The translations under genes were made by a program, and so were the position numbers. The notes beneath the pieces are model-generated. The model was not told where the DNA came from. It made no database searches and saw nothing but the letters and a program-made list of their open reading frames with translations. This document shows positions 1 through 64,000 of a stretch of 64,000 nucleotides of DNA, piece by piece (position 1 is the first letter of the stretch; each line of letters starts with the position of its first letter). The stretch is from Cypionkella aquatica (lineage in GTDB: Bacteria; Pseudomonadota; Alphaproteobacteria; Rhodobacterales; Rhodobacteraceae): the NCBI RefSeq assembly GCF_030161095.1, contig NZ_BSPP01000008.1, positions 11,109-75,108 of the forward strand, in the 5' to 3' direction.

Positions 1-694
1 TTGCCATCTCTTGGAGATCTGCCGTGATGTGCCCAATAGGGGAGGACACGGAGTGCAAGCCAAGGACTTCCCGTCGACCAATCCTGATCACTATTGCCTC
101 ATGAATTCTCATTACAAGGCAAAGTGATTGGCACAACATGGGCGGTCCGGCCCTCGGATTTTCGAGATTGAGTCGCATGACGATCTCCGTCGGCTGACCA
201 ACCAGCTGCAGATTGTTACAGCAAGACTAGTGATTGGTTTGCGGCGATCAGGTGACGCTGCTTGTTTGGCGCGCCAAGCAAAAGACAGCGGCACATTGAA
301 GGCCATTCGATTGCTTGTGCCGGCCCATCCTGAGCATCTTCGGACACCCATCAGTAGCCAGTCATTCGCTGCGAAAGGCAATCCTGGGCGGTGGTTTGCG
401 GGAAGTGTGTGGGGGTTTCATTGGGATTAGCTTCTACATCGCATTACGGTCCGAACTTGATCGCGCTGACGTTGTTGAAAGACGTGAAAAGCGGCTTTTG
501 CTGTCCATATGGCGCGGCGCACGGGTGCAAATGAAGGGCAGCTTAGGGCCGACCCCACCTTTCTTTAGCGGCAGGTTGACTGATGCTGCCAAACCTAGGT
601 TTCTGGCCATTGGCCCATTGCCATCACTCGGGTACGCCTCGACATGGCGAAGCACTTCGCAGGTGCAGCACGAGACACCATCCGTTGGGGCTGG
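1..694. other. region without a supportable gene
   Basis: Open frames of about 70-170 codons exist on both strands, but none has a convincing ribosome-binding site, recognisable motif or family resemblance, and they overlap one another. A frame running in from the left edge ends at a TGA near base 126 and could be the tail of an upstream gene, but I do not recognise it. The stretch is less G+C-biased at third positions than the genes to its right, which would fit decayed or horizontally acquired DNA. It ends at the stop codon of the tetR-type gene. Confidence 0.4.
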
Positions 695-1306
695 CTATTC
701 TACTGGGCTGATCGCGCATCGGATAAGCTTCGTGACGATGCGCCGTCGCTCTGCCTCATCACACTCTATTCGCTGCATCGAACGCCAAAACGCGAAATCC
801 GTCAGCGCAAACACCAGTTGAAGAGCCGTATACGGCAGGGGCTCATCCTTCAGGGCCTCTCGCACAAGCGCCGCAACGCCCGCGTCGACGGCAAGCAGGA
901 AATGGTCCAGTTCCGGGATGAGATGCCGGTCAGCATCTGCCTTGGTGAGCCGGAGCGCCCCGCGCCGATAAAATCCATCCAGTTCTTCGACAAGGCGATG
1001 CAGGCGGTCCTCCAGCCTGTCGATACCCAGAAATACACTTGGCGCCTGCTCGGGTATCGGCGGCGCCATTTCCTGCCAGACATGGGCGCCACAGGCGGTG
1101 ACCAAGTGGCCCAAAGTGGGAAAGTGCCGATAGACCGTGGCCGCGCCGATGCCGGCGCGTCTTGCGACATCCACGAAAGAGGTCGCGGCGACGCCCTGCT
1201 CATCGTGCAGCTGCATCGTTGCCGCGATGATGCGCTCGCGGGTTTCGTCCTGGGTCTGAGCGCGTCCGGACATCCGATAGGCGCGGCGGTTTGTGCGATC
1301 TGCCAT
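695..1306 (-). CDS. TetR/AcrR family transcriptional regulator
   Basis: A 203-aa protein with an N-terminal TetR helix-turn-helix at about residues 17-63 (TRERIIAATMQLHDEQG followed by FVDVARRAGIGAATVYRHF) and a variable C-terminal ligand-binding helical domain. The ATG at 1306 is chosen because it places the HTH at the usual distance from the N-terminus; the frame stays open 71 codons further upstream without added family features. It is divergently transcribed from the cupin gene with 82 bases between the starts, so it most likely represses that gene and itself. The ligand cannot be told from sequence. Family assignment is secure; the target is inferred from position. Confidence 0.9.
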   Translation of the reverse strand: MADRTNRRAYRMSGRAQTQDETRERIIAATMQLHDEQGVAATSFVDVARRAGIGAATVYRHFPTLGHLVTACGAHVWQEMAPPIPEQAPSVFLGIDRLEDRLHRLVEELDGFYRRGALRLTKADADRHLIPELDHFLLAVDAGVAALVREALKDEPLPYTALQLVFALTDFAFWRSMQRIECDEAERRRIVTKLIRCAISPVE

Positions 1307-1321
1307 ATTGACGATATTACT

Positions 1322-1351
1322 ATTCCGTGAAATTGTTATTCCGGTAAATTG
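1322..1351. promoter_or_regulatory. imperfect tandem repeat in the tetR/cupin promoter region
   Basis: Two 14-base copies (ATTCCGTGAAATTG at 1322 and ATTCCGGTAAATTG at 1338) lie in direct orientation with a 16-base period between the divergent starts. Spacing and position fit an operator for the neighbouring TetR protein, although TetR operators are more often inverted repeats. The assignment is inferred from position only. Confidence 0.35.
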
Positions 1352-1388
1352 CCCAATCCCGAGGCAATAGTCCAGCGAGGATCGCGCC

Positions 1389-1856
1389 ATGAACATGCTT
1401 GCCCCTACTGCCTCGACCTCCCCGGACGTCGAGGAGCGCCGGTTTCTCGGCCTGCCGACCTGGATCAAGGCAGGGCGCGATCTGACCGGCGGCCAGTTCA
1501 GCCTGATCGAGCAGATCATCCCGGCCGGGTTCGAGTCGCCGTGGCATCTGCACCATTCCGAGGACGAGGCGTTCTACGTCCTTGAGGGGCAGATGTCGGT
1601 GATCACCGAAGGGGGCAGCACATTGTTGCAAGCCGGAGGTTTTGCCTTCGGTCCGCGCGGAGTTCCGCACGGCTTTCGTATTGAAGGGGAAGGCCCGGCC
1701 CGGATCTTGCTGATGACGACGGGAAGCGACTTCGCCGATTTCATCGCAGAGACCAGTTTGCCCACTGATACACCTCCGGCCGCTCCCGATATGGCGTTTC
1801 TGGTCGCAGCCGCTGAACGCAACAATATCGCCATCTTGGGTCCGCTCCCGCACTAG
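1389..1856 (+). CDS. cupin-domain protein
   Basis: A 155-aa single-domain cupin. Cupin motif 1 is visible as WHLHHSEDEAFYVLEG (about residues 55-70), with the histidines and glutamate that usually hold a metal, and motif 2 as FGPRGVPHGFRI (about 87-98). There is no signal peptide, so the protein is cytoplasmic. The start is the ATG after GAGGA, about eight bases upstream. Such small cupins are often quercetinase-like, oxygenase-like or isomerase-like, and no substrate can be assigned here. It is the presumed target of the divergent TetR regulator, which suggests induction by a small molecule that the cupin handles. Confidence 0.85.
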   Translation: MNMLAPTASTSPDVEERRFLGLPTWIKAGRDLTGGQFSLIEQIIPAGFESPWHLHHSEDEAFYVLEGQMSVITEGGSTLLQAGGFAFGPRGVPHGFRIEGEGPARILLMTTGSDFADFIAETSLPTDTPPAAPDMAFLVAAAERNNIAILGPLPH

Positions 1857-2047
1857 GACGGTCGATTTGGTCGTGCCCGAAGAAAAGCCATGCTGGTAGA
1901 CCCTGCGGCAATGCGACTCTTCTGAGCGCTGCAGGTTCAAGCGTCCGCAATCTCTCGCCTTGCTACCATCTTGGCCAAGACGTTGCTGCGGTGCCAGTCG
2001 AATGTCGGCTTGGCGACGGGTTCGGGCGGTTGCACTGACTGTGCGCT

Positions 2048-3310
2048 TCACTTTTGGGCTTGGCACTTCGGTCGTTGTCCGCGCCCCATAAGCATACATG
2101 CCATCGCGGCAAGTTGGATCGCTGCTGCGCAAAGAAACAGCGTCGCTGATCCTGTTGCTTCTGCGACTTTGCCTGTGCGCAGCACTCCGAATGCGGCGGG
2201 AGCAAAGGCATAGCCTGCCTGACCAATGGCGACGATCAGCGGCACCACGCGCGCGGTTTCGGCCGGGGAAAACTCTTGCTGCGCGATCAGTGGCGGCAAG
2301 GAGGTGGCATTGCCGATCCCCAATCCGAACAGCGCGATGCCAAAAACCAGCCAGATCCCAGCATTGCCCGCAGCCAGAATGAACAGCAGCGAACCAATCA
2401 CCTGCACGCCAAAGCTGGCACAGGCGACAAGGCGGCGGTCGGCAGCGGCGGGCATCAGCCAGCCGACCAAGGACCGCCCAAGGATCGCGGCGACGGTGGC
2501 ACCGCCCATCGCAAAGCCCGTCAGTGCCTCGCCCAGCACCGGAACCAACAGCGAGAACAGATGCGCCAGCAGCCCGATCTGGGCGAACAGCCCCAGCATC
2601 ATGCCTGCCGCGAGGGTCAGGAATTTGCGGTCACGCAGGAATGAGCGGCGCATCGGGTTTTGAGCCTGAACGCTCTGGGCGCGTGGGTGCTCTGCTCCAT
2701 CCGGGTTTTGCACCATGCTTTCGGGCGTGTGTCGGAACACCAACACCGACAGGATCAGCACCACAACGATCATGACCCCGCCGATGGCCAAAGTTGCCGG
2801 GACAAAGCCGATGCTCGCAATCAGTGCGATCCAGAGCGGCGAGAAGATCACGCCGCCCAAGCTTGCCCCATTGTAGGCCATGCCCAATGCGGCAGGCCGG
2901 CGCAGGCTGAACCACGGCGCGATCAGCGCATTCACCGCAGCGGCCCCCATCGCCACCCAGCCTGCGCCACTCGCCAATGCCGCCGCGAACAGTTGCCAGG
3001 GTTGTGCTGCCAGCGCCCAACCGAGGATGCCGATGGCGAGCAAAGCCGCCCCCGTCACCGTAACAGCCGCCACCCCAAAGCGCCGATAAAGCCGCGGCAG
3101 ATTGGCCACCACCCCTGCCCCGAACAGAAAATGCACCGTCACCGCCAGCGAGACCATCGCCACCGGCCAGCCTGTCCGCGCAACGACTGCGTAAAGAAAC
3201 ACCGGCGGGCCGTAGAAACCCACGCCCCAGCCAAAGACGGCCAGCAGAAATGTAGCAGCGACGACTTTCCAGCCAAAGAATGGACGGGCAGCGGAAGAAG
3301 GTAGGGTCAT
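2048..3310 (-). CDS. MFS transporter
   Basis: A 420-aa protein with about twelve hydrophobic segments spread over its length and a hydrophilic loop near residues 200-225, between the two six-helix halves, as in the major facilitator superfamily. The protein begins with a short cytoplasmic tail and then a long first helix (FFGWKVVAATFLLAVFGWGV). It resembles the monocarboxylate/oxalate-type MFS branch in length and in this N-terminal FFGWK-type sequence, but the substrate is unknown. It is divergent from the ArsR-type regulator with a 120-base spacer holding a strong dyad, so it is likely controlled by that regulator. Being next to an HTH repressor, it could be an efflux pump. Confidence 0.85.
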   Translation of the reverse strand: MTLPSSAARPFFGWKVVAATFLLAVFGWGVGFYGPPVFLYAVVARTGWPVAMVSLAVTVHFLFGAGVVANLPRLYRRFGVAAVTVTGAALLAIGILGWALAAQPWQLFAAALASGAGWVAMGAAAVNALIAPWFSLRRPAALGMAYNGASLGGVIFSPLWIALIASIGFVPATLAIGGVMIVVVLILSVLVFRHTPESMVQNPDGAEHPRAQSVQAQNPMRRSFLRDRKFLTLAAGMMLGLFAQIGLLAHLFSLLVPVLGEALTGFAMGGATVAAILGRSLVGWLMPAAADRRLVACASFGVQVIGSLLFILAAGNAGIWLVFGIALFGLGIGNATSLPPLIAQQEFSPAETARVVPLIVAIGQAGYAFAPAAFGVLRTGKVAEATGSATLFLCAAAIQLAAMACMLMGRGQRPKCQAQK

Positions 3311-3364
3311 GGTGGAAACTCTCTGTGATGTCGCGCAGAGTATCGGCGAAGTCGAAGCCGGGAT

Positions 3365-3391
3365 GCTTCGGTGAAACCCGAAGCTTTCACC
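3365..3391. promoter_or_regulatory. overlapping inverted repeats, likely operator between MFS and ArsR-type genes
   Basis: GCTTCGG (3365-3371) and CCGAAGC (3378-3384) form a perfect 7-base dyad with a 6-base spacer. GGTGAAA (3370-3376) and TTTCACC (3385-3391) form a second, overlapping perfect dyad. It lies between divergent starts, the expected place for a repressor operator. Confidence 0.5.
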
Positions 3392-3430
3392 CCCGCACTA
3401 CGCTAGACTGCGCTCAACAGGAGAAGCGCC

Positions 3431-4153
3431 ATGGCCACATCAAACCGCATTGCCGAGATTGCCGCCGCCGTGGGCGAGCCTGCGCGGGCGGCCATGCTGG
3501 CGGCCTTGATGGACGGGCGCGCCCTGACGGCCACCGAACTGGCAGGGGTTGCCACGATCACGGCGCAGACCGCCAGTGGCCACCTTGCCCGACTGGGCTC
3601 GGTCGGGTTGATTACGGTCGAAAAGCAGGGACGCCACCGCTATCATAGCCTTGCCAGCGCCGAGGTCGCGCGGATGATTGAAAGCGTCATGCAGATCGCG
3701 GGTGGTGTGTCACTGAGCCGGTCTCCGCCCCGCGTCGGCCCGAGGGACACAGACCTGCGGCATGCCCGCACCTGCTATGACCATCTTGCGGGCGCGCTTG
3801 GTGTCAGCATCACCGACGCCCTGCGCGCCAGCGGCGCGGTTGAGATCCAAGGCGATGCCGCTTTGCTATCTGCATCCGGTCTGGAGCGCATGCAGGCGCT
3901 CGGCATCCTGCACCACGGGGGTGAGCCGCGCAGCATCCGCCCGGTGTGCCGCCCCTGTCTGGACTGGAGCGAACGCCGCATGCATCTGGCGGGCGCTTTG
4001 GGGGCTGCAATCTGCAGCCATGCATTGGCTCAGGCTTGGGTCCGCCGCCGCCCAGGCACGCGCGCGCTGGAGATCACGCCAGCCGGCAGGATCGGCTTCC
4101 GTCGGGCGTTTGGCGTTGAGGAGGTTGCCGCAACTGTTGCGTTCCGGCCATGA
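3431..4153 (+). CDS. ArsR-type winged-helix regulator with long C-terminal domain
   Basis: A 240-aa protein. Residues 1-75 form a winged HTH of ArsR type (AALMDGRALTATELAGVATI, then TASGHLARLGSVGLITVEKQGRHRYHSL). The C-terminal 150 residues are longer than in a classic ArsR protein and carry conserved-looking Cys and His residues (HARTCYDHLAG near 111; CRPCLDW near 173), which could bind a metal or sense redox state. The start is the ATG after GGAGAAGCGCC. Its divergent partner is the MFS transporter, its likely target. The HTH is clear; the sensed ligand is unknown. Confidence 0.85.
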   Translation: MATSNRIAEIAAAVGEPARAAMLAALMDGRALTATELAGVATITAQTASGHLARLGSVGLITVEKQGRHRYHSLASAEVARMIESVMQIAGGVSLSRSPPRVGPRDTDLRHARTCYDHLAGALGVSITDALRASGAVEIQGDAALLSASGLERMQALGILHHGGEPRSIRPVCRPCLDWSERRMHLAGALGAAICSHALAQAWVRRRPGTRALEITPAGRIGFRRAFGVEEVAATVAFRP

Positions 4154-4197
4154 AGCGCGACCGAGTCTTGGTCTTGCAACGCGGTGCAAAAAGGAAC

Positions 4198-4950
4198 TCA
4201 GGCCAGAAAATCGGCCAATATCTCATTAAAGATCAGCGGCTTTTCCAGATGCACATTATGGGCGGCATTTGGCACGACCGCAAGATCGGCACCGGGGATG
4301 CCGCGCCACAAAGCTTCGGGCTGCGACCATGCGTAGGATTTGTCGTGACTGCCCCACAGCACCAATGTTGGACACGCGATTTGAGCCAGATTGCTGCGAC
4401 CGTCCCAGTGTTCCCACGCATTCAAACTGGCAAGGGCTGCCTGCTGGCTGGTTTTCTGGCCCACCGCGGCACACAGGGCATACCCCTCTGCCTGTTCACC
4501 CTGCAAAAACCACGTGGCCGCGATGCGCCGTGCCGTGGCCGCGACGCCCTCCGCCATCAGCCGTGCGCGCGAGGTGGCAATCGTCTCAAACCGTCCGGGC
4601 AACACGCCCAGCGGCCCTGTGCCGTAGAGCACCAGCTTTTTGATCCGGTGTGGCGCCAGTTTGACCATCGCTTGCACGATCATTCCGCCCATTGAATGGC
4701 CCAGCAGAGCGAAGGTAGCTACGTGAAGATCGTCCAGCAGATCAAGCACCGCCTGCGCGTGGCCCTCGATGCTGTCAGGTGCGGTCAGATGCGCGCTTTC
4801 GCCAAATCCGGGCAGATCCGGGCAGATCACGTCATGGGTTGCGCTGAAGTGCGTGACTTGATCTGCCCAAACCGCGCTGGCCCCAAGATAACCATGCACC
4901 AAGACCAGCGCAGGCCCCGATCCGCAGCGGGTGAACGACAGGTTTGGCAT
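4198..4950 (-). CDS. alpha/beta-fold hydrolase, last gene of the sulfonate operon
   Basis: A 250-aa alpha/beta hydrolase with oxyanion motif HGYLG (near residue 20), nucleophile elbow GHSMGG (Ser near 90), acid in WGSHDKSY (near 200) and catalytic His in PNAAHNVHLEKP (near 228). The ATG at 4950 is used because GAAAGAG lies just before it; a TTG five codons upstream is less likely. It follows the YeiH-type gene after 25 bases and ends the nine-gene operon. Hydrolases of this shape act on esters, amides, C-C bonds or epoxides. In this setting it might release a sulfonate from an acylated precursor, but that is a guess. Confidence 0.85.
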   Translation of the reverse strand: MPNLSFTRCGSGPALVLVHGYLGASAVWADQVTHFSATHDVICPDLPGFGESAHLTAPDSIEGHAQAVLDLLDDLHVATFALLGHSMGGMIVQAMVKLAPHRIKKLVLYGTGPLGVLPGRFETIATSRARLMAEGVAATARRIAATWFLQGEQAEGYALCAAVGQKTSQQAALASLNAWEHWDGRSNLAQIACPTLVLWGSHDKSYAWSQPEALWRGIPGADLAVVPNAAHNVHLEKPLIFNEILADFLA

Positions 4951-4975
4951 CGCATTCTCTTTCAACCCGCGGCCC

Positions 4976-6022
4976 TCACATCAGGAAAACATGCGCAAAG
5001 ACAACCGCTTGCGCCAACAGCCACACAGTATCCATCGCGATCAGCAGCAAACCTTTCAGCCCTGGCGCAAACAGCTTTTGCAACGAGGTTTTCACCCCCA
5101 ACGCGGAAATCGAGACCACCAGCAAGAACCGCGAGGTGTCGTTGACGAAGTTCAACAAAGCCTCGGGCAGCGGCACAAAGTTGCGCAAGATCATGAGGGC
5201 GATAAACACCACGACAAACCATGGCAGGCCCGTGGCCCCGCCGGCTTCCTTGCGGAAAATCACCGCAACCGCCAGCAACACAACCGGCAGCAAAGCAACC
5301 CGGAGCAATTTGGTAAACGTCGCAATGTCGCCTGCGGTTTCGCTGACCGAATAACCTGCCCCCACCACCTGTGCCACATCGTGGATCGTCGCCCCGATCA
5401 TGTAGCCGATTTCCACATCGGCGAGGCCCAGATAGCGGAACAGCACCGGGTAGACGATCATCGCCAAGGTCGACATCGCGGTGACGCCTACCACGGTCAA
5501 CAACACGTCCTCTTCTTGCAGAAAGCGTTTCGGCAACACTGCCGCAATTGCCATTGCCGCCGAGGCTCCACAGATCGCGACAGAGCCGCCTGTAAGCAGG
5601 CCAAACGCCGTGCTGCGACCAAACAAGCGCGCCAGAACAACCCCGCCGATCAAGGTGGACACCAACAGCCCTACCACACCGAAAATCGATGTGATGCCAA
5701 GTTGTGAGACATCGGCAAACGTCAGTCGCAACCCCAGCAAGGCCACGCCGCAGCGCAACAAAGTGCGGGCGCAGAACGAAATCCCCTCGGCGGTTCCCGG
5801 TGCATCGTTGGAAAAATTGAACGCCATGCCGATCAGCAAGGCAAACAGCATCGCCGGGGCCGCATAGTGGTCGGCCAGAAAGCTGGAAGCCAAGGCAATC
5901 GTGGTGGCCAGAATGGTGCCGCCGCGATGTGTGTCGACCCAGTCCAAAGTGCGGCGCGACCAAGGTCCAAGCGGGGGTTGCAGACCAATTTCTGGCCGCT
6001 TGAGTGGATCAGACTTGGCCAT
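4976..6022 (-). CDS. YeiH/UPF0324 family membrane protein, putative sulfite/sulfate exporter
   Basis: A 348-aa integral membrane protein with roughly ten hydrophobic segments and the family signatures GGSVAICGASAAMAIAA (about 145-161) and MIGATIHDVAQVVGAGY (about 208-224). Members of this family occur in sulfonate-degradation clusters (TauZ/CuyZ-type proteins), where export of toxic sulfite or sulfate has been proposed. The gene overlaps the end of the hpsN-like gene by 14 bases, so the two are probably translationally coupled. Context (cysteate sulfo-lyase, Tau-type importer) supports disposal of the sulfite released in the cytoplasm. Family membership is clear; the transported ion is inferred. 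Confidence 0.85.
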   Translation of the reverse strand: MAKSDPLKRPEIGLQPPLGPWSRRTLDWVDTHRGGTILATTIALASSFLADHYAAPAMLFALLIGMAFNFSNDAPGTAEGISFCARTLLRCGVALLGLRLTFADVSQLGITSIFGVVGLLVSTLIGGVVLARLFGRSTAFGLLTGGSVAICGASAAMAIAAVLPKRFLQEEDVLLTVVGVTAMSTLAMIVYPVLFRYLGLADVEIGYMIGATIHDVAQVVGAGYSVSETAGDIATFTKLLRVALLPVVLLAVAVIFRKEAGGATGLPWFVVVFIALMILRNFVPLPEALLNFVNDTSRFLLVVSISALGVKTSLQKLFAPGLKGLLLIAMDTVWLLAQAVVFAHVFLM

Positions 6023-7319
6023 TGGCGTGGCTTAGATCGAAGGTTTCATCAGGAAAGAACTTGGCCAGCCGGATGTCAGCCGAACGTGCGTGGCCCTCCA
6101 TCCCCTCAAGCCGCGAAATCCGGGCGGTGGCCTCGGCCAGCGGGCGCGCACCATCGCGCGTGGCCCGCTGCCATGTCACGGTTTTCATGAACTTATGCAC
6201 CGACAGACCGCCCGTATAGCGCGCCGCACCCGAGGTTGGCAGCACATGATTTGGCCCCGAGGTCTTGTCGCCAAAGGCAACCGTGGTTTCCTCGCCCAGA
6301 AACAACGACCCGTAGGATTGCAAGCGGTGCAGCCACCAATCAAGGTTTTCAGCCTGAATGTGCAGATGCTCTGGCGCGAATTGATCGCAAACCTGCGCCA
6401 TTTCTTCGGCAGAGTTGCACAAGATCACTTCGGCATAATCGCGCCATGCCGCTTGGGCGCTGGTGCGGTTTACCTCGGGCAAGGTGTCAATCAGCTTGGG
6501 CACAAGCGCCATCACCTGCTGGGCCAAAGAGCGATCCGACGTGACCAGCCAGACCGGAGAGTTGTAACCATGCTCGGCCTGCCCCACCAGATCCGCCGCG
6601 ACCATTTCGGGGTCTGCCGCAGCGTCTGCCACCACCATGCTGTCGGTCGGGCCTGCGAACATATCAATGCCAACCTGACCGAACAGAATCCGCTTGGCCT
6701 CGGCCACATATTGATTGCCCGGCCCCACCAGAATATCGGCCTTGGGCAGGCCAAACAGCCCGTTCGCCATCGCCGCCACACCCTGCACGCCGCCCATCGA
6801 CAAGATCACATCTGCCCCGCACAAATCCATCGCATAAAGGATGGCGGGCGGTATCCCCACGCCGGGGCGCGGCGGCGAGCAGGCGGCAATATGGGGCACG
6901 CCCGCGACTTTGGCGGTGGTGATCGTCATGATGGCGCTGGCGACGTGGCTATAGCGGCCCCCCGGCACGTAACAGCCCGCGGCAGAAACCGGGATCTGCT
7001 TTTGCCCGGCCATCAACCCCGGAATGATTTCAATGGCAAAATCTGTCACGGTGCCGCGCTGCGCTTCGGCGAAGCGGCGGACGTTGTTGTGGGCAAACTG
7101 GATATCCGCCTTCAGTTGTGTCGGAACCAGGGCCGCCGCCGCCGCCCGATCTGCCGCCGACACCACAATATCGCCCGACCACTTGTCCAGATCGCGTGCG
7201 TAGGCCCGTGCCGTCTCTTCCCCGCCAGCAGCAATCTCGGCCAGCATATTGGCCACGACTTCGCGCACACTTTCCTGATCCGTCTCGGCAGTCCGAGCGG
7301 CTTTCTTCAGATAAATCAT
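6009..7319 (-). CDS. HisD-family dehydrogenase, likely sulfopropanediol 3-dehydrogenase (HpsN-like)
   Basis: A 436-aa protein of the histidinol dehydrogenase superfamily. Visible motifs are YVPGGRYSHVASAIMT (near 125), MGGVQGVAAMA, VGPGNQYVAEAKR, DMFAGPTDS, QAEHGYNSP (metal/substrate region), FAPEHL (Glu-His catalytic pair) and NHVLPTSGAARYTGGLS. These follow the HpsN branch, which oxidises (R)-2,3-dihydroxypropane-1-sulfonate to (R)-sulfolactate with NAD, rather than the histidine-biosynthesis branch. The protein is soluble and cytoplasmic. The ATG at 7319 starts the canonical MIYLKKA segment. It sits between tauC-like and yeiH-like genes in a sulfonate operon, which supports the call. A dehydrogenase for another polyol-sulfonate remains possible. 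Confidence 0.8.
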   Translation of the reverse strand: MIYLKKAARTAETDQESVREVVANMLAEIAAGGEETARAYARDLDKWSGDIVVSAADRAAAAALVPTQLKADIQFAHNNVRRFAEAQRGTVTDFAIEIIPGLMAGQKQIPVSAAGCYVPGGRYSHVASAIMTITTAKVAGVPHIAACSPPRPGVGIPPAILYAMDLCGADVILSMGGVQGVAAMANGLFGLPKADILVGPGNQYVAEAKRILFGQVGIDMFAGPTDSMVVADAAADPEMVAADLVGQAEHGYNSPVWLVTSDRSLAQQVMALVPKLIDTLPEVNRTSAQAAWRDYAEVILCNSAEEMAQVCDQFAPEHLHIQAENLDWWLHRLQSYGSLFLGEETTVAFGDKTSGPNHVLPTSGAARYTGGLSVHKFMKTVTWQRATRDGARPLAEATARISRLEGMEGHARSADIRLAKFFPDETFDLSHANGQV

Positions 7320-7335
7320 AGTTTCAGCTTTCCGG

Positions 7336-8196
7336 TTACATACGGCCCTTCCAGGGCACCAAGCGGCGTTCGACAAAACGCATGAACAAATCAAAGGCAA
7401 AGGCGATCACGGCGATCACGAAAATCCCCATGATCACCACGGGCGTTTGCAGAAACTGGCTGGCCGACAGCACCATGTAGCCAAGCCCCTTGGTCGAGGC
7501 GACCATCTCGGCAGCAACCAGCGTGGTCCAGCCAAAGCCGATACCAATGCGCATCGCGGTCAGGATTTCCGGCATGGCCGAGGGCATGATCACATGCCGC
7601 ATCACTTGCCAGCGCGTGGCCCCAAACGAGTAAGCTGCATGAATCTGCTCTATCGCAGCCGATTTCACGCCTGATCGCGCGCCCAAAACCACCGGGGCAA
7701 ACACTGACAGGAAGATCAGCAGGATTTTCGAGGTCTCGCCAATGCCAAACCAGATGATCATCAGCGGCAGATAGGCCAGCGGCGGGATCGGTCGGTAAAA
7801 CTCGATCGGCGGATCAAAGATGCCGCGCATCACCGGGCTCATCCCCATCGCAAGGCCCAAAGGCAAGCCGATCACGCAGGCCAGAAGAAAGGCCCCGAAC
7901 ACCCGCACCGTCGAAATCCAGACATGCTCTAGAAACGGCGTGCCGGTGAAGCCGTCGTTCCAGACTGTGACGAACTTGGCGACGATGGTTGCAGGCGACG
8001 GCACGAAGAGCGGCTTGACCCACCCCATGAAGGTGACAAGCCACCAGACAAAGAAGAAGAATGCAATCGAGCAGGCCGAAATCCAAAGCGTGTTGCCATG
8101 GCCCGGCACGCCATAAATCTCGCCGGGTTTTGTCGGACGCGCGCGGGCAAGGCGGGCGAAGATGCCTGCGGGCTTTTGCGGGGGTTGCTCGGTCAT
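7336..8196 (-). CDS. ABC transporter permease, TauC/SsuC-like
   Basis: A 286-aa inner-membrane permease with an N-terminal helix near residues 40-58 followed by about five more, and the EAA-type loop (EQIHAAYSFGATRWQVMRHV, about residues 178-197) that contacts the ATPase. It belongs to the nitrate/sulfonate/taurine group of importers. Its start overlaps the end of the ATPase gene by 4 bases (ATGA). It works with the neighbouring binding protein and ATPase to import what is probably an organosulfonate. Confidence 0.88.
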   Translation of the reverse strand: MTEQPPQKPAGIFARLARARPTKPGEIYGVPGHGNTLWISACSIAFFFFVWWLVTFMGWVKPLFVPSPATIVAKFVTVWNDGFTGTPFLEHVWISTVRVFGAFLLACVIGLPLGLAMGMSPVMRGIFDPPIEFYRPIPPLAYLPLMIIWFGIGETSKILLIFLSVFAPVVLGARSGVKSAAIEQIHAAYSFGATRWQVMRHVIMPSAMPEILTAMRIGIGFGWTTLVAAEMVASTKGLGYMVLSASQFLQTPVVIMGIFVIAVIAFAFDLFMRFVERRLVPWKGRM

Positions 8197-8981
8197 GCTG
8201 CGGCCTCCTCGTCGGCAAAAATGATCTTCAGCACGTCTTCACGCAGCTTGATGAACTCGGGCGAGGCTTTGACCTGTCGCGCGGGCGTGCCGCCAAGGAA
8301 CTGGCGCGAGAACGGCAGATCAAACAGATGGGTGATCCGGCCCGGGCGCGGCGACATCACCACCAGCTTGGTGCCCATGAACAACGCCTCTTCGACGCTA
8401 TGCGTGATGAAAAACACTGATTTTTGGGTGTCATTCCAGATGTTAAGGATCAGCTCTTGCGCCTTTTCGCGGGTCAGCGCGTCCAAGGCCCCCAAGGGCT
8501 CGTCCATCAACAACACGCGCGGGTCGCAGGTGAGCGCGCGTGCGATGCCAACGCGCTGCTGCATGCCTCCCGAAAGCTTGTAGACCGGCGATTGCTGAAA
8601 GCCGTCAAGGCCCAGCATGCCGAGAAACTTGTTGGCGATCTCGTAACGCTCGGTCTTGGCAATGCCTTGAATTTCCAAACCAAATGCCACGTTATCAAGC
8701 ACGTTCAGCCAAGGCAGCAACGCGTGCTTTTGAAACACCACGGCGCGATCGGCACCGGGGCTAGAGACTTGGCGGCCATCCAGCACCAGCCGCCCGGATG
8801 TCGGCGACAGAAAGCCTGCGATCAGGTTCAGCAAGGTTGACTTGCCGCAGCCTGACGCGCCCAGCGCCACCACAAATTCTTCGTCTTCAATCTTCAGATT
8901 TATCCGGCTTAACGCCTCGACCGGCGGGCGACGGTCTGCGGCTGGATAGACGACAGATACGTCCTCGATGTGCAATCCCAC
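8193..8981 (-). CDS. ABC transporter ATPase, TauB/SsuB-like
   Basis: A 262-aa nucleotide-binding subunit with Walker A GASGCGKST (near 42-50), Q-loop VVFQKHALLPW, signature LSGGMQQRVGIARAL, Walker B VLLMDEPLGALD and H-loop ITHSVEEA. The sequence around the Q-loop and signature is that of the taurine/sulfonate/nitrate importers. The start is a GTG at 8981 preceded by AGGAG at suitable distance. It energises the importer formed with the adjacent permease and binding protein. Confidence 0.9.
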   Translation of the reverse strand: MGLHIEDVSVVYPAADRRPPVEALSRINLKIEDEEFVVALGASGCGKSTLLNLIAGFLSPTSGRLVLDGRQVSSPGADRAVVFQKHALLPWLNVLDNVAFGLEIQGIAKTERYEIANKFLGMLGLDGFQQSPVYKLSGGMQQRVGIARALTCDPRVLLMDEPLGALDALTREKAQELILNIWNDTQKSVFFITHSVEEALFMGTKLVVMSPRPGRITHLFDLPFSRQFLGGTPARQVKASPEFIKLREDVLKIIFADEEAAA

Positions 8982-9044
8982 TTGGCGTGCTCCTGGTGCA
9001 GTAAGGGGGGCAGCCCGAACAATCGGGTCGGGCTGCCGCGAGAC

Positions 9045-10034
9045 TTACTTCGTGGCTTCCACCGCGATTTCCGTGTTCACAAAGGGCGTGTAATCATCCA
9101 CCACCGTGTCAATCCGGCCCGCTGCTTTCAGGAAATCCGCCGTCGATTTCATCACATTGGCGGCGTTGCCCAGCCATTTGTCGCCGACCTGATCCGCCAA
9201 AGGCACGAAGGTGTAGCCTTTCAGGATTTCGGGGATCTGATCCGCGCCTGCGCCGGTCAGATTGGCAATTGCCTTGACGCTGTCGTTATCCGCCGTCCAC
9301 GCGGCAGGGTCGGCGAGGTAAGCTTGGTTGGCGGCATCCATCGTTTTGGCAAACGCCACCATTTCGGCCTGATGTTCTGCGGCAAATTCCTTGTTCACCA
9401 CCCAAGCGTTGAAGGTGGGGTAACCCCATTCCGCCGTCTGGTTCGCGCCGACAATCCGCGTGCCGGTTTGCAGGATTTGGGTTTGCACCGGCGGCCAGAT
9501 GAAGGCCGCATCAATCGTGCCTTGGTCCCATGCAGCCGCAATCTGATCTGGCGGCATCGACATGATGGTGACATCCGCCTCGGTCAGCCCGGCATGGGCA
9601 ATCGCCCCCATCAGCGAATAATGCGCCGTAGATCCCACCGGCACCGCAACGCGCTTGCCCTTCAGATCTTCGACCGAGGCAATCCCCGACCCGTTATGCG
9701 CGATCAGGCTTTCAGACTCGCCGATGGCGTAAGACAGCATGAACATCTGCAAATCAACGCCTTGGCTTGCCGCAATCGCCAGCGGAGACGAGCCCAACTC
9801 GGCCACTTTCACATCGCCCGAAGCCATTGCCGCGATCACATCGGTGCCGGAATCGAACACCCGCCATTCAATCGTCCAGCCGGTTGCCTTTTCAAACGCA
9901 TCGGTGGCGCGCACGGCGTTCATTGGGGTGGGGTCGCTGAATGTCGCAATCACCATGGTTTCAGCCATGGCCGAAACCGCCGACAGCGCCAGCGCCGCCG
10001 TTCCCATCATCATCGTTTTAAGCAATTTGGTCAT
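9045..10034 (-). CDS. periplasmic substrate-binding protein, TauA-like
   Basis: A 329-aa exported protein. The signal peptide MTKLLKTMMMGTAALALSA is followed by a cleavage site near SAMA-E. The mature part has the NMT1/TauA type-II binding-protein fold, with ELGSSPLAIAASQGVDLQ and KGKRVAVPVGSTAHYSL as typical segments. The start has GAGGTATCAAG in front. As the binding subunit it sets the specificity of the importer. Taurine-type proteins bind small sulfonates, and the operon points to cysteate or dihydroxypropanesulfonate, but no ligand residues could be checked. It lies 63 bases upstream of the ATPase gene. Confidence 0.88.
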   Translation of the reverse strand: MTKLLKTMMMGTAALALSAVSAMAETMVIATFSDPTPMNAVRATDAFEKATGWTIEWRVFDSGTDVIAAMASGDVKVAELGSSPLAIAASQGVDLQMFMLSYAIGESESLIAHNGSGIASVEDLKGKRVAVPVGSTAHYSLMGAIAHAGLTEADVTIMSMPPDQIAAAWDQGTIDAAFIWPPVQTQILQTGTRIVGANQTAEWGYPTFNAWVVNKEFAAEHQAEMVAFAKTMDAANQAYLADPAAWTADNDSVKAIANLTGAGADQIPEILKGYTFVPLADQVGDKWLGNAANVMKSTADFLKAAGRIDTVVDDYTPFVNTEIAVEATK

Positions 10035-10104
10035 CTTGATACCTCTGTTGTCGGTTGCACGGGATTTACCTCGCATTTTATTGGATCAGGCCACTGCAGG
10101 CGGC

Positions 10105-10812
10105 TTAGATCTGTCGTTCTTCAGGTTGCATCGAAAACGCAATGATTTCAGCAACCAAGCTGTCAAGCGTGTCAAAGGCGGTCACTTCTGGCGAAACTGC
10201 CTCGGGAATAAGCGAAAACTCGGTGCAGGCGATCATCTGCACCGCAGCACCGCGTTGGTGTAAGTCGGTGGAGGCCGCAAGCAGCGTCTGGCGGGCCTGC
10301 GGCTGCGGGCCGTGGGCCTTGATCTGACGGATCGCGGCGAGCATCGCGGTCTCATCCTGCGCATAAAGCGCGCTCAATCCGTGGTCTGCCAGCATCGCAT
10401 CAAACAGCCCGACCTTGGGCACGGCGGGGGAGGCTAGGATGCCGACCACACCGCCGCGCGGCGCAAGGCGTGCCGCATGAGCCACCGATAGCGCGATCAT
10501 GTCCAGCAATGGCACCGACACCGCCGCACGAATTGCGCCCGCGTAATGGTGCGCGGTGTTGCACGGCATCGCCAAGGCCTGCGCCCCACCCGCAACCAGC
10601 CGCTGCGCCATATCGGCCAGAACCGGGCCGGGATCCGCACCCGTGCCTTCGATCAGATGCGCTATCCGCGATGGCACTTGTGGGTTTTGATCGACGATCA
10701 GCGGGATATGATCGCTGTCATCGCGCGCCTGCACCCCGGCCAGCACCTTTTGCAGGATCAGGATGGTCGCTTCCGGCCCCATGCCACCCAAGATACCAAC
10801 GCGCCGCATCAT
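10105..10812 (-). CDS. aspartate/glutamate racemase family protein
   Basis: A 235-aa protein of the Asp/Glu/hydantoin racemase superfamily. The glycine-rich start RVGILGGMGPEAT and the two catalytic cysteine motifs AMPCNTAHHY (near 82) and IACTEFSLI (near 195) are both present, so PLP-independent two-base racemisation is expected. Its start overlaps the end of the DegT-family gene by 4 bases, and the binding-protein gene follows after 70 bases. In a cysteate operon the natural hypothesis is conversion of D-cysteate to L-cysteate (cysteate is an aspartate analogue), which would feed CuyA. Aspartate racemisation is the simpler alternative. Confidence 0.85.
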   Translation of the reverse strand: MMRRVGILGGMGPEATILILQKVLAGVQARDDSDHIPLIVDQNPQVPSRIAHLIEGTGADPGPVLADMAQRLVAGGAQALAMPCNTAHHYAGAIRAAVSVPLLDMIALSVAHAARLAPRGGVVGILASPAVPKVGLFDAMLADHGLSALYAQDETAMLAAIRQIKAHGPQPQARQTLLAASTDLHQRGAAVQMIACTEFSLIPEAVSPEVTAFDTLDSLVAEIIAFSMQPEERQI

Positions 10813-12017
10813 GCCCGCCCCTTTTCGCCAAGGGCGTCTACCGCATCCAGAATATGATCAGCCAACAGCGCGCAATCCTCAAGACTGAAGGTCAGCGGCA
10901 AGCGCATGTCAAACAATCCGGCCAGAATAGCATCGGTGGCAGGCAAATCCTGCTGCGCCACATAGCGCCAACTGTGATGGTCCGAGGTGAACCCTACAGG
11001 CTGGCTTGCGCCAAACCATTTCACCTCAACCCCAACAGCGGCCAGTCGCGCCACGAACGTCGCCGCATCCGCCTGCATAATCCCCGGCAAACAGAACTGG
11101 ATCGACGAGCCGACATAGCTTTCCGCCGCGGGCCTGCGCGGCAAGTGGATGGCAGGCGCGCGGGCTAGGCGGTCTGCCACCAGATCATGCCGCATATTCC
11201 ACGCCAAAATGCTGTCGGGCAAAGCGCGCAATTGCGGGCGCAGCAAAGCCGCGCGCAAATTGTCCATCCGGGCAGAGGTGTTGGGGGTTTCCAGCCGGAT
11301 CAGGTCATAGACCTCGGGCGCTGGCCCAGCCCCATGCCGATCATAGAGCATATAAGACCCCGACAATATCGTCGCCCGCGCCATGAACGCGGCGTCATCC
11401 GAGGTCAGCAAGCCCCCCTCGCCCGAATTGATATGCTTGTAGGTCTGCGTGCTGAAACAGCCCGCCAGACCAAATCCACCCGAGCGCTTGCCATTCCAGC
11501 TTGCCCCCATCGTATGGGCGCAATCCTCGATCACCGTCAGGTTCAGATCGGCGGCCATCTGCACCAGACGGTGCATGTCGCACAAATGCCCGCGCATATG
11601 CGACAGCAGCAGATAGCGCGCGCCCGAACTGCGGGCTTTGGCCGCCAGATCATCCAGATCAATCACCAGATCGGGCGTAATCTCGACCAAAACCGGACGC
11701 GCGCCTAACGCCGCAATCGCGCCCGGCACCGGGGCCAGCGTAAAGCCGTTGGTCAGCACCAAATCGCCCGGCAGTACGCCCGACGCACGCAGTGCAATTT
11801 GCATCGCTTGCCCGCCCGAAGCCACCGCCAGACAATAGGCCGCCCCCTGCCAACGCGCATAATCACGCTCCAGCGCCATCACTTCGCTGGGCTCGTCGCC
11901 GACCACGTTATAGCGGTGCAATCGACCAGAGCGCATCACCGCAACGGCCGCCTCTATCCCCGCCTCGGGGATCGGCGGCTGCTGGGTAAAGCTGCGGGAA
12001 AACTGCGCGCGCGCCAT
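10809..12017 (-). CDS. DegT/DnrJ/EryC1 family PLP-dependent enzyme
   Basis: A 402-aa fold-type I PLP enzyme. The lysine that binds PLP is seen in FSTQTYKHINSGEGG (near 197), and the cofactor aspartate in VIEDCAHTMGA (near 168). The family is best known for sugar aminotransferases, yet there are no sugar-pathway genes here: it is the second gene of a sulfonate operon, three bases after cuyA and overlapping the racemase gene. A transaminase working on a small sulfonate (for example sulfopyruvate to or from cysteate) would fit the operon but is not established for this family. Fold and lysine are certain; the substrate is unknown. Confidence 0.8.
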   Translation of the reverse strand: MARAQFSRSFTQQPPIPEAGIEAAVAVMRSGRLHRYNVVGDEPSEVMALERDYARWQGAAYCLAVASGGQAMQIALRASGVLPGDLVLTNGFTLAPVPGAIAALGARPVLVEITPDLVIDLDDLAAKARSSGARYLLLSHMRGHLCDMHRLVQMAADLNLTVIEDCAHTMGASWNGKRSGGFGLAGCFSTQTYKHINSGEGGLLTSDDAAFMARATILSGSYMLYDRHGAGPAPEVYDLIRLETPNTSARMDNLRAALLRPQLRALPDSILAWNMRHDLVADRLARAPAIHLPRRPAAESYVGSSIQFCLPGIMQADAATFVARLAAVGVEVKWFGASQPVGFTSDHHSWRYVAQQDLPATDAILAGLFDMRLPLTFSLEDCALLADHILDAVDALGEKGRA

Positions 12018-12020
12018 GGA

Positions 12021-13043
12021 TCAGGCCACCACCAAGGCTTTGTTGCCATCGGCAAACACCGCGTCATAGCCGAACAGCGCAGCCGAGCCGCCGGTATGAA
12101 GGAACACCACCCGCTCTCCCTTCTTGAACTTGCCTTTGCGGCAGTAATCAATCAGACCCGCCGCGCCCTTGCCGGAATAGACTGGGTCGAGCAGGATGCC
12201 TTCCAGTTGCGCGAACATGCGAATAGCTTCCAGCGTATCGTCGCGCGGGATGCCATAACCTGCGCCGACATAGCTGCTGTCGGCAACCACATCGCCGCGC
12301 GCGACGACGCAGGGACAGCCCAGCTTTTCCGCCGTTTTCAGCGCCAGCGCGAACACGTTTTCTTCCTGCTTTTCCTTCGGCGCGCGCACACCGATGCCGG
12401 TCAGCGGGATACCCGCATTGATCGCCTTCAGCCCGGTGATCAACCCGGCTTGCGTGCCAGCCGAGCCGGTCGCCGTCACCAGATGATCAATCACCAGACT
12501 GCGGTCATTGGCTTGGCCCACCAACTCAAACGCGCAGTTGACATAGCCCAGCGCCCCGGTCGCGTTAGAGCCACCGCCGGGGATTAGGTAGACCTTGCGC
12601 CCCTCGCCCCGCAGACGCTCGGCCACCATCTCCATCTCGGCCTGCATATCGCGGCCGCCTGCGCGTTTTGAGGTGGTAGCCCCATGCAAGTGGTCCAGCA
12701 GCACATTGCCGTTGCCGTTGTAATTGGCGTCATTCGACCCGGTGCGATCTTCCAGCAGGATATGGCAGCCCATCCCCAGCTTGGCCGCAAAAGCCGCCGT
12801 CTGGCGCGCGTGGTTGGATTGCGTGGCGCCCTGCGTCATCACCGTATCCGCGCCCATAGCCTGCGCTTCGGCCATCAAAAACTCCAGCTTGCGGGTCTTG
12901 TTGCCGCCCGTCGACAGGCCCGTGCAGTCATCGCGCTTGATCCAGATTTCCGGCCCGCCCAGTTCCTTCGACAAGCGATCCAGTTTTTCCAAAGGCGTCG
13001 GAAGATGCGCCAGATGAACGCGGGGAAAACGGGCGAGGTGCAT
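12021..13043 (-). CDS. cuyA: L-cysteate sulfo-lyase
   Basis: A 340-aa PLP enzyme of the D-cysteine desulfhydrase/ACC deaminase type. The PLP lysine is in [13 protein letters not shown] (near 54), the segment [15 protein letters not shown] follows, and the phosphate-binding part is [12 protein letters not shown]. Length and N-terminal sequence (MHLARFPR) match CuyA, which turns L-cysteate into pyruvate, ammonium and sulfite. The start at 13043 has AAGGAACTGCC in front. It is the first gene of the operon, with a LysR gene divergent and a YeiH/TauZ-type exporter downstream, the arrangement expected for desulfonation. D-cysteine desulfhydrase is the main alternative, made less likely by the neighbours. 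Confidence 0.85.
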
Positions 13044-13137
13044 GGCAGTTCCTTGTCTACTTGGATGGTCTAACTTGTATGATTTGATCCTCACACAGAT
13101 TAATCGGCGTGGCTAATGCGAAATATTTGAAGTATGA

Positions 13138-13150
13138 TGCAAGTCTTGCA
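13138..13150. promoter_or_regulatory. inverted repeat TGCAAGTCTTGCA, candidate LysR-type binding site
   Basis: TGCAA and TTGCA flank a 3-base spacer and lie 15 bases before the start of the LysR-type gene, within the 121-base divergent region shared with cuyA. A second GCAAGT copy continues at 13148. The T-rich/A-rich dyad resembles a LysR T-N11-A box and could mediate autorepression and cuyA control. This is inferred from position and symmetry. Confidence 0.4.
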
Positions 13151-13164
13151 AGTTATGGGGCATC

Positions 13165-14049
13165 ATGCGGCTGGAATGGCTGGAAGACATTTTGGCAATC
13201 GCCGAAACCGGGTCGTTCAGCGGCGCGGCAGAGCGGCGGCGGTTGACGCAATCGGCATTTTCGCGCCGGATCAGACAGATCGAAGATTATGTCGGCGTGG
13301 AACTGTTCGACCGCGACCACAAGCCGATCCGGCTGCAAGCCACCACTTTGGCCCAAAGCGAACAGATCCTGACCTTGGTCTCTGGCTTGCGACAGTTGCT
13401 GGTCGATCTGCGGCGAGGCGAGCGGATGACCAGCAACAAGGTGGTCATTGCCTGCCAACATTCGCTGACCGCCATGCGGATCCCGTCAATTCTGCAACAA
13501 CTGCCCATCCAGCACGACACTATGCAGGTGCGGCTGCGCTCGGCCAATCTGGATGAATGTACCGGTCTGTTGTTGTCGCGCCAAGCAGATGTGGCCATCG
13601 TCTATCAACTGCCCGAAGAGTCCGGCGATTTTAATGCCGACTTTCTAGAGATCATCACCATTGGCACCGATCGCCTGATCCCCGTGTTCAACAGACCATT
13701 CGCGCAAATCGCGGTGGATGGCCCTGATATCCCCTATATCGCCTATCCACCGGATGTGTTTTTCGGCAGGGTGATGGCGCGGCGCATTTTGCCGTTTCTT
13801 GATGCGGACATTCATTTCACGCCGAAAGTCGAAACTGCTTTGACCCTTGCTGCGGTGGAAATGGCGGTCGCGGGCGTTGGCGTCGCTTGGGTGCCGAATT
13901 CTCTGGCCCAAAGCCGAATTGCCACGGGGCAGTTGGTGCAGCTGTCGGCAGACCTTCCGGCCTGCAATTTGCAGATCACCGCAATGCGGTTGGAGGGAAA
14001 TCCAAACGCGGCGGGCACGGCACTCTGGACACAATTGCTTATGCTGTGA
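13165..14049 (+). CDS. LysR-family transcriptional regulator, probable regulator of the sulfonate operon
   Basis: A 294-aa LysR protein. The N-terminal winged HTH is MRLEWLEDILAIAETGSFSG with RRLTQSAFSRRIRQIEDYVG (residues 1-60), followed by a linker helix and a periplasmic-binding-protein-like effector domain from about residue 90. It is divergent from cuyA with a 121-base intergenic region, the classic LysR arrangement, so it probably activates the operon in response to a pathway metabolite. The inducer is unknown. Confidence 0.9.
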   Translation: MRLEWLEDILAIAETGSFSGAAERRRLTQSAFSRRIRQIEDYVGVELFDRDHKPIRLQATTLAQSEQILTLVSGLRQLLVDLRRGERMTSNKVVIACQHSLTAMRIPSILQQLPIQHDTMQVRLRSANLDECTGLLLSRQADVAIVYQLPEESGDFNADFLEIITIGTDRLIPVFNRPFAQIAVDGPDIPYIAYPPDVFFGRVMARRILPFLDADIHFTPKVETALTLAAVEMAVAGVGVAWVPNSLAQSRIATGQLVQLSADLPACNLQITAMRLEGNPNAAGTALWTQLLML

Positions 14050-14320
14050 ACGCCCCCCCTAAATGACGAGATGAACCGGGCTTGGTCTGTCGCAATCTGG
14101 TCTAGGCTGGTTCCACGGCCATTAGGGCAGTTTCCAGCGCTACCCGGTCGATTGCTTCGGCTCGCGTGGGTGGGATGTTCACGATGGCAAACATGAGACA
14201 GCGTTGGGATGCTGCCCCCACCAAGTTGCGCCGACCAATATGCGCTGCACCTTGCGCAAGCTGGTCTAATAGTGCTGGTGTCCGCATGAAACGTGGGTCA
14301 ACCGGAAAAGTGGGCGGGAA

Positions 14321-15043
14321 ATGGCGAGAATAGCGGTCGTGACGGGTGCAGCGGGCGGTCTTGGGCGGGCAATCAGCGCCAAATTGCGCGCTGACGGGCT
14401 GCATGTGGTGGGGCTGGATATTGATGCGGTGGGCTTGCAAAGCATGGCGGGCCCCGGTTTCACCGGCCATGTCACCGATCTGACCGATACAGCCGCCATT
14501 CAAGCCACCTTCGCGCAGATTGCCCAAGAGCATGGCGGCATTGATGCGCTGGTGAACAATGCAGGCACCTGTTTCATGTCGGACTTCCCCGATATTCCGC
14601 CGCAAGAGCTTGATCGGCAAATGTCGCTCAATTTCTCGGGCGCGTTCCATTGCTGTCAGGCTGCGATCAAGTTGATGCTTGGCCGGGACGGCGTGCGCAA
14701 AATCGTCAACATCAGCTCGAATGGAGCATATAATTTTGACGTTTTTGACCCGCCGCATTATCGCGCCTCTAAAGCGGCTCTGGACACGCTGACCAAGGAT
14801 CTTGCACGCCGCTATGCCCGCGACAAGATCGCTGTGAATTCGCTTGCACCCGCGATGACAGAAACACCGCTGTTCAAGGTGTTGACCGAGGATGTGCTGG
14901 CCCGCGCCATTTCTGCAATGCCGCACGGCCATGCGATGCAACCGGCCGAGGTTGCGGCTTGGGTCGGGTTTCTGATCTCATCTGCCGGGGATATTTGCAG
15001 CGGAAATGTGATCATTCTCAATCAGGGCCGCGACGTCAGGTAA
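14321..15043 (+). CDS. SDR-family oxidoreductase
   Basis: A 240-aa short-chain dehydrogenase with cofactor motif TGAAGGLGRA (near 8-17), LVNNAG (near 82), catalytic Ser in NISSNGAY and the Tyr-Lys pair in HYRASKAAL (near 146-150). Asp after the second strand (GLDID) suggests NAD preference. It lies 271 bases after the LysR gene and ends 8 bases inside the convergent metallo-hydrolase gene. It could oxidise a hydroxy-sulfonate next to the sulfonate operon, but an unrelated alcohol is equally possible. Confidence 0.85.
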   Translation: MARIAVVTGAAGGLGRAISAKLRADGLHVVGLDIDAVGLQSMAGPGFTGHVTDLTDTAAIQATFAQIAQEHGGIDALVNNAGTCFMSDFPDIPPQELDRQMSLNFSGAFHCCQAAIKLMLGRDGVRKIVNISSNGAYNFDVFDPPHYRASKAALDTLTKDLARRYARDKIAVNSLAPAMTETPLFKVLTEDVLARAISAMPHGHAMQPAEVAAWVGFLISSAGDICSGNVIILNQGRDVR

Positions 15044-15794
15044 ACCAGTCCGGGGCTTTGCGCAAATCCGGCCATTGCTGCGGGCTGTGGCCATAGATCA
15101 CCAGCGCATCCCGCTGCTGGGCCAAGGACATGATCCGCGCGCCGTGCGAAATGGCCAGAGGCACATTCCAAGACCCCGCAAAGCCCTCGTCAATCTCGGC
15201 TGCCCGGCTGATCGCATCCGAGGTCAGCAGCACCCAACCCGTGTCGGGCAACTTGACCATAAACGCCAGTTGCCCCGGCGCGTGTCCCGGACACAACAAC
15301 ACCTCAAACCCCGGCGCCAAACTGAAATCCTGCGTCACCAGATGATAGTCGCGCAACGGCCATTCCATCGCCTGCTTGCCCGACCAATACAGCGGACGCG
15401 GCAAATCACGCTCGGCCTTTGCAATCAGGATCGGCACGCCCGGAAAACCGTCCATGTGGCCAACATGGTCGATATGCGTGTGGCTTTGGATCATCAACGT
15501 GACATCAGCTGTTGAAAGCCCCAGCTTGGCAAGCTGCGCGTGGGGGGTATTTTCCGGCGTTATGCGCAAAACCCGGCCAAAGCTGCCAAGCCCGTCTTCA
15601 AGTGTCGCGGCTTCGGCGTCGTCGACATATTTCTCGGGAAATCCGGTGTCGATCAGCACGACCTCTCCAGCATCGGTCTGCACGGCAAAGCCGCAGATCC
15701 CGATCGTGCGCGGGCCGGAATGGACCTCGAACAGGCCATAATCCAGCACAGCCAACCGAATGGGTTTCCCCTTCAGCAAAATCTCATCCATCAT
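15036..15794 (-). CDS. metallo-beta-lactamase-fold hydrolase
   Basis: A 252-aa protein with the metal-binding motif SHTHIDHVGH (near 104), a further His in LCPGHAPGQLAF (near 170) and Asp in LLTSDAISRA. The fold and length fit the quorum-quenching lactonase/glyoxalase-II-like part of the superfamily. No signal peptide, so cytoplasmic. The start is the first of two adjacent ATGs at 15794. It is divergent from the broken aminotransferase and overlaps the SDR gene tail-to-tail by 8 bases. The substrate is unknown; lactone or thioester hydrolysis are the usual activities. Confidence 0.85.
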   Translation of the reverse strand: MMDEILLKGKPIRLAVLDYGLFEVHSGPRTIGICGFAVQTDAGEVVLIDTGFPEKYVDDAEAATLEDGLGSFGRVLRITPENTPHAQLAKLGLSTADVTLMIQSHTHIDHVGHMDGFPGVPILIAKAERDLPRPLYWSGKQAMEWPLRDYHLVTQDFSLAPGFEVLLCPGHAPGQLAFMVKLPDTGWVLLTSDAISRAAEIDEGFAGSWNVPLAISHGARIMSLAQQRDALVIYGHSPQQWPDLRKAPDWFT

Positions 15795-15830
15795 CGCGTC
15801 ACCCCCGCCGAAAAGAGATGGAGTGTCCGG

Positions 15831-16964
15831 TTGAAAGTCAAGATCCACGCGCTGTTTGAGTATCTGCTTGAAACCACAGAAGCAGCGCCTGAGGCGATTG
15901 TTGGGTTCTCGCTGTCTGCTTCGCCCAAACTGGGTGACTATCTGGCCGATCTCGACCCAAACCAATCGCTTGATTGGAACGGCCGCGACTTTCGCGGTCT
16001 GCCAGAGTTGCGCGAGCAGGTTCTGGCCCAAGCCGGTCTGACCGGCATCTGCACTCCTGCCGATGTGCTGATCACCGCAGGCGCTGCCGAGGCGAATTAC
16101 CTGTCGATCCTGCAGCGCCTGCAGCCCGGCGAGCGGATCGTGATCGAAACCCCCGGCTGGCCCCAAGCCGAAGTGCTGGCCAAAGCCAAAGGTGCCGAAA
16201 TCGTCAAGGTGGCGCGGTCAGAAGCCGAGGGTTGGCGTCTGCCGCTTGATCGGCTTGCGGCGGCGGTGACACCCGGCACGCGCATGGTGTTTTTAACCAA
16301 CCCGAACAACCCAACCGGCAATCTCATGTCGGCTGCCGAATAGGCCGAGGTGGTGGCGATTGCTGATCGCGTCGGCGCGTGGCTTTTGGTGGACGAGGTT
16401 TATGCGGGCTTGGAATGGGACGGCCCGCGCGCGCCTTCTGTCGCAGGACTATATGCACGCGGCATCACCACCGGATCGGTCAGCAAAGCCTTGGGCCTGC
16501 AGGGTCTGCGCACCGGGTGGATTATCTGCCCCGACGCAGAGCATATGCGGGACACGCTGATCTTGCGCGAAAACTCCAGTGAAATCATGAATATCATGGG
16601 TGAGGTGATTGCTGAAATCGCCCTGCGGCCCGGCCATTATGCGACAGCGCTCGCCCGCGCGCGCGCCGAAGGTGCGGCCAATCTGGCGCAGATGAAGGAC
16701 TGGCTGGCCACACAGGATCTGCTGTCTTGGGTGCCGCCGAATGCCGGCCTGATCGGCCTTGCCCGCCTGCCCGAGGGTCTTGACAGCGAGGCCTTCGTCC
16801 GACAATTGCTTGCCCCGCCTTATCGCACCTTCCTGTTGCCGGGCAGCGCCTATGATCTGCCAAGCCACATTCGGTTGGGCGTTGGCGGTGGCGCGGCTGT
16901 GCGGCTTCAAGACGGGCTCAATCAAGTCGCCCAAGGGCTGAGTGATTGGCGCAAGACGCGCTAA
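15831..16964 (+). pseudogene. class I/II PLP aminotransferase interrupted by an in-frame TAG
   Basis: The reading frame from a TTG start (with GAGATGGAG in front) to 16964 would give a 377-residue fold-type I aminotransferase, but a TAG at 16341-16343 interrupts it. Upstream of the stop the family motif TNPNNPTGN is intact; downstream LLVDEVYAGLEW, the PLP-lysine segment GSVSKALGLQGLRTGW and the C-terminal domain are intact and in the same frame. There is no frameshift or deletion, so this is either a very recent nonsense mutation, a sequencing error, or readthrough. It neighbours the divergent metallo-hydrolase. Confidence 0.85.
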
Positions 16965-17096
16965 GCTTCTGCATATACCTGACGGGACACACTGAATTGT
17001 CTGAAGATTTCGGGTAAAACCTTGGGGCCATCCGCCATCCAGCCGCGACCTGCACAAAACATGGATGAAAGCAGAGATAAAACTGGAGGGATAAAG

Positions 17097-17193
17097 GTGA
17101 GAGGCTGACAACGACCCAAGCGGGTCTCGTTACGGCTGCTTCCTTCCGGACCTGACCGGGTTGGCGAGGCGCTTACCCGCGCCAACCTCTCAC
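17097..17193 (-). ncRNA. ffs: bacterial signal recognition particle RNA (4.5S type)
   Basis: The minus strand contains the conserved SRP domain IV core GGTCAGGTCCGGAAGGAAGC followed by AGCC, with flanking complementary arms. The ends pair perfectly (GTGAGAGG at 17097-17104 with CCTCTCAC at 17186-17193), giving a ~97-nt hairpin RNA of the small alphaproteobacterial type. It binds Ffh and targets nascent membrane proteins to FtsY. Exact ends are estimated from the terminal stem. Confidence 0.93.
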
Positions 17194-17336
17194 GATGTGA
17201 TATAGGCGGGCGGAATTGGATTCGCAAGGCTTAGCAACCGCAGCTTTATCGTCACGGATTGCGGATGGCGCGCGGCCAACAGCGTTCAGGCAATAACACG
17301 CGGGCCGCTAGGTTGCGCCAAAAACCTAGGGGCAGA

Positions 17337-18197
17337 TCAGGCCGAACCGCCCGCCAGCCCTTTCAAAAATGCGATGGCGGATTTCAGCAAACCATCCACA
17401 GCAACCCGCCCCGCATCAACCGCCGCAACAAAAGCGTTCAGCGTGCCTGCCGCTGCCGGAAACTGCTGAGCCAGCTTTGGCGCCATCACATAGGCCGCAA
17501 GCAGCGCCACCGCGATCACCAAAGTCAGCGCAAACCCCGAGCGAAAGCTGGATTTCTTGCCAGCGTCATCGTCCAACGGCTCGGCGATCGCCGACGACGA
17601 ACCCGCGCGGCGTTCGGAACTGGCGCGCAGGGTCGAGTTGATTTCCTCAATCTCGGGCAGCATTTCGCGGCGGGTCTGCGGCTTGATCGCAGGCTCTGGT
17701 GCGCCATTCAGCCGGGCCAGACGGCGGGCAACCCCTGCTGTCGCGGGCTGCTCCAGCCCCATCTCGCTTTGGGTTTCCACCGCCGGGGCTTCGATCTTGC
17801 GGGCCTCAACCTCGCGCTCGGCTTCTTCACGCAAAACCGCAAGCACGCTTTCGTCGATGCTGCGCGGGGCATAAGCGGGCGCAGGCGGGGCGGTGTCTGC
17901 TTTCGCTGCGGCCTCGGTCAGATCGGCGGTGGCAGCGGGCTGCTCAGACGCAGGCGGTGCAGCCTGCATTTGCGCCGCAACCGGTGCCACCCCCACGGAT
18001 GTTGCTAACGGTGCCCCGCCGACACTTGGGGGCGCATCAAACAGCGCCTGTTCAGCGGCAATTTCAGCTTCAACTTCGGGGGCCATCTGAAACCACGCAT
18101 GGCCGCAGTTCGAGCATTGCACATCACGGCCGCTGTCGGGGATCGCCCCGGCGTCAACCTCATATTCCGCATCGCAATTCGGGCAGATAAGGCGCAT
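17337..18197 (-). CDS. zinc-ribbon (MJ0042-type) membrane protein
   Basis: A 286-aa protein starting with a zinc ribbon, CPNCDAEYEV then CSNCGHAW (residues 4-33, four cysteines). A long Ala/Pro/Glu-rich, probably disordered section follows (about 40-205), then one transmembrane helix (GFALTLVIAVALLAAYVMA, about 225-243) and a short C-terminal segment. Start MRLICPNC at 18197 is preferred; a GTG two codons upstream is possible. Proteins of this build are common in alphaproteobacteria and their role is unknown. It is divergent from ftsE. Confidence 0.75.
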   Translation of the reverse strand: MRLICPNCDAEYEVDAGAIPDSGRDVQCSNCGHAWFQMAPEVEAEIAAEQALFDAPPSVGGAPLATSVGVAPVAAQMQAAPPASEQPAATADLTEAAAKADTAPPAPAYAPRSIDESVLAVLREEAEREVEARKIEAPAVETQSEMGLEQPATAGVARRLARLNGAPEPAIKPQTRREMLPEIEEINSTLRASSERRAGSSSAIAEPLDDDAGKKSSFRSGFALTLVIAVALLAAYVMAPKLAQQFPAAAGTLNAFVAAVDAGRVAVDGLLKSAIAFLKGLAGGSA

Positions 18198-18361
18198 GTT
18201 CACAGTCCGGGGTCATTTCAAAGATGTAGGCTGCCAATCTGTAGCAACGAAGCCCAGCTTCGGGAAGCCTTTGTCGCAATTGTTGCCCAGAAGCGATTGA
18301 ATCCGTTGCAGGCTTGGGCAATGGTGCAACGCAATATCGGGCTTAACAAGGATAAACCGCC

Positions 18362-19033
18362 GTGATCGCCTTCGACAATGTGGCCTATAGCTACGGCGGA
18401 GGCGAATTGCTGTCCGAGATCACGCTGCGGCTTGCGCCGGGATCGTTTCATTTTCTGACCGGGCCGTCCGGGGCGGGCAAATCGACGTTTCTAAAGCTGT
18501 GCTATGGCGATCTGATGCCCAGCGCCGGGCGGATCACCCTGTTCGACCGCGACCTGCGCAGTCTGAGCCGCGATGACATCGCGCTGACCCGGCGGAGGAT
18601 TGGCATGGTGCAACAGGATTGCCAGTTTCTCGACCATCTGCCGCTGGCTGCCAATGTGGCCCTGCCGCTGATGGTGGCGGGCAAACCTACGGTGCCGCAG
18701 GATCTCAGCGACCTGTTGGGCTGGGTCGGGCTGGGGCAGTTGGCAGATGCCAAACCGCCGTCGCTGTCGGGGGGCGAGCGGCAACGCGCAGCGCTTGCCC
18801 GCGCCATCATCATCGGCCCCGATGTGGTGCTGGCAGATGAGCCGACCGGCAATCTGGATTGGGAAATGTCCCTGCGGCTGCTGACCCTGCTGGTCGAGCT
18901 GAACCGCATGGGCAAGACCGTGCTGATTGCGACGCATGATCTGAACCTGATCCGGCAGGCGAAATCCTTGGTCGCGTCACGGGTGCTGCGGATCTCAAAG
19001 CGTCGGGTGCAGCTGGCGGGGGCCGATCTATGA
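18362..19033 (+). CDS. ftsE: cell division ATP-binding protein FtsE
   Basis: A 223-aa ABC ATPase with Walker A GPSGAGKST (near 36), Q-loop MVQQDCQFL, signature LSGGERQRAALARAI and Walker B VVLADEPTGNLD. The start is GTG at 18362. It overlaps ftsX by 4 bases (ATGA), the usual arrangement. With FtsX it forms the septal complex that activates peptidoglycan hydrolases through periplasmic partners during division. Confidence 0.93.
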   Translation: MIAFDNVAYSYGGGELLSEITLRLAPGSFHFLTGPSGAGKSTFLKLCYGDLMPSAGRITLFDRDLRSLSRDDIALTRRRIGMVQQDCQFLDHLPLAANVALPLMVAGKPTVPQDLSDLLGWVGLGQLADAKPPSLSGGERQRAALARAIIIGPDVVLADEPTGNLDWEMSLRLLTLLVELNRMGKTVLIATHDLNLIRQAKSLVASRVLRISKRRVQLAGADL

Positions 19034-19932
19034 GCTTGCTGTCGCTGATCAAGCCAGATCGCCAAGCCGACCGGCAAGCAGACCGCGTGGTGCCGCCTTC
19101 GGGCCATACCGCATGGCTGACCTCGTTCACGGCGGGGGCTATGGCTTTTCTGGCGGTGTTCGCTCTGGCGTTGTCGCTGGCGGCGGGACGGCTGGCGGAT
19201 CGCTGGTCGGATGCGCTGGAACGCACGGCGACGGTGCGGCTCTCCGCGCCCGAAGATCAGATGGATCTGCAGACCAAAGCCGTGCTTGCGGTGCTGACAA
19301 CCACGCCCGGCATCGCCAGCGCGCGTGCGATGACCGACGCCGAACAGCGCGCGTTGCTGGAACCATGGTTCGGCCCCGATCTGCCGGTGGATGCGCTGCC
19401 GCTGCCCCGGCTGATCGAGCTGACCGAAACCGGCGCAGGCTATGATGGCGAAGGCCTGCGCCAGCGCCTGATGGCCGAAGCCCCCGGTGCAGTGCTGGAT
19501 GATCACACCCGTTGGCGCAGGCCGCTCGCGGTGGCGGCCAGCCGGTTGCGCTTGCTTGGCCTGCTGTCCATCGGCCTGATTGGCACTGCGACGGCGGCGA
19601 TGATCACCCTTGCCGCCAGCGCAGCCCTTGCCGCCAATGCGCAAGTGGTGCGCGTGCTGCGCCAGGTTGGCGCACGCGATGCCTATATCGCCCGCGCCTT
19701 CGTGCGCCGCTTTACCCTGCGCGCGATCTCGGGGGCGGCAGGTGGCACGCTGCTGGGGATGATCGGCGTGGCTTTGCTGCCCTCGACCGACAGTGCCGGC
19801 GGGTTTCTGACCGGGCTTGGCTTTCAGGGCATAAGCTGGCTTTATCCGCTGGCACTGCCGCCCTTGGTTGCCATCGTCGCCTTTGCCGCCACCCGCGCCG
19901 CCGCCTTCCGCAAATTACGAGAGCTGACCTGA
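19030..19932 (+). CDS. ftsX: cell division permease-like protein FtsX
   Basis: A 300-aa protein with a short cytoplasmic N-terminus, a first transmembrane helix (AGAMAFLAVFALALSLAAG, near 36-54), a periplasmic domain (about 55-160) and three C-terminal helices, the FtsX topology. It partners with FtsE, which is encoded just upstream, and its stop codon overlaps the start of the acyltransferase gene (TGATG). Confidence 0.9.
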   Translation: MSLLSLIKPDRQADRQADRVVPPSGHTAWLTSFTAGAMAFLAVFALALSLAAGRLADRWSDALERTATVRLSAPEDQMDLQTKAVLAVLTTTPGIASARAMTDAEQRALLEPWFGPDLPVDALPLPRLIELTETGAGYDGEGLRQRLMAEAPGAVLDDHTRWRRPLAVAASRLRLLGLLSIGLIGTATAAMITLAASAALAANAQVVRVLRQVGARDAYIARAFVRRFTLRAISGAAGGTLLGMIGVALLPSTDSAGGFLTGLGFQGISWLYPLALPPLVAIVAFAATRAAAFRKLRELT

Positions 19933-20672
19933 TGCGCACATCCCCCCTGTGGCGACCGATCCAATGGCTGCTGTCGCTGATCTTCATTCTGCAAATGTAT
20001 CTCGCCATGCTGGTGATCGGCATCGCCTATCTGCCCTATGCCGTGCTGAACCGCGATGGTGCCGCCGCCGCCTGCCATGCCTTTTGCAAATGGGTGCGGC
20101 TGTCGCTGTGGCTGCTTTGTGGCCTGCGCACCGAAATTCGCGGCACGGTGCCGCAGGGTGAGGTGCTGATCGCCCCGAAACATCAAAGCTTTCTCGACAT
20201 CATCCTGATCTATGGCGCCCTGCCCCGCGCGAAATTCATCATGAAGGCAGAGCTGCGCTTTGCCCCGATCTTGGGCTGGTACGCGCTGCGCATCGGCTGC
20301 GTTCCGGTCAATCGCGGCAAACGCGGCGCTGCGATCACCAAGATGATGTCGGATGTAAGGTCCGGCCTTGCCCGCCCCGGCCAGCTGATCATCTACCCAC
20401 AAGGCACCCGCACCGCCCCCGGCGAGGTGTTGCCCTACAAGATTGGCACCGCCGCACTCTACAGCCAACTCGGCCAGCCCTGCGTGCCGGTCGGCACCAA
20501 TGTCGGGCTGTTCTGGCCCAAACACGGCCTGATGCGCCATCCCGGCACCGGAGTGGTGGATTTCCTGCCCGCGATCCCGCCCGGCCTGTCGAACGCCGAG
20601 TTCATGGCGCAGCTGGAAGCACGGGTCGAGACCAGCTCGAACGCGCTGATGGCCGAGGCGGGCTATCCATGA
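19932..20672 (+). CDS. plsC: 1-acyl-sn-glycerol-3-phosphate acyltransferase
   Basis: A 246-aa membrane-associated acyltransferase with the HX4D catalytic motif (HQSFLD, near 77), FIMKAELRFAPILGW, VPVNRGKRG and the IYPQGTR substrate-binding motif, plus an N-terminal hydrophobic anchor. It makes phosphatidic acid from lysophosphatidic acid. The start ATG overlaps the ftsX stop by 1 base and the gene overlaps the next one by 4 bases, so ftsE-ftsX-plsC-tfoX-like form one transcription unit. Confidence 0.88.
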   Translation: MRTSPLWRPIQWLLSLIFILQMYLAMLVIGIAYLPYAVLNRDGAAAACHAFCKWVRLSLWLLCGLRTEIRGTVPQGEVLIAPKHQSFLDIILIYGALPRAKFIMKAELRFAPILGWYALRIGCVPVNRGKRGAAITKMMSDVRSGLARPGQLIIYPQGTRTAPGEVLPYKIGTAALYSQLGQPCVPVGTNVGLFWPKHGLMRHPGTGVVDFLPAIPPGLSNAEFMAQLEARVETSSNALMAEAGYP

Positions 20673-21001
20673 GCACCTCCGCCGCCACCATCGACCATAT
20701 CCTCGACACCATCCCGCTGACCCTGACAGTCAAAAAGATGTTCGGCGAATATGCCCTCTATCTTGACGGCATCGTGGTCGCTTTCATCTGCGACGACACC
20801 TTGTTCATCAAACCAACCCCCGGCGCCAATGCCCTGCTGCCAGAGGCGCCGCGCGGCCCCGCCTATCCCGGCAGCAAAGATTATATCGTCGGATCAGAAA
20901 GCCTCGACGATCCCGATCTGTGCGCCCGCGCGCTGCGCGCCGTCGCCGCAGATGCCCCGCCGCCAAAACCCAAGAAACCGAAAAAGCAGAAAACACCCTA
21001 A
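20669..21001 (+). CDS. TfoX/Sxy N-terminal domain protein
   Basis: A 110-aa protein matching the TfoX N-terminal domain (VKKMFGEYALYLDGIVVAFI, then TLFIKPT), without the C-terminal TfoX domain and with a Lys/Pro-rich tail. In gammaproteobacteria TfoX regulates competence, but stand-alone N-terminal domains have no established function. The gene overlaps plsC by 4 bases. Confidence 0.8.
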   Translation: MSTSAATIDHILDTIPLTLTVKKMFGEYALYLDGIVVAFICDDTLFIKPTPGANALLPEAPRGPAYPGSKDYIVGSESLDDPDLCARALRAVAADAPPPKPKKPKKQKTP

Positions 21002-21052
21002 GCCAAAGCCCCGCCTTTGGGCATTTGTCACACCCCGGTCATCCTCTCTGTC

Positions 21053-21071
21053 TAAATATCCCCGCCGGAGG
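21053..21071 (-). repeat. short intergenic motif, first copy
   Basis: The minus strand reads CCTCCGGCGGGGATATTTA. A related sequence (CCTCCCGGGGGGAGTATTTC) occurs on the plus strand at 31163. Both are intergenic and end in a TATTT run. I recognise motifs of this form as frequent intergenic elements of Rhodobacteraceae genomes; their function is not known to me. Confidence 0.45.
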
Positions 21072-21100
21072 CCCTTTGGCCAAGCACGCAAGGCAAGCCC

Positions 21101-21742
21101 ATGAAGACCCCGATCAATACCCCGACATGGATCACCACTCTGGACGATCTGCACAGCCATTACGGCACGCCGGCAAAGCCCGCGCTGGCCAAAGTGGCAG
21201 ACCATCTCACCCCCGCTTATGCCGCCTTCATCGCGGCCTCGCGGTTCTGCATCCTGTCCACGGTTGGCCCCGAAGGCACCGACGGCAGCCCGCGCGGCGA
21301 CGAGAAGCCTGTGGTCGTGCCACTTGACGCCCAGACCCTCTTGATGCCCGACTGGAAGGGCAATGAGCGGATCGACAGCCTGCGCAATATCATCCGCGAT
21401 GGCCGGGTGTCGCTGATCTTTCTGGTGCCCGGCTCGACCACGGCTGTGCGGGTCAATGGCACCGCACGGATCACGGCCGACCCTGATCTGTGCGCCCGGT
21501 TTGATCGCATCCAACCCAGTGGCGCAGTCGCCCAGCCGCGCGCGGTCATCGTGATCCGCGTGGCAGAGGTTTACTCGCAATGCGCCCGCGCGCTGCAACG
21601 CTCGGCGCTGTGGACCGCGCCGCATGTTGAAAACCTGCCGACGGCGGGGCAGATGCTGCAGGATGCCACCGCAGGCGCGATCAATGGCGCAGACTACGAC
21701 AGCGAACGTGCCACCCGCGCACATCTGGGCTGGTGGAGCTAA
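21101..21742 (+). CDS. pyridoxamine 5'-phosphate oxidase-family FMN protein
   Basis: A 213-aa protein of the PPOX split-barrel fold, seen in FCILSTVGPEGTDGSPRGDE (near 47-66), LLMPDWKGNERIDSLRNI and VSLIFLVPGSTTAVRVNGTA. This is the MSMEG_1061-like branch rather than the PdxH branch, so it is an FMN- or F420/heme-type oxidoreductase of unknown substrate. Cytoplasmic. It stands alone, 99 bases after the tfoX-like gene. Confidence 0.82.
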   Translation: MKTPINTPTWITTLDDLHSHYGTPAKPALAKVADHLTPAYAAFIAASRFCILSTVGPEGTDGSPRGDEKPVVVPLDAQTLLMPDWKGNERIDSLRNIIRDGRVSLIFLVPGSTTAVRVNGTARITADPDLCARFDRIQPSGAVAQPRAVIVIRVAEVYSQCARALQRSALWTAPHVENLPTAGQMLQDATAGAINGADYDSERATRAHLGWWS

Positions 21743-21782
21743 CCACGCCAGCCCAACCACCTGCCTGCCCCTGCGCGCCCGC

Positions 21783-22841
21783 TCAGGACGCCAGCTGCGT
21801 CAGCAACCGCGCCTCTTGCGGCTTGATCACCGGGCGGGCGGTCTGCGCAAAGACCAGTTGCAAACTGGCCAGATCGGGGAACAGCCGCAGCAATTCAGTG
21901 CGGGCCTCGCGCTCGACCCCGGCCAAGGACAACCGGGTGGGAAAGAAGCTTTCGCACAAAGCCCCGTCCGAGCAGACGATCTGATGCCCGTCCAGCAGGA
22001 AATGCACATAGCAGACCGGCGCTGCCGCCCCGGCCTGCCGGATAGATCCGCCATTGATCAAACTATGCGCGGCAACCAGCACCTCTGACTGGCCAAACAG
22101 CAATTCAGCCTGCCAACCCGTCAGCAGCATGCGATGTTGCGGCGACACGGCAAGGCGGCGCTGTGGAATGACATGCCCCAAACTGGTTTGCCCCAAGCTG
22201 CCCGGATCAAACACCACCGGGCGCAGCCGGGCATCGGCCTCTTGCTCGGCCACCGAGACGGCGCGGCTGGCAATCCAGCGCACCGGCTGCAAGCCACCGT
22301 CCAGCGTCCAGACCAGATCACCCGGTTGCAGGCTTTCGACCGCCCGCGCGCCCCTGTCGGTTTCAATCAATGTGCCCGCCGCAAAGCAGACCAGCATTGA
22401 GATGTTGTCAACAATCGCGCCAAGGCTGTCATCCAGCCCAAGTTCGGTAAAGCGCAGCGTATAATCCCCCGCGCCGGGAAAGCTGACGCTTAACGATTGC
22501 GCCGTGAAGCTGGCTGCGGTGGGCAGGTAATCTTGCGTCGCAATCACCGTGCCGCTGGCGTCCAGCACTTCAACACGAAAGCCCTCGACCCCCGCATTTC
22601 CCAGCGAATCCGTGCGCAAAGCGGTGTCAAAGGTCAGGGTTGCGGTCTGGGCATGGGCGATCTGAAACACTTGTTCCATCACCGTGGTCTGGCCGGTCTG
22701 GCCATCCATCTCGGCCACCCGATTGACCGATCCATTGCCCAGATAGGCAGACTCGGCATAGGTGGTCTCAAGGTCAGTGCCGGTCCATCCGGCGCTGCCC
22801 GCGTCGAATGAACCGTTCTGAATAACGTCGGTTTGTGCCAT
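21783..22841 (-). CDS. Hint-domain (hedgehog/intein-like) secreted-type protein
   Basis: A 352-aa protein. Residues 1-145 are a beta-sandwich, carbohydrate-binding-like N-terminal part (starting NGSFDAGSAGWTG). A Hint domain begins at CFAAGTLIETDRG (near 153), with block motifs LQPGDLVWTLDGG, SPQHRMLL (near 245) and the C-terminal region near ICSDGALCESFFP. Such Hint proteins are abundant in Rhodobacteraceae, often in exported calcium-binding proteins. Here no extein follows the Hint domain, so any autoprocessing would release the N-terminal domain. No classical signal peptide is visible. Confidence 0.85.
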   Translation of the reverse strand: MAQTDVIQNGSFDAGSAGWTGTDLETTYAESAYLGNGSVNRVAEMDGQTGQTTVMEQVFQIAHAQTATLTFDTALRTDSLGNAGVEGFRVEVLDASGTVIATQDYLPTAASFTAQSLSVSFPGAGDYTLRFTELGLDDSLGAIVDNISMLVCFAAGTLIETDRGARAVESLQPGDLVWTLDGGLQPVRWIASRAVSVAEQEADARLRPVVFDPGSLGQTSLGHVIPQRRLAVSPQHRMLLTGWQAELLFGQSEVLVAAHSLINGGSIRQAGAAAPVCYVHFLLDGHQIVCSDGALCESFFPTRLSLAGVEREARTELLRLFPDLASLQLVFAQTARPVIKPQEARLLTQLAS

Positions 22842-23033
22842 GGCAACCCACTAATCTACAATTTCACTCTGCAGATTTCATAAGCCAAGGCGGTGCAAAC
22901 CCCGTGTTCAAACTGTGGCGGAATGACGGCTTACGCGACGAGGCTTGCGGTTATGCCCTGATTTGCAAGGCCCGACGCAACCTGTGGGTGATCGCCGCAC
23001 AACACAAACCCGCCATGGTTCAGGATATAGTTA

Positions 23034-23055
23034 AGGCCGGGTAAACACCCGGCCT
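23034..23055. terminator. hairpin downstream of accA
   Basis: AGGCCGGGT (23034-23042) and ACCCGGCCT (23047-23055) form a perfect 9-bp stem with a 4-base loop. It lies between the end of accA and the start of the Hint gene, both on the minus strand. The trailing T tract on that strand is weak, so intrinsic termination is probable but not certain. Confidence 0.45.
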
Positions 23056-23086
23056 CAAGTTATTGATTCGTTTGGATCGGGAAGTT

Positions 23087-23102
23087 TGTCCACGCGTGGA
23101 CA
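23087..23102. repeat. perfect 16-bp palindrome TGTCCACGCGTGGACA, copy 1
   Basis: A fully symmetric 16-bp sequence, seven bases beyond the accA stop codon. The identical sequence recurs at 57309, also just behind a stop codon. It has no loop, so it looks more like a dimeric protein-binding site than a terminator. Confidence 0.7.
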
Positions 23103-23108
23103 GCGGTT

Positions 23109-24068
23109 TCAGGCCGCCAGACCCTTGCTGCCCATATCGAGGAATTTCTGCCGCCGATCCCTGATCAAAGCCTCGGGCTTTTTGCCGGACAGCTCTTTCA
23201 GCATGGTCTCAATCGCCTTGCCAACCGCCTCGACGGTTTCCTTGCGGCCACGCTGCGCGCCGCCCATAGGCTCTTTCACGATGCGGTCGATCACGCCCAG
23301 CTTTTGCAGATCCTGCGCCGTCAGCCGCAACGCCTCGGCGGCCTCGCGCATCTTTTCGGCATCCTTCCACAGGATCGACGCGCAGCCTTCCGGGCTGATC
23401 ACCGAGTAAACCGAATGTTCCAGCATCGCGATGCGGTTTGCCGTGGCAAAGGCCACCGCCCCGCCCGAGCCACCCTCGCCGATGATCACCGAAATCAGAG
23501 GCACGCCAATTTCCAGACATTTCGCGGTGGACCGCGCAATCGCCTCTGCCTGCCCGCGTTCTTCTGCGCCCTTGCCCGGATAAGCGCCGGGGGTGTCGAT
23601 CAGCGTGATCACCGGCAACTGAAAGCGATGCGCCATATCCATCAACCGCACGGCCTTGCGATAGCCTTCAGGCCGCGCCATGCCGAAATTACGCTCGATC
23701 CGGCTTTTGGTGTCGTTGCCTTTTTCGTGGCCAATCACCATCACCGGCGTGTCGTTAAAGCGCGCAAGCCCGCCCATCACCGCATGATCATCCGAAAAGC
23801 CGCGGTCACCGGCCAGCGGGGTGTATTCCTGAAACAGCTGTTCGATGTAGTCCTTGGCATGCGGGCGCTCGGGGTGCCGCGCCACCTGACATTTCCGCCA
23901 CGGCGTCAGATCCTTGTACAGATCCTTCAGCAGCTGCTCGGCCTTGCGGTCAAGTTGCTCGGCCTCTTTGGTGACATCCATCCCCGTATTGGTCCGCGCC
24001 ATCGCGCGCAACTCTTCAGCCTTGCCTTCAATTTCGGCCAAAGGCTTCTCGAATTCGAGGTAGTTCAT
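23109..24068 (-). CDS. accA: acetyl-CoA carboxylase carboxyltransferase subunit alpha
   Basis: A 319-aa protein of standard AccA length. The N-terminus [20 protein letters not shown] is typical, as are [53 protein letters not shown] and the oxyanion-forming [12 protein letters not shown]. With AccD it transfers CO2 from carboxybiotin to acetyl-CoA in the first step of fatty-acid synthesis. The start at 24068 is taken from family alignment. The 374 bases before it hold hairpins that could be its leader. Confidence 0.95.
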
Positions 24069-24442
24069 CGAGCACTCCATCTTGCGCAAGGCTTTCTATA
24101 TGGCCGCCTACCACAGAAATTGCAACCGACGAGGCATCGCCGCCCCGCGCCAGTCCGTTCGGGCGGATTTGCTGTCGGTTGGGATGGGATCAGCGGCTGG
24201 GAAAAACCGTGGGGCGCAGGCCACTAGACCGACCACAGCCCAAACCCCAAGGCCCCAGAAACAGCACAGCCCCGTGCGTTAACACGGGGCGTGCATCCTC
24301 CCGAGGATGCGGCATCGGGCCTCCTCTCCCTTTGCCGCGCGGGTAGTTTTTCGTCAATCTTGGGACATGTTGTCGCATGTCGTGGCGTCACATTGGCGAT
24401 ACAAAACACACGAGTCAACAACATCTTTTTCGTGGTCAAATC
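24069..24442. other. intergenic region with two adjacent hairpins
   Basis: This 374-base stretch lies between accA and mcl1 (both minus strand) and has no credible gene. GCCCCGTG (24270-24277) pairs with CACGGGGC (24283-24290) over a 5-base loop, and GCATCCTC (24292-24299) with GAGGATGC (24302-24309), the two stems being only one base apart. On the minus strand they could end the mcl1 transcript or belong to an accA leader. On the plus strand they would precede CCTCCTCTCCC and a T-rich run near 24350. A small RNA is possible on either strand. Confidence 0.4.
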
Positions 24443-25402
24443 TTAAGCGGCGGCGATCATTTCCGCCTGTTTGACGATCACTTCCGCCTGTTTGATCGAG
24501 GCGATGTCCACCAGACGACCTTTATAGACCGTCGCCCCCTCACCACGCGCCTTAGCATCCGCCATCGCCGCCAGAATCTCGCGCGCTTCGGTCACTGCGG
24601 CGTCGGATGGGGTGAACACTTCGTTTGCCAAAGCGATCTGCTTGGGATGAATCGCCCATTTGCCAACCATGCCCAATGTGGCCGAGCGCCGGGCCTGCGC
24701 GCGAAAGCCTTCATCATCGCTGAAATCGCCAAACGGGCCGTCGACCGGCAGCAACCCATGTGTGCGGCAGGCGGCGACGATGGCGGCCTGCGCCCAGTGC
24801 CACGGATCGGACCAATGCCGCTGGCCGTCCCGCAACATATAGTAGTTTTCCTGCGTGCCGCCGATACCCGTGGTTTGCATCCCCATCGAGGCCGCAAAAT
24901 CCGCCGCCCCCAAAGACATCGCCTGCAGGCGCGGAGAGGATGCCGCGATATCTTCGACATGCGCGATACCGGCTGCGGATTCGATGATCACCTCAAACGC
25001 GATGGGTTTGGTGCGGCCCTTTGCGCGCTCGATCGCCGTCACCAGCGCATCCACCGCATAGACATCCGCCGCACAGCCCACCTTGGGGATCATGATCATA
25101 TCCAGCCGGTCGCCCGCTTGCTCCAGCAGATCGACCACATCCCGATACCAATAGGGCGTATCAAGGCCATTGATTCGCACAGAAAGGGTTTTGCGGCCCC
25201 AATCCAGATCATTGATTGCGGTGATCATCTGCGCGCGGGCGCTGGCTTTGTCAGAGGGTGCCACCGAATCTTCGAGATCAATATTGATCACATCCGCCGC
25301 CGAAGCCGCCATTTTGGCAAACAACGCCGGGCGCGAGCCGGGGCCGAACAGCTGGCAGCGGTTGGGACGTGCGGGCGGGCTGGGTTGCAGACGGAAGGAC
25401 AT
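24443..25402 (-). CDS. mcl1: L-malyl-CoA/beta-methylmalyl-CoA lyase
   Basis: A 319-aa HpcH/HpaI-citE family lyase. The sequence runs very close to the Rhodobacter enzyme as I remember it: start MSFRLQPSPPARPNRCQLFG, NIDLEDSVAP with the Mg-binding acids, SFEV-like IAFEVIIESAAGIAHVE, SLGAADFAASMGMQTTGI and KWAIHPKQIALANEVF. It cleaves malyl-CoA to glyoxylate and acetyl-CoA and condenses glyoxylate with propionyl-CoA, both steps of the ethylmalonyl-CoA pathway for acetate assimilation. The start ATG at 25402 is supported by this family N-terminus. Confidence 0.92.
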   Translation of the reverse strand: MSFRLQPSPPARPNRCQLFGPGSRPALFAKMAASAADVINIDLEDSVAPSDKASARAQMITAINDLDWGRKTLSVRINGLDTPYWYRDVVDLLEQAGDRLDMIMIPKVGCAADVYAVDALVTAIERAKGRTKPIAFEVIIESAAGIAHVEDIAASSPRLQAMSLGAADFAASMGMQTTGIGGTQENYYMLRDGQRHWSDPWHWAQAAIVAACRTHGLLPVDGPFGDFSDDEGFRAQARRSATLGMVGKWAIHPKQIALANEVFTPSDAAVTEAREILAAMADAKARGEGATVYKGRLVDIASIKQAEVIVKQAEMIAAA

Positions 25403-25746
25403 TTTGCCTCGCAATGATATTTCACAGACTTTCATGCGTTTGGTATATTCTTGCGCCGTAATCAGCAAGTTGAATTTGCAACTGCAGCATTATCGCCGCT
25501 GAAAATCGCAAATCTTTCGAACTTTCTTCGCCTAGGACTTCTTTCCGCATCAACTCTTGGAATTTTCCACTGCCATACTGCATATTAGTATAAATTTATT
25601 TCACTCCACCGACCATTCAGCGCAATTCCTTGCAAAACCGCGCTGCACAGCAGCGCAACCCCGCCCCGACCTTGACGCCCCGCTGCTTCTGTCTCAAACC
25701 CAAGCGCAAAGATGCAGCTTTGCCTGCGGGCTAAGGAGAGATCAGT
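25403..25746. other. divergent promoter region of mcl1 and the transaminase gene
   Basis: No gene is seen in these 344 bases. They include TTTGCAA (25475-25481) and CGCAAAT (25507-25513), which resemble half-sites of RamB/PccR-type regulators of acyl-CoA metabolism, and an A+T-rich block near 25580-25612 suited to a promoter. The next gene's ribosome-binding site (AAGGAGAG) lies at 25732-25739. Confidence 0.4.
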
Positions 25747-26607
25747 ATGACCAGAACCGTTTACCTCAATGGCGCCTATCTGCCGGAAGCCGAAGCCAAA
25801 GTTTCGATCTTTGACCGCGGCTTTCTGATGGCGGATGGCGTCTATGAAGTCACCTCGGTGCTGGATGGCAAGCTGATCGACTTTGGCGGCCATTGTGTGC
25901 GCCTTGCCCGCAGCCTGTCAGAGCTTGAGATGCAAAACCCGCACAGCGATGCCGAATGGCTGGCGATCCACCGCGAACTGGTGGCTGTGAACGCCATTGA
26001 AGACGGTATGGTCTATCTGCAAGTCACCCGTGGCAATCCGGGGGATCGTGATTTCGCCTATCCGTCCGATGACGTAACCCCGACGGTTGTGCTGTTCACC
26101 CAAGCCAAGCCGGGTTTGGCGGATAACCCAGCCGCAAAGGTCGGCATAAAGGTGATCTCGATCCCGGATATTCGCTGGGGGCGGCGCGACATCAAGACGG
26201 TGCAGCTTTTGTATCCGTCGATGGGGAAAATGGCTGCGAAAAAGGCCGGGGTGGATGACAGCTGGTTTGTCGAGGATGGCGTGGTGACTGAAGGCACCTC
26301 GAACAACGCCTATATCGTCAAGGGCAACAAGATCATCACCCGCCAGCTTTCCAGCGACATCCTGCACGGCATCACCCGCGCCGCAGTGCTGCGCTTTGCG
26401 GTTGAGGCACAGATGGAGGTCGAAGAGCGCGCGTTTTCCATCGACGAAGCGCAGGCCGCGGATGAGGCGTTCATCACCTCGGCCAGCGCGTTTGTCATGC
26501 CAGTGGTCGAGATTGACGGTGCCGCCGTGGGTGCAGGTAAACCGGGCCATGTCGTAGCCCGGCTGCGCGAGATTTATCTGGACGAAATGCGCAAAGCGGC
26601 TGTGTAA
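25747..26607 (+). CDS. D-amino-acid transaminase-like (fold-type IV) aminotransferase
   Basis: A 286-aa class IV aminotransferase. The PLP lysine is in RRDIKTVQLLYPSMGKM (near 143) and the family segment EGTSNNAYIV follows near 182. The starting motif NGAYLPEAEAKVSIFDRGF is that of D-alanine aminotransferase (Dat), which supplies D-glutamate or moves amino groups between D-amino acids. Branched-chain or ADC-lyase activities occur in the same fold. A strong AAGGAGAG site precedes the ATG. Confidence 0.85.
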   Translation: MTRTVYLNGAYLPEAEAKVSIFDRGFLMADGVYEVTSVLDGKLIDFGGHCVRLARSLSELEMQNPHSDAEWLAIHRELVAVNAIEDGMVYLQVTRGNPGDRDFAYPSDDVTPTVVLFTQAKPGLADNPAAKVGIKVISIPDIRWGRRDIKTVQLLYPSMGKMAAKKAGVDDSWFVEDGVVTEGTSNNAYIVKGNKIITRQLSSDILHGITRAAVLRFAVEAQMEVEERAFSIDEAQAADEAFITSASAFVMPVVEIDGAAVGAGKPGHVVARLREIYLDEMRKAAV

Positions 26608-26613
26608 AGCTGC

Positions 26614-26644
26614 GGCCCGGTTTTTCATCGTGGAAAACCGGGCC
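26614..26644. terminator. terminator hairpin between convergent genes
   Basis: GGCCCGGTTTT and AAAACCGGGCC form an 11-bp stem with a loop of about nine bases, between the stop codons of the transaminase gene and the RTX gene. Its A/T-flanked symmetric shape could serve both strands. Confidence 0.65.
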
Positions 26645-26655
26645 ACGCCAATCCG

Positions 26656-27612
26656 TCAGTTCTGAATCAGCGTCACTTGCGCAATCGCAAAATTCGTGGC
26701 GTTGGTCAGATAGGCAAGCTCGATAGTCTGCGCTGGATCGGTGTTGTTTTCCAAGCCAAGCGTCACATTGCCGGTTGCGGTGTCGGTTTGTGAAAATAGC
26801 GTCCATTGCGTCAGATCGGCAATCGCGCTGTCAACATGCAGCTCGAGGCTATCTGCATTGCCGTCATAATCGCCCACGGTGACGGCTTCAGCTTCGTCGC
26901 GTTCATGCACGGTGACCATCAGATCATCGCCGGCACCGCCAAGCAAAGTGTCGCCATCATCGCCGACCAAAACATCGTCGCCCGCCCCGCCCGAGACTTG
27001 ATCCGCCGCATCGTCTGCGGTTTCCCAGCCATCTAACTGGTTGTCGGTCGCCGAAATCTCATCATCGCCATCGCCACCGTCCAGAGTGTTCTCTCCCGCA
27101 TAATCCCAGATGGAATCATTGCCTGCGCCACCAAAAACCTGATCGTCGCCCAACTGGCCGTAAGCAAATGCATCTTGAGAAATCTCGGGGCTGACCCAGT
27201 TGGTGTCATTCCCATCGCCAAGGTCGATGCTGTCATCGCCCTCTTCACCCAGCACGACATCATCGCCGCGTCCACCAAGCAAGGTGTCATCGCCGAAGTA
27301 GCCCAGCACGGTATCATCATCCGCGCCACCATTCACATAATCATCGCCAAGGTGACCATCGACGATATCATTGCCAAAGCCGCCCCGGATTGTGTCGTCT
27401 CCGGCAAAGCCGACCAGTGAATCATCTCCACCATTGCCCGAGATCACATCCGCCCCGGTGGTGCCAAGAAGGGTGTCATTGCTCTCGCCGCCCGACAACG
27501 TATCGCCCGGCTGTTCGGGTTCTGGGTCATCGTTGTGATCATCAGAGCCGGAAAAGGCAAAGCCTAACAAAGGTATGGCAAGCAACAACAAAAATTCCAT
27601 TCGGGCACCCAT
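26656..27612 (-). CDS. RTX-type calcium-binding repeat protein
   Basis: A 318-aa acidic protein. A short hydrophobic N-terminus (MEFLLLLAIPLLGFAF) is followed by about ten nonapeptide repeats of GGxGxDxhx form (for example GNGGDDSLVG, GGFGNDIVDG, GGRGDDVVLG, GGAGDDVLVG) over residues 45-225, which bind calcium in a beta-roll. A beta-rich C-terminal tail of about 90 residues follows. It is likely exported or surface-anchored; no partner secretion genes are nearby. The ATG at 27612 (GAGAG before it) is used, with ATG 27600 possible. Confidence 0.88.
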   Translation of the reverse strand: MGARMEFLLLLAIPLLGFAFSGSDDHNDDPEPEQPGDTLSGGESNDTLLGTTGADVISGNGGDDSLVGFAGDDTIRGGFGNDIVDGHLGDDYVNGGADDDTVLGYFGDDTLLGGRGDDVVLGEEGDDSIDLGDGNDTNWVSPEISQDAFAYGQLGDDQVFGGAGNDSIWDYAGENTLDGGDGDDEISATDNQLDGWETADDAADQVSGGAGDDVLVGDDGDTLLGGAGDDLMVTVHERDEAEAVTVGDYDGNADSLELHVDSAIADLTQWTLFSQTDTATGNVTLGLENNTDPAQTIELAYLTNATNFAIAQVTLIQN

Positions 27613-27728
27613 AAATTACTCTCGCACTCAGCTAGCTGGGTACAGCGCTGCGTGTCAAATTTTGGCGTAATTTTGCCGCAAATTCACTACAATTTCAAAG
27701 TGATGCAGGAATTGTTTCCAAAGCCGCG

Positions 27729-28460
27729 CTATTCCGTCAGCCCCGCCAACACTTCGGCCAGAATCGGGGCAAGCCGCAGTGCCCAAGCCTGCTGCTCGGC
27801 CTCTGTCCCGATCAGATCATTGCGCAGTTCGATCAAAGTGTTGTGCCGCCCCGGCTGCAACGCGTGCATGTCAATCGCGTCGCCGGGAAGATGGCCCGCA
27901 TAGGGCTCGTTATCGCCAATGCAAAGATCGGCCTCGGCGTGAAGCCGTGCGATCAGCGGTTTGGAAAAACGCTCGTCCAGATGGCTATAAAGCACACCGA
28001 CATGCCAAGGGCGCGGCGGGCGGCCCTTCAGGCACGGTGTGAAGGAATGGATTGCCAGAATCACCGTGTCCGGTTGCCGTGCGGCAAGCCGCGCATAGGC
28101 CGAGTGATAAGGTCGGTAAAGGGTGGCAAGACGGCGCTCGGTTTCCTCGGGTCCGACATGGCGGTTTGCGGGAATGATCGTGCCGTCATAAAGCTTCATC
28201 ACCAGTGTCGGATCATCCTCGCCACGGTTGGGATCAATCACCAACCGGCTGAAATCCGAACAAATCACCGGGCTGTCGAGCGCTACGCCCAAAGCCCGCG
28301 CCAAGCCGGCAGCGCCGACATCATAGGCGATGTGGCGCGCCATATCGGCAGCGCTGATGCCCAAACTGCCGCCCAATTCATCAGGAACCCGGTTGGTTGC
28401 ATGATCACACGTCACCAACCAGCGCCCCGGCCTGTTTTCGCCCGAAATCGTAAATGCCAT
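27729..28460 (-). CDS. N-formylglutamate amidohydrolase family protein
   Basis: A 243-aa protein of the N-formylglutamate amidohydrolase (HutG-like) family, seen in LVTCDHATNRVP (near 15), DVGAAGLARALG, SDFSRLVIDPNRG and AIHSFTPCLKG. The family hydrolyses N-formylglutamate, but distant members act on other N-acyl amino acids. Several ATGs are close together; 28460 has GGA at the best distance, while 28466 or 28481 would add a few residues. It stands alone, divergent from pyk. Confidence 0.85.
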   Translation of the reverse strand: MAFTISGENRPGRWLVTCDHATNRVPDELGGSLGISAADMARHIAYDVGAAGLARALGVALDSPVICSDFSRLVIDPNRGEDDPTLVMKLYDGTIIPANRHVGPEETERRLATLYRPYHSAYARLAARQPDTVILAIHSFTPCLKGRPPRPWHVGVLYSHLDERFSKPLIARLHAEADLCIGDNEPYAGHLPGDAIDMHALQPGRHNTLIELRNDLIGTEAEQQAWALRLAPILAEVLAGLTE

Positions 28461-28597
28461 GCTCATTCCGTCACAATCCATCAACTTCCGACATTTATGC
28501 TACCGCTACCGAAACCGCCAGTTGCCCCGCACGTCAGATTGATCCATAAGACGCGCGGCCCACCACGAAAAATGAACGCGACGAAAAGGAACAAGGC

Positions 28598-30046
28598 ATG
28601 AGACGCCTTCGGAACGTAAAGATCGTGGCCACTTTGGGCCCGGCCTCCAGCGACTATAAAATGATCCGCGCGCTGTTTGAGGCTGGGGCCGATGTGTTCC
28701 GCCTGAACATGAGCCACGGCACCCATGCCGAGCAGGCCGCGCGCCATGCCATCATCCGTCAGGTAGAGGCCGACACCGGCCGCCCGATCGCGATTCTGGC
28801 CGATCTTCAGGGGCCAAAGCTGCGCGTTGGCGTCTTCGCCAATCCGGCGGGCGAAGAGCTGGTCGAGGGTGCCGATTTCCGCATGGATCTCAGCAGCACG
28901 CCCGGCGATGCCACCCGCGTGCAGCTGCCGCATCCCGAGATTTTCGCAGCCTTGGAGCCGGGCGCTTCGCTGCTGGTCAATGACGGCAAGATCCGCGTGC
29001 GGGTCAAGGATTGTGGCCGCGACTATGCCAATTGCGTGGTCGAAGTTGGCGGCATGATTTCCAACCGCAAGGGCGTCAACGTGCCCGACGTGGTGCTGCC
29101 CTTGGCGGCTTTGTCGGCCAAAGACCGCGAAGATCTGGAATTCGCCTGCGAGTTGGGCGTGGATTGGTTGGCGCTGTCCTTCGTGCAGCGCCCCGAAGAC
29201 GTGATCGAAGCGCGCCAACTGGCACGCGGTCGCGCCTCGATCCTGTCGAAAATCGAAAAACCTGCCGCAGTGAAAGCCTATGACGCGATTCTGCGGGTAT
29301 CCGATGGGATCATGGTCGCCCGTGGCGATCTGGGTGTGGAACTGCCGGTGACTTCGGTGCCGCCGATCCAGAAGCGCCTTGTGCGCGGCGCGCGCGCTGC
29401 CGCCAAACCGGTGATCGTCGCCACCCAGATGCTCGAATCCATGATCGAAGCGCCGGTGCCAACCCGCGCCGAAGTCTCGGACGTGGCAACCGCGATCTAT
29501 GAAGGCGCAGATGCGATCATGCTGTCGGCCGAATCGGCTGCGGGCAAATATCCGATCGAAGCTGTCACCACGATGAACAACGTGGCGCTGTCGGTGGAAA
29601 AAGACCCGACCTATCGTCAGGTGATCGAGGCGAGCCGCGTGGTTCACCGCGAAACCATCGCCGATGGCATCGTCGCCGCCGCGCGTGAAATCGCCGAAGC
29701 CACCAATATCAAGGCCATCGTCTGCTTCTCACTGACCGGCAACACGGCGGCACTTGTGGCGCGTGAACGGCCCCGCGTGCCGATTATCGCGCTGACCCCG
29801 CTGATGTCTTCGGCCCGCCGGATGGCGCTGACCTGGGGCGCGCATTGCGCGATCACCGAACCGCAGGAACGCTTCAAAGGCGCGGTTCTAGCCGCCGTTC
29901 ATGCCGCCCGCGTCGATGGCTTTGCCGGTGTCGAAGATATGATCGTCGTCACCGCCGGTGTGCCGTTCAACGTCAAAGGCACCACCAACATCCTGCGTGT
30001 CGCCCCTTGCGATGAACGGTTGATTTCCAGCGTCGACCCGGAATAA
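28598..30046 (+). CDS. pyk: pyruvate kinase
   Basis: A 482-aa cytoplasmic glycolytic enzyme. Motifs are VATLGPASSDYKMIRALFEAG, RLNMSHG, DLQGPKLRVG, LSFVQRPEDV, the active-site stretch SKIEKPAAV with MVARGDLGVELP, and TQMLESMIEAPVPTRAEVSD. It makes pyruvate and ATP from phosphoenolpyruvate. Length and C-terminal regulatory domain are normal. A strong terminator follows. Confidence 0.95.
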   Translation: MRRLRNVKIVATLGPASSDYKMIRALFEAGADVFRLNMSHGTHAEQAARHAIIRQVEADTGRPIAILADLQGPKLRVGVFANPAGEELVEGADFRMDLSSTPGDATRVQLPHPEIFAALEPGASLLVNDGKIRVRVKDCGRDYANCVVEVGGMISNRKGVNVPDVVLPLAALSAKDREDLEFACELGVDWLALSFVQRPEDVIEARQLARGRASILSKIEKPAAVKAYDAILRVSDGIMVARGDLGVELPVTSVPPIQKRLVRGARAAAKPVIVATQMLESMIEAPVPTRAEVSDVATAIYEGADAIMLSAESAAGKYPIEAVTTMNNVALSVEKDPTYRQVIEASRVVHRETIADGIVAAAREIAEATNIKAIVCFSLTGNTAALVARERPRVPIIALTPLMSSARRMALTWGAHCAITEPQERFKGAVLAAVHAARVDGFAGVEDMIVVTAGVPFNVKGTTNILRVAPCDERLISSVDPE

Positions 30047-30052
30047 CCTGTT

Positions 30053-30112
30053 ATACAGGCCAAATTGGTTGACTGGCCAGCTTTGGCCAGAAGCCGTTTG
30101 GCCTGTATTTTT
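30053..30112 (+). terminator. terminator after pyk
   Basis: ATACAGGCCAAA (30053-30064) pairs with TTTGGCCTGTAT (30097-30108), with an inner stem CTGGCCA/TGGCCAG, followed by a T run. This is a strong nested intrinsic terminator. Confidence 0.8.
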
Positions 30113-30127
30113 ACAAGGTAGTTCTGC

Positions 30128-30352
30128 ATGAGCAACGACCAGATTCTTGTCATCGGCATTATCATCTGTGCTTTGGCAATTCCCTCGCTGCTAGCGGCTT
30201 ATTCAGAAAGCCGCCCCCCCCGCGCGGGTGCGATCATGGTGCTGATCGGGGGCGTTTTGCTGGTGTTCGCGCTGACCCAAAAGCCCACTGGCTACCGTTT
30301 TGACGAAATTCCGCATATTTTTGTGCAGGTTATCGCTGACGTGATCCGCTAG
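30128..30352 (+). CDS. small membrane protein of unknown function
   Basis: A 74-aa protein with two hydrophobic helices (ILVIGIIICALAIPSLLAAY, then AGAIMVLIGGVLLVFAL) separated by a short Pro/Arg loop, and a C-terminal amphipathic end. No functional motif. It lies between pyk and the rpmI-rplT pair on the same strand. The two clear helices argue for a real gene; the function is unknown. Confidence 0.6.
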   Translation: MSNDQILVIGIIICALAIPSLLAAYSESRPPRAGAIMVLIGGVLLVFALTQKPTGYRFDEIPHIFVQVIADVIR

Positions 30353-30503
30353 ACACTCCGTATCGGTGCTGCCGTAATTGGCACGGTTCTGTTGCATTGC
30401 CTCTTGCACCTTGGCCCGCGCCCCCCTATAGCACCCTCTCGAATACCCCGCAGTGCTGGCCAACGTGGCATGCCAAGCACCGCCTGAAACCATGGAGATG
30501 GAA

Positions 30504-30704
30504 ATGCCCAAGATGAAGACCAAGTCGGCGGCGAAGAAGCGTTTCAGCTTCACGGCCTCCGGTCGGGTGAAAGCCGGCGTCGCCGGCAAACGCCACGGCA
30601 TGATCAAACGCACGACGAAATTCATTCGTGACGCGTCCGGCACCATGTTGCTGAACCCGTCCGACGCGAAGATCGTCAAGAAATACATGCCCTACGACCG
30701 GTAA
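30504..30704 (+). CDS. rpmI: 50S ribosomal protein L35
   Basis: A 66-aa very basic protein with the L35 pattern [14 protein letters not shown] and [12 protein letters not shown]. The start is ATG 30504, after GGAGATGGAA. It lies 12 bases before rplT, the standard rpmI-rplT pair. Confidence 0.96.
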
Positions 30705-30716
30705 GGAGAGCAACCG

Positions 30717-31079
30717 ATGTCCCGCGTTAAATCCGGCGTTGTTACGCACGCCCGTCACCGCAAGGTGATCAAGAAGGCGGCTGGCTATTACGCCGCCCGC
30801 TCCACGAACTTCCGCACCGCAACGCAAGCTGTTGACAAGGCTCAACAGTATGCAACGCGCGACCGTAAGACCCGCAAGCGCAACTTCCGCGCTTTGTGGA
30901 TCCAGCGGATCAACGCCGCTGTGCGTCTGTTCGACATCGAGTTCACATACTCGCGCTTCATCAACGGTCTGGCGAAAGCTGGCATCGAGGTGGACCGCAA
31001 AGTTCTGGCCGATCTCGCCGTGCACGAGCCCGAGGCGTTCAACGCCATCGCGGCACAAGCCAAGGCAGCTTTGGCGTAA
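30717..31079 (+). CDS. rplT: 50S ribosomal protein L20
   Basis: A 120-aa basic protein matching L20: [20 protein letters not shown] at the start and [20 protein letters not shown] in the middle. It binds 23S rRNA early in assembly and often represses its own operon. AAGGAGAGCAACC precedes the ATG. A strong terminator follows. Confidence 0.96.
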
Positions 31080-31101
31080 GCCTAAGCTTGATCTACAGGA
31101 A

Positions 31102-31135
31102 AAGCCCTGCCCCTTGTGGCGGGGCTTTTTCTTTT
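31102..31135 (+). terminator. intrinsic terminator after rplT
   Basis: A G+C-rich hairpin (AGCCCTGCCCC ... GGCGGGGCT) followed by TTTTTCTTTT, 23 bases beyond the rplT stop. Confidence 0.88.
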
Positions 31136-31162
31136 GCGCAGTGCCTTGGATGCCTGTTGAAC

Positions 31163-31183
31163 CCTCCCGGGGGGGAGTATTTC
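31163..31183 (+). repeat. short intergenic motif, second copy
   Basis: The plus strand reads CCTCCCGGGGGGAGTATTTC and lies between the rplT terminator and pheS. It matches, with small differences, the motif at 21053-21071 on the opposite strand. Confidence 0.4.
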
Positions 31184-31264
31184 AAAAAGAGCAACGCAAA
31201 GCGGCGGCTTGCAAATTCAGGCTTTGGCCGCTAGCACAAAGCCGCAGGAATACCGGAGAATACG

Positions 31265-32347
31265 ATGGACGGGCTTGACGCATTGAAGGCCAAATACCTG
31301 ACCGCCGTGGCCAATGTGGCCGACGAGGCGGGGCTGGAAGATTTGCGCGTGGCCGCTCTTGGCAAAAAAGGCGAGATTTCGGCTCTGATGTCGGGTCTTG
31401 GCAAGATGGAGCCGGATCAGCGCAAGGCCGCAGGTGCGATGCTGAACGTGCTGAAAGATGAAATTGATGCGGCCCTGCGCGCTAAGAAAGCCGCCCTGGG
31501 CGATGCCGCGCTGAACGAGCGTCTGCGCTCGGAATGGCTGGATGTCACCATGCCTGCGCGTCCGCGCCGCGTGGGATCAATTCATCCGGTATCTCAGGTG
31601 ATGGAAGAACTCACCGCGATTTTCGCCGATATGGGCTTTGCGGTCGCCGAAGGCCCGCAGGTCGAATCTGATTGGTATAACTTTGACGCGCTGAACATCC
31701 CGCCGGAACACCCGGCGCGGCAGGAACATGACACGTTCTTCATGAACCGCGCCGAAGGCGATGACCGCCCGCCGCATGTGCTGCGCACGCACACCAGCCC
31801 TGTGCAAATCCGCGCCATGACCGCCCAAGGTGCCCCGATCCGCGTGATTGCACCTGGCCGCGTCTACCGCATGGATATGGACCAGACCCATACGCCGATG
31901 TTCCATCAGGTCGAAGGCCTTGCGATTGATCGCAACATCAGCATGGCCAATCTGAAATGGACGTTGGAAGAATTCTGCCGTGCCTTTTTTGAAGTGCCCT
32001 CGGTCGAGCTGCGCTTCCGCGCCAGCCACTTCCCCTTCACCGAACCGTCAGCCGAGGTCGATATCCGTTGCTCGTGGGAGGGCGGTCAGCTGAAGATCGG
32101 CCAAGGCGACAAATGGATGGAGATTCTGGGCAGTGGCATGGTGCATCCCAAGGTGCTGGCGGCGGCAGGCGTAAACGCCGCCGAATGGCAGGGCTTTGCC
32201 TTTGGCATGGGCATCGACCGCATTGCGATGCTGAAATACGGCATCCCCGATCTGCGTGCGTTTTTTGAAAGCGATCTGCGCTGGTTGCGCCACTACGGTT
32301 TTGCGGCGTTGGATATGCCAGATCTTGCAGGCGGCCTTAGCGCTTAA
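31265..32347 (+). CDS. pheS: phenylalanyl-tRNA synthetase subunit alpha
   Basis: A 360-aa class II synthetase subunit: N-terminal coiled-coil arm (residues 1-85), [19 protein letters not shown], motif 2 [20 protein letters not shown] and motif 3 [15 protein letters not shown]. It charges tRNA-Phe as an alpha2-beta2 enzyme with PheT. GGAGAATACG precedes the ATG. Unusually, pheT does not follow at once: 385 bases with a tiny opposite-strand gene intervene. Confidence 0.95.
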
Positions 32348-32349
32348 GA

Positions 32350-32502
32350 TTACTGGACCCGAGCGGTCAACGCCCGGGTCAGCGCACCAAATTCATGCGC
32401 GATCATCAGGTAAAGCAGCGCAGTCAGCCCCAGCATGAGGCAAATCTTGCCTACATTCAGCCGCTTGCGGTCTTTTGGGATTTCAAACATCGGGTCCATC
32501 AT
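32350..32502 (-). CDS. 50-aa single-pass membrane protein between pheS and pheT
   Basis: A short frame (MMDPMFEIPKDRKRLNVGKI start) with a charged N-terminus, one hydrophobic helix (ICLMLGLTALLYLMIAHEF) and a short tail. AGGTCAAG lies before the ATG at 32502. It reads against pheS and pheT, starting 229 bases from the pheT start and ending 2 bases from the pheS stop. The clear topology and site support a real small gene; the function is unknown. Confidence 0.55.
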   Translation of the reverse strand: MMDPMFEIPKDRKRLNVGKICLMLGLTALLYLMIAHEFGALTRALTARVQ

Positions 32503-32731
32503 GCTTGACCTATACCTGAATTCTGCCCCCAGAATATGGCAACGAACCGCCTGATCTGGCGACAACCCGTTTCCGCCCGCGAAATCCACACACGGTAAAA
32601 GTGTATCACGGCCAAAACCACCCGATTGCCTTGTGCAACCACGCAAGGCGCGTTGAAATCGCCTCACTCCGCTTCCCCTTTGCGCCCCAATGCTTTAATC
32701 CGACACTCGACAATTCCCGAAGGGCCGCGCC

Positions 32732-35140
32732 ATGAAATTCACCCTGTCTTGGTTGAAAGATCACCTCGAAACCGCGTCATCGCTTGATGACATCCTCTAC
32801 GCCCTCACCGATCTGGGGCTTGAGGTGGAGGAAGTGGTGAACCCACTGGCCAAACTCGCGCCCTTTACGCTGGCCAAGGTGATCCACGCCGAAAAACACC
32901 CCGATGCTGACAAATTGCGTGTCTGCCGGGTGATGACGGATGAGGGTGAAAAGCAGATCGTGTGCGGTGCCCCCAATGCCCGGACCGGTATCACCGTGGT
33001 GCTGTGCAAGCCCGGCGATTACGTGCCGGGCATCGACGTGACCCTTGGCATCGGCAAAATCCGTGGCGTTGAAAGCCACGGCATGATGGCCTCCGAGCGT
33101 GAGCTGGAGCTGTCGGATGAGCATAACGGCATCATCGAACTCCCCTCGGGCGAGGTCGGCCAGAAGTTCACCGATTGGCTGGCGATCAACCGCCCCGGCC
33201 TTGCCGATCCGATGATCCATGTCAAAGTCACCCCGAACCGCCCCGATGCTTTGGGCGTGCGCGGCATTGCGCGCGATCTGGCGGCGCGCGGGCTTGGGCA
33301 GCTGAAACCGCTGCCGATCCCGGCGATCAAGGGCGGTTTCGCCAGCCCGGTGCAGGTTGAAATCTCGGACGATCTGAAAACCAAAGGCTGCCCACATTTC
33401 GCTGGCCGCACCATTCGCGGCGTGACCAACGGGCCTTCACCTGATTGGCTGCAAGCCCGCCTGAAAGCCATTGGCCTGCGCCCGATCTCGGCCTTGGTCG
33501 ATATCACCAACTACTTCACCTTCGGTTTGAACCGCCCGCTGCATGTGTTTGACGCCGCCAAAGTTCACGGCAAATTGCGCGTCCACGCGGCACAGGGCGG
33601 CGAGCAATTCGCCGCACTCGATGGCAAAACCTATACACTGCGTGCAGGCCAGATGGCGATTTCTGATGACCAGGGCATTGAATCGCTTGCCGGCGTGATG
33701 GGCGGCGAAGCCTCGGGCTGCAGCCCCGAGACCACCGAAGTTTTCGTCGAATCCGCGTGGTGGGATCCGATCACCATCGCCGCGACGGGCCGCGCGCTGA
33801 AGATCAACACCGACGCCCGCTATCGGTTTGAGCGCGGCGTTGATCCCGCCTTCACCATGCCCGGCCTTGATCTGGCAACGCAAATGATCCTCGATCTGTG
33901 CGGCGGTGAGGCGTCTGATATTGCCCAAGACGGTGCCGCCCTCGACACCACCCGCGCCTACAAGCTGGACAGCGCCCGTGTGATCAGCCTTGTCGGCATG
34001 GACATTCCCGAAGCGGAACAGCGCAACACTTTGGAATCGCTGGGCTTCACCCTGAACGGCGATATGGCGACCCCGCCAAGCTGGCGGCCAGACGTTCTTG
34101 GCGAGGCTGATCTGATCGAAGAAGTCGCCCGCATCGCCTCGCTGTCGAAACTGCAAGGCAAACCCCTGCCCCGCACCACCTCGGGCGTGCCCCGTCCGAT
34201 CCTGACTCCGCTGCAAGTGCGCGAACGCACTGCGCGCCGCACCATCGCGGCGCTTGGCTACAACGAATGTGTCACCTACAGTTTCATCGACCAAACCGCC
34301 GCGACCCTGTTCGGTGGCGGCACGGATGCGGTCCGCGTCGACAATCCGATCTCGTCCGAGATGTCGCATCTGCGCCCCGATCTGTTGCCCGGCCTGTTGC
34401 GCGCAGCAAGCCGCAATCAGGCCCGTGGCTTTGGAGATATGGCTTTGTTCGAGGTCGGCCCGGCCTTCCAAGGCGGCGAGCCCGGCGAACAGCACCTGCA
34501 AGCCGCCGGTCTGCTGATCGGCCAAACCACGCCACGCGACCCCTACGGCAGCCGCCGCCCGGTCGATGTGTTCGACGCCAAAGCCGATGTCGAGGCAGCC
34601 TTGGCCGCGATCGGCGCGCCAGCGCGCACCCAGATCAACCGCAAAGCCGCAAGCTGGTGGCATCCCGGTCGCTCTGGCGTGATCGGCCTTGGCCCGAACA
34701 TGATGGCGACCTTTGGTGAGGTTCACCCGAAAGTGCTGGCCGAGCTTGGCGTCAAAGGCCCCGCCGTTGCCTTCACCATTCTGGTTGCCAATGTGCCGTC
34801 GCCAAAAGTGAAAACCCCGACCAAGCCGGCGCTGGCCTTGTCGGATCTGCAAGCGGTGGAGCGTGATTTCGCTTTCGTCGTCGATAAGGGCGTCGAGGCA
34901 TTGACCGCCGTGAATGCCGCCATTGGCGCTGACAAAGTGCTGATCGAAACCGTGCGGCTGTTCGACCAATTCTCGGGTGACAAGGCCGAGGCGCAAATGG
35001 GCGCGGGCAAGAAAAGCATCGCTTTGACCGTGCGTTTGCAGCCCAGCGACAAGACCCTGACCGAGGCCGATATCGAAGCCGTCTCGGCCAAGATCATCGA
35101 GAAAGTCAGCAAAGCCACTGGCGGCACCCTGCGCGGGTAA
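32732..35140 (+). CDS. pheT: phenylalanyl-tRNA synthetase subunit beta
   Basis: An 802-aa protein with the full PheT domain order: N-terminal start MKFTLSWLKDHLET, tRNA-binding domain (residues about 40-150, ADKLRVCRV), B3/B4 editing domain (about 210-370, LVDITNYFTFGLNRP), B5 (about 395-470, SWRPDVLGEADLIEEVARI), core (about 480-690) and the C-terminal anticodon-binding domain (about 705-800, starting LSDLQAVERDFAFVV). Length is normal. Confidence 0.95.
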   Translation: MKFTLSWLKDHLETASSLDDILYALTDLGLEVEEVVNPLAKLAPFTLAKVIHAEKHPDADKLRVCRVMTDEGEKQIVCGAPNARTGITVVLCKPGDYVPGIDVTLGIGKIRGVESHGMMASERELELSDEHNGIIELPSGEVGQKFTDWLAINRPGLADPMIHVKVTPNRPDALGVRGIARDLAARGLGQLKPLPIPAIKGGFASPVQVEISDDLKTKGCPHFAGRTIRGVTNGPSPDWLQARLKAIGLRPISALVDITNYFTFGLNRPLHVFDAAKVHGKLRVHAAQGGEQFAALDGKTYTLRAGQMAISDDQGIESLAGVMGGEASGCSPETTEVFVESAWWDPITIAATGRALKINTDARYRFERGVDPAFTMPGLDLATQMILDLCGGEASDIAQDGAALDTTRAYKLDSARVISLVGMDIPEAEQRNTLESLGFTLNGDMATPPSWRPDVLGEADLIEEVARIASLSKLQGKPLPRTTSGVPRPILTPLQVRERTARRTIAALGYNECVTYSFIDQTAATLFGGGTDAVRVDNPISSEMSHLRPDLLPGLLRAASRNQARGFGDMALFEVGPAFQGGEPGEQHLQAAGLLIGQTTPRDPYGSRRPVDVFDAKADVEAALAAIGAPARTQINRKAASWWHPGRSGVIGLGPNMMATFGEVHPKVLAELGVKGPAVAFTILVANVPSPKVKTPTKPALALSDLQAVERDFAFVVDKGVEALTAVNAAIGADKVLIETVRLFDQFSGDKAEAQMGAGKKSIALTVRLQPSDKTLTEADIEAVSAKIIEKVSKATGGTLRG

Positions 35141-35274
35141 GCTTGCGTTAAGACACTGGCGCGCGGGGCGTTAACCGCCCCGCGCCCCGTAAAAAGTATG
35201 GCCGCTTTCCATACGGTTTCTGGGTCATTTCCATACTGGGATTTTGCTGAAGTTTCAGCGCATTAACCACTAAA

Positions 35275-35949
35275 TCAGCGTTTTGTGCGCCACGTGCCCA
35301 GCCAAGCCCCGATCCGGCCAAAAAATCCCCGCGCCCGCGCCTTCGCAGCCCCGGCTTGCGCCTCAACCCCGTCCCAGGTTTCGCCGACATCGGCAACCGC
35401 AGGCTCAACCATCCGCTCCCAAAATTGCAGCCACATCCGGCGCAACATGAACACGCCAAACGCCAAAGCCAGCAGCACGATGATGTTCACATAGGGGATG
35501 ATCTGCACATCCGGCCCCGCCACAGCCTTGACCGCCACCGCGTTCGGATAGATCGACAGCCAAGCCAAGCGCCAGCCGTAATGCGTCACCGACACCCACT
35601 TCGGCGCGGTTTCGGCTGATTTCAGATTGCCCGCCTCGGCTTGCAAGTTGGAACTGTCGTATTTGAAATAGGGCGGCCAGATCCAGCCGGTGTCTTCATT
35701 GCGGTAAACGATCACCGAACCGTTTTCAAAAGCCGCCTCAATAAAGCGGATATCACGCGTCACCGTGCTTTCCCCGGTGCCGACATCCGGCGAGGAATAG
35801 GCCCACGAATTTTCCGATCCAACCGTGGTCAGTCGATTGTAAGTGTTTGTAATTCTGACAATATCATGCTGCGGCAGAGTGTAGTGCAGAAAGCCTGCGA
35901 CCACGAGCAACAACAGAATTCGGAAGCTCCACTTCACATAGGTCCACAT
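35275..35949 (-). CDS. DUF1523-like membrane protein, last gene of the AAA operon
   Basis: A 224-aa protein with an N-terminal helix (ILLLLVVAGFLHYTLPQHDI), a periplasmic-side beta-rich domain (about 30-140, with RFIEAAFENGSVIVYRNEDT and WIWPPYFKYDSSNLQA), a second helix (YVNIIVLLALAFGVFMLRRM, near 148-167) and an Arg/Ala-rich cytoplasmic tail. I recognise it as the DUF1523 type, whose function is unknown. It follows the 88-aa membrane protein gene after 11 bases, so it belongs to the six-gene operon that starts at 41766. Confidence 0.75.
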   Translation of the reverse strand: MWTYVKWSFRILLLLVVAGFLHYTLPQHDIVRITNTYNRLTTVGSENSWAYSSPDVGTGESTVTRDIRFIEAAFENGSVIVYRNEDTGWIWPPYFKYDSSNLQAEAGNLKSAETAPKWVSVTHYGWRLAWLSIYPNAVAVKAVAGPDVQIIPYVNIIVLLALAFGVFMLRRMWLQFWERMVEPAVADVGETWDGVEAQAGAAKARARGFFGRIGAWLGTWRTKR

Positions 35950-35960
35950 CTGGTCGCTCC

Positions 35961-36227
35961 TTACTGATAGTTAATAAGATAGACAGTGGCCGAAACAACC
36001 ACCGCCGGAATAATGTAAATCAGCCACAACAGCCGACGCCGCAGACCCTTTTCATAGGCCGTCATACCGTCTTTGATATAGGTTTCCCGGTCGCCCTCGA
36101 TACCCCCGGCATCGAATTTCTTTTCCAGCTTCTCACGGCGAACCGAGCGCGAATAGATCGAGATCAGGACATAAATCACTGATAAGACGATAAATCCCAA
36201 GACCGCCGCGCGCAAAATGCCGATCAT
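35961..36227 (-). CDS. 88-aa two-helix membrane protein of the AAA operon
   Basis: A small protein with an N-terminal helix (IGILRAAVLGFIVLSVIYVL), a charged middle (SVRREKLEKKFDAGGIEGDR) and a C-terminal helix (LLWLIYIIPAVVVSATVYLI). The ATG at 36227 overlaps the stop of the 453-aa protein gene by 4 bases (ATGA), which strongly suggests coupled translation. With the DUF1523-like protein it may anchor the complex to the membrane. No function known. Confidence 0.75.
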   Translation of the reverse strand: MIGILRAAVLGFIVLSVIYVLISIYSRSVRREKLEKKFDAGGIEGDRETYIKDGMTAYEKGLRRRLLWLIYIIPAVVVSATVYLINYQ

Positions 36228-37585
36228 GACCGCCCCCTGTTGACCGATCCCCAAGGCCCAACAGCCGCTGCCAGATCGCGTGCGGCTTTGTGTTCCGGGC
36301 GATGGCGATTGTCCATCGACGGCTCTGGGCCAAACAAGGCTTCCCGCGCGCCCTGCGCATCGACTTTGTATTCGCGCTCCAGAAAATCGGCGACATATTG
36401 GCGTTTGCGATCCGACCAAGTGGCATATTGCGCGTAGAACAATTCCTTATGCACAATGAACATCTGCCGCACATCCATCGGTGCCAGTTCCGACAGCAGC
36501 ATGTTCACCAGATCACGCTGCGGCCCCGCCGAGGCCCGCAGAGTGTAGAAATACGCGCGATGCTCCGAGGTGATTCGCGGCCAATCGCCCGCACCTTCGA
36601 CCCAACGCAGCAAAGCGCCAAGCCCTTGAAATTCTTCGGGTAACGTATCGCCCAGACGATAGGCAATCTTGCGCAAATCGGTGCGCCGGGCGTCGCCAAT
36701 CTCTAGATCTAGTGCCTCGGCCGCATCGACCAAGACAAAATCCATCTTCTGCCGCAAAACCCCCGCCGCATCCATCCCCCGCGCCTGCACGATGGGTTCG
36801 ACAAGGCCATTTCGCTCTAACCATTCTGCAATCTCGTTACGCTGCGAGAGATCCATAGCAGAAGAAACTGGCATCTTTCCAAGGCCTTGACGAGGTTTCG
36901 CAGTGATCACGCCGGGGAATTTGACATCTCGGAACACATAGAGCCCACCAAAATGGCTGGTCCAAAAACTCGGTTGCTGAAACGTCATCGCAGGAAGATT
37001 GATCGGTACCCGCGTCACATCACCGGTTTTTTTCGCCAGCGTGATCATATCCGCCATCAACAGATCATCGCGCCAACCATCCGGCTCTTGGCGGAAGCGG
37101 TCGATCAGCTTGGCGAGCTTGTTGGCATCAGCAACATGGCCCCCAATCGTATCAGCCTCGACTGTAATCTGTCGAATTTCCAACAGCTTAGCGGGGCTTG
37201 AGATTTCGTAGATCGAATTCTGCAATTCTCCGGCCACAGCATCACGGGCCGTCAGTGCGAACAATTGGCTCTCATTGGCCTCGATGAACTGCTGTAAAAT
37301 CCCGCGAGCTGTGGAGAATTTCATGTTCAACAAAGGCGCGGTTTTTTGGCTTGTGGTCAGCAGGATGAATTGCCGATTGCAGCCGTTTGGATTGAGGTAA
37401 AGATCATCGCCCAATTCATCACCGATCTCGGGCGAATACCCAGAGATATCAATATGAAAATCCTTCATCGCGGTTTGCTTGCCAGTCAAATGCTTCAGTG
37501 CGCGATTATACCGCTCCACCAATTGCGGCGAAGATACCTCTATCAGGTTGCCGAACATCAGGCCTTTTTCGATCAGGCGCTGCAT
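36224..37585 (-). CDS. 453-aa unknown protein of the AAA operon
   Basis: A soluble protein without a signal peptide or membrane helix and without a motif I can tie to an enzyme. It is rich in charged residues and looks mainly alpha-helical. I recall families of this kind being listed as domains of unknown function (perhaps DUF6638), which I cannot verify. The ATG follows the AAA ATPase stop codon directly (TAAATG), and the next gene overlaps it by 4 bases. A role as a substrate adaptor or partner for the ATPase is inferred only from this coupling. Confidence 0.75.
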   Translation of the reverse strand: MQRLIEKGLMFGNLIEVSSPQLVERYNRALKHLTGKQTAMKDFHIDISGYSPEIGDELGDDLYLNPNGCNRQFILLTTSQKTAPLLNMKFSTARGILQQFIEANESQLFALTARDAVAGELQNSIYEISSPAKLLEIRQITVEADTIGGHVADANKLAKLIDRFRQEPDGWRDDLLMADMITLAKKTGDVTRVPINLPAMTFQQPSFWTSHFGGLYVFRDVKFPGVITAKPRQGLGKMPVSSAMDLSQRNEIAEWLERNGLVEPIVQARGMDAAGVLRQKMDFVLVDAAEALDLEIGDARRTDLRKIAYRLGDTLPEEFQGLGALLRWVEGAGDWPRITSEHRAYFYTLRASAGPQRDLVNMLLSELAPMDVRQMFIVHKELFYAQYATWSDRKRQYVADFLEREYKVDAQGAREALFGPEPSMDNRHRPEHKAARDLAAAVGPWGSVNRGRS

Positions 37586-39517
37586 TTACGCCTTACCCTC
37601 CAGATAACGCCGCTTGGCTTCTTCTTGTCGTTTGAAATCGCGCACCATACCTTCGATGGCCACCTCGTCAGATTTATCTGCATAGCGGAATTCACTATCC
37701 GCGTATCGATTGATTTCCTGAATAACCATCTCAACCGTGATCGGTGTCGTCAGCCCCTTAATCATCGTCAGTTTCTCGTCATAGGGTTTGAACAGAAAAA
37801 GTTCGGGATTCTCCATCCATTCATCTGGCAATTCAAAGTCCATCGCCCGCACCTTGACCGCATCGGTGATATTCTTGATCGCACGGCCAGTGAAACGCGC
37901 GTCTGCCTGTTGAATTGCCTTCAGATAACTGCCGAGCTTTGCCAGAGTATCCAGCGTCCCAATCTGACCCTGAACCTGATCCCAGACCTTCAGCAAGCCA
38001 TCTTCATGCGGCTTTGAATAACCCTCGAAACTGGCAGCGACCGCGCGCTTGATTTCTTGGGCCGCAAACAAATCGTGGGATCCCACTGGAATCGCATGGT
38101 TTTTACCCAGAAGCAGCGAAAGAATGTCGATGTAGTCCTCGCGGCTTTGCGGGCCATCTACCAAAAAGCGTGCCCCGGCGCGTTGGCGCAACGCGTCATC
38201 GACATTCTCTGGATAGTTTGAAAACATGCCAAAGGTGCAATTGCCGCGCACCACCGTATTGGCACCCGCAAAGGCACCCATAAAAACAGCTGTCACCTCT
38301 TGTTGTCCTGCCGAGGACTGTCGATCACCGCGTTTTCCCGCAACTTGGTCAATATCGTCGATGGTGCCAAAGCCAATGACACCGGGATCAAGGACATTAT
38401 CAATAAAGGCTTTGGCATTCTGCCCAGATTTGCCCTGATAGGAATCAATCTGGTCGATAGAGAAGTTCTGATAACGGAAAGGATAGCCCGCGATTTTGCA
38501 GTAATCGTTCAGCAGCCCTGCCATCATCTGGATCAGAGTGGTTTTACCAGTCCCCGGCTTGCCATCGCCCATAAAGGTAAAGATAAAGCCGCCCAATTCT
38601 GCGAAAGGGTTTAACTTACGCTCAAAATCATAGGCCATCAGCATTTTTGCAAGACGCAGGCTTTGATATTTGGCAATATGGTTGCCGACGACTTCTGATG
38701 GTTTCTTGAATTGGATTGTCAACGCGCCGCCTTTAGACGCGCGTGCGGGTTTAAAACCAGCAATCGACAGCATGTCAGCCTCAACCCGCCAAGCTCCACC
38801 TGTAAAGGATTGCAAGCGTGGCGCCGTTTCAGCGCGCAGGGCGACGCGCTGCATCAGCGCTTCGCAAAAGGCAGCAATCACCGCGATCAGGCGCGGCTCG
38901 TCGGTGGCGAGAAGTGCTATGTCCTGATCGAGTTCCCACAAGGCACCTTGCAGGGCCAAGGGCGCGTTGTCGGTCAGGATTTCTTCGACCGCCCCAACCT
39001 CGACCGTTGTCGAACCCATTGAAGGCGCTAATAAAAACGCCGTGGTATTGGCGAAAGTGTAAAGGGTGGTCAAAGCCTCCGCCGCCAACAGCTCGGTGAA
39101 TTCGGCGCGCTTGCCTTCGGGGAGACGGCCCTCCAGATTGGCCTTTTTCAGCTCGGCAAGACCGGATTGTGCGGCAAAAGTTTCAGACATGGCCAACGCA
39201 ATCGCCAAGCCACGGCGCAATCCGTGCAGGGCCGAGGCTTGCACCGGCGACACCAGACCATCGCCTAGGCCCTCGACCCGCTCCAACAAACGCACGCCAC
39301 CGGGCCGCGCGGTACTGCGCGCCACCATCCCGGGGGTGGTCGAGCGGAACATCGGGCGGGTGCCAATGCCGGGCGAGCGTTCGGGCTTGGCGTCCACCAC
39401 TGCGGCCTTTGCCAAGCGTGGCGCGTGATCGAAGCCCGTCAACAGCGCAAGCGCTGCATCATACTGCGTGCGGATGGTGTCTTCCCGCAGTTCCATCGTG
39501 TCACGCGCGCCGGTCAT
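37586..39517 (-). CDS. AAA-family ATPase, core of an uncharacterised operon
   Basis: A 643-aa protein. The first ~270 residues are a helical region of unknown fold. The AAA module follows, with Walker A GDGKPGTGKTT (about 317-327), Walker B-like VIGFGTIDDID (about 380-390) and a sensor/arginine-finger region SNYPENVDDALRQRAGARF (about 433-451). The C-terminal ~190 residues contain a lid and another helical domain. Start MTGARD at 39517 (GGGGGTAAC before it) is preferred; a GTG ten codons upstream is possible. It would remodel or unfold a partner protein with ATP. The subfamily is not one I can name. Confidence 0.85.
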   Translation of the reverse strand: MTGARDTMELREDTIRTQYDAALALLTGFDHAPRLAKAAVVDAKPERSPGIGTRPMFRSTTPGMVARSTARPGGVRLLERVEGLGDGLVSPVQASALHGLRRGLAIALAMSETFAAQSGLAELKKANLEGRLPEGKRAEFTELLAAEALTTLYTFANTTAFLLAPSMGSTTVEVGAVEEILTDNAPLALQGALWELDQDIALLATDEPRLIAVIAAFCEALMQRVALRAETAPRLQSFTGGAWRVEADMLSIAGFKPARASKGGALTIQFKKPSEVVGNHIAKYQSLRLAKMLMAYDFERKLNPFAELGGFIFTFMGDGKPGTGKTTLIQMMAGLLNDYCKIAGYPFRYQNFSIDQIDSYQGKSGQNAKAFIDNVLDPGVIGFGTIDDIDQVAGKRGDRQSSAGQQEVTAVFMGAFAGANTVVRGNCTFGMFSNYPENVDDALRQRAGARFLVDGPQSREDYIDILSLLLGKNHAIPVGSHDLFAAQEIKRAVAASFEGYSKPHEDGLLKVWDQVQGQIGTLDTLAKLGSYLKAIQQADARFTGRAIKNITDAVKVRAMDFELPDEWMENPELFLFKPYDEKLTMIKGLTTPITVEMVIQEINRYADSEFRYADKSDEVAIEGMVRDFKRQEEAKRRYLEGKA

Positions 39518-39558
39518 GTTACCCCCAATCCATTTCAAATCAAACACTTACGCATAAT

Positions 39559-40692
39559 CTAACGAGCTGGCATGATGCGATCACCCGCACCCACGACGAA
39601 CTTGCGCACATCGCGAAATCCGGCTGGATTCAGATCGGCGAGAACCTGATAGGGGCGCTCTGGCAGGATCACCATGCGCTCAATTCGCGTCGAGCCGCTG
39701 TCGCTGGCGATTGGATCAAGTTTGTAGACCTGTCGTTCTGCGCTGGAGAACCAACCTTCTTTGACCTCTTCCTCGCGGTCAGAGATCAGATCCTCGACCG
39801 TCCAGACCAAAGCCCAATCGTCGCCATCGGATGCATTGGCATCCGCCAAAACTTGCGCGATTGGGCCGGATTGCAGCGTGAAATCATGGCTGTGCATTGG
39901 GCCAAGCGTGATGCGGCGCAAGCGTTTCGGATGCAAGCCCGCGAAATCTTTATCAAATCCTTGGGCGATGGTCAGCAGCTTTAATCCCAGCGCCGATTGC
40001 GCCATGAGATGCGCCTGCGCCATCGGCCAGCGGCGGTCATCATTCGGCAGCGATTTTTTGCCGCTGTCCTCGACATCCATCATATAGACCACCGGCAGAT
40101 TGGCTTGGGTGTCATAGACCGCCCAATGCAGCAGGAAATGCTTGCGGTCGCTGCCGTCGCGGCGAACATCCTCGATCCATTGGCAATCAGGGTCATTGCG
40201 CGGCCAGAAGATGCTGCCTGCGGCGAGGGATTCGTAGTAAAGTCGCTGGCTTAGCGCGAATTGCAGCTGGATCGGCACCGTCAGATCACGCACAATCTGG
40301 CGCACCATGCGGTCTTTGAGTTCCACTTCGGAGGCCATACCGCCGAGGTGTTTTTGCACCTGCGCCGCGTCCAGCGCCATCATCATCAGCTCTTGCGCGA
40401 CGGGAAAACCAGAATCGTGGCGATCAAAAGTCAGGCGGGGAGAGCCTTCCGCCCGCCCCGTCATCAAGTATTTGTAGCTCAGTGCCTTGAACGTGCCCGT
40501 CAATGCAGCAAGGTAGCGGCCCAGCACGCGGGCTTCGGTGCGGGTCAGGCGACCTGCGGCCTCAACCTCGCCCGCGACGCGGACGAGATGACGGGTGATC
40601 CGCTCAAACTTGGCGAAGTAGCGCCGCGCGGTGAGCGTATCGTAAAGTTCCTGATGATCGCCCGTCAGCTGATCTTTGACCGTTTCGGCCAC
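39559..40692 (-). CDS. 377-aa unknown protein of the AAA operon
   Basis: A soluble protein with a helical N-terminal half (residues 1-160) and a beta-richer C-terminal half (WALVWTVEDLISDREEEVKE near 295; RIERMVILPERPYQVLADLN near 340). No signal peptide, membrane helix or catalytic motif is apparent. It starts 3 bases after the stop of the coiled-coil gene and is followed by the ATPase gene after about 40 bases, so it is co-transcribed. Function unknown. Confidence 0.75.
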   Translation of the reverse strand: MAETVKDQLTGDHQELYDTLTARRYFAKFERITRHLVRVAGEVEAAGRLTRTEARVLGRYLAALTGTFKALSYKYLMTGRAEGSPRLTFDRHDSGFPVAQELMMMALDAAQVQKHLGGMASEVELKDRMVRQIVRDLTVPIQLQFALSQRLYYESLAAGSIFWPRNDPDCQWIEDVRRDGSDRKHFLLHWAVYDTQANLPVVYMMDVEDSGKKSLPNDDRRWPMAQAHLMAQSALGLKLLTIAQGFDKDFAGLHPKRLRRITLGPMHSHDFTLQSGPIAQVLADANASDGDDWALVWTVEDLISDREEEVKEGWFSSAERQVYKLDPIASDSGSTRIERMVILPERPYQVLADLNPAGFRDVRKFVVGAGDRIMPAR

Positions 40693-40695
40693 GGA

Positions 40696-41766
40696 TTACT
40701 CCCCATACGCGTTCTTGTCGTGCTTCTCGACGATCTTGGCGAACCGCCGCGCAAAGCGCTCATCCGCCTTGGCTTTTTGCTCCAGCACTTCGCGGGCGAA
40801 GACCATATGGCCTTCATGGGCTTCCAGCATATCGGCCATTTTCTGGTTGGTTGCCGCGCCAATCGCGGCCATTGCCACCTGCGCCTCTTGGTCGGTTTTC
40901 ACGCCGATCTCATTAATGCGGTGCGCCACATCCTGCTGCTGTGCGGTCTTCAAGCTGGCGGTCAAAGCATCATAAAGCACCACGCGCTGCTTGGTGTCCG
41001 TTTGCAGTTTATTGATCAAAACCAGCTGTGTGGCGGCCTGATTGGTCAAGCTATCGACCCAAGTTTTACCTTTTTCTATATAGCGCTCAAGCGTCTGCGA
41101 TTTCGCCAGCTGCACTTGCTCGTCCTGCACCAGGGCGTTGTAGCGCCCGTTCAGGGTGGCGAGTTCGGTTTCCAGTTTGGTGCGCGCGCCTGCGTCTTGT
41201 TCGACTGAAATCTTGTTTTCCAGCTCGATGATCTTGGGATCCATGCCGCCCACTTCGGCGCGCACGGCTTCCAAAGCCATTACCGTCGCCTCGCGTTCGG
41301 TCAAGGTCGCACCCAAGTTCGATTCGACCGTGGCTTTCTGCGCGTTCAGCATATCCAACTGGCCCTGCAGCAGACGCACGATGATGTCGGATTTAGAGAT
41401 CAGATCCTGCAACTTGCTGTCAATCGAGGCAGTGCGCATGCGCTCTTGCCGCATCGATTCCGATTTGGCGTTTGAAAATATGCCGATAAAGCTTTCCATC
41501 CCGGTTTTCGAGCGCATCTCGTCGAAATCCTTCGAGAAGCCGGCCGTGACGTCATCCAAGCCCATAATCAGCTCGGCGATATTGGCGTTCATCAGGTCGG
41601 TGTGCTTATGCACATCTTCCAACGAGGCGTTTTCGATATCAACCGAAGTGCCTGCGTCCAACTTGGCGCGCGCTTCTTCGATCCGACCAGTGATCGCCGA
41701 AATCTTCGCCTGTGCCGCAGCAACCTGGGCTTGGCTTTGCTGGATCTGCGTGTCGAAATCGGCCAT
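40696..41766 (-). CDS. coiled-coil protein, first gene of the AAA operon (distantly TelA-like?)
   Basis: A 356-aa protein almost entirely of long alpha-helices with heptad character (DFDTQIQQSQAQVAAAQAKI at the start; IIELENKISVEQDAGARTKL in the middle; ALTASLKTAQQQDVAHRINE late) and no membrane helix. The overall layout reminds me of TelA/KlaA or of membrane-remodelling coiled-coil proteins, but I see no diagnostic motif. GGAGGGTTCG precedes the ATG at 41766. As the first gene of the operon it may form the polymer or scaffold on which the ATPase acts. Confidence 0.75.
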   Translation of the reverse strand: MADFDTQIQQSQAQVAAAQAKISAITGRIEEARAKLDAGTSVDIENASLEDVHKHTDLMNANIAELIMGLDDVTAGFSKDFDEMRSKTGMESFIGIFSNAKSESMRQERMRTASIDSKLQDLISKSDIIVRLLQGQLDMLNAQKATVESNLGATLTEREATVMALEAVRAEVGGMDPKIIELENKISVEQDAGARTKLETELATLNGRYNALVQDEQVQLAKSQTLERYIEKGKTWVDSLTNQAATQLVLINKLQTDTKQRVVLYDALTASLKTAQQQDVAHRINEIGVKTDQEAQVAMAAIGAATNQKMADMLEAHEGHMVFAREVLEQKAKADERFARRFAKIVEKHDKNAYGE

Positions 41767-42091
41767 CGAACCCTCCGTTATGAATACAGTGCCATCATAT
41801 AGGCATGTTAAATCTAGATACATCACTTTGACCGGGAATATTCGCAGTGTCCCGCGCGCCACGGCGCGACGCTTTGCCCCTATAACCGATCACGCCATCC
41901 TTGCCGCAGTCAGCGCCGGTCGCCAAGAGATTATTGGTCTGTTGCATGATATGATCCAAGTGCTGCCACTTGATCCGCCGAGGCAGCAACTTGGTGAACG
42001 GATCAGCACACAGGATAAAGGACTGCGCCAAGATGATGGCGCTGGTGTTGCAGGATTTGCTGGCGATTTGACCCTGCGCCCACGAGTGCGG
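41767..42091. other. promoter region of the AAA operon and panC 3' flank
   Basis: A 325-base interval between panC and the coiled-coil gene, both minus strand. Short frames occur on both strands without motifs or good start sites. It probably carries the operon promoter within the A/T-richer 41770-41830 part. No strong hairpin was noticed. Confidence 0.4.
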
Positions 42092-42931
42092 CTAGACCGG
42101 GATATTGTCGATCAGTCGCACTTCGTCCAACCAAGCCGCAGCCAACATCCTGCGGGGGCGTCTTGTGTCATCCGAGGGCATCAAGGTTTCGGCATCTCGC
42201 AACTCAATATATTCCACCCGATCAAAGCCAGCATGCCGCAGCTTTTCGGCGGCTTCGCGGATCGCCATACGATCAGATTGGCCAGCGCGAATATCTTCTG
42301 CGGCTGTCGAGATCGCGGCATAGAGCACGCCGGCAATCGCGCGGCCTTCGGGCGTCAGGCGGCTGTTGCGCGACGACATCGCAAGGCCGTCAGCCTCGCG
42401 TATCGTCTCACAGCCGACGATGGTGATGGGCAGGTTCAGATCGCGCACCAGCCGCAAGACGACCTGCAACTGTTGCCAGTCTTTTTGGCCAAAATAGCCC
42501 CTGTCGGCCATGGTCATCCCGAACAGTTTGGTGACAACGGTGGCGACACCGTCAAAATGCCCCGGACGCATCCGGCCTTCCAAGGGTTCAGACACGCCGC
42601 CGACCGACACCGTCGAAGTGAAGCCATCGGGATAAACCTCGTCCGGCTGGGGTGCGAAGATGACATCGACCCCGACCGTTTGCAGCAGGGCCGCATCGGC
42701 GGTTTCTGTACGGGGGTATTGCTTGAGATCATCAGGGTTGTTGAACTGCTTGGGATTGACAAAAATTGTCACGATCACCCGCTGACAGTCCGCTTTCGCC
42801 GCACGCGCCAAAGACAAATGCCCATCATGCAAAGCCCCCATCGTTGGAACAACGCCAACGACCTCGCCCGCCGCCTTCCAGCCACGCACCAGAGCACGCA
42901 GATCGGCAATCTTGCGGATGATTTGCGTCAA
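42092..42931 (-). CDS. panC: pantoate--beta-alanine ligase
   Basis: A 279-aa adenylating ligase of pantothenate synthesis. The nucleotide-binding segment is [18 protein letters not shown] (near 28), followed by [36 protein letters not shown] and the lysine-containing FGQKDWQQL. It joins pantoate and beta-alanine using ATP. The gene overlaps panB by 4 bases. Confidence 0.95.
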
Positions 42932-43761
42932 GACTGTTTGCCCTTCAACACATCTGCGAAGGAATGTTCATCACCGGGGAACTGCCGCGCGCGCACTTCA
43001 GCGGCATAATCGGCGATCGCCTCGGACGCGAGGCTGCCCAGATCGGCGTAGCGCTTGACGAATTTCGGGCGGAACTCGGTGAAAAAGCCAAGCATATCAT
43101 CGACCACCAGCACCTGACCGTCGCAGGCCACACCCGCGCCAATACCAATCGTCGGGATCGAAAGCCTTTGCGTGATCCGGGCCGCCAGCCCCATCGGCAC
43201 CTTTTCCAACACAACCGAGAACGCACCAGCCGCCTCGACCGCCAGCGCGTCTTCCATCACCTGATCGCCCTCGCCGTCACGGCCCACCACTTTGTAGCCA
43301 CCCAAAGTGTTCACCGATTGCGGCGTAAGCCCGATATGCGCCTGCACTGGGATGCCACGCTTGGTCAGAAATGCGATGGTTTCCGCCATATGCGCGCCGC
43401 CCTCAAGCTTGACGCAAGGCGCGCCCGTCTCGGCCATCAGCCGGGCCGCGTTGCGGTAAGCCTGCTGTGGGCTTTCCTCATAGCTCCCAAACGGCATGTC
43501 GATCACCGCCATCGCCTTTTGCAAGCCACGCACCACCGCGCGGCCATGCAGAATCATCATCTCCATCGTCACGCCAATGGTGCTTGGCATGCCGTGCAGC
43601 ACCATGCCCACCGAATCGCCGACCAGTGCCATGTCACAATGCGCATCGACCAGCCGCGCAACCGGTGTGGTGTAGGCGGTCAACACCACCAATGGCGCTT
43701 GACCTTTGCGCGCACGAATATCGGGCGGCAGCACTGCGCGCACGGGGGAGGTTGCACTCAT
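42928..43761 (-). CDS. panB: 3-methyl-2-oxobutanoate hydroxymethyltransferase
   Basis: A 277-aa TIM-barrel enzyme that makes ketopantoate. Motifs: [37 protein letters not shown] (metal-binding Asp), [30 protein letters not shown] and IGIGAG. The start MSATSP at 43761 fits the family length. With panC it is the first half of coenzyme A synthesis. Confidence 0.95.
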
Positions 43762-43912
43762 CTGACAGGCTCCACGATGGATTTTGTGCCAATCATATGG
43801 GCACAAGCCCGTGGGGACAGCAAGATTATTACGCTGCATTGCAGCAGCAAACCGGCTTGACGCAGACACGATCTGCGGGCGCTATGCAGGCGGAACCAAC
43901 CCAGAGGCCCCA

Positions 43913-44254
43913 ATGTCGAATTTAGAACGCGTCAGCCGAGACGGCATCGCACCCGAAATCACCCGACCCGACCCGGGGCGCGTGATCGACGGTGATCCCG
44001 TTCACACCACCTGGAACATCGAAGACAGCGATGGGCTTTACTGCGGCCTGTGGCAATCCACCCCCGGCACATGGCGGATCAGCTATGCCGAGTGGGAGTA
44101 TATCTACATCCATGCGGGCCATTCGGTGCTGACCGATGAAAGTGGCACTCAGACGCATTTGAAAGCGGGTGATAGCTATATCATCCGACCGGGCTTTGTC
44201 GGCACTTGGACGGTGATTGAGACCACGTTGAAGGACTATGTGATCAAGGGCTAA
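43913..44254 (+). CDS. small cupin-domain protein (DUF861-like)
   Basis: A 113-aa cupin of the Cupin_3/DUF861 type, with TTWNIEDSDGLYCGLWQSTP, EWEYIYIHAGHSVLTDE (metal-site region) and RPGFVGTWTVIE. It is cytoplasmic and stands alone, divergent from panB and convergent with the L,D-transpeptidase. The substrate is unknown; related proteins include ureidoglycine-type and sugar-binding cupins. Confidence 0.8.
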   Translation: MSNLERVSRDGIAPEITRPDPGRVIDGDPVHTTWNIEDSDGLYCGLWQSTPGTWRISYAEWEYIYIHAGHSVLTDESGTQTHLKAGDSYIIRPGFVGTWTVIETTLKDYVIKG

Positions 44255-44276
44255 GCGCTTGCACATCTTGCAAAGC

Positions 44277-44307
44277 AAAAGGCCCCGCAGTTCCGCAGGG
44301 CCTTTTT
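44277..44307. terminator. terminator between convergent cupin and L,D-transpeptidase genes
   Basis: AAAAGGCCCC...GGGCCTTTTT forms a G+C-rich stem flanked by A and T runs on both sides, so it can terminate both converging transcripts. Confidence 0.8.
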
Positions 44308-44331
44308 GGTCTGACAGGTGCAGACGATTTG

Positions 44332-45282
44332 TTAGCCGTTGCTGGCCGCGTCAAGCTTGGCCTCTACCGAGGTCGACCCTGCATCCGCCGTGGTCATTTC
44401 GGGCAAGGGCGGGCAGTCCACTGCATCAATGCCTTTGCGCTTGCAGGCCGACAACCGCTTTTTGTCGGCTTTTGCAGCCGCTTTTGCGTCAATCTCGGCT
44501 TGTTTCGCGGCGGCTTCGACCTTGGCGGCTTCTTGTTCCACCATGCGCTGCTCATCCAACGGCTTTTGTGCGATATTTTCCGGCGTCTCTGGCACGGCAC
44601 GGCCATAGGCGTCGTCCATATACGGGCCTTCGATCGCGATGCTTTCTTCAAGCGAGCGCACCTTCACGCGCGTGCCCGTGTCGACCTTGTCATACAGATC
44701 AATCGCATCTTGGTTGAAGAGGCGGATACACCCGGCCGAGGTGGCATGGCCGATGGTCTCATTCTGGATCGTGCCGTGAATACGGAACATCGAATCGCGG
44801 CCACCGCGATACAGATACAGCGCGCGCGCACCCAGCGGATTGTCCAAACCGCCCGCACGACCGCCCGCATATTCGGCATAAAGATCAGGACGGGTGCGGA
44901 TCATATTCGCAGTCGGCTGCCAAGACGGCCATTTCGCCTTGCGGCCGATCACACCCGAACCACGGAAAGACAGGCCTTCACGCCCTACCGCGATGGCATA
45001 ACGCATCGCGCGGCCATTCTCTTGAACATGATAAAGTTTGCGGGCAAAAGTATCGATCACGATCGTGCCCGGCGCATCATCGGCGGCATAATCCACCTCT
45101 TGACGGGCGCGATCTGCCGACAGCAGTTCCGCGTCGACGGGCTGAATGAAGAACCCCTCATCCTCGACGCCTTCGTAGCCCGGCACGACAGAAGGCGATG
45201 CAGACTCGGTTGTCGGCGTGCCGCAGGCGGCAAGGACGGTCAGGGACAAAACGCCAAGCAGGCGGAGAATGGAGCTGTTCAC
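44332..45282 (-). CDS. L,D-transpeptidase (YkuD family) lipoprotein
   Basis: A 316-aa exported protein. The GTG start at 45282 gives a lipoprotein signal with lipobox LAAC (ILRLLGVLSLTVLAAC). The catalytic YkuD domain spans about residues 60-215, with HGTIQNETIGHATSAGCIRL holding the His and the nucleophilic Cys. A Lys/Ala-rich helical tail of about 90 residues follows. It forms 3-3 peptidoglycan cross-links or attaches proteins to peptidoglycan. A much longer upstream frame lacks family features and was not used. Confidence 0.88.
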   Translation of the reverse strand: MNSSILRLLGVLSLTVLAACGTPTTESASPSVVPGYEGVEDEGFFIQPVDAELLSADRARQEVDYAADDAPGTIVIDTFARKLYHVQENGRAMRYAIAVGREGLSFRGSGVIGRKAKWPSWQPTANMIRTRPDLYAEYAGGRAGGLDNPLGARALYLYRGGRDSMFRIHGTIQNETIGHATSAGCIRLFNQDAIDLYDKVDTGTRVKVRSLEESIAIEGPYMDDAYGRAVPETPENIAQKPLDEQRMVEQEAAKVEAAAKQAEIDAKAAAKADKKRLSACKRKGIDAVDCPPLPEMTTADAGSTSVEAKLDAASNG

Positions 45283-45574
45283 GGGACAGAGACTCGGCTG
45301 TGAGGAAATTACCCTTGCACCTAGACCCTGCACCGCGCCATCCGTCAAGCCCTGCAAAATAGCTGAAAATGGAAAACACCGGGAATCCGCCAATGCGCGC
45401 TGATTCTTTACGCTTGTCCTCGAGCGTGAGGCTGAATCCGGGGATTTCCTTGGCAGATACAGCGCTGATGATCCGTTAGTGTCGCGCGAAGATTTTTGGG
45501 AACGCTTTTGTGAGCAGTGCGTTACCCCTTTAGAAAAAACGCGCGGTGCAGCGCTTATAAGAGGGAAAGTTGTC

Positions 45575-45829
45575 ATGGGAATCGAAAGTTTGTTGATCTT
45601 CTTGCTGATCGGCGCAATCGCTGGCTGGCTGGCCGGGCAGATCGTGTCCGGCTATGGCTTTGGCCTGCTGGGCAATATCGTCATCGGTATTGTCGGGGCG
45701 TTCATTGCTGGTGCGATCCTGCCGCGGGTCGGCTTCGCGCTTGGTGGCGGTATTCTGGCCGCGATTGTGCACGCAACGATCGGCGCGGTGATTTTGCTGT
45801 TCCTGATCAAATTGGTGAAACGCGCCTGA
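45575..45829 (+). CDS. GlsB/YeaQ/YmgE family stress-response membrane protein
   Basis: An 84-aa protein with three glycine-rich helices: IGAIAGWLAGQIVSG, LLGNIVIGIVGAFIAGAILP and AIVHATIGAVILLFLIKL. This is the transglycosylase-associated/GlsB-type family, often induced by general stress. A GAGGGAAAG site precedes the ATG. A strong symmetric terminator follows. Confidence 0.88.
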   Translation: MGIESLLIFLLIGAIAGWLAGQIVSGYGFGLLGNIVIGIVGAFIAGAILPRVGFALGGGILAAIVHATIGAVILLFLIKLVKRA

Positions 45830-45869
45830 TAGCTGCGAAAGCCAGTCGGGAACCAATCTGTCAGATTGA

Positions 45870-45897
45870 AAAGGGCCGGGGATTTCCCCGGCCCTTT
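45870..45897. terminator. symmetric terminator between convergent genes
   Basis: AAAGGGCCGGGGA and TCCCCGGCCCTTT make a 13-bp stem with a two-base loop, just after the GlsB-like gene and just before the creatinase stop codon. Suitable for both strands. Confidence 0.8.
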
Positions 45898-45900
45898 GCT

Positions 45901-47106
45901 TTATCCGACGACGTTAAATTCCGGGCCGTAGGGATATTTGGTGATATCCTCATTGCCATCTTCGGTGATGAACAAGATGTCATGCTCGCGGTAGCCACCC
46001 GCGCCCGGTTGGCCGTGCGGGATGGTCAGCATCGGCTCCATACTGATCACCATTCCTGGCTCCAGCACGGTATCAATATCTTCGCGCAACTCGAGCCCAG
46101 CCTCGCGGCCATAGTAATGCGACAGCACCCCAAAGGAATGGCCATAGCCAAAGGTGCGGTATTGCAGCACCTGATGCTCTTCAAAGAACGTGTTCAGCTT
46201 AGCCGTCACCTCGGCACATGACGCGCCGGGTTTCAGCAAGCTGATGCCGTATTCATGCGCCGCGACGTTGATTTCCCACATCCGAAGGCTGGCCGGATCA
46301 ACCTCTTGCACGAACATCGTGCGCTCTAGTGCCGTGTAATACCCTGAAATCATCGGGAAAGTGTTCAAGCTTAGAATATCACCACGCTTCAACTTCCGGC
46401 TGGTCACCGGATTATGCGCACCGTCGGTGTTGATGCCGGACTGGAACCACACCCAAGTGTCGCGGTATTCAGCATCCGGGAATCTTTTGGCGATTTCCAG
46501 CTCCATCGCATCACGCCCCGCCATCGCAATATCAATCTCGCGGGCCCCTTCGCGCACAGCCTCGCGAATGGCAAAACCGCCAACATCTGCCACGCCAGCA
46601 CCATGGCGGATCAAATCAAGCTCGGCTTGCGATTTCATCATCCGCTGCTCCATCGTCCCGCGCGAGATGTCGATACCGCGCTTGGGCTTCAGGAAGTGGT
46701 TCAGCTTTTCCGATTGCAGCAGCGTCAGATGATCTGCCTCGCAGCCAATCACCCGGCCCTCGCCTGTCACCGACAAAATCGCGCGCCAGTAATTGTCGCG
46801 CTGCCAGTCGGTGTAGGTGATGTTGTCACCATGCCCGCGCCGCCACGGTTGGCCTGCATCAATGCCAGCCGAGATGGTGACGCTTTGCGATGCCGTCACC
46901 ACCAGCCCGTAAGGCCGCCCGAACGAGCAATACAGAAAGCCCGAATAGTAGGCGATGTTGTGCATCGAGGTGAACACGCAGGCCTCAACCCCGTGCACCT
47001 CCATCAGATCGCGCAGGCCGGCAAGGCGCGCGTCATATTCCTCGGCAGCAAAGGGCAGTACCCTCTCACCTTGGTGGAAACGATATTGCTGTGGACGTTC
47101 CGTCAT
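45901..47106 (-). CDS. creatinase (creatine amidinohydrolase), M24 peptidase family
   Basis: A 401-aa protein that follows the Pseudomonas putida creatinase pattern closely as I remember it: SMHNIAYYSGFLYCSFGRPY, YTDWQRDNY, the active-site segment SGINTDGAHNPVTSRKLKRG with the catalytic His, TFGYGHSFGVLSHYYGREAG and YREHDILFITEDGNEDITKY. It hydrolyses creatine to sarcosine and urea in the cytoplasm. No sarcosine oxidase or urease gene lies nearby, so the gene stands alone. Its 5' region carries a perfect palindrome. Confidence 0.88.
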   Translation of the reverse strand: MTERPQQYRFHQGERVLPFAAEEYDARLAGLRDLMEVHGVEACVFTSMHNIAYYSGFLYCSFGRPYGLVVTASQSVTISAGIDAGQPWRRGHGDNITYTDWQRDNYWRAILSVTGEGRVIGCEADHLTLLQSEKLNHFLKPKRGIDISRGTMEQRMMKSQAELDLIRHGAGVADVGGFAIREAVREGAREIDIAMAGRDAMELEIAKRFPDAEYRDTWVWFQSGINTDGAHNPVTSRKLKRGDILSLNTFPMISGYYTALERTMFVQEVDPASLRMWEINVAAHEYGISLLKPGASCAEVTAKLNTFFEEHQVLQYRTFGYGHSFGVLSHYYGREAGLELREDIDTVLEPGMVISMEPMLTIPHGQPGAGGYREHDILFITEDGNEDITKYPYGPEFNVVG

Positions 47107-47199
47107 CTTCAGACCTCATGTTTGGGGGCTGAGCACAGTGCCACAGAACCCCGAAAGGTCCCGGCGTGCAGGACGAAAGCAGGTCACCCTGCAAGCTGT

Positions 47200-47211
47200 G
47201 GGAAATTTCCC
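47200..47211. promoter_or_regulatory. perfect 12-bp palindrome GGGAAATTTCCC upstream of creatinase
   Basis: GGGAAATTTCCC is embedded in the wider near-palindrome CTGTGGGAAATTTCCCTGTG, 94 bases before the creatinase start on the minus strand. This is the shape of a dimeric regulator's operator. No regulator gene is adjacent. Confidence 0.4.
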
Positions 47212-47326
47212 TGTGACGACGCCATCGCCACGGCTTGGGGCTTAGGATAAGAGCCGCAGGCCCGCTTGGCAAGCCTGCGGAATTCGCACGAATTCCGGCA
47301 CGATTTCCGGACGGAAATCGGTGCGC

Positions 47327-48178
47327 TTAGACCGCTTTGCCTGCGAAATCTTCCGGTCCGTGGCGCTCTGGCACCTGCTCGGCCTCATCGCCCCAGTTTT
47401 TGTTGACGATGCGGCCGCGCTTCACTGCAGGACGCGCTTCCAGCGCATCTGCCCAGCGTTTGAGATTTTTGTAGATGCCAACGTCCAGAAACTCCGCCGA
47501 ATTGGCGTAACTGCGGCCCAGAACCATGCTGCCATACCAAGGCCAGATCGCCATATCCGCGATGGAGTAATCGTCGCCCGCAATGAACGGCACATCGGCC
47601 AGACGGCGGTCCAAAACATCCAGCTGACGCTTGGTCTCCATCGCATAACGGTTGATCGGATATTCAAATTTCTCTGGCGCATAGGCGAAGAAATGGCCAA
47701 AGCCGCCGCCGACAAACGGGGCCGATCCCATCTGCCAGAACAACCAGTTCAAAACCTCGGTGCGCGCAGCCCCGCTGGCGGGCAGGAAAGCGCCAAACTT
47801 ATCGGCCAGATGCACCATCATCGAGCCAGATTCAAACAACCGCACAGGCTCTGGCCCAGTCAGATCCAGCAGCGCTGGGATTTTGGAATTCGGGTTGACC
47901 CCAACAAACCCCGACCCAAACTGATCCCCCTTGCCAATATTGATCAGCCAAGCATCATATTCGGCATCATGGCCTGCGGCCAAAAGCTCTTCAAACAGGA
48001 TCGAGACTTTCTGGCCGTTCGGCGTCGCCAGCGAATAAAGCTGAAAGCCATGCTTGCCGCGCGGCAGTTCCTTGTCATGCGTTGCCCCGGCAATCGGGCG
48101 GTTGATATTGGCGAACTGGCCACCATTGGCGGCATCCCAAGTCCAGACCTTGGGGGGAACATAAGGCGTGCTCGACAT
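47327..48178 (-). CDS. yghU: glutathione S-transferase family, YghU-type disulfide-bond oxidoreductase
   Basis: A 283-aa protein close to E. coli YghU in length and pattern: TPYVPPKVWTWDAANGGQFA start, NRPIAGATHDKELPRGKHGF, thioredoxin-fold half with ATPNGQKVSILFEELL, NPNSKIPAL, and the helical half with FGHFFAYAPEKFEYPINRY. It reduces disulfides with glutathione. The start at 48178 is chosen because AAAGGAT lies seven bases before it; an ATG two codons upstream is too close to that site. Confidence 0.88.
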   Translation of the reverse strand: MSSTPYVPPKVWTWDAANGGQFANINRPIAGATHDKELPRGKHGFQLYSLATPNGQKVSILFEELLAAGHDAEYDAWLINIGKGDQFGSGFVGVNPNSKIPALLDLTGPEPVRLFESGSMMVHLADKFGAFLPASGAARTEVLNWLFWQMGSAPFVGGGFGHFFAYAPEKFEYPINRYAMETKRQLDVLDRRLADVPFIAGDDYSIADMAIWPWYGSMVLGRSYANSAEFLDVGIYKNLKRWADALEARPAVKRGRIVNKNWGDEAEQVPERHGPEDFAGKAV

Positions 48179-48308
48179 CGACATATCCTTTGGAGCGGTT
48201 TGCCCCTGACCCCAAGAGGTAGGCATAAATTCGCCCTGCGACAATGCCGCGCGCTTGCACAAAAAACCACAGTCCCCATCTCATGACTGCACAACAACGG
48301 AGACCAAC

Positions 48309-48647
48309 ATGCTTTGCCCCGTCGACAATGAAACCTTGGTGATGGCCGACCGCAACGGCGTCGAGATTGACTATTGCCCGAAATGCCGTGGTGTCTGGCT
48401 GGACCGAGGCGAGTTGGACAAGATCATAGAGCGTGCCGCGACTGCCACCGCCCCCCGCGAGGCTGCTCCGCGCGAAACTGCACCGCGCGAAGCCGCCCCG
48501 GTGTATCAACGCGAACCCGGCTATCAGCCTGAACCGCAACGGCAATCGCGCGACGCGCCGCGCAGGCATTATGATGATGATGACGACCGCTATCATGGCA
48601 AGAAAAAGCGTCGTGAAAGCTTTCTGAGCGATCTGTTTGATTTCTAG
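48309..48647 (+). CDS. zinc-ribbon (TFIIB-type) protein with Arg/Glu/Ala/Pro repeats
   Basis: A 112-aa protein. The N-terminal zf-TFIIB-type ribbon has CPVDNETL and YCPKCRGVWLDRGELDKI (Cys near 3, 25 and 28). The middle has short repeats (REAAPRETAPREAAP) and a Pro/Gln-rich disordered section, followed by a very acidic then basic stretch (DDDDDRYHGKKKRRES) and an aromatic end FLSDLFDF. Such proteins are common and their role is unknown. Confidence 0.78.
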   Translation: MLCPVDNETLVMADRNGVEIDYCPKCRGVWLDRGELDKIIERAATATAPREAAPRETAPREAAPVYQREPGYQPEPQRQSRDAPRRHYDDDDDRYHGKKKRRESFLSDLFDF

Positions 48648-48658
48648 CAAATATAGCT

Positions 48659-49138
48659 TCAGTGGCTGACGGCTTGTCGCGCGGATTGGCCCCGAAATGA
48701 TGAATAGGGCCATGCCTCGGGCGCATCAACCAAACCATGCCGAACCGGGTCCATCTGGCAGCTGCGCATGTGCAGTGCCAGATCGGCTGCATCTGCGATC
48801 GGATGCTGCCAAAACCCACGTTGCCAGACGCCTTGCGACGCCTGCCCTGCCGCTGGCTTGCGGCGTGACATCGGCAAGCTGGTCGAGAACCGCGCTTTGA
48901 TCTGCCGCCACCGCCCTGCCGTATCACTGTCCCCAACGGGAAGTGTCCAGATCGCGTGCAGATGATCAGGCATGACAACCCAAGCCGAGATCTGAAAAGG
49001 CTGTTCCGCCCGCGTCAGCCGCACCGCTTGGCGCAAGCGTTCGATTTCCAGCACCAGCAAATCATCACCGGCGCGGCGAAGTGCTACTGTGAAGTAATGG
49101 GTCTCGGCCAATGCGGCTGGGCGGGTTTGATATGTCAT
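48659..49138 (-). CDS. REP-associated tyrosine transposase (RAYT) family protein
   Basis: A 159-aa single-domain protein of the Y1/IS200-like (HUH) fold. The metal-binding motif is MPDHLHAIW (near 55), and the catalytic tyrosine is likely the one near 146 (WPYSSF). RAYT proteins are domesticated relatives of IS200 transposases that act on REP palindromes. Here it is a solitary chromosomal gene with a hairpin just ahead of its start. No complete insertion sequence ends were seen. Confidence 0.82.
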   Translation of the reverse strand: MTYQTRPAALAETHYFTVALRRAGDDLLVLEIERLRQAVRLTRAEQPFQISAWVVMPDHLHAIWTLPVGDSDTAGRWRQIKARFSTSLPMSRRKPAAGQASQGVWQRGFWQHPIADAADLALHMRSCQMDPVRHGLVDAPEAWPYSSFRGQSARQAVSH

Positions 49139-49139
49139 G

Positions 49140-49162
49140 CCAGCAGCCTGCCACGCTGCTGG
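49140..49162. repeat. hairpin just upstream of the RAYT gene
   Basis: CCAGCAG (49140-49146) pairs with CTGCTGG (49156-49162) around a nine-base spacer, beginning two bases before the transposase ATG. It could be a REP-like recognition hairpin or an autoregulatory leader. Only this one copy was noticed in the window. Confidence 0.4.
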
Positions 49163-49182
49163 TTAAAATGTGGTTACCGCGC

Positions 49183-49884
49183 TTAGACCGAGCGGGTAAT
49201 CCCGCCATCCACCCGCAAATTCTGCCCAGTGATATAGCCCGCCGCATCCGAGGCCAAAAAGCTGACCGTGCCCGCGATCTCTGACACATCGCCATAACGC
49301 CCCATCGGAATCCGCGCGCGGAATTCTTCTTTCTCGGGCAGGCTGTTGATAAACCCCGGCAGCACGTTGTTGATACGAATGGCTTGAGGCGCATATTTAT
49401 CGGCGTAAAGCTTTGTAAATGCAGCCAGACCTGCCCGCGCCACGCCGCTGGTCGGGAAAGCAGGATCGGGCTCGAATGTCGCAAAAGTGGTGATATTGAT
49501 CACTGAACCACCCGTGCCTTGCGCTTCAAAAATAGGCGTCACCAAGCGGATCGGGCGAATGGCCGACAGGAAATATATCTCAAAGCCCTGATGCCAGCCC
49601 TCGTCAGTGATATCCAGCAAAGCCGCGCGCGGCCCGTGACCGGCCGAGTTCACCAGAACGTCAATGCGGCCAAACTTCGCCATCGCGGCATCGACCACAC
49701 GTTTCACATCATCATTGTTCTGGTTCGAGCCCGTAACGCCGACTCCACCCAATTCTGCCGCCAGCGCTTCGCCTTTGCCCGACGAAGACAAGATCGCCAC
49801 CGCGAAGCCATCCGCCGCCAAACGCCGCGCGGCCGCCGCCCCCATGCCAGAGCCGCCTGCTGTGATCAGTGCTACTTTTTGCAT
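49183..49884 (-). CDS. SDR-family oxidoreductase
   Basis: A 233-aa short-chain dehydrogenase: cofactor motif TAGGSGMGAAAARRLA (near 8), LVNSAGHGP (near 75), and the C-terminal segment TGQNLRVDGGIT. The catalytic YxxxK is not in its usual form: where ASK-type motifs lie, the sequence is TSGVARAGLAAFTKLY, without the Tyr of the classical YxxxK motif. It may therefore be an atypical or enoyl-reductase-like SDR, or inactive as a classical dehydrogenase. The start is ATG 49884. Confidence 0.82.
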   Translation of the reverse strand: MQKVALITAGGSGMGAAAARRLAADGFAVAILSSSGKGEALAAELGGVGVTGSNQNNDDVKRVVDAAMAKFGRIDVLVNSAGHGPRAALLDITDEGWHQGFEIYFLSAIRPIRLVTPIFEAQGTGGSVINITTFATFEPDPAFPTSGVARAGLAAFTKLYADKYAPQAIRINNVLPGFINSLPEKEEFRARIPMGRYGDVSEIAGTVSFLASDAAGYITGQNLRVDGGITRSV

Positions 49885-49960
49885 TTTTGTCTCCCTCTGA
49901 ATTGCGCCAAAGGCTGTCATGCCATCTGACAAAACGCCACAGCGATTCGTGCCGCAAACA

Positions 49961-50401
49961 TCACCAACGCTTTAGCGCGGCCTCGTCTGCCTGTGTCGCG
50001 GCGACCCATTCGGCGGCATCCGCCGACAGCTCTTTTTTCCAGAATGGCGCGCGCGATTTCAGATAATCCATCAGAAACTCGGCAGCCGCAAAGGCATCAG
50101 CGCGGTGACGTGCGGCGGTGGCAACCATCATAATGGCCTCAGCACCCGCCAGCCGACCGTACCGATGGACGACCAAAGCATCGACCAAAGCCCAGCGCGT
50201 GATCGCCTGATCAACCATCGCCGCAATGGCTTTTTCGGTCATGCCCGGATAATGCTCAATCTCCATCGCGGCCAAACTGCCGCCATTGTCGCGCACTAGC
50301 CCGCAAAAGGTCACAATGGCACCTGCGCCTGAGGCGCGCGCGGCAAAATCATTGGACAAAGCGCCCAGATCAAACGGCTCGGCCTGAACCGACACCTGCA
50401 T
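49961..50401 (-). CDS. moaE: molybdopterin synthase catalytic subunit MoaE
   Basis: A 146-aa protein with FCGLVRDNGG (near 30), EIEHYPGMTEKAIAAM, VVHRYGRLAGAEAIMMVATA and YLKSRAPFWKKE, which carries the active-site lysines. It inserts two sulfurs carried by MoaD into cPMP to make molybdopterin. The start is ATG 50401, just after the moaD stop; a GTG overlapping moaD is an alternative. It belongs to a pgsA-moaD-moaE operon. Confidence 0.93.
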   Translation of the reverse strand: MQVSVQAEPFDLGALSNDFAARASGAGAIVTFCGLVRDNGGSLAAMEIEHYPGMTEKAIAAMVDQAITRWALVDALVVHRYGRLAGAEAIMMVATAARHRADAFAAAEFLMDYLKSRAPFWKKELSADAAEWVAATQADEAALKRW

Positions 50402-50402
50402 C

Positions 50403-50651
50403 TCAGCCACCCGTCATTGGCGGAAAGAAGGCGATTTCGCGCACACCAGCCAAAGGCGCATCAAAGCTGGAAAGCTCTTGATCCAGCGCCACGCGCAGTG
50501 ACGTGATGTCTTCAAACGCCCACGCATAATGCTCGGCGCGTGCGCGCAGCTCGATGATAAGATCCATAACTGTCGCTGCCGTCGTCTCTAGCCGTTCACG
50601 CGGAAGGCCAATCCGCTCGCGCACCCAAGCGAAATACAGCACGTCGATCAT
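50403..50651 (-). CDS. moaD: molybdopterin synthase sulfur carrier subunit MoaD
   Basis: An 82-aa ubiquitin-fold protein ending in the required Gly-Gly (PPMTGG) after EIAFFPP. Its C-terminal glycine is turned into a thiocarboxylate that donates sulfur to MoaE. The ATG overlaps the pgsA stop codon by 4 bases. Confidence 0.93.
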   Translation of the reverse strand: MIDVLYFAWVRERIGLPRERLETTAATVMDLIIELRARAEHYAWAFEDITSLRVALDQELSSFDAPLAGVREIAFFPPMTGG

Positions 50652-51313
50652 TTATCTTCCCGCAGAAACGGCAGCGCTTTGCGGAAGTAATCCAAGCCCG
50701 TCATCGCCGTCAACAAAGCGGCAATCCACATCAGCACCAGCCCGGCATCGCCCGCCACGCTGGCGCAATCTCGCTTGCCGCAAGCCCGGATCGGGTCGGC
50801 CAAGCCCTGCATTACGGCGTCCGTATACTGCTCGGGCGTCATTCCATGCATCGCCACACCGTTGAGGTATTCCAACCCGGTGCCCAGAAACAGCACCGCG
50901 ATTGCCACCATCTGCGCCGTGGTTTTCCACTTTGCCAACTTGGTGACCTTCAGCAGGCCAGCCTTGGCACCCAGAAATTCACGCAGGCCCGACACAAAAA
51001 CCTCACGAAACAAGATCACCGTAGCAGGCAGGATCAACCACGGATTCATGCCCGAATATCCTGTCAGCACAAGGATCGCGATGACCACCATGGCCTTGTC
51101 GGCGATCGGGTCCATCATGGTGCCGAACTTGCTTTCCTGCTTCCAGAGCCGCGCAAGATAGCCGTCAAACCAATCGGTGACCGCGGCGCTTACAAACAGC
51201 GTCAACGCGAACCAATCCGCCCAAGGCCGTTGGAAATACAGGAACATCAGCGGCACGCCGGGGGCTGCCAACAGACGCAAGACAGTAAGTGTGTTTGGGA
51301 TCGACCATTTCAT
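50648..51313 (-). CDS. pgsA: CDP-diacylglycerol--glycerol-3-phosphate 3-phosphatidyltransferase
   Basis: A 221-aa membrane enzyme with the CDP-alcohol phosphotransferase motif (D-G-x2-A-R-x8-G-x3-D-x3-D), visible as DWFDGYLARLW and FGTMMDPIADKAM (near 58-82). It makes phosphatidylglycerophosphate. The N-terminus MKWSIPNTLTVLRLLAAPG is typical. It is slightly longer than usual because of an extra loop near residues 150-190. First gene of the operon with moaD and moaE. Confidence 0.92.
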   Translation of the reverse strand: MKWSIPNTLTVLRLLAAPGVPLMFLYFQRPWADWFALTLFVSAAVTDWFDGYLARLWKQESKFGTMMDPIADKAMVVIAILVLTGYSGMNPWLILPATVILFREVFVSGLREFLGAKAGLLKVTKLAKWKTTAQMVAIAVLFLGTGLEYLNGVAMHGMTPEQYTDAVMQGLADPIRACGKRDCASVAGDAGLVLMWIAALLTAMTGLDYFRKALPFLREDK

Positions 51314-51426
51314 GCGCCAAGTCGTAGCCCAACTGTGCCACTGGGGGGAAGCGGCATTTCCGACCCAAACCATCTTGAAAAGCGGCAAATTGCCGAAAGT
51401 CAGGCTTGGTCTGTAACATGCCCCGG

Positions 51427-52476
51427 CTATTCCGGCACGGGTGCCCAGATCACATCATCAATCCGCGCCGCCCCTGTCGACAGCATCACCACGCGGTCAA
51501 AGCCCATCGCGATGCCGCTAGCGGCGGGCATGATCGCCAATGCAGCCAGAAAATCTTCGTCCAGTGGATAACGCTCTCCGTAAACCCGCGCTTTTTCGTC
51601 CATCTCTAGCGCAAAGCGGCGGCGCTGCTCGTCCGGGTTGGTCAACTCGCCAAAACCATTCGCAAGCTCGACCCCGCAGGCATAGACCTCAAACCGCTCT
51701 GCCACCCTTGCATCCCTTGGATGCTTACGGGCCAAAGCCGCTTCGGCGCTGGGGTATTCGTCCAGAATGGTGATCCGCCCCATGCCCAAATGCGGTTCGA
51801 CCAACTCACCCAACACCCGTGACAACATATCCGACCAGGTGTCATCCGAAGCCACCCGCAACCCCACACGCGCCAATTCCGCCGCCAAGACGGACGCGTC
51901 AGGCGCACCATCTGGCCCGATAGAGGCCAGCAAATCCACTCCGGCATAGCGCGAGAACGCCTCGGCCACCGACAACCGCTCGGGGTCAACAAAGGGATCA
52001 CAGAGCTTACCCCGAAACCGCAACACTCCGCTGCCAATCTCGGCCGCAAGCCTGCAAAAGGCCATGACATCGGCCATCAGCTCTTCATAGCCCTCACCCA
52101 CCCGATACCATTCCAGCATGGTGAATTCGGGGCTGTGCAAAGCCCCGCGCTCGCGGTTGCGATAGACATGCGCAAAAGCCGCGATGCGCGTCTCACCCGC
52201 CGCCAGCAGCTTTTTCATCGCAAATTCGGGAGAGGTATGCAGATACATAGGCCGCGCCACGCCATCATTGCCGATGGCTTGCGTCATAAAGCCATGCAGA
52301 TGCGCCTCATTCCCCGGCGAGTGGGCCAAAGCCGCAGGGTCCACCTCGATGAAATCCCGCTCGGCCAGCCATGCCCGCATCGCTGCTTGAATCCGGTTGC
52401 GGGCGAGCAAAATCCCCCGCCTGTCCGCATGCCGCGCAGGGCTCCACCAAGGCTGATCCATATTTTTGGCTTTCAT
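51427..52476 (-). CDS. epmA: EF-P lysine lysyltransferase (EpmA/GenX/PoxA)
   Basis: A 349-aa class II lysyl-tRNA-synthetase-like protein that lacks the anticodon-binding domain. Motif 2 is visible as [24 protein letters not shown] and motif 3 as [12 protein letters not shown]. It attaches a beta-lysyl group to the conserved lysine of elongation factor P. It is divergent from efp with 88 bases between the starts, which fits its role. No epmB gene (lysine 2,3-aminomutase) is in the window. The start MKAKNMDQ at 52476 is used; MDQ five codons further on is also possible. Confidence 0.92.
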
Positions 52477-52564
52477 CTGGAGATTTCCGATCAAATGGGC
52501 TACAGCCACCCCGATATGCGGCCCCCTTACCCTTCGGGCCATTCAAGAACAAGGAACCACCCCT

Positions 52565-53131
52565 GTGAAAGTCATCGCCTCCTCTTTGCGCAAAGGCAAT
52601 GTCGTCGAGATGGACGGCAAACTTTACGCCGTGCTGAAAGCCGAAAATTTCCACCCCGGCAAAGGCACGCCCACCACCTCGGTCGACATGCGTCGGATTT
52701 CCGATGGCGTGAAAGTCGCCGAACGCTGGCGCACCACAGAAATGGTGGAGAAGGCAAATGTCGATGATCGCGAATACGACTTCCTTTATGAAGACGGCGA
52801 AGGTTTCCACTTCATGGAGCCTACCACCTACGAGCAATTCGCTGTGCATCCCGATGTGGTTGGTGATGACAAAGCCTTCTTGACCGATGGGCTGAAAGTT
52901 TACCTCAAAACCTACGACGGCGTAGCCATCGCTTTGGAACTGCCGCAGCGCGTCAATGTCGAAATTGCCGAGACCGAGCCCGTGGTCAAAGGCCAGACCG
53001 CTTCGTCTTCCTACAAACCTGCGATCTGCACCAATGGTGTGCGGGTGATGGTGCCGCCGCATATCGGCCCCGGCGCGCGGATCGTGATCAACACCGAAGA
53101 TCTTTCCTACTACGGTCGCGTCCAAGACTAA
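52565..53131 (+). CDS. efp: elongation factor P
   Basis: A 188-aa protein of full EF-P length. The start is a GTG after AAGGAACC. The modification loop is [18 protein letters not shown], with the modified Lys at residue 33, and the domain II/III segments [20 protein letters not shown] and [17 protein letters not shown] follow. It relieves ribosome stalling at polyproline. EpmA, its modifying enzyme, is encoded divergently. Confidence 0.95.
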
Positions 53132-53141
53132 ATCATGCTTC

Positions 53142-53177
53142 AAAAAGCCCGCCCGCAATCAGCGCAGCGGGCTTTTT
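53142..53177 (+). terminator. intrinsic terminator after efp
   Basis: AAAAAGCCCGC and GCGGGCTTTTT pair as an 11-bp stem around a loop of about fourteen bases, ending in a T run 46 bases beyond the efp stop. Confidence 0.88.
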
Positions 53178-53276
53178 CACGCCAAAGTCAAAACAATTTG
53201 CCTGAAATTGCCATCCTATGTGCATGAATTTCCTCGGGATCCGGGGTGAATCCGCGGCTTGGCAACTCGCGCGCCC

Positions 53277-54233
53277 TCAAACTCTGTGCAGATCATCCTC
53301 AAGATAGACCTGCAAAATCTCATCAAAACTAGCCTCAGCCCGAAACCCCAAAGCTTTGGCCCGCGTCGCTGCAAACCGCCTCGGCCAGCTTTGCACGATG
53401 GCCCATACCGCTGGGTCCGGCACATCGCGGATCAACCGCGCCACATCCGCCCCTGCCGCCCGCGTCAGGGCTGCAATCTGTTCGGCCACCGTCACCGCGG
53501 CCCCCGGCAATGTCAGATTGCGCCGTAGCCCCACCAAGCCCAAATCCAATTCTGCCGCATGCAGAAAGAAGCCCACTGCAGCGCGCGGACTGGCCATCGT
53601 GTGCAGCCAATCGCGCGGCACCGGCAGATCGGCGGGCAGCCGATTTAATGGCTCGCGGATGATAGCCGAGAAAAAGCTCGACGCTGCTTTGTTGGCTTTA
53701 CCCGGTCGCACGCAGATCGTCGGCAACCGCAGCCCGATGCCATCCATGAACCCGCGCCGGGAATAATCCGCAAGCAACGCCTCGCCGATCAGCTTCTGCG
53801 CACCGTAGGACGAATGGGGCGTCGGCGCGAAATCATCCGGAATCTCTTCCGGGAACGGCCCGCCAAACACCGCTGTGGTCGAGGCATAGACGACCCGAGG
53901 CGAGTGCCCTGCCGCCCTGATCGCGTCAAACAACGCCCGCGTCCCGTCAACATTCACCCGGTAGCCCAGATCGAAATTTGCTTCTGCCTCACCCGAGACC
54001 ACACCCGCCAGATGAAAAATCACCTCGGGATGATGCCGCATCAATCCTGCAGCGGTGCCGCTTGCCGCCAAATCCCCAACCAGTGCCAGATGCGGTGCAG
54101 TCGCCTCTGCCGCCACTATATCATGCAAAATCAATTGGCTGATCGGCCTGCCCTGCAACGCCCCACGCCCCAGCAAGGCCCGCGTCAATTTTCGGCCAAT
54201 CATCCCAGCCGCGCCTGTGATCAACACCCGCAT
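53277..54233 (-). CDS. denD: D-erythronate dehydrogenase-like NAD-dependent epimerase/dehydratase
   Basis: A 318-aa extended SDR: nucleotide motif TGAAGMIGRKL (near 6), FHLAGVVSGEAEANFDLGY, catalytic YGAQK (near 148) and RLPTICVRPGKANKAASSFF. The last segment is characteristic of DenD-type enzymes, which oxidise D-erythronate to 2-oxo-tetronate. No other tetronate genes (otnC/otnK) lie nearby, so the call rests on sequence. The start is ATG 54233. Confidence 0.82.
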   Translation of the reverse strand: MRVLITGAAGMIGRKLTRALLGRGALQGRPISQLILHDIVAAEATAPHLALVGDLAASGTAAGLMRHHPEVIFHLAGVVSGEAEANFDLGYRVNVDGTRALFDAIRAAGHSPRVVYASTTAVFGGPFPEEIPDDFAPTPHSSYGAQKLIGEALLADYSRRGFMDGIGLRLPTICVRPGKANKAASSFFSAIIREPLNRLPADLPVPRDWLHTMASPRAAVGFFLHAAELDLGLVGLRRNLTLPGAAVTVAEQIAALTRAAGADVARLIRDVPDPAVWAIVQSWPRRFAATRAKALGFRAEASFDEILQVYLEDDLHRV

Positions 54234-54375
54234 GTAAACCCTCCCCGGTTTGGCGCAGCAAAGCACGGCCTGCGTCATCTACAAAGCCCCGTATCCGGCC
54301 AGCATCCAAAATGACATCTGCTGTCGCTTGCGCAAGATCGCTTGCCGGATGCTGCAAGGCGCGTATTCTGGCCTT

Positions 54376-56265
54376 ATGTTACAGCTATTTCGCGCAGCCA
54401 TTTATACAATCCTGCTGGCCGACCTCCCACATCCGGCCCATGCCGAGTTGCGCGCGGTTCTGGTTGGGGTCAGCGATTATCTGACGCTGGACGCCGATCT
54501 GAAAGGCCCCGCCAATGACGTGCGCCTGATGGCAGAGGCTTTGATCACGCGCGGGATCCCGGCCACAGAAATCACTGCACTTACCTCTGACCCCACTGAT
54601 CTGCCCGCTGGTGTTAGCATCGCCAGCCCCACGAAATCCGCAATAATTTTGGCATTGAACGCGATGGCCAGCCGCGCCCAAACGGGTGACACTTTGGTAT
54701 TCTACTTCTCGGGCCACGGCGCGCAGGCCCCCGATCTGACGGGCGATGAGGGCGGTGGCTATGACGAACTGCTGCTGCCCGCCGATGCCGCCGGCTGGAA
54801 AGGCAATGTCGGCATGGTCGACAACGCTTTGCTGGATGATGAGCTGCAGGCTTGGGCGCAGCCGTTGCTGACCCGAGGCATCAAGCTGGTTGGCTTAATC
54901 GACGCCTGCCATTCTGACACTGCCTTTCGCAACCTACCCGGCCAAGGCGGAGTGGCGCGCGGCCTTGGCCCGCAGGATCTGAACATACCCGACACTATCG
55001 CCAGCGCGGCTTCAGCACCAAATGCCCCACCGCTTCGGGGCGACTTCGTTTTCCTCTATTCCTCGCAATCCGACCAACGCTCTTTTGAATACCCCGTTGG
55101 CGAAACTCAGGTTTGGCAGGGTGCCTTCACCCGCCAACTTGCCGCAACACTGCGCGACAGCCCGACAGCACCATGGGCACAAGTGCTTGCCGCAACCGCC
55201 GCCGCCATGCAGCAAGGATCAACCGCGCAGATGCCAGCCGGCGAGGGACCTATGCTGGATCAGAACCTTTTCGGCACTGCCGCACCGCAACACTGGCCTA
55301 TCCAGAACGGCAACCTGCAAGCGGGGCTGCTGCAGGGTCTGAACCCCGGCGACCAACTCTCGGTCTACGCGTCTGCCGAGGGCGGAGCCGCGCTTTTGCA
55401 AGTGACCCTGACCGACGTTGCAGCCCGCAGCGCCCGCCTTCTCGCCCTGCCCGCCAATGCTGCCTGGGCAAAGCTTGACCAAGCAGCGCCGCCGCCCCCG
55501 CTCCAGCTTGCGATGCCGCAGTTGGCTGATCCCGACGACAACAGCGATTATTCCAAATGGCGCGCCGCGCTGGCCCCCTACGTGATGAAAGGCGGGGCCG
55601 CCGATCTGTCGCCCATCTTCACCCAAGGCCAGATTGCTCTTGCTGGCCCGGACGGCGCACTTGATCCGGCCGGCCCCGGCTCCACCCCGCGCATCCAAGC
55701 GCAACAGGGCGAGAACCCGACGCTGGCCGTCGAGCGCGTTTTGGCAGCGGCGACCCACAGCCTGCACCTGCGCCGCATGTTTGCGTCGCTCGCGGGCCGC
55801 AACCTGACAGCACACCCTGCGCTGCAATTGGACTGGCAGCGTAAAGCGACCACCGATTGCGTCCATCATAGCCGTGCACTTGCATTTGATCCCGCCAAAG
55901 GCGTCGCCCCCTGCGATCAACTTTGGCTTGGCTTTCAGAATGTCTCGGGCCGTGATCTGGATGTCTCGATCTTGTATTTCAACACCGATTTCAGCATTGC
56001 GCCGATTTGGCCAAAACAAGGTCTGTCGAACCGCCTCGCAGCCGGGGAAAGTGGCCGGGCCGGGTTTCAGATTGATGCAAACGCGCCGCCCGCCGACGAA
56101 GATATCCTGATCCTTGCCGTGCCCGTCGAACCCGGTGCCGCGCGGGTTGATCTGACCTTGCTTGTCGACCCCGCAACCAACCGCAGCTTTTCCAGCAAAC
56201 CCGCGCCGCTTTTGATGATCCGCCAAGCCGTGCGGATCCGCCCCGCGCAACAGGGAGATGAATGA
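54376..56265 (+). CDS. exported orthocaspase (caspase family, peptidase C14)
   Basis: A 629-aa protein. A signal peptide (MLQLFRAAIYTILLADLPHP, cut near AHA-E) is followed by the caspase p20-like domain, about residues 25-260. It has LKGPANDVRLMAEAL, the catalytic His114 in VFYFSGHGAQ and Cys178 in LIDACHSD. The C-terminal half (about 300-629) is of unknown fold. Orthocaspases cleave after Arg or Lys. The gene overlaps the S1 protease gene by 4 bases (ATGA). A second orthocaspase starts at 63150. The substrate is unknown; see the finding on the zymogen partner. Confidence 0.88.
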   Translation: MLQLFRAAIYTILLADLPHPAHAELRAVLVGVSDYLTLDADLKGPANDVRLMAEALITRGIPATEITALTSDPTDLPAGVSIASPTKSAIILALNAMASRAQTGDTLVFYFSGHGAQAPDLTGDEGGGYDELLLPADAAGWKGNVGMVDNALLDDELQAWAQPLLTRGIKLVGLIDACHSDTAFRNLPGQGGVARGLGPQDLNIPDTIASAASAPNAPPLRGDFVFLYSSQSDQRSFEYPVGETQVWQGAFTRQLAATLRDSPTAPWAQVLAATAAAMQQGSTAQMPAGEGPMLDQNLFGTAAPQHWPIQNGNLQAGLLQGLNPGDQLSVYASAEGGAALLQVTLTDVAARSARLLALPANAAWAKLDQAAPPPPLQLAMPQLADPDDNSDYSKWRAALAPYVMKGGAADLSPIFTQGQIALAGPDGALDPAGPGSTPRIQAQQGENPTLAVERVLAAATHSLHLRRMFASLAGRNLTAHPALQLDWQRKATTDCVHHSRALAFDPAKGVAPCDQLWLGFQNVSGRDLDVSILYFNTDFSIAPIWPKQGLSNRLAAGESGRAGFQIDANAPPADEDILILAVPVEPGAARVDLTLLVDPATNRSFSSKPAPLLMIRQAVRIRPAQQGDE

Positions 56266-57299
56266 TGAAGCCGATCATGACCACACTTGCTTTGCTCGCC
56301 ATGGCAGCCCCGGCAACAGCCGAAGTGACACCCAATTTCGCCCAAACACCACCATCCGCCTTTGCTTGGGCAAAAAGCGGCGAGAAGGCGGCTTTCGCAC
56401 GCAAAGCCGCATCTGGAGGCAAGGTGGTGGGCGGTAAAATCTCTGCGACCGGGGCGTGGCCTTGGCAGGTGGCGCTGCTGATTGGTGGCGCGCCGATTGG
56501 GCCGGACGCGCAGTTTTGCGGCGGCAGTTTGGTGATGGAAGAATGGGTGCTGACTGCGGCGCATTGCGTGCACATGCAGGACGCGCAGGGGAATTGGGGC
56601 GATCTGAACCCGCAGGAAGTCTCGGTGATGCTGGGCAGCAATATCATCGCGGCGGGCAAGGGTGAGGTGATCGCGGTGAAAGCGGTGTTCCGGCATCCCG
56701 ACTATGTCGGCACCGGGTTTGATAATGATATCGCGCTGCTGAAACTGACCCGCGCGCCGCGGTTGCCGCATCAGATCATTCAGGTGCCGGATGCTGCCTT
56801 CGGGGACCAGCTGGATCAGCCGGGGGTGGTGACGGTGGTGACGGGCTGGGGTCTGGTTGAGGGCGGCGTTCATCCCGAGGCGCTGCATGAGACCGAGATT
56901 CAGATGCTGGACCGTGCGGTTTGCAATCAATCCCTGATGGCCGCGCGGACCGATGCGGCGGCTGAAGGCTTTGGCTATGCGGTGGGGGTGTTGAGTTTGC
57001 GCGACGAGGACGCCTATCAGATCTGGGATGAGCTGGTGGGCCGCGCGCCGGCGCCGATGAGCCCCAATATGCTGTGTTCGGGCACGTTCGAGGGCGGCAA
57101 GACCGCCTGTTCGGGTGACAGCGGCGGGCCTTTGGTGGTGCCATTGGAGGATGGAACCTATATTCAGGCCGGGATTGTCAGCTGGGGTTTGACGGCGAAA
57201 TCTGGAGAGGGCTGCGAAGAAAAGGCGCTGTTTTCAGCCTATACAAAGATCGCGCAATTCGTGCCCTGGCTGGATCAGGTGATCAACGAAAACCCCTGA
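56262..57299 (+). CDS. exported S1-family serine protease zymogen
   Basis: A 345-aa protein. The signal peptide (MMKPIMTTLALLAMAAPATA) is followed by a short propeptide, residues 21-54, then the activation motif K54-VVGG and a chymotrypsin-fold domain. The triad is His101 (LTAAHC), Asp156 (FDNDIALL) and Ser287 (SGDSGGP). The position that sets Lys/Arg specificity in trypsin (six residues before the Ser, Asp189) is Thr281 here, so trypsin-type cleavage and self-activation are not expected. The gene is translationally coupled to the orthocaspase. Confidence 0.88.
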   Translation: MMKPIMTTLALLAMAAPATAEVTPNFAQTPPSAFAWAKSGEKAAFARKAASGGKVVGGKISATGAWPWQVALLIGGAPIGPDAQFCGGSLVMEEWVLTAAHCVHMQDAQGNWGDLNPQEVSVMLGSNIIAAGKGEVIAVKAVFRHPDYVGTGFDNDIALLKLTRAPRLPHQIIQVPDAAFGDQLDQPGVVTVVTGWGLVEGGVHPEALHETEIQMLDRAVCNQSLMAARTDAAAEGFGYAVGVLSLRDEDAYQIWDELVGRAPAPMSPNMLCSGTFEGGKTACSGDSGGPLVVPLEDGTYIQAGIVSWGLTAKSGEGCEEKALFSAYTKIAQFVPWLDQVINENP

Positions 57300-57308
57300 G
57301 ATTTGAAG

Positions 57309-57324
57309 TGTCCACGCGTGGACA
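57309..57324. repeat. perfect 16-bp palindrome TGTCCACGCGTGGACA, copy 2
   Basis: Identical to the sequence at 23087-23102 and again just beyond a stop codon (9 bases after the S1 protease gene). The next base is also the same (G). Confidence 0.7.
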
Positions 57325-57440
57325 GAGGTTCGGTTTATTACATTTCAATGGGTTACAGGCCTTCTTTCATAAAGCCGTAACCTTTAACCTCACATTGACC
57401 GGGGGCCTCGAACACGCCGATCACATGCGGACCATTGGCG

Positions 57441-58769
57441 TTATAGCTTCGGCCACAAAATCTCGACCGTCAAACCCGCGTCAACTTCGGGCAGCGACAG
57501 TTTCGCGCCATGCCGTGCCGCGATGGCGCGGACCAAAGCCAGCCCAAGTCCGTGGCCTTTTATGCCGCGCTCTTGATCGCGGGGGGCGCGGGTGAAACGC
57601 TCGAACGCCGCATCACGCAGATCGGCAGGCAGGCCGGGGCCGCTGTCGGCCAAGATCAGGCAATGCTGTGGGCCGCTGGTTTGCAGCGTCAAGCTGAGGC
57701 TGTCACCCTGAGCGCAATATTTGATCGCGTTGTCGATCAGGTTCGACAGCATTTGCGCGATCAGATTGCGGTCGCCGAGAATCTGCAGATCAGGCGCGCA
57801 GTTCAGGGTGCAGATCAGGCCCTTGTCTTCTGCAAGCGGCTCGTACAGATCCCAGACTTCGGCGACAACTGCCGACAGATCGACGGGCAGCAAGCCGCCG
57901 CCGCCCTGATCAGCCTCGGCCCGGCTGATGTCCAGCAGCGAGTCGAACACCCGGATGGCGTTGCGCATCTCGGCTTTCAGCTGGGCGGTGAGTTCGGGCT
58001 GGCCTTCGATCTGCGCCAGCTTTTGCACCATGCGGTTAAGCGGGGTGCGCAATTCATGCGCGATGGTGTCCGACAGGCGATGCGTGGCACGGTTGAGGTT
58101 TTCGATCCGGTCCAGCATGGCATGGACATGAGTTTCCAGCAGGCCAAATTCATCGGGGCTGCTCGGCCCGGGGATGCGTGCGGTCAGATCGCCGTTTGCG
58201 ACCTGATCGGCAAGGTTGTTGATGCGGGCAATCCGGGTCATCACCGATTTTGCGGCCAAGCTGCCGACCACTGCACCTGCCGCCAACAATACCCCGCCCA
58301 GCGCCGCCATGCCTTTGCGCAGGCTGGCCAATGTCGCCTCGACCGGGGTAAGCGATCGCGCGACCAGAAGCGGAAAGCCCCCCGGCAGGATACGGGCGAC
58401 GCCAAGCCAATCGCTGCCCTGATGGTGAAAGCGCTGCACGGCATTGGTCGAGAAATCACTGCCCTGCGGGGTGATCGCGGGCGGCCAAGCGGTTTCGCTG
58501 CCCGCAAGGCGGGTGTGGTTGCGGTCTTGCAGCAGCAAAAGCTCTGCCCCAGTGCTGGCGCGATCGTTGATGGCCTGACGCAAAGCGATGATGCGGCGTT
58601 GTTGGTAAAGTGCAGCATAGCCTGCAAGATCGGCGTTCAGGGCGGCTGTTGTGGCCTCGGTCAGTCGGGTTTCGACAAGCCGATATTGCAGGCCCATCGC
58701 CAGCAGCGACAGCAGGCTGACCGCCATAGCCATGAAAGCCGCAAGTTTCAGGGTAAAGCGGGCCTTCAT
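57441..58769 (-). CDS. sensor histidine kinase
   Basis: A 442-aa membrane kinase: N-terminal helix (residues 8-27), periplasmic sensor (about 28-153), second helix (about 154-175), HAMP region (about 176-230), HisKA with the phospho-acceptor His238 in SDTIAHELRTPLNRM, and HATPase_c with N box LSNLIDNAIKY, G1 ADSGPGLP and G2 KGHGLGLALV. The sensor region has no family I can name, so the stimulus is unknown. It lies 8 bases after the response-regulator gene. Confidence 0.9.
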   Translation of the reverse strand: MKARFTLKLAAFMAMAVSLLSLLAMGLQYRLVETRLTEATTAALNADLAGYAALYQQRRIIALRQAINDRASTGAELLLLQDRNHTRLAGSETAWPPAITPQGSDFSTNAVQRFHHQGSDWLGVARILPGGFPLLVARSLTPVEATLASLRKGMAALGGVLLAAGAVVGSLAAKSVMTRIARINNLADQVANGDLTARIPGPSSPDEFGLLETHVHAMLDRIENLNRATHRLSDTIAHELRTPLNRMVQKLAQIEGQPELTAQLKAEMRNAIRVFDSLLDISRAEADQGGGGLLPVDLSAVVAEVWDLYEPLAEDKGLICTLNCAPDLQILGDRNLIAQMLSNLIDNAIKYCAQGDSLSLTLQTSGPQHCLILADSGPGLPADLRDAAFERFTRAPRDQERGIKGHGLGLALVRAIAARHGAKLSLPEVDAGLTVEILWPKL

Positions 58770-58777
58770 GCGCGACC

Positions 58778-59473
58778 CTAAACTGCAGCAAGCGGCGCAA
58801 AGACATACCCTTCGCCCCGCGCGGTCTGGATGGCGTGTGATCCGGCCTCTTCCAGCTTGCGGCGCAGGCGGCCGACATGAACATCGACGACATTGGTGCC
58901 GGGGTCGAAATGCAGATGCCAGACGTTTTCCAACAGCTGCATGCGGGTGACGATCTGACCAGCATTTTGGGCGAAATAGCTGATCAGCTCAAATTCCTTT
59001 GGCGAAACAGCGACATGCGCGCGGTTGATATGCACAGTGCGGGCCTTCATGCGGATTTCCAGCGGGCCGAACACCAGCAGATCATTGTCTTGCCCCTGCA
59101 TGGTGGCGCGGCGCAGAAGTGCGCGCAGGCGGGCGCGCAGCTCTTCCGGCTCGAACGGTTTTGGCAGGTAGTCGTCGGCACCTTTCTCGAGCCCCTCAAC
59201 CCGATTGGCGGCGCGGCCAAGGGCTGACAGCACAAGGATCATCGCGCCTGCCCCAAGGGCCCGCATTTTTGCGATGGCTTCGACGCCGTCGCCGCCCGGA
59301 AGCATGCGGTCCAGCACGATGACGCGGAAATCTTGTGCCGCAAGAGCGATGCCTTCGGGCAAGGTCGTCGCAATGGTGGCACTGCAGCCAAGGCCGCGCA
59401 CTTCGGACGCGACGGCTTCGGCGATTTCGGGATCATCCTCGATGATCAGGATGCGGTCGGGGGCGGTGGGCAT
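58778..59473 (-). CDS. OmpR-family response regulator
   Basis: A 231-aa regulator. The receiver domain has the acidic pair IIEDD, phospho-acceptor Asp55 (VIVLDRMLPG) and Lys105 (DDYLPKPF), followed by a winged-HTH DNA-binding domain (about residues 130-225, VSPKEFELISYFAQNAGQIV and NVVDVHVGRLRRKLEEAG). The start at 59473 has GAAGGA in front. It works with the adjacent kinase and follows the protease gene after 25 bases. Confidence 0.92.
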   Translation of the reverse strand: MPTAPDRILIIEDDPEIAEAVASEVRGLGCSATIATTLPEGIALAAQDFRVIVLDRMLPGGDGVEAIAKMRALGAGAMILVLSALGRAANRVEGLEKGADDYLPKPFEPEELRARLRALLRRATMQGQDNDLLVFGPLEIRMKARTVHINRAHVAVSPKEFELISYFAQNAGQIVTRMQLLENVWHLHFDPGTNVVDVHVGRLRRKLEEAGSHAIQTARGEGYVFAPLAAV

Positions 59474-59498
59474 CTGGGTTCCTTCGCTTTGCATGATG

Positions 59499-60785
59499 TC
59501 AGAACACCACCACGTCCGGGTCAAGCACATTCGCGCCACCGATGGCATGAAGCGTGCGGTGGCTGGCCCAAGGGTCGATCAGAACATGGCGCGTGCCGGT
59601 CTGACTGTGCAGCAAAAGCAGCACCGGATGGCTGAAGGCGCGCGCCATTTGTGTGGCGGCAGGTTGGCCGTCGATTTGCAGGATCGTCTCGGCCTCAGCC
59701 ACGCCTGCCAAAAGTGCCGGAGAGTTCGGGGCGACTTTGGTGATCGTGGCGGCGTCAAGCGTCAGGCCCAGATCGGTCAGGCTGTATTCGGTGCGCCGGG
59801 TGGGGGAAGCGATGTCGCGCAGGGTCAGGCCTGCGTCGGGTGGGGACAGCGCGCCAATCAACACCAGCACGGATTTTGCGCGCAGGATGGTCAGATCAAA
59901 GCGGTTGCTTGCCAGTGCAGCCTCGACCGCGAAGGCCAGATCGCCGGGGTCCTGCAGGGCTTGGCCGTTGACCGCAAGCAGCACATCCCCCGGTTGGATG
60001 CCTGCATGATCGGCCAGACCGGCGCGGGCGATGCTGTCCACCAGCAGGCCAGTGGTGGCGATGTTCAAAGCCTCGGCCAGTTGCCGATCGACCGGGCGGG
60101 CGGTAAGGCCGAGTTTCGGCAAGGGCGGCAGGGTTTCGTCGATCAGACCCTGCACGATGCGGCTCAGATCGGTGGCTGGGATGGCATAGGCGATGCCAAC
60201 AAACACCCGGCTGCCATCGGCAATCTGGGCGTTCATGCCCACCAGCGCGCCCGCAGCATCCACCAATGGCCCCCCCGAGGAACCGGGATTAAGCGCCGCG
60301 TCGTGTTGGATCATGCGGATCGGCGTGGCGGGTTCGATCTGGCGGCCAAGCGCGGAGATATGGCCCGCGGTGGCGGTGAATGAGATGCCCAGCGGCGCAC
60401 CCAAGGCCCAGACCTGCGCGCCAAGCTGCGGGGATGCGCTGGCAGGGCTTAGACCGGGCCGCGCCGCTGTCACTGCAATCACGGCCACATCGCGCGAGGC
60501 ATCCGCCGCGATGACATGGCCGATTTGCTGATGGCCCTCGGCATCGGTCAGCCGCACCTCGGACGCTTGGCCCACCACATGAGCGTTGCTGACCGCCACC
60601 GCCCCATCGCCCCACAAAAAGGCCGAACCAAGGAAGCGGTCTTCGGCATCGGCGGAATGGACGGTGAACACGCGCTCCATCGCGGTTTCAAGCATCGGGG
60701 TGTCGGCGCGTGAGGGTGCAGCGGCCGGGGTCAGCAGCAAAAGGCTTAGCAGGCTTGCGCGCAGGGCGGATCGGAAAACCGGCAT
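59499..60785 (-). CDS. HtrA/DegP-like serine protease with PDZ domains
   Basis: A 428-aa exported protein. A signal peptide (residues about 1-27, ending SRA-D) is followed by a trypsin-like domain with His69 (VSNAHVVG), Asp99 (ASRDVAVI) and Ser170 (NPGSSGGPLV). One clear PDZ domain lies at about 205-290 (GLLVDSIARAGLADHAGIQP, GDVLLAVNG), and a second PDZ-like region at about 330-395. This is the DegP/DegQ build for envelope quality control. It is co-transcribed with a response regulator and a kinase, which probably controls it. Confidence 0.9.
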   Translation of the reverse strand: MPVFRSALRASLLSLLLLTPAAAPSRADTPMLETAMERVFTVHSADAEDRFLGSAFLWGDGAVAVSNAHVVGQASEVRLTDAEGHQQIGHVIAADASRDVAVIAVTAARPGLSPASASPQLGAQVWALGAPLGISFTATAGHISALGRQIEPATPIRMIQHDAALNPGSSGGPLVDAAGALVGMNAQIADGSRVFVGIAYAIPATDLSRIVQGLIDETLPPLPKLGLTARPVDRQLAEALNIATTGLLVDSIARAGLADHAGIQPGDVLLAVNGQALQDPGDLAFAVEAALASNRFDLTILRAKSVLVLIGALSPPDAGLTLRDIASPTRRTEYSLTDLGLTLDAATITKVAPNSPALLAGVAEAETILQIDGQPAATQMARAFSHPVLLLLHSQTGTRHVLIDPWASHRTLHAIGGANVLDPDVVVF

Positions 60786-61017
60786 TTATATCCTCGGGTT
60801 GCATCTTGGGGCATGTTAGCGCGGCGGGCGCTGTCATGCCCGTGACAAAGCCTGTCACCTTGGGTTGGGGGGCAAGCCCCGTCGTCCTGCGGGCTTAGCG
60901 CCGGGAAATGTGCGCACAGAGGCGCCCGCGAGAATGTGATCTGGCTCTGGCGCTTTTAGGTGGGGCAAGCGCGGACGGAGCGGTTACACTTTGCTGTGCA
61001 TGAAGGAGTTTTGGCCC

Positions 61018-62439
61018 ATGTTGATCCGCCCCAACCGCCGCCGTTTTCTGGCCGGAGCTGCAGCCCTGCCTTTGGCGGGGTTTGTGGTGCCTGCGCGGGC
61101 GGAGGTGGCCGAGATGAGCATCGCGACCCGCCAGATCGAGGTGATGGGCCGAGCTGCAACGGTTTATGGCTTTAACGGCTATGATGGGCAGTTGGGATTT
61201 TACGGCAAAGAAGGCGCGCGGTTTCAACTGGGTCTGCAGAACGACACCGACATCGACGTGATCACCCATTGGCATGGGCAGGTGATGGCCGCCGAGGGGC
61301 AGGACCGGGCCTATACCGGTGGCGGCGCTTTGGCGGCGGGTGCTGTTGATTGGATGGATTTTGCGCTGACCCCCGGCACGCATTGGATGCATGCGCATCA
61401 GCTGTCCGAGCAGCAGCTGATGGCGGCCCCGATGATCTGCCGCGAGAAAGATGCCGAGGATATTCAAGAGCATGTGATCATGCTGCATGACTTCAGCTTT
61501 AAACCTCCGACCGAGATTCTGGCAGATCTGGGCGGCATGGATATGCATGCAGATGGGGCATCAAGCGGAATGAGCCACATGGACGGCATGGACATGTCAG
61601 GCGATATGGCCGGAATGTCGATGGGCGGGGGCGGCATGGTGCATGCCAATGACGTGGCCTATGATGCCTATCTTGCCAACGACCGCACGCTGGCGGACCC
61701 AGAGGTGGTGGCGGTCAATCCCGGCGTGCGTCTGCGCTTGCGCATTATCAATGGCGGCACGGCGACGGCGTTCTGGATTGATCCGGGGCAGTTGCACTCG
61801 GTTGCGATTGCCGTGGATGGCAGTGCTTGTGTGCCGATGACCGCCAAAGCTTATCCGCTGGCGCAGGGGCAGCGCTTGGATCTGATCGTGACGATCCCGC
61901 CCGAGGGCGGTGCGTTTCCGATCTTTGCGCAGGTTGAGGCCGCCCGGATGCGCACCGGAATTGTGCTCGCGACTTCGGGCGCGACTATCGAGCGGCTTGC
62001 AGATCAGGCCGACAGCGCGGCCGCACATCTGGGCAGCGATTTTGATGCAAGCCTGCGGGCCGTTCACGCCTTGCCAGAGCGGGCGGGCCAAATGGCGCAT
62101 CTGATGTTGGGCGAAGAGCCGGGCTATCGTTTTACCATCAACGGCAAAGTCCACGGCGAGGACGCGCCGATTGTCGCAAAACTGGGCACGCGGCTTGAGT
62201 TGATGTTCATGAACACCGGGATGATGATGCATCCAATGCATCTGCACGGCCATCATTTTCAGGTGGTCGACACTGGTGCGGGAAGGTTCAGCGGGCCACG
62301 GCGCGACGTGGTGGCGGTGCCACCCGGCGGCATGGTGACGGTGGCGGTTGATCTGGACAAGCCCGGCAGTTGGTACCTGCATTGCCACCATCTTTACCAC
62401 ATGGCGACGGGGATGATGACCGAAGTGCGGGTTGGCTGA
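61018..62439 (+). CDS. Tat-exported multicopper oxidase with Met-rich insert
   Basis: A 473-aa protein. The twin-arginine signal is RRRFLAGAAALPLAGFVVPA (near 7-26). Copper ligands are visible in HWHGQVM (near 83), HWMHAHQ (near 122), HPMHLHGHHF (near 404) and HCHHLYHM (near 454). Between about residues 172 and 212 there is a Met/His-rich insert (DMHADGASSGMSHMDGMDMS and onward), like the copper-binding inserts of CueO-type cuprous oxidases. AAGGAG precedes the ATG at 61018. Copper or metal oxidation in the periplasm is likely. It is divergent from the PDZ protease operon. Confidence 0.9.
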   Translation: MLIRPNRRRFLAGAAALPLAGFVVPARAEVAEMSIATRQIEVMGRAATVYGFNGYDGQLGFYGKEGARFQLGLQNDTDIDVITHWHGQVMAAEGQDRAYTGGGALAAGAVDWMDFALTPGTHWMHAHQLSEQQLMAAPMICREKDAEDIQEHVIMLHDFSFKPPTEILADLGGMDMHADGASSGMSHMDGMDMSGDMAGMSMGGGGMVHANDVAYDAYLANDRTLADPEVVAVNPGVRLRLRIINGGTATAFWIDPGQLHSVAIAVDGSACVPMTAKAYPLAQGQRLDLIVTIPPEGGAFPIFAQVEAARMRTGIVLATSGATIERLADQADSAAAHLGSDFDASLRAVHALPERAGQMAHLMLGEEPGYRFTINGKVHGEDAPIVAKLGTRLELMFMNTGMMMHPMHLHGHHFQVVDTGAGRFSGPRRDVVAVPPGGMVTVAVDLDKPGSWYLHCHHLYHMATGMMTEVRVG

Positions 62440-62560
62440 GGCGCAGGTTTCGGCTTCCGTTTTGGGCCTGCGTGACAAATGCCGTCATGGCGGTTTGCTG
62501 GCTTTACAGGAGGGGTCGCGCGCCGCATCCTTGCGACTGACTTAACCCCGGGGCTTTGCC

Positions 62561-63145
62561 ATGCTGCGCCTATCATTTTTGCTTATGCTGCTTGCCGCCC
62601 CCGTTGCGGCTGGGACGTTGTCGGGTGTGAAGGCCGCCGAAATCTCGGGTCAGCTTTACGCAGCGGGGGTGGCTGCGGGCGATCCGGTGCTGTTGATCGC
62701 TGCGGCCAAGTTGCGAAAATCGCTGGTGTTTCGCGGCGAAGGCGAGGCTCCACTGGGGTGGGAGGCGATGCTGGCGCAGGCCGAAGCGATGGCTGCGGGC
62801 GATGATGTTTTGCTGGGGCTGATCGCGGATGTACGGGCGGAAAGCAGCAAGGGTGTGGCCTCGGGGCCGATGTATAGCATTGGGACGCTTGCCAGTGGCG
62901 GGGTGAATCGTTTTCCCGACGTGGGCTTTGCGGCGGGCGATTATGCCGAGGTTTATCTGGAGGCAAAGGCCGAAACCGACCTGAATTTGGCAGTGTTTGA
63001 TGCAAAGGGGCAGTTGGTCTGCGCCGATACAGACCCCGGCCCGATTGCCTATTGCGGTTGGACAGCGGCGCGTGACGCGGGCTATGTGATGCAGGTGGAA
63101 AACCTTGGGCCGCTGGAGAGCGGCTATGCGTTGATGACGAATTAG
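62561..63145 (+). CDS. secreted protein of unknown function with PPC-like C-terminal domain
   Basis: A 194-aa protein. A signal peptide (MLRLSFLLMLLAAPVAAGTL) is followed by a helical segment (about 25-100) and a beta-sandwich-like C-terminal part (about 110-194, with AEVYLEAKAETDLNLAVFDA and ADTDPGPIAYCGWTA). This resembles bacterial pre-peptidase C-terminal (PPC) domains attached to secreted proteases. It ends 4 bases before the second orthocaspase gene, so the two are co-transcribed and may act together. Confidence 0.75.
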   Translation: MLRLSFLLMLLAAPVAAGTLSGVKAAEISGQLYAAGVAAGDPVLLIAAAKLRKSLVFRGEGEAPLGWEAMLAQAEAMAAGDDVLLGLIADVRAESSKGVASGPMYSIGTLASGGVNRFPDVGFAAGDYAEVYLEAKAETDLNLAVFDAKGQLVCADTDPGPIAYCGWTAARDAGYVMQVENLGPLESGYALMTN

Positions 63146-63149
63146 CGCC

Positions 63150-64000
63150 ATGACATTGCTGGGAAAAATCCGCGCGGGTATGATGGGTCTGGGGCTGGCT
63201 TTGGTGGCATTTCCCGCCGTTGCGCGCGACAATTACGCGCTGCTGATCGGGGCTGCCGAGTATAAGAACCTTGATCCGAAATACTGGCTGAAGGGGCCTG
63301 CCAATGATGTGCGGCTGGTGCAGGCATATCTGACGACCGCCAGCCCAGTGAAGTTTGCGCCGGACGATGTGATCGTGCTGGCCGATGGGATCGCAGGGGC
63401 GAGGCCGCCGACTTTGGCTGCGATCCGCGGCGCGGTGGCGGATTTGACAGCGCAGGTGCAGCCGGGGGATTTTGTCTATCTGCATTTCTCGGGGCATGGC
63501 TCGCAATCGCCGGCGCTGGTGCCGGAAACCGAGTTGGATGGCTTGGATGAGACGTTTTTGCCGTCGGATATCGGGCCTTGGGACGACGCCGTGGGGCATG
63601 TGCAGAATGCGCTGATTGACGATGAAATCGGCACAATGATTGATGGCTTGCGCGCCAAGGGGGCGGATGTCTGGGCGGTGTTTGACAGTTGCCATTCGGG
63701 CACTGTGACGCGCGGGGTCGAGGAAGATGACGTGCGTTTGCGGCAATTGCCGACCGATGCTTTGGGGATTCCGCCCGCGTTGTCCGAGGGTTCCAACCGC
63801 GCTTTGCCAGCGGTTGAAGCGCCGTTTGACGAGGTGTCAAAGCCCGGCATGGGCAGTTTTGTGGCGTTTTTTGCCGCCCAAACCAACGAAGTGACCCCCG
63901 AGAAGAACCTGCCAAAAGGCAAGCCGGGCCGGGTGCCGCAGGGGGTATTCACCTATACTTTGTTCGAGGTTCTCGCGCAAAATCCGGGGGTTAGCTATGG
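63150..64000 (+). CDS. second exported orthocaspase, cut by the window end
   Basis: The frame opens with ATG 63150 and runs off the right edge (283 codons seen). A signal peptide (MMGLGLALVAFPAVARDN region) precedes a caspase p20-like domain: LKGPANDVRLVQAYL, catalytic His116 in LHFSGHGSQS and Cys181 in AVFDSCHSGT. It is a relative of the orthocaspase at 54376, with the same exported layout, and lies 4 bases after the PPC-like gene. The C-terminal part is outside the window. Confidence 0.88.
   Translation, partial: MTLLGKIRAGMMGLGLALVAFPAVARDNYALLIGAAEYKNLDPKYWLKGPANDVRLVQAYLTTASPVKFAPDDVIVLADGIAGARPPTLAAIRGAVADLTAQVQPGDFVYLHFSGHGSQSPALVPETELDGLDETFLPSDIGPWDDAVGHVQNALIDDEIGTMIDGLRAKGADVWAVFDSCHSGTVTRGVEEDDVRLRQLPTDALGIPPALSEGSNRALPAVEAPFDEVSKPGMGSFVAFFAAQTNEVTPEKNLPKGKPGRVPQGVFTYTLFEVLAQNPGVSY

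Follow-up and report, generated by a model that had tools for sequence, protein, structure and literature searches.

A set of four adjacent genes, encoding a helical, coiled-coil-type protein (CC), a 377-residue protein (S377), a classical AAA ATPase (AAA) and a protein of the Pfam family DUF6638, is held together by evolution and is carried by many marine and soil bacteria, which seem to acquire or lose it whole. We tentatively propose that these genes encode an uncharacterised AAA+ remodelling machine whose place of action is the inner membrane and whose membrane partners can be exchanged, a reading that we regard as plausible, though somewhat short of probable.

In the window, the 64,000-nucleotide stretch of DNA analysed here, an ORF check confirmed six minus-strand open reading frames at 35275–41766, packed much as an earlier note had described them. 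In gene order, these are CC (40696–41766, 356 aa), S377 (39559–40692, 377 aa, GTG start), AAA (37586–39517, 643 aa), the DUF6638 protein (36224–37585, 453 aa), the membrane accessory M88 (35961–36227, 88 aa) and a DUF1523 protein (35275–35949, 224 aa), with gaps of 3, 41, 0, −4 and 11 bases; the 4-base overlap lies between DUF6638 and M88. The operon is flanked upstream by panC on the same strand (42092–42931; TIGR00018, 296.4 bits) and downstream by the convergent, plus-strand pheT (32732–35140; TIGR00472, 636.3 bits). The minus-strand intergenic stretch between panC and CC (41767–42091) is the presumed promoter region. A simple sigma-70 scan detected no site there, and promoter and terminator scans, which gave fewer sites than shuffled sequences, were uninformative.

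Conservation and distribution of the core

The order CC–S377–AAA–DUF6638 was kept in 71 of 71 retained loci, all picked for containing the ATPase or DUF6638; a 72nd (L042), with a sub-threshold DUF6638 match and none of the genes nearby, was dropped. Because the order recurs in every retained locus, the recurrence of this arrangement is far beyond chance. The same order was found in both Vibrio records examined (four matched) and in the one Sinorhizobium record examined (four matched). In a sample of 244 Rhodobacterales genomes, AAA and DUF6638 co-occur in exactly the same 137, with the two matches on separate contigs in one genome (G950), and the core is missing from 107. Across 62 loci, pairwise correlation of distance matrices gave r 0.77–0.85 among the four core genes, as against 0.46–0.60 between the core and M88 or DUF1523, values to which common ancestry contributes and in which short proteins give noisier distances. 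The unit is one of four genes and not six, and M88 and DUF1523 are a looser addition to it. The earlier note had staked its proposal on conserved gene order, and this part survives, as does the association of a conserved AAA operon with membrane proteins; its six-gene unit does not, since DUF1523 is separable, rhizobia carry DUF2333 and, in Vibrio, no more than the four genes were found.

Outside the Rhodobacterales, Vibrio and rhizobia, Mesorhizobium and Sinorhizobium among them, also have the core (80 named loci supplied names only and stand outside the gene-order counts). One genome from another class of the phylum (G448/L099) contains the complete six-gene set. The chromosomal neighbours of the operon differ between genera (31 loci compared). 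A recent phage or plasmid origin is unsupported: no homologue was found in 50,697 phage records, none was confirmed in viral contigs, and matches in the plasmid collection were limited to ten large replicons of 0.88–4.6 Mb.

Features of the core proteins

The ATPase matches the Pfam AAA family (PF00004) at residues 319–452 (44.4 bits against a cut-off of 21.2), and its N-terminal part of about 300 residues is without a family match; by Pfam sequence profile, no MIT domain was matched on the ATPase. The Walker A sequence GKPGTGKTT and the IDDID motif reported previously were both found, and K325, D387 and D388 are invariant in 48 of 48 sequences of the AAA alignment. Beyond Walker A and Walker B, the alignment shows an Asn at sensor-1, arginines at the arginine finger and GR at a sensor-2-like position. 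The place of the catalytic Glu of Walker B is occupied by Asp (D388) in all 48 aligned sequences and in Vibrio, a substitution that could mean weak ATP hydrolysis. Natural exceptions to the Walker B catalytic Glu exist, for example BCS1.

Matches of the ATPase to PDB sequences were weak and pointed to AAA remodellers, the best being an i-AAA protease (E 4.2e-05) followed by fidgetin-like 1 (E 7.2e-04), with katanin, Vps4 and Msp1 at E above 0.001; a search of the PDB with its sequence profile gave two matches (E 3.2e-4 and 0.0092). It resembles the classical AAA remodellers (Vps4, Msp1, katanin, fidgetin-like, TRIP13/Pch2) in the motifs of the AAA domain, but differs from them in the Asp, in its unassigned N-terminal part and in its partners.

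Only the AAA domain and a DUF1523 resemblance had been recognised in the earlier note. The latter proved solid (PF07509; 213.3 bits against a cut-off of 23, E 2.1e-63), whereas the membership of the 453-aa protein in DUF6638 had been missed (PF20343; 704.5 bits against a cut-off of 27, E 6.8e-212). CC, M88 and S377 matched no Pfam family above cut-off. S377 is predicted to be helical in its first part and mainly beta in its second, and its model is confident (pLDDT 94.5, pTM 0.91), as is that of DUF6638 (pLDDT 86.0). With Foldseek, neither model matched a PDB fold at E ≤ 0.001, and S377 matched no viral protein at that threshold (best E 0.0041, TM-scores near 0.1); in PDB searches with the sequence profiles of S377, DUF6638 and CC, no match was better than E 0.2. 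An absent fold match is weak evidence, covering here the PDB and, for S377 only, a viral library, yet with both models confident and unmatched in the PDB, S377 and DUF6638 may represent new folds. CC is the most conserved of the six proteins, with a mean pairwise identity of 78%, and AAA reaches 73% (62 loci), so both are slow-evolving. In a simple hydropathy count, the core four have no hydrophobic segment each, and M88 and DUF1523 have two each.

Membrane partners and a variable slot

In 72 of 74 loci, the core is followed by a gene whose product has hydrophobic segments, namely DUF1523 in 64 and DUF2333 in 8. The latter stands in for DUF1523 in 8 of 8 rhizobial loci, so that two unrelated Pfam families occupy the place behind the core, each in one of two bacterial families. 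The two exceptions are Vibrio, where none of DUF1523, M88 and DUF2333 turned up close to the core (two records); the core may for this reason not need the membrane genes. DUF1523 is present in 236 of the 244 Rhodobacterales genomes, whether or not they have the core, and in five same-genus genomes lacking it (L302–L306), DUF1523 or M88–DUF1523 remains between panC and pheT. Its adjacency may be incidental, because it also occurs in 99 of the 107 core-less genomes.

A second source of variation lies inside the operon. The AAA–DUF6638 junction, empty in the window (37585–37586, minus strand), spans −4 to 1486 bases in relatives and is a variable slot, often for small membrane proteins and in some loci for genes of nuclease- or Abi-like type. 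ORFs encoding two or more hydrophobic segments were found in 34 of 55 long AAA–DUF6638 gaps and in 15 of 32 long CC–S377 gaps, with none in the antisense control of either. Other slot genes encode AbiJ_NTD4 (L028), DUF3825 (L029), DUF2971 with a match to PADLOC PDC-S31 at E 4.8e-20 (L125), DUF559 nuclease-like proteins (L095, L138, L139) and, below cut-off, HEPN-like proteins (L104, L107, L137). Among the 19 slot proteins hand-picked for each library, 6 lie above a Pfam cut-off and 1 is matched in PADLOC at E ≤ 1e-5. Slot genes frequently overlap DUF6638 by 4 bases, but we do not take this as a sign of coupling: most DUF6638 proteins begin with Met-Lys/Arg, a start that itself offers ATGA.

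Proposed function and alternatives

In the proposed machine, the core four would work on the cytoplasmic side of the inner membrane. Assembled into a ring, the ATPase would, whichever direction the reaction takes, spend ATP to assemble, disassemble or extract a target. CC, which would bind the ATPase, is a likely scaffold or polymer-forming substrate, and S377 and DUF6638 would contact the ATPase as its obligate adaptors. The docking partner or client in the inner membrane would be DUF1523, mostly with M88, in the Rhodobacterales and DUF2333 in rhizobia, each with a topology presumed from hydrophobic segments; the small membrane proteins of the slots, which change fast, may likewise be docking partners or clients. 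If slot genes do encode clients or effectors, this would be a modular membrane machine of a new type. The module links three orphan Pfam families, DUF6638, DUF1523 and DUF2333, to which the proteins belong by profile and whose entries are catalogue names only. In literature searches, mostly without full text, no account or function of the joint operon was met, in keeping with the earlier impression that it is undescribed. Because the four-gene unit is defined, is naturally absent from panC–pheT in some genomes and swaps partners in nature, its function can be tested directly.

Against a membrane machine, the core proteins themselves lack hydrophobic segments, and the models of S377 and DUF6638 give no functional hint. 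The core might instead be a cytoplasmic housekeeping or stress machine for protein quality, with the membrane genes as chance neighbours on a shared transcript. The four genes of Vibrio, none encoding hydrophobic segments, the separability of DUF1523 and the slow evolution of CC and AAA would all fit, but a housekeeping machine is hard to reconcile with absence from 107 of 244 genomes, with a membrane-type gene of unrelated families behind the core in two bacterial families, or with small membrane genes recurring inside the operon, and we consider it unlikely. Somewhat unlikely, though to be taken more seriously, is a conflict or anti-phage module in which infection or envelope damage would be sensed by the core and the slot genes would be interchangeable effectors or helpers. 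This reading would fit the patchy, all-or-none distribution (137 of 244), the lack of the core at that site in five same-genus genomes, the changing neighbours, the six-gene set in another class and the AbiJ_NTD4, DUF3825, DUF2971/PDC-S31, DUF559 and HEPN-like slot genes. Many slot genes, however, encode small membrane proteins, of the 19 chosen proteins 6 and 1 are matched by Pfam and PADLOC, the slot of the window is empty, and the phage and viral searches were negative. Moreover, no core protein clearly matches a PADLOC anti-phage model; the best core match, of the ATPase to TRIP13, is weak (E 2.9e-4, 18.3 bits). A TRIP13–HORMA system (CBASS) was not adopted, as no HORMA partner was found: no HORMA profile matched, and neither S377 nor DUF6638 has a PDB match at E ≤ 0.001. 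The remodelling and defence readings could also be combined into a new AAA+ class, with an obligate four-protein core (including two unseen folds), exchangeable anchors and a cargo slot of ATPase-switched clients or effectors, small membrane proteins and occasionally ones of Abi-, HEPN- or nuclease-like type, serving in envelope-breach or phage defence; this we consider improbable.

Very unlikely, finally, is a divergent TelA toxic-anion or PSP/ESCRT-like system, in which CC would correspond to TelA or PspA and the ATPase to Vps4. Operons that pair PspA or Snf7 with AAA ATPases are on record (PMC11237479), and the present one is like them in combining genes for membrane proteins, for an AAA ATPase and for a helical protein of coiled-coil type, but differs in its constant S377 and DUF6638 without matched fold. 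CC matched neither TelA (PF05816) nor PspA/IM30 (PF04012) in Pfam at E ≤ 1, and no Snf7/ESCRT-III partner was found among the six proteins by profile. Neither a MoxR-type AAA nor a VWA family was matched in any of the six (Pfam); what the operon shares with MoxR–VWA systems is an AAA ATPase with non-ATPase partners. These results confirm that TelA, PspA and MoxR lack a clear match, as had been suspected. CC does share with TelA its long helical character and a faint similarity: their strongest profile alignment runs collinearly for about 149 columns, with a pairwise E of 0.016 against 0.064 for the reversed control. TelA does not stand out, because its hhalign probabilities are low (0.2–2.8 of 100) and PspA is comparable (1.3; pairwise E 0.039). 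Genes of both the TelA and the PspA family sit elsewhere in the same genome.

The operon in the window and its proteins

All six minus-strand open reading frames claimed by the earlier note at 35275-41766 are present exactly as it stated them, with inter-gene gaps of 3, 41, 0, -4 and 11 bases; they lie downstream of panB-panC and are followed by pheT in convergent orientation (neighbours identified by NCBIfam equivalogs). They encode a coiled-coil protein (CC, 356 aa), a 377-aa protein (S377), an AAA ATPase (643 aa), a 453-aa protein, an 88-aa protein (M88) and a 224-aa protein. Only the ATPase and the last gene had been considered recognisable; both assignments held in Pfam (AAA, E 2.8e-11; DUF1523, E 2.1e-63), but the 453-aa protein can also be named, as DUF6638 (E 6.8e-212). 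CC, S377 and M88 matched no Pfam family above its cut-off, and none of the six matched NCBIfam above cut-off. Matches to PHROGs were weak: the ATPase reached E 1.4e-06 at best, DUF1523 E 0.0012 and CC E 0.0073. A terminator-like site lies at 35214-35196, 61 bases beyond DUF1523, of a kind that was more frequent in shuffled sequences. The genome carries one ATPase copy, and the window also holds a small SRP RNA gene at 17095-17192 on the minus strand (Rfam RF00169).

Across 48 aligned ATPases (the window and 47 of 71 loci), Walker A, D387-D388, N434, R446, R450 and G544-R545 are invariant, and adding Vibrio left the motif positions unchanged. Asp stands where classical AAA proteins carry Glu; BCS1 is a precedent for Asp at this catalytic position. 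The sensor-1 and GR motifs seem to resemble those of TRIP13/Pch2, in agreement with a weak PADLOC match to TRIP13 (E 2.9e-4, the remaining PADLOC matches being weaker), a likeness which proves nothing. Models of S377 (pLDDT 94.5, pTM 0.91) and DUF6638 (pLDDT 86.0, pTM 0.83), for each of which the window's protein was aligned with those of 70 of the 71 loci, had no PDB match with E <= 0.001. By hydropathy count, hydrophobic segments number zero in the proteins of the first four genes, two each in M88 and DUF1523, and one in one DUF2333 protein, the type replacing DUF1523 in rhizobial loci.

A four-gene core, its membrane-type neighbours and its distribution

We fetched 72 regions selected for the presence of the ATPase or DUF6638 and kept 71, leaving out L042, a region around a sub-cut-off DUF6638 match without any operon gene. 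The order and orientation CC-S377-AAA-DUF6638 were kept in 71 of 71 loci, which bears out the gene-order conservation expected of the system; one genome (G950) is an exception, with its ATPase and DUF6638 matches on separate contigs. Downstream of this core, M88-DUF1523 follows in 62 loci, DUF1523 alone in two and neither in seven, all of the latter from the rhizobial family f174 (seven of the ten f174 genomes found were fetched). DUF2333 takes their place after DUF6638 in 8/8 loci, namely these seven and Sinorhizobium. Both Vibrio records fetched, of four matched, contain the four core genes (profile scores 257-668 bits), and DUF1523, M88 and DUF2333 were sought beside the core in these two records and not found. 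The conserved unit is thus four genes rather than the six proposed. In the two Vibrio records (~0.9 Mb, large replicons recorded as plasmids), the core adjoins mfd (transcription-repair coupling factor), with a DUF3592 gene annotated on its far side.

Flanking genes vary between genera while the block is retained (31 loci compared). Covariation was stronger within the core (r 0.77-0.85) than between core and M88/DUF1523 (0.46-0.60; permutation maximum ~0.4), values to which shared ancestry contributes and in which short membrane proteins yield noisier distances. At a mean identity of 78% (62 loci), CC exceeds the other proteins in conservation, which suggests many contacts.

Among 244 genomes of the order, all from the window's own family, the ATPase occurs in 137 genomes and 60 of 101 genera, and its genome set is identical to that of DUF6638 (137/137). 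DUF1523 is present in 236/244 genomes, 137/137 with the core and 99/107 without it, a weak association (Fisher p 0.0012; 244 genomes). In four same-genus genomes lacking the ATPase (G392, G394, G395, G397) the site reads panC-DUF1523-pheT, and in core-less G391 panC-M88-DUF1523-(1.7 kb)-pheT; tblastn of the core genes against the fetched panC-pheT stretches of all five gave no match. These genomes are 75-95% complete, yet the site is intact, although the short M88 could escape detection. Given the identical genome sets and the intact core-less sites, the core appears to have been gained or lost as one block, and the DUF1523 gene exists apart from it. At four of the five core-less same-genus loci (L302-L306) DUF1523 is only ~50% identical to the window's, compared with 76-92% in core-bearing L032, L040 and L041; since it reaches 85% in core-less L306, its divergence is not simply tied to core loss. 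In G863 (contig C52, ~23296-24806), the ATPase and DUF6638 are reduced to adjacent short fragments, one with a stop, as if a decaying operon were in course of loss.

The ATPase was present in 17/41 relatives, and DUF6638 scored above cut-off in 7/385 genomes of the class sample. The ATPase profile matched 26/398 genomes of the phylum sample: 14 from the window's family (its own genome counted), 10 from f174, one from f179 and one outside the class (G448). This last, a single-contig genome, holds a complete six-gene operon whose ATPase is 71% identical to the window's, the same level as in many other genera of the window's family; it looks like horizontal transfer. A GTDB contig scan yielded at least 505 confirmed relatives, the best 80 of which are alphaproteobacterial, including Aestuariispira, Hellea and Robiginitomaculum, and presumably mainly Rhodobacterales and Hyphomicrobiales. 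Of ten matches in the plasmid collection, Sinorhizobium and Vibrio account for four each, and Shinella and Rhizobium for one each; searches for the module in 50,697 phage records and in viral contigs gave no match and no confirmed match, respectively.

Variable slots within the operon

Junctions longer than 150 bases occur at AAA-DUF6638 in 55/71 loci, at CC-S377 in 32/71 and at S377-AAA in 7/71, whereas DUF6638-M88 and M88-DUF1523 measure <=40 bases throughout 62 loci; the window's own slot is empty. Sense ORFs with at least two hydrophobic segments were found in 34 of the 55 long AAA-DUF6638 gaps and 15 of the 32 long CC-S377 gaps, against 0 and 0 in the antisense control. With the threshold set leniently (E 0.01), iterative profile searching grouped 23 of 112 mechanically called slot ORFs into one fast-changing family, mostly ~110 aa with three to four hydrophobic segments.

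Among 19 slot proteins hand-picked per library (18 common to both), six reached a Pfam cut-off and one had a PADLOC match with E <= 1e-5. The AAA-DUF6638 gap contains AbiJ_NTD4 in L028, DUF3825 in L029, DUF2971 with a PADLOC PDC-S31 match in L125, and HEPN-like genes, below cut-off, in L104, L107 and L137; in the Sinorhizobium record it is occupied by genes for an endonuclease-domain protein and an IS4-type transposase. DUF559 nuclease-like genes occur in this gap at a rhizobial locus (L095) and also at L138 and L139, which are of Rhodobacterales type. These larger slot genes differ between loci, and some are unnamed. Slot proteins of L109, L112, L117 and L146, with two or three hydrophobic segments, matched no Pfam family above cut-off; a GDTLAG/GDTFAG-type stretch precedes a long helix in L109, L112 and L146, and L117 has a similar GDAIAG.

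Possible role and relation to known systems

The gene set, its order and co-inheritance, the ATPase signature, two alternative membrane-type partners and small membrane genes within the operon were observed, and on this basis we tentatively read the module as an AAA+ remodelling machine at the inner membrane, a reading that falls somewhat short of an even chance. The ATPase would form a ring and use ATP, contacts would join the proteins, and the assembly would be located at the membrane. The chief doubt is that the Vibrio core stands without membrane-type partners. A role in conflict or phage response, with which the patchy presence and some of the slot genes agree, seems to us rather unlikely.

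CC was rejected as TelA (hhalign probabilities 0.2-2.8) and as PspA (1.3). The best CC-TelA alignment is collinear over ~149 columns (E 0.016; reversed control 0.064; PspA 0.039), possibly a hint of similarity, not of membership; genes of both families are present elsewhere in the genome. MoxR, VWA, Snf7 and HORMA families were absent from the six proteins in Pfam, so that hhalign and Pfam agree with the earlier view that TelA, PspA and MoxR do not match clearly. The operon's engine is of a known kind, a classical AAA ATPase, whereas its partners and architecture match no system tested and are new relative to these. PSP/ESCRT-like operons with AAA partners have been described, in a paper whose text mentions neither TelA nor DUF1523 (PMC11237479). 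A description of the operon was not found in the open-licence papers searched, in line with the suggestion that the system seems undescribed. By its tag order, SMc02733 of Sinorhizobium meliloti presumably lies inside the operon. A screen for DNA bound by ChvI lists a fragment within this gene (PMC3687685), which is a possible lead to the operon's role.
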